This document shows, piece by piece, positions 1 to 21,299 of a stretch of 21,299 nucleotides of DNA (its first letter is position 1; the number at the start of each line of letters is the position of its first letter). This DNA comes from a virus. The stretch spans positions 1 through 21,299 of the IMG/VR virus record IMGVR_UViG_3300022074_000447. One strand, 5' to 3'. A program made the position numbers and the translations under genes. The notes beneath the pieces were generated by a model. That model saw nothing but the letters and a program-made list of their open reading frames with translations, made no database searches and was not told where the DNA came from.

Positions 1-1573
1 GTGCTGTGTTATTAGCACCTGTGGTATTAGCTTCCATAGAATTTTTACCTATGGCTACATTAAAACTTGCTGTTGTATTTGCTTTTAAGGAGTTCATACC
101 AACTGCTACATTATCAGCACCTGTAGTATTTGCATTTAAAGCTGCATAACCAATACCTGTATTATTAGCTGCTGTGGTATTAGATGCTAAAGTACTTGTA
201 CCTATTGCAGTATTTTTATCACCAGTTGTATTGGCAGCACCTGCATTATCACCCATAGCTACATTTTCTTGACCTGTCGTGTTTGCAGTTAAAGCGTTAT
301 AACCAAAAGCATTATTATATGAGCCTGTTGTATTGGCATCTAAAGCTAAAGCAGCAAAAGCATTATTTCTAGTACCTGTAGTGTTTGCACCTAAAGATAA
401 ATAGCCAACGGCTGTGTTATTAGAAGCTGTAGTATTTTCTTGTAAAGATAAAGCACCAACAGATGTGTTTGTTGCACCTGTTGTATTAGAAGTTAATGAT
501 GCATAGCCTATTGCTACATTATTGTCTGCTGTAGTATTTGCATCTAGTGCAGCAGAACCTAATACTGTATTTGAAGCACCTGTAGTGTTTACCAGTAAGG
601 CGTTTAAACCAACTGCTGTGTTGTTATCGGCTGTCGTATTAGCATTTAAGGCATTTACACCTATTCCTACATTTTGCGTACCTGTTGTATTTGATGCAAG
701 AGCAGAACCACCCATTGCTACATTTAAGTTACCTGTAGTATTTGCTGCTAAAGAATTTTTACCTACAGCAGTTAATCCTGTTCCTGTAGTGTTTGCTGTT
801 AAAGAATCAGCTCCAACTGCGGTGTTGTTACTTGCTGTTGTATTAGCTGCTAGAGAATTATCACCTACTGCTGTATTAAAACTACCTGTTGTTAAAGCTG
901 TAAGTGCAACAGTTCCTATACCTGTATTATTTCCACCTGTAGTTAATTTAGTTAATGCTAAAGAACCTACACCTGTATTTTGGTCGCCAGATGTTAAATC
1001 ATCAAATACTTCATGTCCTAGACCTGTATTATTTGAAGCACTAGATAAAGTGCCTGTTCCTGCATCATTACTGATAAGTAAACTTTGAGAAAAATCAGCT
1101 ATGTTATATTTAATACCTACGCCATTTACAGTACCACCGCTTATTGCACCTGTAGTTGTAATAGAGTTAGATCCTGTGTCTATTGTGCCAGAAAATGTTA
1201 TATTCTGCGCAACTGTAATTTGTTGACTTGAATTTATAGTCATAGCTGGCGTTGTGCCAACTGCTGATCCTAAACCAATAACTAAGCTATCTGAACTATC
1301 ATCTAGCCCTACATAGTAATCTTGTGCGTTGCCATCAAAAACAAGTTTAGTATCTTCTGCGCCAGCATCACCAATAGTAAGACTTGGGTTTGTGCCTTTT
1401 ATTATTACCGCACCGCCAAAATCTACTTGGCCCATGTCGATAGCTGTACCAGAAAGACTAAAAATTCCGTCAACTGAGTCTAAGTTGGCGTTAAGTTTTG
1501 TACCCCAAGTGTCAGTTGATGCCCCTACCTCTGGTTTTGTAAGGTTTAAATTAGTTGTAAATGTATCTGCCAT
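1..1573 (-). CDS. Tail fibre / receptor-binding protein, C-terminus cut by window edge
   Basis: Translating leftwards from the ATG at 1573 gives 524 codons open to the left edge with no stop, so the gene is partial. A ribosome site (AGAGGAT) lies just upstream. The N-terminus begins [19 protein letters not shown], a start I associate with phage tail fibres that bind the tail. A short beta-rich segment follows (about residues 40-180). From residue 182 there are 20 exact-length 17-residue repeats, consensus NTAVGxxSLxANTTGxx, still running at the edge. Repeats of this NxAxGxxAL kind form trimeric beta-roll shafts in adhesins and fibres; such proteins often end in an intramolecular chaperone, which would lie outside the window. 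It is the last gene of the structural run. Role in host recognition is inferred from repeat type and position; the receptor is unknown. Confidence 0.85.
11..1030 (-). repeat. 20 tandem 51-bp repeats inside the tail fibre gene
   Basis: Twenty consecutive 17-residue (51-bp) units occur without a single length change, and a partial 21st unit runs off the window edge. Units vary at positions 6-7, 10-11 and 15-17, while N1, G5, L9 and the NTT at 12-14 are mostly kept. The first three units are the most divergent (for example LTSG and LTTG instead of NTTG). Exact length with diverged sequence points to structural constraint rather than recent duplication. Confidence 0.92.
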
Positions 1574-1583
1574 AAAATATCCT

Positions 1584-2234
1584 CTATGCTGCGTCAGTCC
1601 AGGTTGTTGTTGTTACGGACTGATCTGTCCAAGTTGTTGTAGCTGGTGTTTGTTCTGTATAAGTGGTTGTAGCTACAGTCTCATCTTCCCATTTTAGACC
1701 ACCTAAAGCAGAAAAACCACTTAATTGTGTAAATGTAGCTGAACCTCTATCTATTTGTCTGCCTACAGCAACAACAGATCCTACGGCTGCAATAGTAGAT
1801 TGTCCTTTAAAGGTAAACCTACCCTCTGCTGTCATGTTAGAAACTATAGGACCAATACTTGCACCAAGATCAATTTGGTGTCCTGTAGCTGTCATACTAG
1901 ATGCAGCTGCTATGACTGATGCACCTAGATCTATTTGTACTCCAGATGCAGTCATACCTGAGGACGCAGCTATAGTAGCTACGCCGTCATGTATAAGTGT
2001 GCTATCTGCGGTAAATCCTGATGATGATGCTATCGTAGAAGCACCTACAATAACAAATCTACCTGTTGCTGTAAGTCCTGATGTTCCTGCAATAGTTGAT
2101 GCACCTGTTATTACAAAGCGACCTGTTGCAGTTAAAGATGATGATGCAGCAGCCGTAGCTTCTGCAAACTCGTATGATGGTGTTCCCCAATGGCTTCTGC
2201 CGTATTTACTAAAGCCGTAGCCTACTGAGGCCAT
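1584..2234 (-). CDS. Repeat-rich tail or fibre-associated structural protein
   Basis: The product is 216 residues. After an N-terminal segment (1-33, beginning [17 protein letters not shown]) there are seven 20-residue repeats (residues 34-173) of the type [20 protein letters not shown], rich in Ala, Ser, Thr and Gly and alternating in hydrophobicity as in a beta-solenoid or beta-prism shaft. The C-terminus carries a different short repeat ([21 protein letters not shown]) rich in Thr and Trp. I do not recognise a named family. Its place between the fibre gene and a conserved tail-associated protein, and its repeat architecture, suggest a virion surface or fibre component. It starts four bases after the previous stop with no clear ribosome site, so translation may be coupled. 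An open frame on the opposite strand is a shadow of its periodic sequence. Confidence 0.75.
1716..2135 (-). repeat. Seven tandem 60-bp repeats in the 216-residue structural gene
   Basis: Units of exactly 20 residues begin at residues 34, 54, 74, 94, 114, 134 and 154, with a broken start at 174. The pattern is hydrophobic-T-A-x-G, then a beta strand, then GAST or similar. The first two units are the most alike at both protein and DNA level; later units have diverged. Confidence 0.88.
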
Positions 2235-2238
2235 TGTA

Positions 2239-2631
2239 TTAAGCTAATGTAATATCTAAGTCGCCAGCATCAAATCTAAACACATCACCACTACTTACTG
2301 TTTTATTTGCAGTAAGAGCAGCATAAGCAAGTAAATTACCGCTTGATGATGCGTCAAAAATACCAACTGCAACTACTGTTCCATAGTCAGCTGTAGCTGT
2401 TGGATATTCAACTGCTGCTGCATTTGTTGCGGTTGTTGGGTTTGTGCCAGAAACATTAAATGTAGCTGTTTGTCTTGCGTATGCGCCACCGCTTACTTCT
2501 GTTCCTCCACCAGTATCAGATGGTGCTGAAGTATATAAGGCAACATGCAAAGTTGATGGTGCTGTAAAAGCATTACCACCAAATACATGTTCTAAAACTT
2601 TATCTTCTAAATAATCGCTAAATCCAGACAT
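2239..2631 (-). CDS. Conserved phage tail-associated structural protein
   Basis: The product is 130 residues with a good ribosome site (AGGAGAA) nine bases before the ATG. The start MSGFSDYLEDKVLEHVFGG, the central SAPSDTGGGTEVSGGAYAR and the end SGDVFRFDAGDLDITLA match a family I know from many dsDNA phages, usually annotated as a tail fibre or structural protein next to fibre genes. No enzyme motifs are visible. It lies between the head-tail adaptor and the fibre genes, which suits a neck, tail or baseplate-proximal role. Exact function in the virion is unknown to me. Confidence 0.78.
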   Translation of the reverse strand: MSGFSDYLEDKVLEHVFGGNAFTAPSTLHVALYTSAPSDTGGGTEVSGGAYARQTATFNVSGTNPTTATNAAAVEYPTATADYGTVVAVGIFDASSSGNLLAYAALTANKTVSSGDVFRFDAGDLDITLA

Positions 2632-2641
2632 TTATATTCTC

Positions 2642-3292
2642 CTAATTGTTCTTCATATAATATATGTTTTTACCAGCTTTGCCATAAGTTTTTCTTCTTT
2701 GCATAAGAGATCCTTTGCCAAATTCTGCTTTTTCTTGTTGTAATCTTATTTCTTCTAAGGCTTTTTCAAACTGTGTTGTAAATAAAGGTATTCTTTCATC
2801 CTCCATTAAAAATACAGATGCGTGTTTTAAAGCGCCATACAAATATGCGTCTGGATGGTTTAGTGAAACAAAGTTTGTTGTATTACTATCACTCAAAGCA
2901 TCTATCTTGCTGTAGTAAGTAAGTTGCAAGGTATAACTTGTATCTGGTGTTGGCGCTAATTCTAAACTTTTGTCAACAACTGCATAGTAAATTGGTTGAC
3001 CGCTTGAATTGTTATTTGATTTTCTATATACATCTAATGATTCTATTGACTGTTGAAATAAGGGTCTAAACTCGTTTGATGTTATTTCTATGTTGATTGC
3101 TTCTAACCAGTCAGTTGGTAAAGTTAGATATTGTGCATCAGCTGTAGCTGTTGCTCTTTTGACCATATCTTTTGTTCTTAATCTTCTATTAAGTTCGCCC
3201 TCAGTTGCATCTATAAAAAAATCTAATTGATCTGTGAGATCTGATCTATTTAAAAAATTAGCTATGTTTGTTTTTAGTTCTGCGTATGTCAT
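2642..3292 (-). CDS. Head-tail adaptor (connector) protein
   Basis: The product is 216 residues starting MTYAELKTNIANFLNRSDL. That helical opening, followed by LDFFIDATEGELNRRLR, a beta region with PIYYAVVDKSLELAP, and a second helical half, is the pattern of adaptor proteins that dock under the portal (SU10 or gp10 adaptor type). I prefer the ATG at 3292 over an in-frame TTG at 3307, because 3292 overlaps the previous stop as ATGA and sits eight bases after GGAAAGG. The C-terminus (GKGSLMQRRKTYGKAGKN) is basic. Position after the capsid gene fits the usual order capsid, small protein, adaptor, tail. Confidence 0.82.
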   Translation of the reverse strand: MTYAELKTNIANFLNRSDLTDQLDFFIDATEGELNRRLRTKDMVKRATATADAQYLTLPTDWLEAINIEITSNEFRPLFQQSIESLDVYRKSNNNSSGQPIYYAVVDKSLELAPTPDTSYTLQLTYYSKIDALSDSNTTNFVSLNHPDAYLYGALKHASVFLMEDERIPLFTTQFEKALEEIRLQQEKAEFGKGSLMQRRKTYGKAGKNIYYMKNN

Positions 3293-3579
3293 ATTCTGCC
3301 TTTCCAAGTTCTAAATAGTCTATTATCAGGATCGTTTAGCCATTTTTTCAATGCTTTTTTATCATTGATTGATCCGTCTCTAACCATCTGTTGATATATT
3401 ACCATAGGAATCTCTGCAACATGACGAAATTCTTTGCCTGGTTTGTACTCAGACAAATTTTTCACATAGTCTAGGGTGGGTTGTATGTTTTGTTTGGTAT
3501 GACAAATCATCTTATCATCTTCTGTAGCAAAGATGTTTTTACTATTTTTAGAATAATCTAATACAGTTTTATTTGCCAT
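3289..3579 (-). CDS. Conserved small phage protein downstream of the capsid gene
   Basis: The product is 96 residues from the ATG at 3579 (MANKTVLDYSKNSKN). The segment FRHVAEIPMVIYQQMVRDG and the end KKWLNDPDNRLFRTWKGRI are a combination I recognise as conserved in many marine and enterobacterial phages, always close to capsid and adaptor genes and without an assigned function. An upstream ATG at 3609 would put the first residues inside the hairpin at 3587-3608, which is why I reject it. The start at 3579 has no obvious ribosome site. The stop overlaps the adaptor start by four bases (ATGA), so the two are probably translationally coupled. Confidence 0.75.
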   Translation of the reverse strand: MANKTVLDYSKNSKNIFATEDDKMICHTKQNIQPTLDYVKNLSEYKPGKEFRHVAEIPMVIYQQMVRDGSINDKKALKKWLNDPDNRLFRTWKGRI

Positions 3580-3586
3580 AATAAAG

Positions 3587-3608
3587 TGTGGGGGCATACA
3601 CCCCCACA
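3587..3608 (-). terminator. Hairpin after the major capsid gene
   Basis: A perfect 8-bp inverted repeat (TGTGGGGG and CCCCCACA) with a 6-base loop lies 11 bases after the capsid stop. On the minus transcript it is followed by CTTTATT, a poor U-tract. It could be a leaky terminator, or a structure that protects the 3' end of the capsid mRNA and lowers expression of the genes beyond it. The repeat is seen directly; the role is inferred. Confidence 0.55.
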
Positions 3609-3618
3609 TTACTAAGTA

Positions 3619-4569
3619 TTAACCGCCGTCAGTTGATGAAACTTTAACATCTGCAATAATACCGTGTGCTGCTTCATTCTTCATTTCAAGTCCGTATTCT
3701 ACGACTATCATTTTAGTTTGAGCATCTCCGATTGTGCTTATGTCAATGGTTTCAAAATTTCTGAGGTATGATACACCAGCAAATTCTGGATCTAACAGAT
3801 GAACTGCTTGTTCTCTACTTCTGTTTGATGGCACAACTTGTAGTTCGCCAAAATCACCTGAGTAGATAGATACAGATGCTTCAATAGTGTTTGCATCCAC
3901 AAACTGTCTAGCCTGTGATCTACCTGTGAAACCAGAAATAACAGATTTGTTATATGGTCCGCACATTAAGATTGATGGTTCAGCACCACTTGTAAAACAT
4001 TGTTGCTGTACATCTTTTAATAAGGCCTCAGTTAAGTCTCTTCTAGTACCATTAGTTCTAGCAGCAGAAGCAGATCCGTTAGCGCCGTCAGATGCTTTGT
4101 TCACATTGGTTTGATACCATGATTCTAAAGATCTAGTTTGTCTAACAGTTCCAGCTGCACCTGCGTTTTTAGCAATATTCTGTGTAAGGGCTTCTTCCAT
4201 ATCTCTTTTGAGGGCTTTTGCCATCAAAGCTAATTGGTGTGCCATTTCAGAATTCTTGCCAGCTGCATCAGATGCATCTTGCGATCCTGTTACTGTTGCA
4301 TCTCTTGAAGAGATCATACATACATTAGATTCTCTGACAGTAGCAGTAGAAGCTGATCTACTTAACTCAAAACCCTCTAACTGTCCAGTTGAGGATGGAG
4401 TTGGTAAACTTTCTGTTTGCCAGTCAAAGACCACGTTACTTACATTACTTGTACCGACACTTGATAGAAAAGGTGTTTGCATTGGTGATATGTTGTAAAT
4501 TATATCACTTAGCTGTTCCCTATCAGCGGTAGCAGTATATGTATCAAAAGCATTAGTTACTTTTGCCAT
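3619..4569 (-). CDS. Major capsid protein (SU10-type, HK97 fold expected)
   Basis: The product is 316 residues with a strong ribosome site (AAGGAG) before the ATG. The opening AFDTYTATADREQLSDIIYN, then MQTPFLSSVG and FDWQTESLPTP, is the signature of the SU10-like major head protein family (annotated as DUF5309 in databases as I recall). Further landmarks are the central KRDMEEALTQNIAKNAG and the C-terminal DPEFAGVSYLRNFETIDIS. Length is normal for the family. It follows the scaffold gene by 18 bases and is followed by a hairpin. It would form the icosahedral or prolate shell around the packaged DNA. No protease domain or cleavage site is evident. Confidence 0.88.
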   Translation of the reverse strand: MAKVTNAFDTYTATADREQLSDIIYNISPMQTPFLSSVGTSNVSNVVFDWQTESLPTPSSTGQLEGFELSRSASTATVRESNVCMISSRDATVTGSQDASDAAGKNSEMAHQLALMAKALKRDMEEALTQNIAKNAGAAGTVRQTRSLESWYQTNVNKASDGANGSASAARTNGTRRDLTEALLKDVQQQCFTSGAEPSILMCGPYNKSVISGFTGRSQARQFVDANTIEASVSIYSGDFGELQVVPSNRSREQAVHLLDPEFAGVSYLRNFETIDISTIGDAQTKMIVVEYGLEMKNEAAHGIIADVKVSSTDGG

Positions 4570-4587
4570 TTTTTTACTCCTTAAAAA

Positions 4588-5610
4588 TTATATTATTTTT
4601 TCAAATACTTTAGCCGCATCTGTAATTTTTCCAGACTTAGCCAACCTTTGTTTTGCTTTTACCACAGGAGTTGCCGTTTTTGGTCGGTTTGTTGTTCCAG
4701 GCCGTGCCACCTTTCTAGCTGGTGCTTTTTGTGTTGGTTTCTTCTTTGTGGCTGCAACTGTTTTAGAGTTTAACCAAGCATTTCTTAAACCAAGTAAAGC
4801 ACGATAATCATAAACCTGTTGTATTTCTTGCGGCGTATATTCCAACGCTTTTATAGCATATTCACTAATAGCAGCTTTTTCTTTAGCAGCAACCTCTGGG
4901 TTCTGCCATTCTGGAATTAATTCAAGAAGTCTTTGATTGCCGTATTGAACTTGTTGTTTTATAAGTTCTTGCTGTTTTTGCAAATCCTCTTGTTGGATTC
5001 TTTGCTGTTCAGCGTTTACCGCATTTAATTTTTCTTTCTTTTCATCCCAAAGTTGCTTTTCGCGAACATAACCAACAGGATCATCCTTATAAAGTGTGTC
5101 CCAGTCTGGCTCGTTTGCCAATTCGCCCTTTAATTGGGCTTCCATCTTCGGTAACAACTGCGAATAAATCGCATCTCTTTGCGCTACTTCTTTGGCTTGC
5201 TCTTCAATAGTTTTTCGCTGTTGAGAGAGTTCTTGTGTTTTGCGCGTATAATCTTGCTGACGAGAATAGCCATTGATAAGTTCATCTTGCGTGACCTGCT
5301 GTTCTATTCCGTTTACATTAACTGTAAACATTTGAGGTTGCTCGACTTCCTCTTCAATATTCGTTTGTTCTTCATCTAAATATTCGTCCTCTTCTGTAGA
5401 ATCTTCTTCAACTTCAACATCTTCTTCAAGATCTTCAGTTTCTACTTCCTCTACTTCAGGAACATTTTCGGTAGGTGTTTCCACCACCTCAACTTCTTCG
5501 TTTAATTGTTCTTCTTCCTTATCCTCTTCAGGGGTTAAAAAATTTTCAAACATAGCGGTAGTTGTTTCGCCAGGTGTTTTGAGTGCAGTCGGTTTGTCCG
5601 TTGTTGCCAT
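4588..5610 (-). CDS. Capsid scaffolding protein
   Basis: The product is 340 residues, directly before the major capsid gene, with ribosome site AAAGGAG. It has three parts: an extremely acidic region (about 26-92, mostly Glu and Asp); a short beta element (MFTVNVNGIEQQV) leading into a long Gln- and Glu-rich coiled coil (about 120-230); and a basic Lys/Arg/Pro/Ala tail (about 285-340). The segment QDELINGYSRQQDYTRKTQ is one I recognise from phage scaffold-like proteins. The polarity, acidic front and basic C-terminus that could bind the capsid protein, is typical of scaffolds. Function is by architecture and gene order. Confidence 0.75.
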   Translation of the reverse strand: MATTDKPTALKTPGETTTAMFENFLTPEEDKEEEQLNEEVEVVETPTENVPEVEEVETEDLEEDVEVEEDSTEEDEYLDEEQTNIEEEVEQPQMFTVNVNGIEQQVTQDELINGYSRQQDYTRKTQELSQQRKTIEEQAKEVAQRDAIYSQLLPKMEAQLKGELANEPDWDTLYKDDPVGYVREKQLWDEKKEKLNAVNAEQQRIQQEDLQKQQELIKQQVQYGNQRLLELIPEWQNPEVAAKEKAAISEYAIKALEYTPQEIQQVYDYRALLGLRNAWLNSKTVAATKKKPTQKAPARKVARPGTTNRPKTATPVVKAKQRLAKSGKITDAAKVFEKII

Positions 5611-5672
5611 ATAAATACTCCTTTATTGTATTTATGAATATTTTAAACCAATATTCTACAAAAAGGGGATAT

Positions 5673-5939
5673 TTATCCTATATTTCTTATTTTGTTAATG
5701 TGTGTTTTTGTGAGTTTACCTTTTTCTACCATAATTCGTAGATGTCTTTCAACTTCAGGTAAAAGTAATAGTGATCTATGTAAATCTTCTCTAATCTGTG
5801 TGTCTGTAATATCTCTGGTGTTTAACCAAATATTTGTATATTCGTTTTTAAGATTTTCAAGCGCTTCTTTGAAAACATCAGAATCTAATATGGCTTCAGC
5901 TTGTGCAGCTTTGACAGCTTCTTCGTGTGTGATGCTCAT
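5673..5939 (-). CDS. Small helical phage protein of unknown function
   Basis: The product is 88 residues, predicted helical throughout, with mixed charge (MSITHEEAVKAAQAEAIL, then HRSLLLLPEVERHLRIMVEK). No catalytic motif or membrane segment is visible. Its ATG overlaps the stop of the upstream 332-residue gene as ATGA, so it is translated as part of the virion gene run. It could be a small virion, chaperone or portal-cavity protein. I do not recognise a named family. Confidence 0.65.
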   Translation of the reverse strand: MSITHEEAVKAAQAEAILDSDVFKEALENLKNEYTNIWLNTRDITDTQIREDLHRSLLLLPEVERHLRIMVEKGKLTKTHINKIRNIG

Positions 5940-6934
5940 ACAAATAAACCTGGTGTCATTCTTTCTATAGAAAAATTGCCACCATCAGGAAGTTGCGGTG
6001 TTTGTAAATTTAAAAGACCTTGTTCTAATTGCATCAGCCTATTATCGAAACCACCTAAATCTGGTTGTTGTACTGTAGGTATGTTTATTTGAGCAATAGC
6101 ATCATTAATATCTTTTTGTGTTACAAATTTAGATAAGTCTGGCTCTGCCATCATGGGTATATCCTGTTTCATAGCAAATTGGTCAAAGTCTGGTAAATTC
6201 AAATCCTCTCTTATATTTTCTATTGAAAATATACCGCCAGTTGGTCCTTTTGGTATTAAGGCATCTATATCTTGTTTTGTAATAAATTTTGTTAGATCAG
6301 GTTCTCTTGCTTCTAATAACCCGCCAATATCTTCTTGCTTGATGAACTGTGAAAAATCAGGTTGTTGCGGTACTGGTATAAGAGAGTCAAGTTCATCACG
6401 CAAACCTTGTCGCAAAGCATCTACATCTATTTGAGGTACAAAATTAAACCCACCAAGAATATCTACAGGTGGAGGAAATCTTAAATTATCGGGTGGTAAA
6501 ATCGTTATATTATCACCCATTCCACCACCAATTATATTTGGTGGTAGTGTTCCGTAATTTGGTGGATTGACAGCAGAACCTCCAGGTAAAAAAGCTGGAT
6601 CGTCTGGAACACTAACTGGTGCTGTTGTTACTACAGGTGCGTTTAGTTGTGCTTGTGTAAAACCACCTGGTTGGTCAGGAGAAAAACTTACACCTGGCGC
6701 AATAACTTGCTCCATAGGCAAACCGCCAGCTATAGATCTTGCATAGTTGTAACCGCTTGCCATTGTAGGATCTACTGTTGACATAATGCTTGACAAGTTT
6801 TGTAGTCCAGTCCCATAGTTTGCATTATTGTTAGCCACAAAATCTGCAATACTAGATATATTGCTGAGAGGATCACTCATATTTCCAGATCCCAATGCTG
6901 CTATGTATTCTTGCGGATCAAATTCTATTGCCAT
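5936..6934 (-). CDS. Pro/Gly-rich protein with repeated PD-hydrophobic-F-D-I motif; structural candidate
   Basis: The product is 332 residues, unrecognised. Residues 1-75 look helical. Residues 76-165 are low-complexity, rich in Pro, Gly and Asn. Residues 170-300 carry five copies of a short motif, PDFSQFIKQEDI (192), PDLTKFITKQDI (212), PDFDQFAMKQDI (248), PDLSKFVTQKDI (265) and a partial PDLGGFDNRL (291). FSIE within a similar context appears twice (about 236 and 321). Short linear repeats in a disordered protein suggest multivalent binding, for example to a virion or envelope partner. It sits between lysis and scaffold genes. There is no signal peptide or membrane segment. Function unknown. 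Confidence 0.65.
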   Translation of the reverse strand: MAIEFDPQEYIAALGSGNMSDPLSNISSIADFVANNNANYGTGLQNLSSIMSTVDPTMASGYNYARSIAGGLPMEQVIAPGVSFSPDQPGGFTQAQLNAPVVTTAPVSVPDDPAFLPGGSAVNPPNYGTLPPNIIGGGMGDNITILPPDNLRFPPPVDILGGFNFVPQIDVDALRQGLRDELDSLIPVPQQPDFSQFIKQEDIGGLLEAREPDLTKFITKQDIDALIPKGPTGGIFSIENIREDLNLPDFDQFAMKQDIPMMAEPDLSKFVTQKDINDAIAQINIPTVQQPDLGGFDNRLMQLEQGLLNLQTPQLPDGGNFSIERMTPGLFV

Positions 6935-6970
6935 AATATATTCCTGATTTGTTGTAAGTTTAGCAAAGAT

Positions 6971-7420
6971 TTAAACCTCATGCCATTCTTTACCAACAAA
7001 TAGTAATGCCTCTGCCTCTCTTCTTCTCACTAAACCTTGTAAAACTTTTCCGCCTGCTTTGTTCCATCTTTTTATTTGTGTAGGTATGTCGTTCCAGTCT
7101 TTATGCGTACTATTTAATACTTTTAATAATGTAGAGCTTTTTAAATTAGCTGGTCCAAGATTAAACACCCATGATACCAAAGCATCAAATTCGTTTTGTT
7201 TTAAATTAACCTCAACCAAGTTATTTATATAACCCTCGTACTCTTCCATTTCATGGAATAACAATTTATCTGCTTCTTCTTGGGTGAGAGTATTACCCTC
7301 TTTAACACCTTTAGTAGATCCATAGCCTATTGTCCAAACTCCTGCCGCACATTTATATGCTTCTAGTTCGCAGCCCTCAAACTTTTTAATTAGTGACAAA
7401 CCCTCTTGTGATATATTCAT
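6971..7420 (-). CDS. Endolysin, T4-type lysozyme (muramidase)
   Basis: The product is 149 residues. It cleaves the glycan chain of peptidoglycan. The opening GLSLIKKFEGCELEAYKC followed by AAGVWTIGYG is the GH24 phage lysozyme signature. The catalytic triad reads Glu15, Cys24, Thr30, with the spacing E-8-C-5-T. This is the Cys variant known from P1 Lyz, not the Asp of T4. I chose the ATG at 7420, which has GGGAGT upstream, over an in-frame ATG at 7459 lying inside the nuclease gene. No signal peptide or signal-anchor is present, so it needs the holin encoded just upstream. It follows the nuclease gene by four bases. Confidence 0.9.
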   Translation of the reverse strand: MNISQEGLSLIKKFEGCELEAYKCAAGVWTIGYGSTKGVKEGNTLTQEEADKLLFHEMEEYEGYINNLVEVNLKQNEFDALVSWVFNLGPANLKSSTLLKVLNSTHKDWNDIPTQIKRWNKAGGKVLQGLVRRREAEALLFVGKEWHEV

Positions 7421-7424
7421 ATTA

Positions 7425-7814
7425 TTACTCCCAAACTTTTGTTTTAGTACCGCCATCATAATCTACTGCTAAATCATTTGCTTTTAACAATTCTGCTACA
7501 TTGCCTTGCGAACAAAATATGTCTCCAAGCACTCTGCCATATTTATCAGTACCATAAGATTTTAAGGTGATGTCACCTACTAACCACTCTTTTAATTTTG
7601 ATTTGGCCTGTAACCCAAGCTCTTTTTCTTTTGTTCTATGCGGTTGTCTTTTGGTATTGATCCGTGATTCTGGAGTATCAATACCTGCAATACGAACAGA
7701 TTTATTATGTAGTTGCACAGAAAAACCGAGATCAATAGTTTTTAAACGCACAGTATCACCATCAATAACTTTTTCTAAAGTTACTTTATAAACGAAAGCA
7801 TCTGGACTTGTCAT
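7425..7814 (-). CDS. Staphylococcal nuclease-like (SNase/thermonuclease) domain protein
   Basis: The product is 129 residues and consists of the SNase (OB-fold) domain alone. The motifs are in order: VIDGDTV (16-22), VRIAGIDTPE (40-49), DKYGRVLGDIF (90-100) and AVDYDGG. The residues matching staphylococcal catalytic Arg35, Glu43 and Arg87 are Arg41, Glu49 and Arg94. It should cut DNA or RNA with calcium. There is no signal peptide, unlike secreted host thermonucleases. It lies between holin and endolysin and overlaps the holin stop by four bases (ATGA), so it is made with the lysis proteins. It may degrade host or extracellular nucleic acid at lysis, or have an intracellular role. Confidence 0.88.
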   Translation of the reverse strand: MTSPDAFVYKVTLEKVIDGDTVRLKTIDLGFSVQLHNKSVRIAGIDTPESRINTKRQPHRTKEKELGLQAKSKLKEWLVGDITLKSYGTDKYGRVLGDIFCSQGNVAELLKANDLAVDYDGGTKTKVWE

Positions 7815-8287
7815 TTGTCGTCAGGCGTATGTGAAGCACCAAAATAAAACGAAATGATTGCACTAGCCAAACCGCCGAGATAACCAAGCACTAGATTTAT
7901 AAGAGCCTCGCTGTTTTGCTCTGGTGGTTGTAGTGTTACTAAAAAGATATATCCAAGAAAACCACCTATAGTAAACAAACCAATAATTCTTGCAGTCCAG
8001 TCTTTACTAAACATACCTCTAGCATGTTGTTTATCTTGTGTTTCTAGTTGAAATACATCTACATCAAGTTCTTTCATTTGCACTTCAAACTCTTGTTCTG
8101 CTTTTTTAAGTTCTAACATTTGCTCTGGCGTAGCATTTTGTATTGCTTGTTGTATTGTTTTTTGATCGTTAGATACGCCCAATACCTCTGCTATTTTACC
8201 CATAGCCATATTACCTAGTGGACCGCCCATAGCTGAACCAATAGTAGGTGCAACAGCACCTACAATATTTTTTAATAAACCTTTCAT
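7811..8287 (-). CDS. Three-TM-type holin
   Basis: The product is 158 residues. Residues 1-38 form a Gly/Ala-rich hydrophobic helix (IVGAVAPTIGSAMGGPLGNM). A charged helical stretch follows. Two clear membrane segments lie near the C-terminus (ARIIGLFTIGGFLGYIFLV and LGYLGGLASAIISFYFGAS), and the tail is short and charged (SHTPDDK). This layout matches the phage and gene-transfer-agent 3TM holin family. It would open the inner membrane at the set time and release the signal-less endolysin. The ATG comes one base after the previous stop, and its own stop overlaps the nuclease start. Confidence 0.78.
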   Translation of the reverse strand: MKGLLKNIVGAVAPTIGSAMGGPLGNMAMGKIAEVLGVSNDQKTIQQAIQNATPEQMLELKKAEQEFEVQMKELDVDVFQLETQDKQHARGMFSKDWTARIIGLFTIGGFLGYIFLVTLQPPEQNSEALINLVLGYLGGLASAIISFYFGASHTPDDK

Positions 8288-8288
8288 A

Positions 8289-8504
8289 TTAGACCAACAT
8301 TGATGTTACAACTGCGATTGATAATGCGCCTAAAAATCCAAACACACCAAATGTTGCAGTTTTTATTGTTAAATTAATTCTAGTGATTTCTTCTTTGATA
8401 TCTGAAAATTCATTGAAAGCAGTTTTCCAACGCTCATGTGATATTGTTTCTAGCTTTGTAAGCCTTTCTGCAACATCTTTGACTGTCATTTTTTTTATTG
8501 TCAT
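8289..8504 (-). CDS. XhlA-like small membrane protein with coiled coil
   Basis: The product is 71 residues. A heptad-like helix (VKDVAERLTKLETISHERWK and onwards) is followed by one C-terminal membrane segment (FGVFGFLGALSIAVVTSML). This coiled coil plus C-terminal anchor layout is that of haemolysin XhlA-type lysis accessory proteins. The ATG at 8504 shares a base with the cyclase stop (TGATG); an in-frame TTG at 8507 is less likely. Placed directly before the holin, it may be a holin partner or antiholin. Assignment is by layout and context. Confidence 0.6.
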   Translation of the reverse strand: MTIKKMTVKDVAERLTKLETISHERWKTAFNEFSDIKEEITRINLTIKTATFGVFGFLGALSIAVVTSMLV

Positions 8505-10255
8505 CAAACTGTATAAATTTTTAAATAATCTTTTTTACCTTTTACTTTAATAGGTTGTAGTGATTTTAACTCAAAATCACAATTTTTTGCAGTATTTTCG
8601 CCAATCAGGATATCTTCACCCACATCCTTAGTAGCTGATTCTAGCCTTGCAGCTGTGTTTACAGCGTCACCAATAGCAGAATAATCAAACCTAGTATCTG
8701 ATCCCATATTTCCAACTACTGCCTCGCCAGTATTTACACCAATACCAATAGCAACTGGTTCTGGTAAAGTTTTTTGTAATTGTTGTATAGCTGTTCGCAT
8801 ATCTTGTGCGCAAGCTACTGCTCTTTTTTCATGTTCGTCTATGTCAAGCGGTGCATTAAATATTGCCATACAAGCATCACCTATAAATTTATCTACCATA
8901 CCTCCATGTGCTTGTATGCAAGTTACTTGCTCTGTCAAAACCTTGTTCATAATATCTGTAACTTGTTCTGGTGGTAATTTTTCAGATAGGTTTGTAAAGC
9001 CCCTTACATCTGTAAATAAAAATGTGCAATATCTTTTTTCGCCACCAAGTTTAAGCAAGTCTGGGTTATCTTGTAATTGTTTTACTTGTCTAGGATCAAG
9101 ATAATGTTCAAATTGTTTTTTGATCTGCTGACGCAGTTTGTATTGTTTTTGATAGTTTAAATAGAAAGCAATAGTAGATGTAACTATTTGTGACACAAAA
9201 GTCCACGAAAAGTCCAATAAAATGCCTTTTTGGATGCTAAAAACTCCTGAGAAGCTCGTAGTGAGCAAGAAAAATACAACTATACTTGCGCCCTTAACTA
9301 CATTGAAATAATTGATTGTGAGCCATGTCAGAGATACGAAAATTGCCAAAATCAAAATTTCGGCTGCTTTTGCCCAGTCTGGTATGTATGGTGAGTTTTG
9401 TATCAAGATTGACTCAGATAATGCAGCTTGGATCTTGTGAGGTTCTAGTAAACCAACTGGGGTAGCAATTTGTGGCATGACTCCGTTAGCAGTTACGCCA
9501 ACAAATACAAACTTATTTGCAACATTCATTTCTTGTAATGTAGTTTGCTGAGTATCAACCCAGCTGATCCATTTGCGACCAAGACTATCTGTTTTAACTG
9601 GTGGTATTCCTCGTATTGATATTTCTTCTATACCATTATCATTAGTTTTTATAATGTAAGTTTTGACATCAAACAAGGCTTTATATATTTGTGTGCCAAA
9701 ACTAGGAATCCAATCATTGTTGGGTGTTTTTACTAATAAAGGTATTCTGCGAACTAACTGATCTATGTCTGTGGGAGCAACGGCTAACCCTTGCAAAGCG
9801 TGTTTGGATAGTTGTGGTAGGTTCTCCTTTACTCCCAAAGAAATTATACCACCATTATCTTCGCCCATAACAACTGTGCCTGGTGTGTTGGGATAATTAC
9901 CCTTACCATCTTCAAACATAGCTAAAACAGTTGGAGCAAACTCTAATGTTTCTGCAAAGATTTCATCACCGCCCAAACGATCAGCCTGAGGAAAACTGAC
10001 CACCCATCCAATACCTATAGCGCCTTGGTTTATTAAATCAACTTGTATCTGTGCTAATCTTTGTCTTGGCAAGGGCCAGCCACCCTCACGCTCTATATCT
10101 GCTTCTGTGATATTTAGTATGACAAAATTACCAGATTCTTCTGGAGTCTGCACAAAAGTGTCATACACTTTTAATTTTAGTATTTCTGTTGGCGTGCTTT
10201 CAAAGATTATAGGTAGCGCAAGTATTATAAGTAATGGTAATAATAGTTTGTTCAT
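8504..10255 (-). CDS. CHASE2-domain membrane adenylate cyclase (class III)
   Basis: The product is 583 residues. It has one N-terminal membrane segment (4-19), then a CHASE2 sensor domain (about 25-290, expected in the periplasm; note GGWPLPRQRLA and VFVGVTANG). Three membrane segments (about 297-315, 322-342, 350-367) are followed by a linker (LRQQIKKQFEHYLDPRQVKQ) and a cytoplasmic class III cyclase domain (about 405-583). Metal-binding Asp416 (FTDVRGF) and Asp460 (FIGDA), adenine-selecting Lys456, and transition-state Asn533 and Arg537 (AVNTAARLE) are all present. Ser526 stands where many cyclases have Asp or Thr. It should therefore make cAMP as a dimer. Paired FecR and CHASE2-cyclase genes are known from proteobacterial chromosomes. 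It starts directly after the FecR stop (TAAATG). An intact sensor cyclase is unusual in a phage late operon. Confidence 0.93.
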   Translation of the reverse strand: MNKLLLPLLIILALPIIFESTPTEILKLKVYDTFVQTPEESGNFVILNITEADIEREGGWPLPRQRLAQIQVDLINQGAIGIGWVVSFPQADRLGGDEIFAETLEFAPTVLAMFEDGKGNYPNTPGTVVMGEDNGGIISLGVKENLPQLSKHALQGLAVAPTDIDQLVRRIPLLVKTPNNDWIPSFGTQIYKALFDVKTYIIKTNDNGIEEISIRGIPPVKTDSLGRKWISWVDTQQTTLQEMNVANKFVFVGVTANGVMPQIATPVGLLEPHKIQAALSESILIQNSPYIPDWAKAAEILILAIFVSLTWLTINYFNVVKGASIVVFFLLTTSFSGVFSIQKGILLDFSWTFVSQIVTSTIAFYLNYQKQYKLRQQIKKQFEHYLDPRQVKQLQDNPDLLKLGGEKRYCTFLFTDVRGFTNLSEKLPPEQVTDIMNKVLTEQVTCIQAHGGMVDKFIGDACMAIFNAPLDIDEHEKRAVACAQDMRTAIQQLQKTLPEPVAIGIGVNTGEAVVGNMGSDTRFDYSAIGDAVNTAARLESATKDVGEDILIGENTAKNCDFELKSLQPIKVKGKKDYLKIYTV

Positions 10256-11374
10256 TTAATTACTTTGCGTGATAGTAATAACACTATCACTTCCGCCGTT
10301 TATTTTTATTATATTAGATACTCCGTCTTGTATCAAAATAACTGTATAAGCATTACTGCCATCTAAATCTACTCTGACGCTTTCATTTACTTCTCTGCGT
10401 AAACTAACAACATTACCTGTAATCAAAGCAGTAATCTGTGTATCTGGATCTTTACCAAGCAAAGTACCTGCTATTTGTGTGCTAGTAGCTTGTGCTAACT
10501 GATCCTCTTCTTCTGCAACGGCTAGTGCATCAAGCACATTTAGTAAATCTTCTAAGTAGTTTACATCAAGGTAATTTATATCAAGTTCTGTAAAGTCTAA
10601 ACTATCTTCTTTTAGATAATCTTCTGCAAGATAATCTATATCAAGATCGTTAAAATCAAGTACGCTATCTGTTTGTGCTGTTGTAGCTTCCTCTTCTATA
10701 ACTGCTTCTTCTTTAGGTGGTGTTACGATCAACATATTATCTATAACATCAAGTGTCAGATCTAATACTACTGGTTTGGTTGGTGTTGATTCAAAAACGC
10801 TTACAGTAGTTGCCTGGTAAGGTTTGTTTAGTGTTACTGTTCCCATGCCTGTAGTTACTAATATCTCACCACTTGATAAACCATATTTATCAGGCAAGAG
10901 AATAATTAAACTACGACCAAGTTCATCAACTGTGGCCGTAAAATCAGTTCCACGAATAGCTATATTTGCTGTAGGTGTTTTAAGTTTAATGTTTTGTTTG
11001 TCTATACGATTTAGATTTCCTGTGATGAATCTGGCTGTACCAAGTCCAAAGGTAAGTGCCATCTTTGATTTACTTGGGTCAGGATCATAGATATATTCAT
11101 CTATTAGCAGTTCTGAAAACTCTGTGAGTTTTACAACAGAATCATCTAAAAAGGTGATAGCCATACGGCCATTTTTTGTTATCGCTTCATCATTACTTTG
11201 TATAGCAAAATCAAGATCAGCATTGTAGGTTTTATCTCTGACTATTTGCGCCGAGCCGTTAAGTTCAGATATATCCCCAATACTAGCAGCTTGTGCTTGT
11301 ACCTTGATCGTTTTGGATGACGCAAACAGTAGAAGCAGCAGTACCAGAAACGGATATAATTTTAAGCCAGTCAT
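10256..11374 (-). CDS. Secreted FecR-domain protein with curlin-like C-terminus
   Basis: The product is 372 residues. A signal peptide is clear (hydrophobic core 8-18, probable cleavage after VQAQA near residue 29), so it is periplasmic or exported. The FecR domain spans about 35-195; its hallmark is TPTANIAIRGTDF at 133-145. An acidic region (222-290) contains a duplicated unit (LDFNDLDIDYL, LDFTELDINYL). The last 35 residues (SNAYTVILIQDGVSN, then SDSVITITQ) resemble curlin repeats. There is no TonB-box or sigma-factor-regulator membrane segment as in classical FecR. It lies between the curlin-like gene and the CHASE2 cyclase. The start overlaps the curlin-like gene by 92 bases and lacks a clear ribosome site, but the signal peptide requires it. 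Role inferred: periplasmic sensor or scaffold. Confidence 0.85.
   Translation of the reverse strand: MTGLKLYPFLVLLLLLFASSKTIKVQAQAASIGDISELNGSAQIVRDKTYNADLDFAIQSNDEAITKNGRMAITFLDDSVVKLTEFSELLIDEYIYDPDPSKSKMALTFGLGTARFITGNLNRIDKQNIKLKTPTANIAIRGTDFTATVDELGRSLIILLPDKYGLSSGEILVTTGMGTVTLNKPYQATTVSVFESTPTKPVVLDLTLDVIDNMLIVTPPKEEAVIEEEATTAQTDSVLDFNDLDIDYLAEDYLKEDSLDFTELDINYLDVNYLEDLLNVLDALAVAEEEDQLAQATSTQIAGTLLGKDPDTQITALITGNVVSLRREVNESVRVDLDGSNAYTVILIQDGVSNIIKINGGSDSVITITQSN
10550..10667 (-). repeat. Acidic YL-rich repeat in the FecR-domain gene
   Basis: Residues about 238-257 and 258-277 of the FecR-domain protein are two copies of a 20-residue unit with pattern LDFxxLDIxYLxxxYLxxx. The DNA copies share AATCTATATCAAG-like blocks with substitutions. 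It would give an acidic, amphipathic linker between the FecR domain and the curlin-like tail. Confidence 0.6.
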
Positions 11375-12014
11375 TATCTTGTGTACTCAGTTGTGAGATA
11401 TTAAAAGTTCTTGAACCGCCAGTATGATCTAACCAAAAATATCCACCTGCTGAGGCATTAACACCTGTACCTGTATAAGTTACTGTATTATCAGAGCCAT
11501 CTATATCCATGTAGTTAGTAGCACCATCAATATTTATATTTGATGTAACTGTGTTATTTGAGCCATTAATAATCCAGTCCAAGTCAAGTGATGCAGCTAA
11601 TGCTGTTGTACCTTGATTTAATGTAAATGTATTACCGCTACCTGTTACATCAACATTTTGGTTTGAGCCGTCAGCACTATAAGTATCTGTAGGATCTACC
11701 TGGATAGTAAATGTGTTAGTGCCGCCATCAAACTCGTAGAAACCTGTAAATGTGTCAGCAAATATATCACCAAGAAATTTGTTAGTTGCACCAATCATGT
11801 TGATATCTAAAGTCATAGTGTTTCCATCCAAATCAAATGCGTTTACACTACCTGCTGTGGAGTTAAGTCCACCAATAATATTAGATATACCTAGTTGTTC
11901 TAGGTCTATATTTGCACCAGTACCAGACTGATCTACATATATTTCGTTGTCAGCCGCGTAACTTGTCCATGCACTCAGCATCACAAGTAGGCTTATCAAT
12001 TTTATTTTCATCAT
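11283..12014 (-). CDS. Secreted curlin-repeat-like (amyloid-type) protein
   Basis: The product is 243 residues with ribosome site AAGGAG nine bases before the first of two ATGs. A signal peptide ends at SYA (residue 20). The mature start NEIYVDQSGTGANIDLEQLG, then ISNIIGGL, follows the curlin pattern of hydrophobic-x-hydrophobic-x-Q-x-G-x-x-N. Later loosely repeated units (GNTMTLDINMIGATN, SNNTVTSNINIDGATN, SDNTVTYTGTG) keep Asn/Gly turns and alternating hydrophobics but have Asp or Asn in place of Gln. This suggests a beta-solenoid or amyloid subunit, the presumed substrate of the CsgG-like pore encoded just upstream. Two Cys near the C-terminus (231, 243) are unusual for curlins. It is longer and less regular than CsgA (151 residues) or CsgB. 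Family assignment is moderate; export is well supported. Confidence 0.75.
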   Translation of the reverse strand: MMKIKLISLLVMLSAWTSYAADNEIYVDQSGTGANIDLEQLGISNIIGGLNSTAGSVNAFDLDGNTMTLDINMIGATNKFLGDIFADTFTGFYEFDGGTNTFTIQVDPTDTYSADGSNQNVDVTGSGNTFTLNQGTTALAASLDLDWIINGSNNTVTSNINIDGATNYMDIDGSDNTVTYTGTGVNASAGGYFWLDHTGGSRTFNISQLSTQDNDWLKIISVSGTAASTVCVIQNDQGTSTSC

Positions 12015-12852
12015 GTAATTCTACTCCTTGGTCTGTATTTTGTAAAATCCAAAAACCCCGATCATAACCAGACTGAATTATTTCTAATACACCGCCCTCA
12101 ATCGCTTTCATTAGTGCTATAGTTGATGATTCATTTCGCGCGTTTCCTAGTTCTATTTCTACAAGTTCGGTATTTGCTTCAATAAACCTAAATACATCCT
12201 CAGATTTACCATAGCTAAATATAGTCTTTTGACTTAATACTTCAAGCAATACTTCGCCTGTAGCTACAGACACCATTCTAAGCGAAACTGTAATATTATC
12301 CTCTCTATACTGTACGCTGTTACCAATTCCTAAGTATCTAGCACCTATACCACCAGATTCTAGGTTAGCTTCGTAAGATATAACAGCACCCTCTATCAAT
12401 ATACCAGCAAACAATAAAGGTCTTAGTGCTTTCTTTTTCTCTTCTTCAGTTGCGGTTTGCTCTCTTGCGGATCTTATAAGCTGTCGTTCTTTGGTTAGGT
12501 TATCTAGTCCTACTCTTTCAACTACCCTAAAAAACTTTCCGTTACCAGCGTGTTTTAAGGCTCTTATAAGTAGTGCGTTTGGTTGTTGTGTTATGGCCGT
12601 GCTAAATAAAGCAAACTCGCTGTTGCTTTTTCTTTGACCAGTTTGATCTGTAAAAGCAGTTGGATATACAGCAACAACAGGACTAACCTGTGGTATAGGT
12701 ACATTTTTAAGTTCTACAGATTGTAGATCTTGTATTGATACTATGTCTTTGCTTGAAAATCTTTGTTCGTAAGTATCTTCGTACTGGTCAAATATAGAAC
12801 AGCTAGAAAGTGAAAGTACCAATAGGTATTGTAATTTCTGTAACTGTGCCAT
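11950..12852 (-). CDS. csgG: CsgG-like curli secretion channel lipoprotein
   Basis: The product is 300 residues (E. coli CsgG has 277). It has a lipoprotein signal with lipobox LSSC, Cys18 being the lipidated residue. Family landmarks are present in order: VVAVYPTAFTDQTGQ (59-73), ERQLIRSARE (122-131), IEGAVISYEANLESGGIGAR (153-172), YLGIG, VSVATGEVLLEV, FRFIEAN, and near the end MKAIEGGVLEIIQSGYDRG with FWILQN. These match the E. coli protein closely from memory. It should form the nonameric outer-membrane pore that exports unfolded curlin subunits. In the constriction segment, the Phe equivalent to E. coli Phe56 is kept (LFSTAI), but the Asn55 position is Leu and Tyr51 is not obvious. A C-terminal extension with two Cys is additional. 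It overlaps CsgF by 50 bases and the curlin-like gene by 65. Confidence 0.93.
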   Translation of the reverse strand: MAQLQKLQYLLVLSLSSCSIFDQYEDTYEQRFSSKDIVSIQDLQSVELKNVPIPQVSPVVAVYPTAFTDQTGQRKSNSEFALFSTAITQQPNALLIRALKHAGNGKFFRVVERVGLDNLTKERQLIRSAREQTATEEEKKKALRPLLFAGILIEGAVISYEANLESGGIGARYLGIGNSVQYREDNITVSLRMVSVATGEVLLEVLSQKTIFSYGKSEDVFRFIEANTELVEIELGNARNESSTIALMKAIEGGVLEIIQSGYDRGFWILQNTDQGVELHDENKIDKPTCDAECMDKLRG

Positions 12853-13303
12853 CTGCTTCTGTTATTTTTAAGGTTAATGTTACGCCATCACTTGTATATT
12901 CAATAGTGTTGCCCTCTAGTGTTATTGTACCTGCATTTTGTGGCGTTTCTCCAAACAGATTGTTGACCAACTGCCTAGACAACTCTGCATATACTCTTGA
13001 TTCTAGGTTACGCATAAACCTAGCTAATGTGCTGTTTTCTTTTTCTCTTTCTATTTCATCTTGTAAGGCTTTGATTTCTTCTTTGATAGTTAGCTTACGG
13101 CTAAACTCTTGGTTCTCTATTGTTAGATAATGAGAGGATGTACCTACACCATTAAAACTAGGTGACTTAAACTTGTGTACTATTTGGTCTGCTTTGACAT
13201 TTTCTACAAAAATTCCAACACACAAAAGTATGCCTATAACAGCAACTATTTTAATTATTGTATCTTTTTCTTTTTCCGAAAATTTAATCTTTCCTTTGGT
13301 CAT
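12803..13303 (-). CDS. csgF: CsgF-like curli assembly factor
   Basis: The product is 166 residues (E. coli CsgF has 138). An unusually long charged N-terminus (1-15) precedes a hydrophobic segment (16-33) and a probable cleavage after VKA (38). The mature start DQIVHKFKSPSFNGVGTSS parallels CsgF, whose N-terminal strand with FRNPNFGGNP inserts into the CsgG pore. A helical, charged insertion (about 68-98) is followed by LESRVYAELSRQLVNNLFG, matching the CsgF helix that ends in QSQILGGLL. The C-terminal beta region (GNTIEYTSDGVTLTLKITEA) matches CsgF's DGQLQLNVTD part. It precedes csgG, as in curli operons where csgF and csgG are adjacent. It overlaps both neighbours. Confidence 0.85.
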   Translation of the reverse strand: MTKGKIKFSEKEKDTIIKIVAVIGILLCVGIFVENVKADQIVHKFKSPSFNGVGTSSHYLTIENQEFSRKLTIKEEIKALQDEIEREKENSTLARFMRNLESRVYAELSRQLVNNLFGETPQNAGTITLEGNTIEYTSDGVTLTLKITEADGTVTEITIPIGTFTF

Positions 13304-13634
13304 CTCTTTCTGCCTTTGCTATTTTTTCTATATCAACTAAATTTGGTACGCCTAACAAAGTTTTTAACAACACATCTTGTCTTATACTTTGATTGTCAAC
13401 GGCTCTTACTCTGTCAATTAGACTGACAATAATGCCATATTGACTATCTAACTTTGTGCTGACTCGCTCTTCCATAGTGTCCAAGCTAGTCTGGACTTTT
13501 TCATCTAAGGTATCTAACTTAGTTTCCATACCATCAATGATTCTGTTTATCAGTTTCCAAACAAAAACTCCAAGACCTAAAGCTGCGGCTATCGGGAAGC
13601 CAACTTCGGTAATAAGAGCAACAGCATCACTCAT
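13284..13634 (-). CDS. Small membrane protein with coiled coil, holin-like
   Basis: The product is 116 residues. A single N-terminal membrane segment (VGFPIAAALGLGVFVWKLI) is followed by a long amphipathic coiled coil (DGMETKLDTLDEKVQTSLDT and onwards), with a charged C-terminus. The layout resembles UviB/BhlA-type and other small phage holin-like proteins. It is the gene directly before csgF, with a 20-base overlap, and its ATG overlaps the preceding microprotein stop (ATGA). It could be a second holin, or an inner-membrane partner of the curli-like cassette. Function unproven. Confidence 0.65.
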   Translation of the reverse strand: MSDAVALITEVGFPIAAALGLGVFVWKLINRIIDGMETKLDTLDEKVQTSLDTMEERVSTKLDSQYGIIVSLIDRVRAVDNQSIRQDVLLKTLLGVPNLVDIEKIAKAERDDQRKD

Positions 13635-13771
13635 TTATGAGTTTTTATAACTTCAAAGTCTGCTGTTTGTGAAGCGCCTTTGTGTGGCACAAACTTACCT
13701 TTGTTTTTCATCAACTTGTAAGATTTACCAACTTTCATAAAGTGGTAGCCTTTTGGTGCTTTTACTTTCAT
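13631..13771 (-). CDS. Basic 46-residue phage microprotein
   Basis: It reads MKVKAPKGYHFMKVGKSYKL and ends in ADFEVIKTHK, with no Cys. The opening MKVKAPKGYHxMK is one I recall from small proteins of marine phages. Start and stop are both fused to the neighbours (TAATG upstream, ATGA downstream), which supports real translation. The charge is strongly positive, suggesting nucleic-acid binding or a minor virion component. Confidence 0.7.
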   Translation of the reverse strand: MKVKAPKGYHFMKVGKSYKLMKNKGKFVPHKGASQTADFEVIKTHK

Positions 13772-13890
13772 TACTTTTTCTTTTTCTTTTTAGTTCTTAG
13801 TTTTGCAAAATCAGCCCCAGTAATTTTATTACGAGGTTTTGCTACCCGAGCAAGTTTTTTTTGTTTTGGTGAATATTTTTTAAAAGGCAT
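13771..13890 (-). CDS. Basic 39-residue phage microprotein with poly-Lys tail
   Basis: It reads MPFKKYSPKQKKLARVAKP, then RNKITGADFAKLR, and ends in six Lys. The KKYSPKQKKxARVAxPRNKITGADF motif is familiar from marine phage genomes but has no function I know. Its stop shares a base with the next ATG (TAATG). Nucleic-acid binding is the simplest guess from composition. Confidence 0.7.
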   Translation of the reverse strand: MPFKKYSPKQKKLARVAKPRNKITGADFAKLRTKKKKKK

Positions 13891-13892
13891 GA

Positions 13893-13964
13893 TTATTTAC
13901 CCTTTTTCTTTTTGCCTTTTTTCTTTTTAGGCTTCATTGGTTTTCCGTATCCGTATCCTGGCAT
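13893..13964 (-). CDS. 23-residue Lys-rich micropeptide
   Basis: It begins MPGYGYGKPMKPKKKK and continues with Lys and Gly. A clear ribosome site (AAGGAG) lies six bases before the ATG, and the gene fits exactly between its neighbours (two-base gaps). I recall MPGYG-type tiny Lys-rich peptides in other marine phages. More than half of the residues are Lys, so it may bind DNA or the capsid interior. Confidence 0.6.
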   Translation of the reverse strand: MPGYGYGKPMKPKKKKGKKKKGK

Positions 13965-13965
13965 G

Positions 13966-14139
13966 TTACTTCTCCTTTTTCTTTTTAGTTGTTTTTTTAA
14001 CTCTAACAGTTTTATAAGCCTCATTCACCTTTGGTGTGGACTTATCGTCAGGTATGTATTGGCCTTTTTTGTTTCTGGTTCTAACTTGTACCTGTTCTGT
14101 TTTAGTTAGTTTACCCCATAAGTTACTAAAAAATTTCAT
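13966..14139 (-). CDS. Basic 57-residue phage protein
   Basis: It begins MKFFSNLWGKLTKTEQVQVR, has a middle KKGQYIPDDKSTPKVNEAYK, and a Lys-rich C-terminus. The ribosome site AGGAGT stands seven bases before the ATG. No known domain is seen. It belongs to the train of small basic proteins between portal and curli-like genes. Confidence 0.7.
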   Translation of the reverse strand: MKFFSNLWGKLTKTEQVQVRTRNKKGQYIPDDKSTPKVNEAYKTVRVKKTTKKKKEK

Positions 14140-14149
14140 AATATTACTC

Positions 14150-14410
14150 CTATTTTTTTTTAATAATGGTTTTTACATTTGTTGGTTTACCACCAACGCC
14201 TTGTTTTACAGCCCGCTTTCTTCTTACTGCACTAGCTATTTGTTTTCCAGTCATCTTAGCAGCTTTTGCTTTGGGTACACATTTCGGATATTTTCTTTTG
14301 CGATCAGATTTAAGTTTTGATCTACCACATTTTTTATAGCCACCACCTTTTTTAGGTGCGCCAATATCTACCCATTCTTCTTGAAACCACTCTTTCAGTC
14401 CTTTGGCCAT
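14150..14410 (-). CDS. Basic 86-residue conserved marine phage protein
   Basis: It begins MAKGLKEWFQEEWVDIGAPK, followed by KKGGGYKKCGR and KYPKCVPKAKAAKMT, and ends in KTIIKKK. The block WVDIGAPKKGGGxKKCGR with a later YPKCVPxAKA is one I know as widespread in marine phage and algal-virus genomes without assigned function. Two Cys in conserved contexts could bind metal or form a disulfide. Its ATG shares a base with the previous stop. Confidence 0.75.
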   Translation of the reverse strand: MAKGLKEWFQEEWVDIGAPKKGGGYKKCGRSKLKSDRKRKYPKCVPKAKAAKMTGKQIASAVRRKRAVKQGVGGKPTNVKTIIKKK

Positions 14411-14565
14411 TATCTATACCCGCCGCCTCTTTTCTTATATTCACGAACTAACCAAGCATTTGCATAAGCACTTGGATAAACTTTGAACTTTCTTTTTGCT
14501 TCAGCCTTTACTCTGGAATATAGACTAGGGTTTGTAGGAGTTGGACCTTTTTTCTTTTTTGCCAT
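14410..14565 (-). CDS. 51-residue conserved phage protein (AYANAWLVREYKKRGG type)
   Basis: It begins MAKKKKGPTPTNPSLYSRVK, followed by FKVYPSAYANAWLVREYKKR and a GGGYR end. I recognise the YPSAYANAWLVREYKxRGG block as a small domain found in many marine phages (possibly the one called DUF5872; not verified). It overlaps the next ATG by one base. It was too short for simple length cut-offs, but its conserved block makes it convincing. Confidence 0.75.
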   Translation of the reverse strand: MAKKKKGPTPTNPSLYSRVKAEAKRKFKVYPSAYANAWLVREYKKRGGGYR

Positions 14566-14571
14566 AATAAT

Positions 14572-14823
14572 TTACCAGTTTTTACAAGACCAATATCTTG
14601 CGGTTAGTTTACTTGGTGGACTTGTGTCACACTTATGTCTAGCCCTAAAAGATTTTCTTCTGGCAGGACTGTTTTTTTTGATTTTCATGTTTGGATCGCC
14701 AAAACGAATAAGTTTTGTTTTGTCACCTTGTTTTGCTAGAACAGCAAACTTCTTTGATTTACTAGGCGTTCTTTTGGGTTTGTTGTAACCGCTAAATCTT
14801 TCGCCTCTGTATGTAATCGCCAT
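14572..14823 (-). CDS. 83-residue conserved phage protein (DUF6321-like, tentative)
   Basis: It begins MAITYRGERFSGYNKPKRTP, with LIRFGDPNMKIKKNSPARRK and SFRARHKCD, and ends in TARYWSCKNW. The FGDxNMxIKKNxPARRKSFRARHxCD core is strongly conserved in marine phages and large viruses in my memory. Two Cys occur, in RHKCD and YWSCK, and the protein is very basic. Function is unknown; a structural or DNA-associated role is possible. The ATG shares a base with the upstream stop. Confidence 0.75.
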   Translation of the reverse strand: MAITYRGERFSGYNKPKRTPSKSKKFAVLAKQGDKTKLIRFGDPNMKIKKNSPARRKSFRARHKCDTSPPSKLTARYWSCKNW

Positions 14824-14999
14824 TAATGTAACCTCTGTTCTTCAATAAAAATCACTTTTGAATCTTCTTTTATCTCACCCCCAGATAAAATTGTCAAAAT
14901 TTGTAACGCATGATTCTCGTCTTTGGCCATTATATCTCTTGCTATATAAACTAGATCGCCCTCGCGAACTTCTAAATTATATATTTTGTGTTGGCACAT
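14823..14999 (-). CDS. 58-residue protein of unknown function
   Basis: It begins MCQHKIYNLEVREGDLVYIA and ends SKVIFIEEQRLH. It is unlike its neighbours in being acidic, not basic. The ATG lies 23 bases inside the portal 3' end with no clear ribosome site, so coupling to portal translation is likely. The stop shares a base with the next gene's start. No family recognised. Confidence 0.55.
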   Translation of the reverse strand: MCQHKIYNLEVREGDLVYIARDIMAKDENHALQILTILSGGEIKEDSKVIFIEEQRLH

Positions 15000-17130
15000 T
15001 ATTTGTAAACAGTCCTTGGGCTTGATTCTTTGCAGTCTGTCTTATGACTTCACGATCTCGCTCCATAATAGCGTTGATTTCAGCGATATTGACTTGTGAT
15101 CCGTACTTACCTTGCAGTTCTATTGCTTTCAATCGGATCTGGGCTTCTTCTATATCCCTTTGTCTGTCATCATCCATTATGATTTTCATTCTGTCTGTTT
15201 CAGCGTCTATGATTGCTTTTTGTGCTAAGTTTTGCGCTTTTTGTGCTTCAGCAGTAGCTAAAATTTCTTCCGCAGACGGCTTTTGTGCTTCTGGCGGGGT
15301 GGGTGGTAGTGGCGGAACTTCTGTATTTATAAACGATTGTGCGTCTTGGAAGCCTGCCATTTCGATCATTCTGGTCAATGTATTGGCATATTGTTGTAAA
15401 CTTACCAAAGGATTACTAGGTCCTAGTGTTGTCATTATTTGTTCTTGTTTGCCTGCTAAAGAACTAAGAACTTGAAACTTTTCTTCATCAGATGACTTAG
15501 ATATAGCCACATTTACAACAATATCCTTGTCATTATCCCAATATCTAGGATCAACTGGCACAAATTTGCCGTTTAATCTAAACACATCTTGGGCGTTTTG
15601 GTGCTTAACTACCAATGAATTGACTGTTTTGAACATGGTTTTAAGACCGCCCTCTGCAAAATGCCTGCATATTAGTTCTACTCTGCCTTGCGCACCGCTC
15701 ATAGTTGCTGATACAGCTGCTTTTGTCGTAGATTGTAGGGCATCTGCGTTCAATCCAGCACTAGCCTTTGATACGCCAGTTCTGTTTTCTTTGGCTTCGT
15801 CTAAATAACCTAGAACAGGAAAAGCCTCTTTACCCACAAAAGGTACAGCAAAAGGTTGCACCATGCCTGGCGCTCTCATTCTTATTGGTTGTCCTATGTC
15901 TGTGTTAAGTACATCATCAATATTAACTTGACCCTCAACAATACCCATTCGTGGGAAGATTGAATGACCAAGCGAGTCTAAAGTATCACGCATAATCTGT
16001 GATTTAGCTGCCTGTATCGGTTTAAGATAGTCAGCTGGACATGAGCCAATAGCTGTATGCGGTTCTGGATCAGGACAGAACATACATATTGGTAGTTCAT
16101 CCCATTGTTCTACCATCAAAACATGAAGTCCGTCACCAACAGTACACACTCTTACACGCTCGTCTATGCCGTCATTGTCAAAATCATAAAATAAATAATG
16201 CTCAACATACAAGACATCTTTGCCACCAGCATCATTTCTATCTGGGTAAACTAAATTGTCATAAGGGTTTCTAGCTTCTTGTTCTTCGTAGCTTTGCGGA
16301 TCAAGTGCGCTACCGCCATAGCCAGCATATTGCATCATTTCTTCTTGGTCATACCCCATAGCAACTAAATCAGATACAGACTTAATCATGCGGTGTGCAA
16401 CATAAGATGAAGATTCTAAATCTCGTGCGTGTCTTGATATTAAGATCTCTTCTGGTGGTATTGCTTCAATACACACTTGATCTTTTGGCATGAGCCGTCT
16501 GATAGTCATGTCGTAACTGGTAGGTATTTCCTGAGTAACCTCTTCTTGGGTTACAGGATCAATCGTAGTAATAGATTCTTTGGTAGCTTTTTCTTTTAGT
16601 ACCTCTACGTTTTTATCAAGTATCAAGGCTTGATAAGACTGCGGATCTAAGTCTGTGTATTCGTGGGTGCTAGCCATAACACTGTCATCCCAGAACACTT
16701 TAACGAAGCCTGTCTTTCTCACAAGCGCGTCTTTAAATACTTCATACAAAACTTTGAAACCAGGGTTCTTTTGTTGGATGATGTAGTTGATATAGTCTGT
16801 TTGTTGTTCTGCTAGTGGTATATCTTCTGGACCTTTTGGCACAAACTCTACAATTTTTTTAGTGCCAAAGAATGTTCGCATAATGGAGGGCAACATAAAC
16901 AATACGCTCTCTCTAACATCTGTTGACACAAACTCAGACTGCACACTTGATGTGCTGCTTGGCTCTGTACCTAAATAATATTCTGTTGATTCGGCTCTGT
17001 CTGCGCCTACTTGATGTATGAAGTCTTTGGCATCATCCATTTCTGATTTGATGACACCAACAAGGTTGAGCATATTTGTTTCTTCCTCAACAGCAGCTTT
17101 CATATCTTTTTCTTTAATTTTTTCTGCCAT
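14977..17130 (-). CDS. Portal protein (SU10-type)
   Basis: The product is 717 residues, normal for the larger podovirus-type portals. Landmarks are SVQSEFVSTDVRESVLFMLP, MRTFFGTKKIVEFVP, FKDALVRKTGFVKVFWDD, the clip-like region around VEHYLFYDFDNDGIDERVRV, and the stem region near GVSKASAGLNADALQSTT. The C-terminal part (about 620-700) is a long Gln/Glu/Ala-rich helix, expected to form the barrel. The dodecamer would be the DNA entry and exit channel and bind TerL. It follows the terminase by one base. Confidence 0.88.
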   Translation of the reverse strand: MAEKIKEKDMKAAVEEETNMLNLVGVIKSEMDDAKDFIHQVGADRAESTEYYLGTEPSSTSSVQSEFVSTDVRESVLFMLPSIMRTFFGTKKIVEFVPKGPEDIPLAEQQTDYINYIIQQKNPGFKVLYEVFKDALVRKTGFVKVFWDDSVMASTHEYTDLDPQSYQALILDKNVEVLKEKATKESITTIDPVTQEEVTQEIPTSYDMTIRRLMPKDQVCIEAIPPEEILISRHARDLESSSYVAHRMIKSVSDLVAMGYDQEEMMQYAGYGGSALDPQSYEEQEARNPYDNLVYPDRNDAGGKDVLYVEHYLFYDFDNDGIDERVRVCTVGDGLHVLMVEQWDELPICMFCPDPEPHTAIGSCPADYLKPIQAAKSQIMRDTLDSLGHSIFPRMGIVEGQVNIDDVLNTDIGQPIRMRAPGMVQPFAVPFVGKEAFPVLGYLDEAKENRTGVSKASAGLNADALQSTTKAAVSATMSGAQGRVELICRHFAEGGLKTMFKTVNSLVVKHQNAQDVFRLNGKFVPVDPRYWDNDKDIVVNVAISKSSDEEKFQVLSSLAGKQEQIMTTLGPSNPLVSLQQYANTLTRMIEMAGFQDAQSFINTEVPPLPPTPPEAQKPSAEEILATAEAQKAQNLAQKAIIDAETDRMKIIMDDDRQRDIEEAQIRLKAIELQGKYGSQVNIAEINAIMERDREVIRQTAKNQAQGLFTNNVPTQNI

Positions 17131-17131
17131 G

Positions 17132-18664
17132 TTACCCTACTCGTATAATTCGTGATTTAAGTGGTTTTTTAAAATTATACCCTAAAAAACTTGTGCTACC
17201 ACCAAAACTTGCAGCTGAACTTGCCATAGTCAAAGCCAGAGCGTCAGCCTTATCAGGGGATTTAATGCCACGCTTACGCATTTCTTCTTTGGACTCTATT
17301 TTAATTTTGCCTGTAGAAGTATATTTATACAAAGGCGCAGCAAGTTCAGCTACCAAGTCGTCATCTACGGGTAATCTACAGTCGCGTTGTGAAAGATAAT
17401 CTTTGATCGCGAACCATAACTCAGCACGCAAATTCAAATAATTTTTTTTACTTGATGGTGCTTCGGCAACATTGATACCGCGCACGGGTAAGTTTTGTTC
17501 TGCCAGTCTGTCCACCACGCCCGCGCCGAGTCCAATGACATCAATCAATATTTCTTGTGGTCGCTCTATCGCGGTGCAGTCGTCATACTTATTTTTTATT
17601 ACGCCGCATAGTTGCATCAGATCCATAGACTTAAACGAGGTTATTTCCATAACATGGTTTCCTTGTCTGACACATAGCGCGGAGTTGTCACCGCCAAAGC
17701 GCGCGACATCCAAGCCCCAGATAATTGGTTCGTTGGCAGCAAGCGCAACATCCCTGTCAATCGCGGACTTGATAAGATCCATTGCTATTACTGTATCGTC
17801 ATCAGCTTTTGGAAACTCGCCCATTACCTCCACGCGCGCGACAGTTGAATCTTCGCCATACTGCTCAATCATCTTTTGAAATAACTCTTTGTCTGTACCC
17901 TCAACATTACGCGAATCTATTTGTTGGTTTTTCCAGAAAGAGCGCTTACTGTTGAAACTATCGTAGAAAGGCCCTGTGTTTCTTCTAGGGTTAGAGAATG
18001 TAAACCAATACCTGTTTCGCGTGGGTTCTGAGAAGAAACCCTCTGATACGCTGTAGATGGGAGCGGGGATACCAGATGCTTCATCCATGATTAAACAAAC
18101 GCCGTATGACGAGTGGATGCCTGCAAACGCGTCTGGATTCTCCTCGCTCCAAAGTTGTGCTTGCGCGTAATAGTAACCTGTATCTATTTTTAAGTCTTTG
18201 ATAAGTGCATCTTCAAACCACCCTGCTGGTTTTATCGTGGTGGCTGTTTTGGTAAACCAATGCGAGTTGATTGCGAGTGTGAGCCATTTACCAAGTTCCG
18301 CCCATGTTCTTGATCTAAGCTGTTGTTCTGTGTTGGCTGTAACAATTATGGTTGATCCTAGTCTGGTAGAAAGCATCCACATAATAATCCAAGCTACCAA
18401 AGCTGATTTACCTATACCACGGCCAGAGGCTACAGCAAGTCTAAACATTTCTGGTAAATCAAGCGCGTTGTTGCGCTCTATGTGTATTGCCATTTCTCGC
18501 AAAATTTTTTCTTGCCACTTCCTTGGTCCACTAAAGTTTTCAAGGGGGGTGTCCTTTTGTTTCCATGGGAACACATACTTGACAAAGTTTACTGGATTAT
18601 CTTTGATTGGTCCTGACCAGATTTCGGTCATCAATTCTTTTTCTTGTTTTACTCCGTATTTCAT
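17132..18664 (-). CDS. terL: Terminase large subunit (packaging ATPase-nuclease)
   Basis: The product is 510 residues. The ATPase half has a Walker A-like SGRGIGKS at 80-87 and Walker B VCLIMDE at 189-195 (Asp194, Glu195), with FTFSNPRRNTG as coupling motif (221-231). The RNase H-like nuclease half has acidic residues at Asp319 (GLDVARFGGDNS), Asp375 (LIDVIGLGAG) and Asp471/Asp474 (PDKADAL). It pumps DNA into the prohead and cuts concatemers. The ATG at 18664 has a weak ribosome site; an ATG at residue 12 is a possible alternative start. It lies 127 bases after terS. Confidence 0.95.
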   Translation of the reverse strand: MKYGVKQEKELMTEIWSGPIKDNPVNFVKYVFPWKQKDTPLENFSGPRKWQEKILREMAIHIERNNALDLPEMFRLAVASGRGIGKSALVAWIIMWMLSTRLGSTIIVTANTEQQLRSRTWAELGKWLTLAINSHWFTKTATTIKPAGWFEDALIKDLKIDTGYYYAQAQLWSEENPDAFAGIHSSYGVCLIMDEASGIPAPIYSVSEGFFSEPTRNRYWFTFSNPRRNTGPFYDSFNSKRSFWKNQQIDSRNVEGTDKELFQKMIEQYGEDSTVARVEVMGEFPKADDDTVIAMDLIKSAIDRDVALAANEPIIWGLDVARFGGDNSALCVRQGNHVMEITSFKSMDLMQLCGVIKNKYDDCTAIERPQEILIDVIGLGAGVVDRLAEQNLPVRGINVAEAPSSKKNYLNLRAELWFAIKDYLSQRDCRLPVDDDLVAELAAPLYKYTSTGKIKIESKEEMRKRGIKSPDKADALALTMASSAASFGGSTSFLGYNFKKPLKSRIIRVG

Positions 18665-18700
18665 AATAAAAATTTAGTTATAGTGTTATACATATATCGC

Positions 18701-18726
18701 ACCCCCACGCGCAATCAAGGGGGGGT
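18701..18726 (-). other. Hairpin candidate between terS and terL
   Basis: ACCCCC (18701-18706) and GGGGGT (18721-18726) can pair with a 14-base loop within the 127-base gap. The C-rich and G-rich tracts stand out in an otherwise AT-rich gap. It has no U-tract, so attenuation or mRNA processing is more likely than true termination. The rest of the gap holds nothing I can call. Confidence 0.4.
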
Positions 18727-18791
18727 AAATTTGCATCTGTAAGAGAGAATTGCATATTAGTTAAGAGGGAGAAAAAACTAACATTACAAAC

Positions 18792-19232
18792 TTACCCCGT
18801 ATTATCTATATCGCTACCGCTTGCGCGCTTGCGCGGGGGTAACTCTGGCGTTGGCGCGTGATCTATGACGCGCGCGCGTGCGCTGTCCAGGATGCCAGCT
18901 AAATTTAAGTTATGATCTACTTGCGTTTTCTCGGCCCAAGTATCGCGATCAGCTGACTTTAAATAGAATTGAATTGAGTTGAAGTCTCCGTCCTCTATCT
19001 TTTCCATTAGCTTACTCGTTGCCAACTGTAAACCTTTCGCTCTTCCCCTGGCCAAACTATCCGATAATTCAGAATTTTTTTTGTTTCTATGTTTGTTGAA
19101 TGTATCCCAACCAACACCAATAGACCTGCAAATATCCATGATACCAAGATTTAAACTAGCCAGATATTCGACCCTTGCATGATCAATGATGATAGGTTTG
19201 CGTCCGCGTTTTTTAGGTGTTTTTGTTGTCAT
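18792..19232 (-). CDS. terS: Terminase small subunit
   Basis: The product is 146 residues. It has a basic N-terminus (KTPKKRGRKP), a helix-turn-helix (about 25-50: EYLASLNLGIMDICRSIGVG, then WDTFNKH), a central helical oligomerisation region (ARGRAKGLQLATSKLMEKIE) and DFNSIQFYLKSADRDTWAEK, which matches small terminases. It would recognise phage DNA and load TerL. It is the first gene of the leftward operon. Its 3' third is unusually CpG-rich for this genome. Confidence 0.85.
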   Translation of the reverse strand: MTTKTPKKRGRKPIIIDHARVEYLASLNLGIMDICRSIGVGWDTFNKHRNKKNSELSDSLARGRAKGLQLATSKLMEKIEDGDFNSIQFYLKSADRDTWAEKTQVDHNLNLAGILDSARARVIDHAPTPELPPRKRASGSDIDNTG

Positions 19233-19242
19233 ATTCCGATTA

Positions 19243-19248
19243 ATTATA
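19243..19248 (-). promoter_or_regulatory. Possible -10 box of the leftward promoter
   Basis: On the minus strand TATAAT stands 10 bases before the terS ATG. The -35 region at 16-18 bases upstream is poor. Transcripts from here would be nearly leaderless. AT-rich sequence makes chance matches likely, so this is only a candidate; other TATAAA-like boxes lie further upstream. Confidence 0.3.
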
Positions 19249-19310
19249 TCTTATATAGCCTGTTTTTATGCTATTTATAAAGAAATATACATAAATATTG
19301 AGGATTATTG

Positions 19311-19338
19311 TTGACAATAGAGTAATTGTATGGATAAT
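19311..19338 (+). promoter_or_regulatory. Strong sigma70-type promoter for the rightward small-gene cluster
   Basis: A perfect -35 (TTGACA, 19311-19316) and a near-perfect -10 (GATAAT, 19333-19338) are separated by 16 bases. A start near 19345 would leave a short leader before the ribosome site GGAG at 19361. This also rules out an upstream ATG at 19330 as the gene start. Such host-like promoters usually drive early genes. Confidence 0.75.
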
Positions 19339-19371
19339 GATACTTACATATTAATTAAACGGAGAACTAAT

Positions 19372-19578
19372 ATGAAAACAATCAAACTTACTGACAGACA
19401 AATAGATGTACTTGTTGACTCATTAATATATATGGGTACTGAATGGGCGTATTCTTCTGATCCTGAAAGTCTAAATTCTCATTACATACAAGATGATGAA
19501 AGAAAAGAATTACGAAACAAAGTCAGAATTGCCAGAAACATTATGGCCAAATTAGGTTACAGCAAAAACAATTTTTAA
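19372..19578 (+). CDS. 68-residue early protein of unknown function
   Basis: It begins MKTIKLTDRQIDVLVDSLIY. The ribosome site ACGGAGAA precedes the ATG, and the same site type is reused by the next gene. The protein looks helical with a Lys/Arg-rich C-terminal half (RKELRNKVRIARNIMAKLGY). The TDRQxDxLxxSL opening resembles small regulatory or host-takeover proteins I have seen in phages, without a known role. First gene after the strong promoter. Confidence 0.75.
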   Translation: MKTIKLTDRQIDVLVDSLIYMGTEWAYSSDPESLNSHYIQDDERKELRNKVRIARNIMAKLGYSKNNF

Positions 19579-19591
19579 ACGGAGAATAAAT

Positions 19592-19942
19592 ATGAACGAA
19601 ACTTACACAGAAGATTTAGGACAATTTGGTTCTAGAGAACTTAAAGAAGCAAGTAAATTAATATTAGCTATTGATAATGGATTACCAGATGATTTTTATA
19701 ATGATGATATAAAAATAGGATTTAATAAAGTTTCTGGTTATGTATTTTTAACAAATGCTGATTTACAAGTAGCTATGTATGATTCAGAAAGTGATGAATT
19801 ATATAGTCATTATTCAACACCATACGAGGGCAAAGAGGGATCTTATGAGGAACTATTACAAGAATATGATGATATGCACCCAGAAGATCAAGAGTTTATG
19901 AATGAAATTAAGCAATACAATAGAGAGGTAACCAATGGCTAA
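19592..19942 (+). CDS. 116-residue acidic early protein
   Basis: It begins MNETYTEDLGQFGSRELKEA and is very acidic, especially at the C-terminus (YEELLQEYDDMHPEDQEFM). The central part (FNKVSGYVFLTNADLQVAMY) may be a small beta sheet. The ribosome site AAACGGAGAA is nearly identical to that of the gene before. DNA-mimic-like acidity is notable but proves nothing. The segment 19681-19740 is about 20 percent G+C by hand count. Function unknown. Confidence 0.75.
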   Translation: MNETYTEDLGQFGSRELKEASKLILAIDNGLPDDFYNDDIKIGFNKVSGYVFLTNADLQVAMYDSESDELYSHYSTPYEGKEGSYEELLQEYDDMHPEDQEFMNEIKQYNREVTNG

Positions 19943-20111
19943 CCCAAAACACATAAGCACGCACATAAACAACTGGTTTAAGGCTAGGTTCTTTAACCAC
20001 CTACTACACAAATACAAAGCCAAGTCATTACATGACTTGCATGTAAGAATGTTCAACGAACTAGAACAAGAAATCTATTTTAAGATCATAAACAAAAAGC
20101 GAGGTAATTAA
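19935..20111 (+). CDS. 58-residue basic early protein
   Basis: It begins MANPKHISTHINNWFKARFF, with HKYKAKSLHDLHVRMFNELE, and ends KIINKKRGN. It is rich in His, Lys and aromatic residues and looks helical. It overlaps the previous gene by eight bases, with GAGG upstream of the ATG, typical of coupled early genes. No family recognised. Confidence 0.65.
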   Translation: MANPKHISTHINNWFKARFFNHLLHKYKAKSLHDLHVRMFNELEQEIYFKIINKKRGN

Positions 20112-20113
20112 TT

Positions 20114-20269
20114 ATGGAAAAATCATATAGTTGGTTAGAGTTAGCAAATATGCCAGTATGTTGTATGTGTTGTGGCAGTAGAAATGTAGATGAGCAAAAA
20201 GACAAATGTTTAGACTGTGGTTCTACTGAGGGATTATGGGCAGATGAAAGAACAAAGGAGCAAGACTAA
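20114..20269 (+). CDS. 51-residue zinc-ribbon microprotein
   Basis: It begins MEKSYSWLELANMP. Cys pairs CCMCCGS and CLDCGS (about residues 16-20 and 32-35) are separated by 11 residues, as in a small zinc ribbon. The ribosome site GAGG lies about ten bases upstream. The stop shares a base with the next ATG (TAATG). It could bind host RNA polymerase or nucleic acid, but no partner is indicated. Confidence 0.7.
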   Translation: MEKSYSWLELANMPVCCMCCGSRNVDEQKDKCLDCGSTEGLWADERTKEQD

Positions 20270-20364
20270 TGAAAACATTAGACCGCAGAAGAATAGCTAA
20301 ACACTTGCGCCATTTACCAGACTGGCGCTTGAAATGTTTATTATATTTATTTAGAGCGCGCTAA
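20269..20364 (+). CDS. 31-residue basic microprotein
   Basis: It begins MKTLDRRRIAKHLRHLPDWR and ends YLFRARX with a highly positive amphipathic helix. Both ends are fused to neighbours through TAATG, and AAAGGAG precedes it. Existence rests on this fit, not on a known family. Confidence 0.5.
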   Translation: MKTLDRRRIAKHLRHLPDWRLKCLLYLFRAR

Positions 20365-20486
20365 TGTCTAAAGGCTCACAACCAAGACCGCACGACAAAG
20401 ATAAGTTTAATAAGAACTTTGATTTAATATTTAACAAAAGAAAGGGAGTAAAGAAAAGTGATAACAAAAAAACAATTAGAAAATAA
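20364..20486 (+). CDS. 40-residue conserved phage microprotein (MSKGSQPRP type)
   Basis: It begins MSKGSQPRPHDKDKFNKNFD and ends KKTIRK. The MSKGSxPRPxxxxKFxxNFDxIF pattern is one I recognise from many unrelated phages, always as a very short protein with unknown function. It starts on the stop of the gene before (TAATG) and overlaps the next gene by 29 bases. Confidence 0.7.
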   Translation: MSKGSQPRPHDKDKFNKNFDLIFNKRKGVKKSDNKKTIRK

Positions 20487-20658
20487 TAACTGGACTGTCT
20501 TACCAAAGGGAGTTTGGTTTGGCGTTGACTATGCTGAATCTCACAAAGTAAATGTATTAGATATACTTACTGATTTATTAGATTTAGATACAAACGCAGA
20601 GGGATACAATTTTGTAGTATGTGCATATAAGGAAGAAACAAACCATGACAATGCTTAA
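20458..20658 (+). CDS. 66-residue protein, GTG start
   Basis: It begins MITKKQLENNNWTVLPKGVW, read from GTG. A strong ribosome site (GGGAG, 20444-20448) sits nine bases before the GTG, which decides the start. The body (GVDYAESHKVNVLDILTDLL) looks like a small alpha-beta fold. Overlaps with both neighbours are 29 and 14 bases. Function unknown. Confidence 0.6.
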   Translation: MITKKQLENNNWTVLPKGVWFGVDYAESHKVNVLDILTDLLDLDTNAEGYNFVVCAYKEETNHDNA

Positions 20659-20740
20659 CTTCCTCTGGGATATATTCATAGCTTTTGCGGTAGTCTTATC
20701 GCTCACGGCCATAATATTAGTAGTTATAGATCGGAGATAA
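20645..20740 (+). CDS. 31-residue single-pass membrane microprotein
   Basis: It begins MTMLNFLWDIFIAFAVVLSL and ends VVIDRR. It is one hydrophobic helix with a positive end, so it would insert in the inner membrane with the C-terminus inside. Overlap with the previous gene is 14 bases. It may be a superinfection or host-membrane factor; evidence is composition and position only. Confidence 0.5.
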   Translation: MTMLNFLWDIFIAFAVVLSLTAIILVVIDRR

Positions 20741-20746
20741 ACAAAT

Positions 20747-20806
20747 GCGCGGGTAGGTTAATTAACTCCGTATGTATAAACTAATTAGCCACCTCTTTGC
20801 CCGCGC
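20747..20806. terminator. Nested inverted repeat between convergent genes; likely bidirectional terminator
   Basis: An outer stem GCGCGGG (20747-20753) pairs with CCCGCGC (20800-20806). An inner 9-bp stem GGTTAATTA (20756-20764) pairs with TAATTAGCC (20782-20790), one pair being a G-U wobble, around a 17-base loop. It lies just after the rightward gene and before the end of the leftward one. No U-tract follows, so it may terminate weakly, act with Rho, or have another function. Confidence 0.5.
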
Positions 20807-20830
20807 GCCTTACCGCACACCCCCGCACAA

Positions 20831-21265
20831 CTACTCGCGCACCAGGTCAATTAAACCAACCAATAAAAAATGTTTCCTACCTTTCGCTTGCGAGCGCCTG
20901 AGTCTTTTCTGCTCACCCTCTAACACACACCAGATAATTTCTTGATCTATTAACTCACCCACACCGCGCCCCGCAGTTTTTCTATTTACCCCTGTCATCT
21001 TTGCATAGTAACTTATCGCATCATGCGAGGACCAAGTTTCATAACGCCAGCGCTCGCACAAAGCCCACAACATTAACTTCGCGCCTACGCTCAACTCCGT
21101 CCTCCCGCACTCGCGCCTAAACCAGGCCCACACAATTGATCTTACCCGCGAAAAATCATTGTCCTTTCGCGCAAGCGCTATCGGAACTAACGTGCCTTTG
21201 CCCTCTGCTTCCGCGCGCGCTGTGATCCACCAATGTTCCTTATCAACTGCATTAAATCTTTTCAT
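20831..21265 (-). CDS. Winged-helix DNA-binding protein, possible replication or regulatory factor
   Basis: The product is 144 residues. After a charged N-terminus, GAKLMLWALCERWRYETWSS is followed by a helix-turn-helix (AISYYAKMTGVNRKTAGRGV) and a beta-hairpin wing (EIIWCVLEGEQKRLRRSQ). That layout is seen in N-terminal domains of phage replication initiators and similar regulators. It is much richer in G+C (about 58 percent in 21061-21120 by hand count) than the adjacent early genes, with frequent CGC codons. The ribosome site is GAAAAGAAG. It is transcribed towards the small-gene cluster. Function is inferred from fold appearance only. Confidence 0.6.
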   Translation of the reverse strand: MKRFNAVDKEHWWITARAEAEGKGTLVPIALARKDNDFSRVRSIVWAWFRRECGRTELSVGAKLMLWALCERWRYETWSSHDAISYYAKMTGVNRKTAGRGVGELIDQEIIWCVLEGEQKRLRRSQAKGRKHFLLVGLIDLVRE

Positions 21266-21299
21266 ACTTCTTTTCTCTGTGCGCCTCCGCGCCTGGAGT

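Follow-up and report, generated by a model that had tools for sequence, protein, structure and literature searches.

A predicted curli secretion unit with a linked curlin-family substrate among the lysis genes of a podophage

Introduction

A curli module has been described in phages of SAR11 and OM43 between 2020 and 2022, in all cases by bioinformatics (PMC7029224, PMC9599517, PMC9004378). CsgE is not a universal component of curli systems, being missing from Alphaproteobacteria as well (PMC3521004). In Burkholderia an operon of FecR with a CHASE2 kinase controls biofilm (PMC5192318).

The DNA analysed here, termed the window, is the stretch of 21,299 nt from IMGVR_UViG_3300022074_000447. A first-pass annotation had placed a cassette of three genes at 11283-13303. 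These genes are present, but the boundaries were too narrow, as genes for a FecR-domain protein and a CHASE2-cyclase extend the unit to 8504. The same annotation referred to csgG and csgF homologues in some marine phages, in agreement with the papers on SAR11 and OM43 phages. Its suggestion that a linked substrate sets this phage apart does not hold, since CsgA/B had already been reported in such phages (PMC9599517) and a curlin gene lies in nearly every phage csgG locus.

Results

The phage curli module occupies 8504-13303 and comprises five genes, all on the minus strand (Table 1). The reading frames of CsgF and CsgG overlap by 50 bases, those of CsgG and curlin by 65 bases and those of curlin and FecR by 92 bases. 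The first three are thus consecutive and overlapping as first annotated, with the curlin assigned at the family level. The sequences give good support to a type VIII secretion (curli) unit that the phage carries together with a substrate linked to it. GC content is 35-42%; no tRNA genes were found in the window, and a promoter scan returned fewer sites than in shuffles. The phage backbone belongs to a GP4/SU10-like podophage lineage without a cultured relative, and is a new carrier of a known module. The portal, capsid and terminase of the nearest isolates are <50% identical to those of the window phage.

Table 1. Features of the curli module and of the adjoining genes in the window
Feature	Position	Strand	Length (aa)	Evidence and remarks
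CsgF-like	12803..13303	-	166	Pfam CsgF 1.6e-16; phrog_35372 1e-44; aligned with HTVC008M and Melnitz CsgF
CsgG-like	11950..12852	-	300	Pfam CsgG 3.2e-46; solved E. coli CsgG 1e-66; CsgG tree
Curlin-family protein	11283..12014	-	243	Sec signal peptide; putative fibre subunit for export; family-level curlin evidence and linkage
FecR-domain protein	10256..11374	-	372	Pfam FecR 5.3e-9; phrog_37870 6e-69; 179/179 loci
CHASE2 sensor and class III adenylate cyclase	8504..10255	-	583	Pfam CHASE2 1.2e-29, Guanylate_cyc 7e-23
Small membrane coiled-coil gene (g13284)	13284..13634	-	116	phrog_18771; weak holin matches
Membrane coiled-coil protein	8289..8507	-	72	Comes after cyclase, on lysis-cassette side
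phrog_1544 protein	7811..8287	-	158	Weakly holin-3TM-like
Phage lysozyme (endolysin)	6971..7459	-		Pfam Phage_lysozyme 9e-48

The profile of CsgG matches the solved E. coli structure over the whole chain, with both transmembrane hairpin regions aligned (E=1e-66). A lipobox (L-S-S-C) lies at C18, and CsgG is a predicted pore lipoprotein of the outer membrane. CsgF has an N-terminal hydrophobic signal and, after it, the segment IVHxFKxPSFxGxG, which corresponds to the N-terminal part of CsgF that binds CsgG; within this, F-x-x-P-x-F-x-G-x-G is conserved in the alignment with CsgF of HTVC008M and Melnitz. A profile search of CsgF against solved structures gave no match. Neither CsgE nor any further csg gene was found among the window ORFs scanned, the same outcome as on first annotation. 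The absence of CsgE, together with the oligotrophic nature of the hosts, would fit a proposal that CsgG without its gate admits nutrients or macromolecules into a starved host (PMC7029224, PMC9599517). However, a late location is of little use for feeding replication, and the constant CsgF, curlin, FecR and cyclase would be left unexplained; we regard this role as very unlikely.

The 243-aa protein has no Pfam or PHROG match of its own and falls below the Pfam cutoff, so that a curlin-repeat substrate beside csgG is assigned at the level of the family. Curlin_rpt is matched by 5 of 16 family relatives (best 5e-8). An HMM of the family matches all six curlins located beside bacterial csgG (6/6) and none of 300 shuffles, and an hhalign comparison with bacterial curlins yields 93.7% (E=2e-7). 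The protein contains nine GxxN motifs, where shuffles have 2.9 (p=6e-4). Structure prediction yields an all-beta model with repeats (pLDDT 78, pTM 0.76), which passes the structural check named for this protein in the first-pass annotation. Among viral structures the model is closest to phage proteins that bear the name 'Curlin associated' (E=9e-5), and nothing significant was found among solved structures. On this family evidence the 243-aa protein is assigned as a member of the curlin family.

The FecR protein consists of a FecR domain and a signal peptide only, and is predicted to be periplasmic or exported. The N-terminal sigma-regulator domain was not found in it, and no sigma factor family was matched among the window ORFs scanned; the FecIR-type arrangement, in which an inner-membrane FecR is accompanied by the gene of its own sigma factor, is thus not seen there. 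The structure prediction has a pLDDT of 34. The C-terminal tail ends in QDGxSN...ITITQS, and across 21 residues it has two Gln that never vary. It was considered as an additional curlin repeat, but hhalign against curlins gave 0.4% and 4%, and its repeat PSSM score of 4.9 is exceeded by other window proteins (CsgG 8.4, g2239 8.4); for these reasons it is not claimed as one. Curlin and FecR both lie within the podophage structural gene run, as would be expected if they were virion components and the csg-like pore a bystander. Yet both carry signal peptides, in T4-like phages their genes are located apart from the structural block, and their linkage is with CsgG and not with capsid genes, which makes a virion role extremely improbable.

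The cyclase has a CHASE2 domain, the metal Asp pair, the adenine-selecting Lys/Asp and the transition-state Asn/Arg. D416, K456, D460 and R537 are present in 76/76 relatives, and D524 and N533 in 74/76; the active site is intact. Only 5/61 Pelagibacter-genus genomes and 0/14 module phages yielded a cAMP-binding domain, leaving the cAMP signal without a known reader. Away from csg genes, FecR adjoins a CHASE2-cyclase in 7/30 alphaproteobacterial loci. These pairs, with the Burkholderia biofilm operon (PMC5192318), suggest that FecR and the CHASE2-cyclase act as a sensing pair.

Phage CsgG loci with enough flank, drawn from three phage backbones, carry CsgF in 219/219 cases, a curlin gene in 208/211, FecR in 179/179 and the cyclase in 121/123. 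The conserved neighbour that the first-pass annotation proposed to look for in related phages is therefore there, and the five genes are one unit, with FecR and cyclase linked as tightly as curlin. That tight linkage, the intact cyclase site and the occurrence of FecR-CHASE2 pairs without csg genes would all be accommodated if signalling were the selected function and the curli genes its output or sensed ligand. Against this, CsgG and FecR accompany the cyclase at every T4-like locus with enough room (84/84), so that the FecR-cyclase pair was never found alone in the phages of this sample, and a cAMP reader was not found in the module phages or in most Pelagibacter genomes. Signalling as the primary function is accordingly rated quite unlikely.

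All module genes examined are under strong purifying selection, with dN/dS of 0.04-0.10 for curlin, 0.05-0.09 for CsgG, 0.04-0.11 for FecR and 0.05-0.18 for the cyclase. In the CsgG tree the window genes fall in an HTVC023P-type clade in which window-like and 023P-like rows are intermixed, and bacterial CsgG forms a separate branch. Contigs with csg genes that were binned as Maricaulis, Flavobacteriaceae, Neomarinimicrobiota, Rhodobacteraceae or Pelagibacter (L161-L166, L170) are placed within the phage clade, and were therefore treated as phage contigs. In L008 the dS is 0.33 for curlin and 0.47 for CsgG, compared with 2.45 for portal. This difference and the mixed rows of the tree show that the module has been exchanged between phage lineages. 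Judged from Pelagibacter-genus genomes, the hosts supply no CsgG of their own; it was found in 1/61, and that one is on a phage-like contig.

The module lies between g13284 and the holin and endolysin genes, as seen on comparing L149 and L154 with L088, L092, L112 and L122. An M15 endolysin is kept at that site in the 22 module-less relatives examined, and in 43/53 podophage loci with enough room an endolysin follows the cyclase within 4.5 kb on its downstream side. The 72-aa protein is of a type that comes after the cyclase in many podophage csg contigs. The protein encoded by g13284 has one N-terminal membrane segment and a coiled coil; genes of this type are directly upstream of csgF in 82/85 podophage loci, and are also present in the module-less L149, L154 and L160. 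It belongs to the lysis cassette, so that the module interrupts this cassette within the late operon of the podophage. No HisKA or HATPase domain was found in 13284-13634 or in its HTVC008M and Melnitz counterparts. From its position, the upstream 'histidine kinase' of the literature (PMC9599517) is most likely a gene of the g13284 type, without a kinase domain.

This location adjoining holin and endolysin genes raises the question of whether the pore genes were recruited for lysis, CsgG and CsgF opening or weakening the outer membrane late in a pinholin- or spanin-like manner with curlin and FecR as accessories; Buchholz et al. propose a lysis-timing role for Melnitz (PMC9004378). But holin and M15 endolysin are kept in module-less sister phages and module carriers alike, so lysis does not need the module. 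The prediction of CsgG as an outer-membrane lipoprotein, not an inner-membrane holin, argues against a pinholin, which is a small protein of the inner membrane that depolarises it, and a curlin found in 208/211 loci under strong selection would be superfluous for a pore-only role. Recruitment for lysis is therefore unlikely.

Discussion

The best explanation for the phage curli module, and probably the correct one, is late-infection export of a surface amyloid, with sensing by FecR and the cyclase. The first-pass annotation had likewise envisaged export of a phage-encoded amyloid-like protein; the export unit and its linked substrate stand on good sequence support, with five genes and not three. 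Late in infection the CsgG lipoprotein would assemble in the outer membrane of the host and hold the CsgF peptide inside its barrel. The curlin protein would cross the inner membrane by Sec, leave through CsgG and polymerise on the cell surface. Periplasmic FecR and the CHASE2 domain would sense export or the state of the envelope, which the cyclase would convert to cAMP. The benefit is likely to be that the dying cell and the debris left by it have an altered surface, leading to aggregation or blocking re-adsorption of progeny and rivals. The absence of CsgE, a curlin that falls short of the Pfam cutoff and whose model matches no solved structure, and the lack of a known cAMP reader count against curli export, as does the finding that Melnitz-infected cells do not clump (PMC9004378).

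A more specific form, which we consider possible but rather doubtful, is feedback-controlled amyloid secretion, where FecR and CHASE2 would read periplasmic curlin export and the cyclase would signal inside, tying fibre assembly to lysis. If so, hosts without a machine of their own would receive amyloid secretion from phages. If the export reading is true, abundant ocean phages confer a new surface structure on the host at the end of infection, and this could alter how cells clump, how they are re-infected and what becomes of lysed material. The insertion beside holin and endolysin, and the natural occurrence of sister phages that carry or lack the module, provide a clean comparison.

The pairing of FecR with a CHASE2-cyclase in Alphaproteobacteria, the insertion into the lysis cassette, the probable correspondence of g13284 to the 'histidine kinase' and the contrast between an intact cyclase site and the scarcity of cAMP-binding domains were not found in PMC7029224, PMC9599517 or PMC9004378. 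The HTVC023P-type podophages and pelagimyophages (Wittmers 2022, PMC9599517) share with the window the order CsgF-CsgG-CsgA/B-FecR-AC and the small upstream gene. The HTVC023P-type backbone is different, the window having GP4/SU10-like head, fibre and portal genes, and contigs with the backbone of the window have almost no HTVC027P-like genes. Compared with the T8SS phages of that study, the window lacks a second curlin between FecR and AC, and a kinase domain is missing from its small upstream gene. The five genes also stand in the order of the window in HTVC008M, a phage of Pelagibacter, and in Melnitz, a phage of OM43 (PMC7029224, PMC9004378), with CsgG and CsgF identities of 41-42%. Unlike the window phage these two are T4-like; their FecR and AC genes are separated by a second curlin gene, which is longer, and their modules lie outside any portal-to-capsid late run.

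Curli operons of Sphingomonas and other Alphaproteobacteria resemble the window in having CsgF, CsgG and curlins together without csgC/D/E. They differ in that FecR and CHASE2-cyclase are absent within about 8 kb (five loci with that flank); in L168, too, the ORFs seen close to csgG include neither. Proteobacterial FecR-CHASE2 operons (BiofilmReg, PMC5192318) place a periplasmic FecR protein beside a CHASE2 sensor, as in the window. There the FecR protein carries LysM and the output is a histidine kinase and response regulator, whereas in the window the output is an adenylate cyclase.

Organization and linkage of the module

All the genes of interest are located on the minus strand (see table). 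Of the three-gene cassette proposed in the first-pass annotation, comprising CsgF, CsgG and a curlin-like protein, the genes stand but the extent does not; the unit comprises five genes, including those of a FecR-domain protein and a CHASE2-adenylate cyclase.

Features of the window in order of transcription (all minus strand)
Feature	Position	Remarks
terS, then terL		first in transcription order
Portal	17130-14977	after terL
Small Lys/Arg-rich protein run	13966-14999	portal to lysis cassette; two match DUF5872, one DUF5754; kept among portal relatives
Membrane coiled-coil protein, 116 aa	13634-13284	precedes CsgF
CsgF, CsgG, curlin-family protein, FecR-domain protein, CHASE2-adenylate cyclase	cyclase end 8504	in this order
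Membrane coiled-coil protein, 72 aa		directly after cyclase
phrog_1544 protein, then SNase-like nuclease		between 72-aa protein and lysozyme
Lysozyme	6971	after SNase-like nuclease
Scaffold, capsid, fibre genes		downstream of lysozyme
216-aa protein	1584-2234	repeated ASTIAxSSGxTAxGxF units; no Pfam or PHROG match
Fibre/virion protein	2-1573	~20 NTTGxxNTAVGxxSLxA-type repeats; PHROG matches: virion structural, tail spike

Linkage was counted in IMG/VR contigs found via CsgG, portal or the cyclase of the OM43 phage Melnitz, using only loci with enough flank; the counts sum two surveys, and a few contigs are possibly near-duplicates. The partners present were CsgF (219/219), curlin (208/211), FecR (179/179) and cyclase (121/123), and the 84 T4-like cyclase loci with sufficient flank invariably carry both CsgG and FecR. 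A second curlin between FecR and the cyclase occurs mainly in T4-like phages. The linkage outlasts rearrangement in loci L351-L353, where the cyclase lies on the opposite strand. In these T4-like contigs CsgF to the second curlin share one strand with the cyclase divergent, and a pair of 116-aa-family genes is near.

The dN/dS ratios of all five genes are 0.03-0.18 (curlin 0.04-0.10), and the metal, substrate and transition-state residues of the cyclase are kept in at least 74 of 76 relatives. One CsgG frame (G398:C1:43205-44020, on the contig of locus L083) has a single internal TGA stop, the match being otherwise full-length.

Assignment of the 243-aa protein

Searched singly, the 243-aa protein matches neither Pfam nor PHROG entries. 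Curlin_rpt is matched by 5 of 16 phage members of its family (best 5e-8), and the family profile detects each of the six bacterial curlins whose genes neighbour a bacterial csgG (E 1e-10 to 9e-4), but none of 300 shuffles, nor the repetitive fibre-like protein of the window. Profile-profile comparison with curlins gives 93.7% (E=2e-7) across the first 80 residues. There are nine GxxN motifs, compared with 2.9 in shuffles. The AlphaFold model is all-beta, with ~15 strands (pLDDT 78, pTM 0.76); among viral structures it comes closest to phage proteins named Curlin associated (TM 0.69), and no match was found among solved structures. On this evidence the protein is assigned as a curlin at the level of the family, bearing out the earlier curlin-like call.

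Insertion into the lysis cassette

In module-less portal relatives the same slot is occupied by genes for a small coiled-coil membrane protein, an M15 endolysin and a 3TM holin of the GTA type (Pfam 1e-18). Among the 22 that extend beyond it, M15 is present in all 22 and the holin in 17. Loci L149 and L154 lack csg genes but have the 116-aa gene, which in L149 is followed directly by holin and M15. In L088, L092, L112 and L122 the order is the 116-aa gene, CsgF to cyclase, holin and M15. These comparisons delimit the insertion to the five module genes, lying after the 116-aa gene and ahead of the holin. The window has phrog_1544, SNase and lysozyme genes in place of the holin/M15 pair; of 53 podophage loci with sufficient flank, 43 have a lysozyme no more than 4.5 kb from the cyclase.

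PMC9599517 places one or two histidine kinases always upstream of the module. In the window, Melnitz and the Pelagibacter phage HTVC008M the 116-aa family has no kinase domain, and only weak holin-like matches. Judged by position, this family is most likely the histidine kinase of that paper.

Phage backbones and exchange

The window backbone is podoviral, with an SU10-type capsid (1.5e-85), SU10 adaptor and GP4 fibre I protein (9e-45). HTVC027P is the cultured HTVC023P-type phage. Since csg contigs with the window-type portal/terminase/capsid backbone have almost no genes closest to HTVC027P (a single one in L131 and in L133), and its portal, capsid and terminase are <50% identical to those of the nearest isolates, the module is present in at least three backbones, i.e. 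T4-like, HTVC023P-like and the window's own.

In a quick CsgG tree (SH-aLRT support only, some long branches) all phage sequences are apart from bacterial ones (99), and the podophages form one branch (99) within which their two backbones are intermixed. Between locus L008 and the window, curlin and CsgG are near-identical (dS 0.33 and 0.47), compared with dS 2.45 for portal. The module has therefore been exchanged between lineages. MAG-binned copies (L161-L166, L170, GTDB MAG contigs) fall inside the phage CsgG clade; such contigs in bacterial genome bins risk being misread as bacterial curli operons.

Bacterial relatives

Among 385 sampled alphaproteobacterial genomes, CHASE2-cyclase relatives occur in 197 and CsgG in only 6. 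Of 30 loci centred on some of the best bacterial cyclases, from Alphaproteobacteria, seven have a FecR-domain ORF no further than 1 kb from the CHASE2-adenylate cyclase, and no csg genes are near the FecR-cyclase loci. These FecR-domain proteins are often giant, beta-rich and secreted-looking (L183, L184, L191, L192, L198, L199, L219-L235); the neighbours look like a wider sensor pairing. Five bacterial csgG loci have csgF (5/5) and curlins (4/5), with no FecR or cyclase within ~8 kb, and the ORFs recorded around csgG in locus L168 comprise csgF, csgG and curlin-like genes only. Because each part is found without the other, the phage module looks like two bacterial parts joined.

Proposed mechanism and comparison with known systems

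From homology, linkage and established curli biology, CsgG is predicted to sit in the outer membrane with a CsgF peptide inside its barrel, and curlin to exit and polymerise outside the cell. FecR and CHASE2 may sense in the periplasm, with cAMP made inside the cell. The cAMP step meets a difficulty, in that few cNMP-binding domains were found. Of 61 genomes of the genus Pelagibacter, 5 have one, always within a protein of 870 aa rather than a small CRP; the 14 module phages searched, among them the complete HTVC008M and Melnitz, have none. This concerns the known module phages rather than the window directly.

The module itself was already known, from Zaragoza-Solas 2020 (PMC7029224), Wittmers 2022 (PMC9599517) and Buchholz 2022 (PMC9004378), where the roles proposed are the capture of siblings, defence against superinfection, uptake and the timing of lysis. 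No clumping was seen in Melnitz infection (PMC9004378), and we found no test of the module in these papers or in later literature on curli and pelagiphages. To these accounts we add where the module is inserted, the pairing of FecR with CHASE2, the lack of a kinase domain in the 116-aa family and the lack of a cAMP reader, none of which was found in those three papers. In Burkholderia, biofilm is under the control of a FecR/CHASE2-kinase operon (PMC5192318), which fits a sensing role of the FecR-CHASE2 pair.

Follow-up and report, generated by a model that had tools for sequence, protein, structure and literature searches.

A conserved curlin-like end on a phage FecR-domain protein suggests a link between curli fibres or their export pore and a CHASE2 adenylate cyclase

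The FecR-domain protein of a curli (type VIII secretion, T8SS) cassette in a marine phage ends in a conserved curlin-like segment, which suggests that this protein is a physical connection between the neighbouring enzyme that makes cyclic AMP and the fibre or its export pore. The cassette is found in a virus record, and the whole stretch of DNA analysed, 21,299 nucleotides (21.3 kb), is referred to as the window. In the reading we prefer, to which we assign a probability of about 0.4, FecR would be a periplasmic adaptor of the CHASE2 cyclase, with a curlin-mimicking tail that docks and reports export or assembly, and with cAMP as the output. The narrower proposal, that the adaptor, phage-carried and bacterial alike, is a direct amyloid-to-cAMP sensor acting through a built-in mimic of the amyloid subunit, is put forward more tentatively.

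Curli cassettes carried by phages occur widely in the ocean. The one in the window was identified from its Pfam matches and coordinates, which give the order csgF, csgG, curlin, fecR and cyclase, with all cassette genes on the minus strand:

12803..13303, minus strand: CsgF (PF10614, E 1.6e-16)
11950..12852, minus strand: CsgG outer-membrane pore lipoprotein (PF03783, E 3.2e-46)
11283..12014, minus strand: curlin-like fibre subunit, 243 aa (curlin motif; Pfam Curlin_rpt weak, E 0.59)
10256-11374, minus strand: FecR-domain gene fecR, 372 aa
8504..10255, minus strand: CHASE2-domain membrane adenylate cyclase (PF05226, E 1.2e-29; PF00211, E 7.4e-23)

The start codon of the cyclase abuts the fecR stop, and in this phage no curlin gene lies between the two. 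Podovirus-like structural genes (portal, major head protein and terminase) were found around the cassette; searches of the window for Rfam families and tRNA returned none. At least 80 close viral relatives share the cassette (80 retained from 593 matching viral stretches), as do Pelagibacter phage HTVC008M and Methylophilales phage Melnitz. CsgG was present at 122/122 fecR loci with enough upstream sequence, and the cyclase at 97 of the 99 with enough downstream sequence. Two loci, L153 and L164 (L164 3871-11776), carry the same FecR family followed by 5-8 kb of downstream sequence in which no cyclase was detected. The codons of the fecR signal peptide lie out of frame within the 3' end of the curlin gene, in a 92-nt overlap (window 11283-11374), and further overlaps join csgF to csgG (12803-12852) and csgG to the curlin gene (11950-12014). 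Synonymous divergence (pS) in the fecR/curlin overlap is 0.11, as against 0.61-0.66 across the other parts of fecR.

The curlin-like protein itself gave an all-beta, solenoid-like AlphaFold2 model (pLDDT 73), and its VIA matches are mostly beta-solenoid proteins together with SufB/SufD (Z 7-17), an arrangement common enough that it is no proof of family. In HTVC008M the product of a second curlin gene (L082:7025-8347), labelled 'hypothetical protein', has curlin repeats behind a PA14 domain, and amounts to a predicted adhesin-like head on a curlin array. In L122, L127, L130 and other HTVC008M-type loci, a gene of ~110-135 aa often replaces this long second curlin between fecR and the cyclase, and its product ends in C-x-[ILM]-T-[VIL]-x-Q. 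An origin of the FecR tail by fusion with a second curlin gene was considered and rejected, since relatives possess the tail plus a separate second curlin.

The residues quoted by the earlier sequence-only reading match the 372-aa ORF (10256-11374, minus strand) exactly. The following parts were distinguished in its product:

11291..11374, minus strand: probable Sec signal peptide, residues 1-28 (from sequence; pS 0.11)
10760..11287, minus strand: FecR domain, residues 30-205 (PF04773, E 5.3e-9; PupR-like fold)
10481..10729, minus strand: acidic linker with LDIDYL-type repeats, residues 216-298 (AlphaFold2 pLDDT mostly <50; conserved in the alignment)
10259..10474, minus strand: C-terminal beta domain, residues 301-372 (six predicted strands, pLDDT about 82; AlphaFold2 model m4b34f95b9f27)
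10259..10357, minus strand: curlin-like end, residues 340-372 (hhalign shuffle and window tests; conservation; pN/pS 0.153)
10283..10348, minus strand: exact minimal curli repeat X6QXGX2NX10, residues 343-364, YTVILIQDGVSNIIKINGGSDS (motif scan against background)
10265..10285, minus strand: terminal curlin-type strand S-V-I-T-I-T-Q, residues 364-370 (C-terminal motif counts)

Assignment of the FecR domain rests on a PF04773 score of 36.9 bits at residues 66-151, against a Pfam gathering cut-off of 24, and on a model that matches the periplasmic signalling domain fold of FecR/PupR (6ovk, Z 15.4, rmsd 2.8, 138 aligned; 4m0n, Z 14.6). The AlphaFold2 model, built on a 90-sequence alignment, predicts the FecR domain and the C-terminal domain with confidence and gives the latter six strands at 314-370; the linker between these two folded parts (about 216-296) is of low confidence and probably flexible. 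The last three of the six strands constitute the curlin-like segment, and the domain as a whole is predicted to be compact. The curlin-like character of the segment 338-372 proposed beforehand holds; the structural unit in the model is larger and begins near residue 301. Foldseek and VIA returned no significant match for the tail domain, a part that these searches barely test, and the weak VIA rows for this region (FnIII-like and alpha-crystallin, Z 2.4-3.5) do not imply a novel fold. The matches in BFVD were only two other phage FecR proteins, and solved structures searched by sequence with the FecR and curlin alignments contained no convincing relative.

The minimal curli repeat has been defined as X6QXGX2NX10 (PMC3521004). 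One exact copy is present at residues 343-364, at the same distance from the end in 69/69 members of the window clade, against a background of 0.069 per 1000 aa in the ORFs of bacterial loci; of 129 FecR ORFs from outside the cassette, none has it within the final 60 aa. The core of this copy, QDG[VI]SN[IV][IV] in window-clade tails, resembles QLGISNII, the best conserved of the repeats in the clade's own curlin (residues 34-55 of the 243-aa protein, window 11850-11915), the two having Q-x-G-[IV]-S-N-[IV] in common; the curlin repeat of HTVC008M-type loci reads QDGQNNT, unlike the window-clade tail. The HTVC008M-type FecR tail is without QXGX2N and retains the [N/S]-x-I-x-I-x-Q end and a Q-to-Q spacing of 21.

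Profile comparisons with hhalign gave a corresponding picture. The last 33 columns scored 19.3 against the curlin-2 profile, the best of 120 column shuffles reaching 14.0, and with two curlin-1 profiles 0/120 column shuffles reached the observed tail score. When 155 windows of the FecR, CsgG, CsgF and cyclase proteins were ranked by curlin profile score the tail came first, and it fitted better than 153 other stretches of the cassette proteins; this is the stronger control, because shuffling breaks not only patterns specific to curlin but also the alternation within strands. Analysed apart, window-clade tails beat the shuffles with curlin-1 profiles and HTVC008M-clade tails did so with the curlin-2 profile, while the tail of the bacterial locus L166, a single divergent sequence, did not. 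The similarity is nevertheless weak in absolute terms. Pfam Curlin_rpt (PF07012) matched none of four tails at E up to 10, in the same scan in which HTVC008M curlin-2 matched at 5e-8; Pfam, NCBIfam and PHROGs put no curlin label on the tail; and hhalign's own probability for tail versus curlin is only about 4%.

Such values could also arise if the tail were an ordinary beta domain whose alternating hydrophobic/Asn/Gln strands came to look like curlin by chance or through edge-strand chemistry. The low hhalign probability and the missing Pfam match are in line with convergence of this kind, as are AlphaFold's prediction of a compact domain of strands instead of an array of repeats, the HTVC008M-type tail without QXGX2N and the failure of the one divergent L166 tail to beat shuffles. 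It accounts poorly for an exact published repeat in every window-clade member at a background of 0.07 per 1000 aa, for the top rank of the tail among the scored windows, for two clades that beat shuffles independently, and for a likeness to the partner curlin that is clade-specific. Convergence is considered unlikely, and the tail is likely homologous to curlin repeats. The view that the tail is curlin-like and differs from the FecR domain before it is borne out by the exact minimal repeat and by scores above both shuffles and other windows.

Both the [N/S]-x-I-x-I-x-Q ending and the Q-to-Q spacing of 21 are recurrent features of 138 FecR proteins. Among the 90 aligned sequences, I366 never varies and Y343, Q349, I368 and Q370 hardly do; pN/pS, at high pS, is 0.15 for the tail as compared with 0.14 for the FecR domain. 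The tail is under purifying selection. A curlin-type C-terminal motif, [NSTDGH]-x-h-x-h-x-Q, was present in 93/96 FecR ORFs at loci with detected csg genes and in 18/124 at loci without them. Those 18 belong to the same FecR family, on contigs that are cut or in which csg genes went undetected. Consequently, the total for the csg-linked family is 111 of 113 complete FecR ORFs, the exceptions being one broken frame and one near miss. The motif was found in 0/106 other FecR ORFs; both totals were recounted from the lists and leave aside an unrelated FecR from a bacterial contig with csg genes. It was also found in 25/3,024 other distinct ORFs, 22 of these 25 being cassette curlins (identity judged by sequence). 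The proposal that the tail joins the sensor-like FecR to the fibre-forming side of the cassette is likewise supported. Since the csg-linked FecR proteins form one family, the association of tail and csg genes reflects descent and not many independent events.

The sequence-only reading had staked its proposal beforehand on the tail being kept in relatives, and it is kept in cassettes at about 30-45% FecR identity, including one on a bacterial chromosome. The loci concerned, L166 and L167, are metagenome-assembled contigs of Caulobacteraceae with the order csgF-csgG-curlin-curlin-fecR-CHASE2 cyclase. In L166 the cassette sits amid bacterial metabolic genes, among them methylmalonyl-CoA mutase and acyl-CoA dehydrogenase, and the C-terminal strand of its FecR, IINVTQD, is of the same kind as in the phage tails. 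These bacterial cassettes are compatible with the alphaproteobacterial origin proposed in PMC9599517. Among 299 genomes of the order and 385 of the class, the only full-length match was this bacterial version, in the centre genome itself, and the tailed FecR thus appears rare in sampled Alphaproteobacteria.

The main rival to the adaptor reading is that the tail anchors or nucleates fibres. FecR would remain periplasmic, its linker would pass through the CsgG pore, and the tail would lie outside as the first rung for curlin stacking, so that fibres are tethered or started there and part of the job of CsgB is done. The predicted architecture would allow this: the ~80-aa low-confidence linker between two folded parts would permit threading through CsgG, and its extended length could span the pore. 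In addition, the tail ends as the curlin C-terminus does, the most complete curli repeat is held by the window clade, in which no curlin follows fecR, and a cell-surface anchoring domain, 5ix9, can be aligned to residues 29-122 of the model (Z 6.7, rmsd 2.2, 72 aligned), although a Z in this range is common. However, AlphaFold's compact tail domain would need to unfold for passage through the pore, and an anchor leaves the adjacent CHASE2 cyclase unexplained. The tail also persists in cassettes with two curlin genes (HTVC008M, Melnitz and L166), and hence the suggestion that it takes the role of a missing CsgB does not generalise; a partial version of it is favoured by the more complete repeat of the window clade. 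We regard an anchor or nucleator as somewhat unlikely.

A further possibility is that FecR stands in for CsgE, conferring specificity from the periplasm in a secretion system that lacks CsgE, with its curlin-like end gating or loading CsgG. The HTVC008M and Melnitz cassettes have no gene annotated as CsgE, and no CsgE was recognised by Pfam among the cassette genes of the window; its absence from pelagiphage cassettes is reported in PMC9599517. FecR is periplasmic and linked to csgG wherever enough sequence is available (122/122), and E. coli CsgE recognises curli repeats (PMC4389571). Conversely, family scans show no similarity of FecR to CsgE, and alphaproteobacterial curli systems without CsgE have been described with no FecR mentioned (PMC3521004). 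A CsgE-like function appears improbable on this balance.

In the adaptor reading, which is the simplest, the FecR domain would partner the periplasmic CHASE2 sensor of the adjacent adenylate cyclase, and the C-terminal mimic of a curlin repeat would dock either on subunits of curlin or, as curlin passes, on the CsgG/CsgF pore. Occupancy of the tail would then signal the state of curlin export or assembly to the cyclase, which would turn this signal into the cAMP level of the infected cell. Counted against it are the loci L153 and L164, which keep fecR without a detected cyclase, the low absolute similarity of the tail to curlin, and the fact that csg-linked FecR proteins are a single family. 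The role given earlier to the cassette FecR and cyclase, iron-dependent regulation, was a guess. The curlin-like FecR end offers a specific and testable link from fibre or pore to the cAMP enzyme, and such a link would explain why the cassette genes travel together.

Canonical Fec-type FecR has FecI and FecA as partners; its N-terminus is a cytoplasmic anti-sigma domain, and it spans the membrane by a single helix. The window protein shares the FecR-domain fold with the FecR/PupR anti-sigma regulators (6ovk, Z 15.4) but carries a signal peptide, not an anti-sigma domain, at its N-terminus. Only PF04773 scored above cut-off, the neighbours are a curlin and a CHASE2 cyclase, and the cassette contains no recognised homologue of FecI or FecA. 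A role as iron regulator was therefore rejected as unsupported: the protein has neither the anti-sigma domain nor the transmembrane helix of the Fec type, and the Fec partners are missing.

The five-gene phage cassette and the pairing of FecR with CHASE2 are already known. The pelagiphage type VIII secretion (curli) cassette, described in 2022 (PMC9599517; also PMC7029224 and PMC9004378), has the same genes in the same order: csgF, csgG, curlin, fecR, in some cases a second curlin, and adenylate cyclase. It differs from the window phage in that a second curlin may follow fecR. In the available text of PMC9599517 FecR is treated as an iron-dependent regulator, a curlin-like tail is not mentioned and the word 'C-terminal' does not occur; nor did a search of full-text literature accessible without subscription yield a description of a curlin-like FecR end.

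With CsgB and the curlin repeats (PF07012), the FecR tail shares one minimal curli repeat and a terminal curlin strand. It differs from them in having at most one to one-and-a-half repeats, behind a FecR domain and without a Pfam match, and the protein is not of CsgB-type architecture, i.e. a short secreted protein made entirely of repeats.

The closest parallel in signalling is provided by the Campylobacterota adenylate cyclases paired with FecR (PMC9239204) and by the Burkholderia BiofilmReg operon, in which a LysM-FecR protein stands beside a CHASE2 histidine kinase (PMC5192318). There, likewise, a secreted FecR-domain protein adjoins a CHASE2 membrane signalling protein, but FecR has LysM or other ends that are not curlin-like, and no csg genes occur in the loci examined. 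As FecR recurs beside CHASE2 signalling proteins without csg genes, in several loci examined and with other ends, the extra FecR domain appears to change with context. This suggests a general rule, in which the extra domain on a periplasmic FecR tells what the neighbouring CHASE2 receptor monitors.
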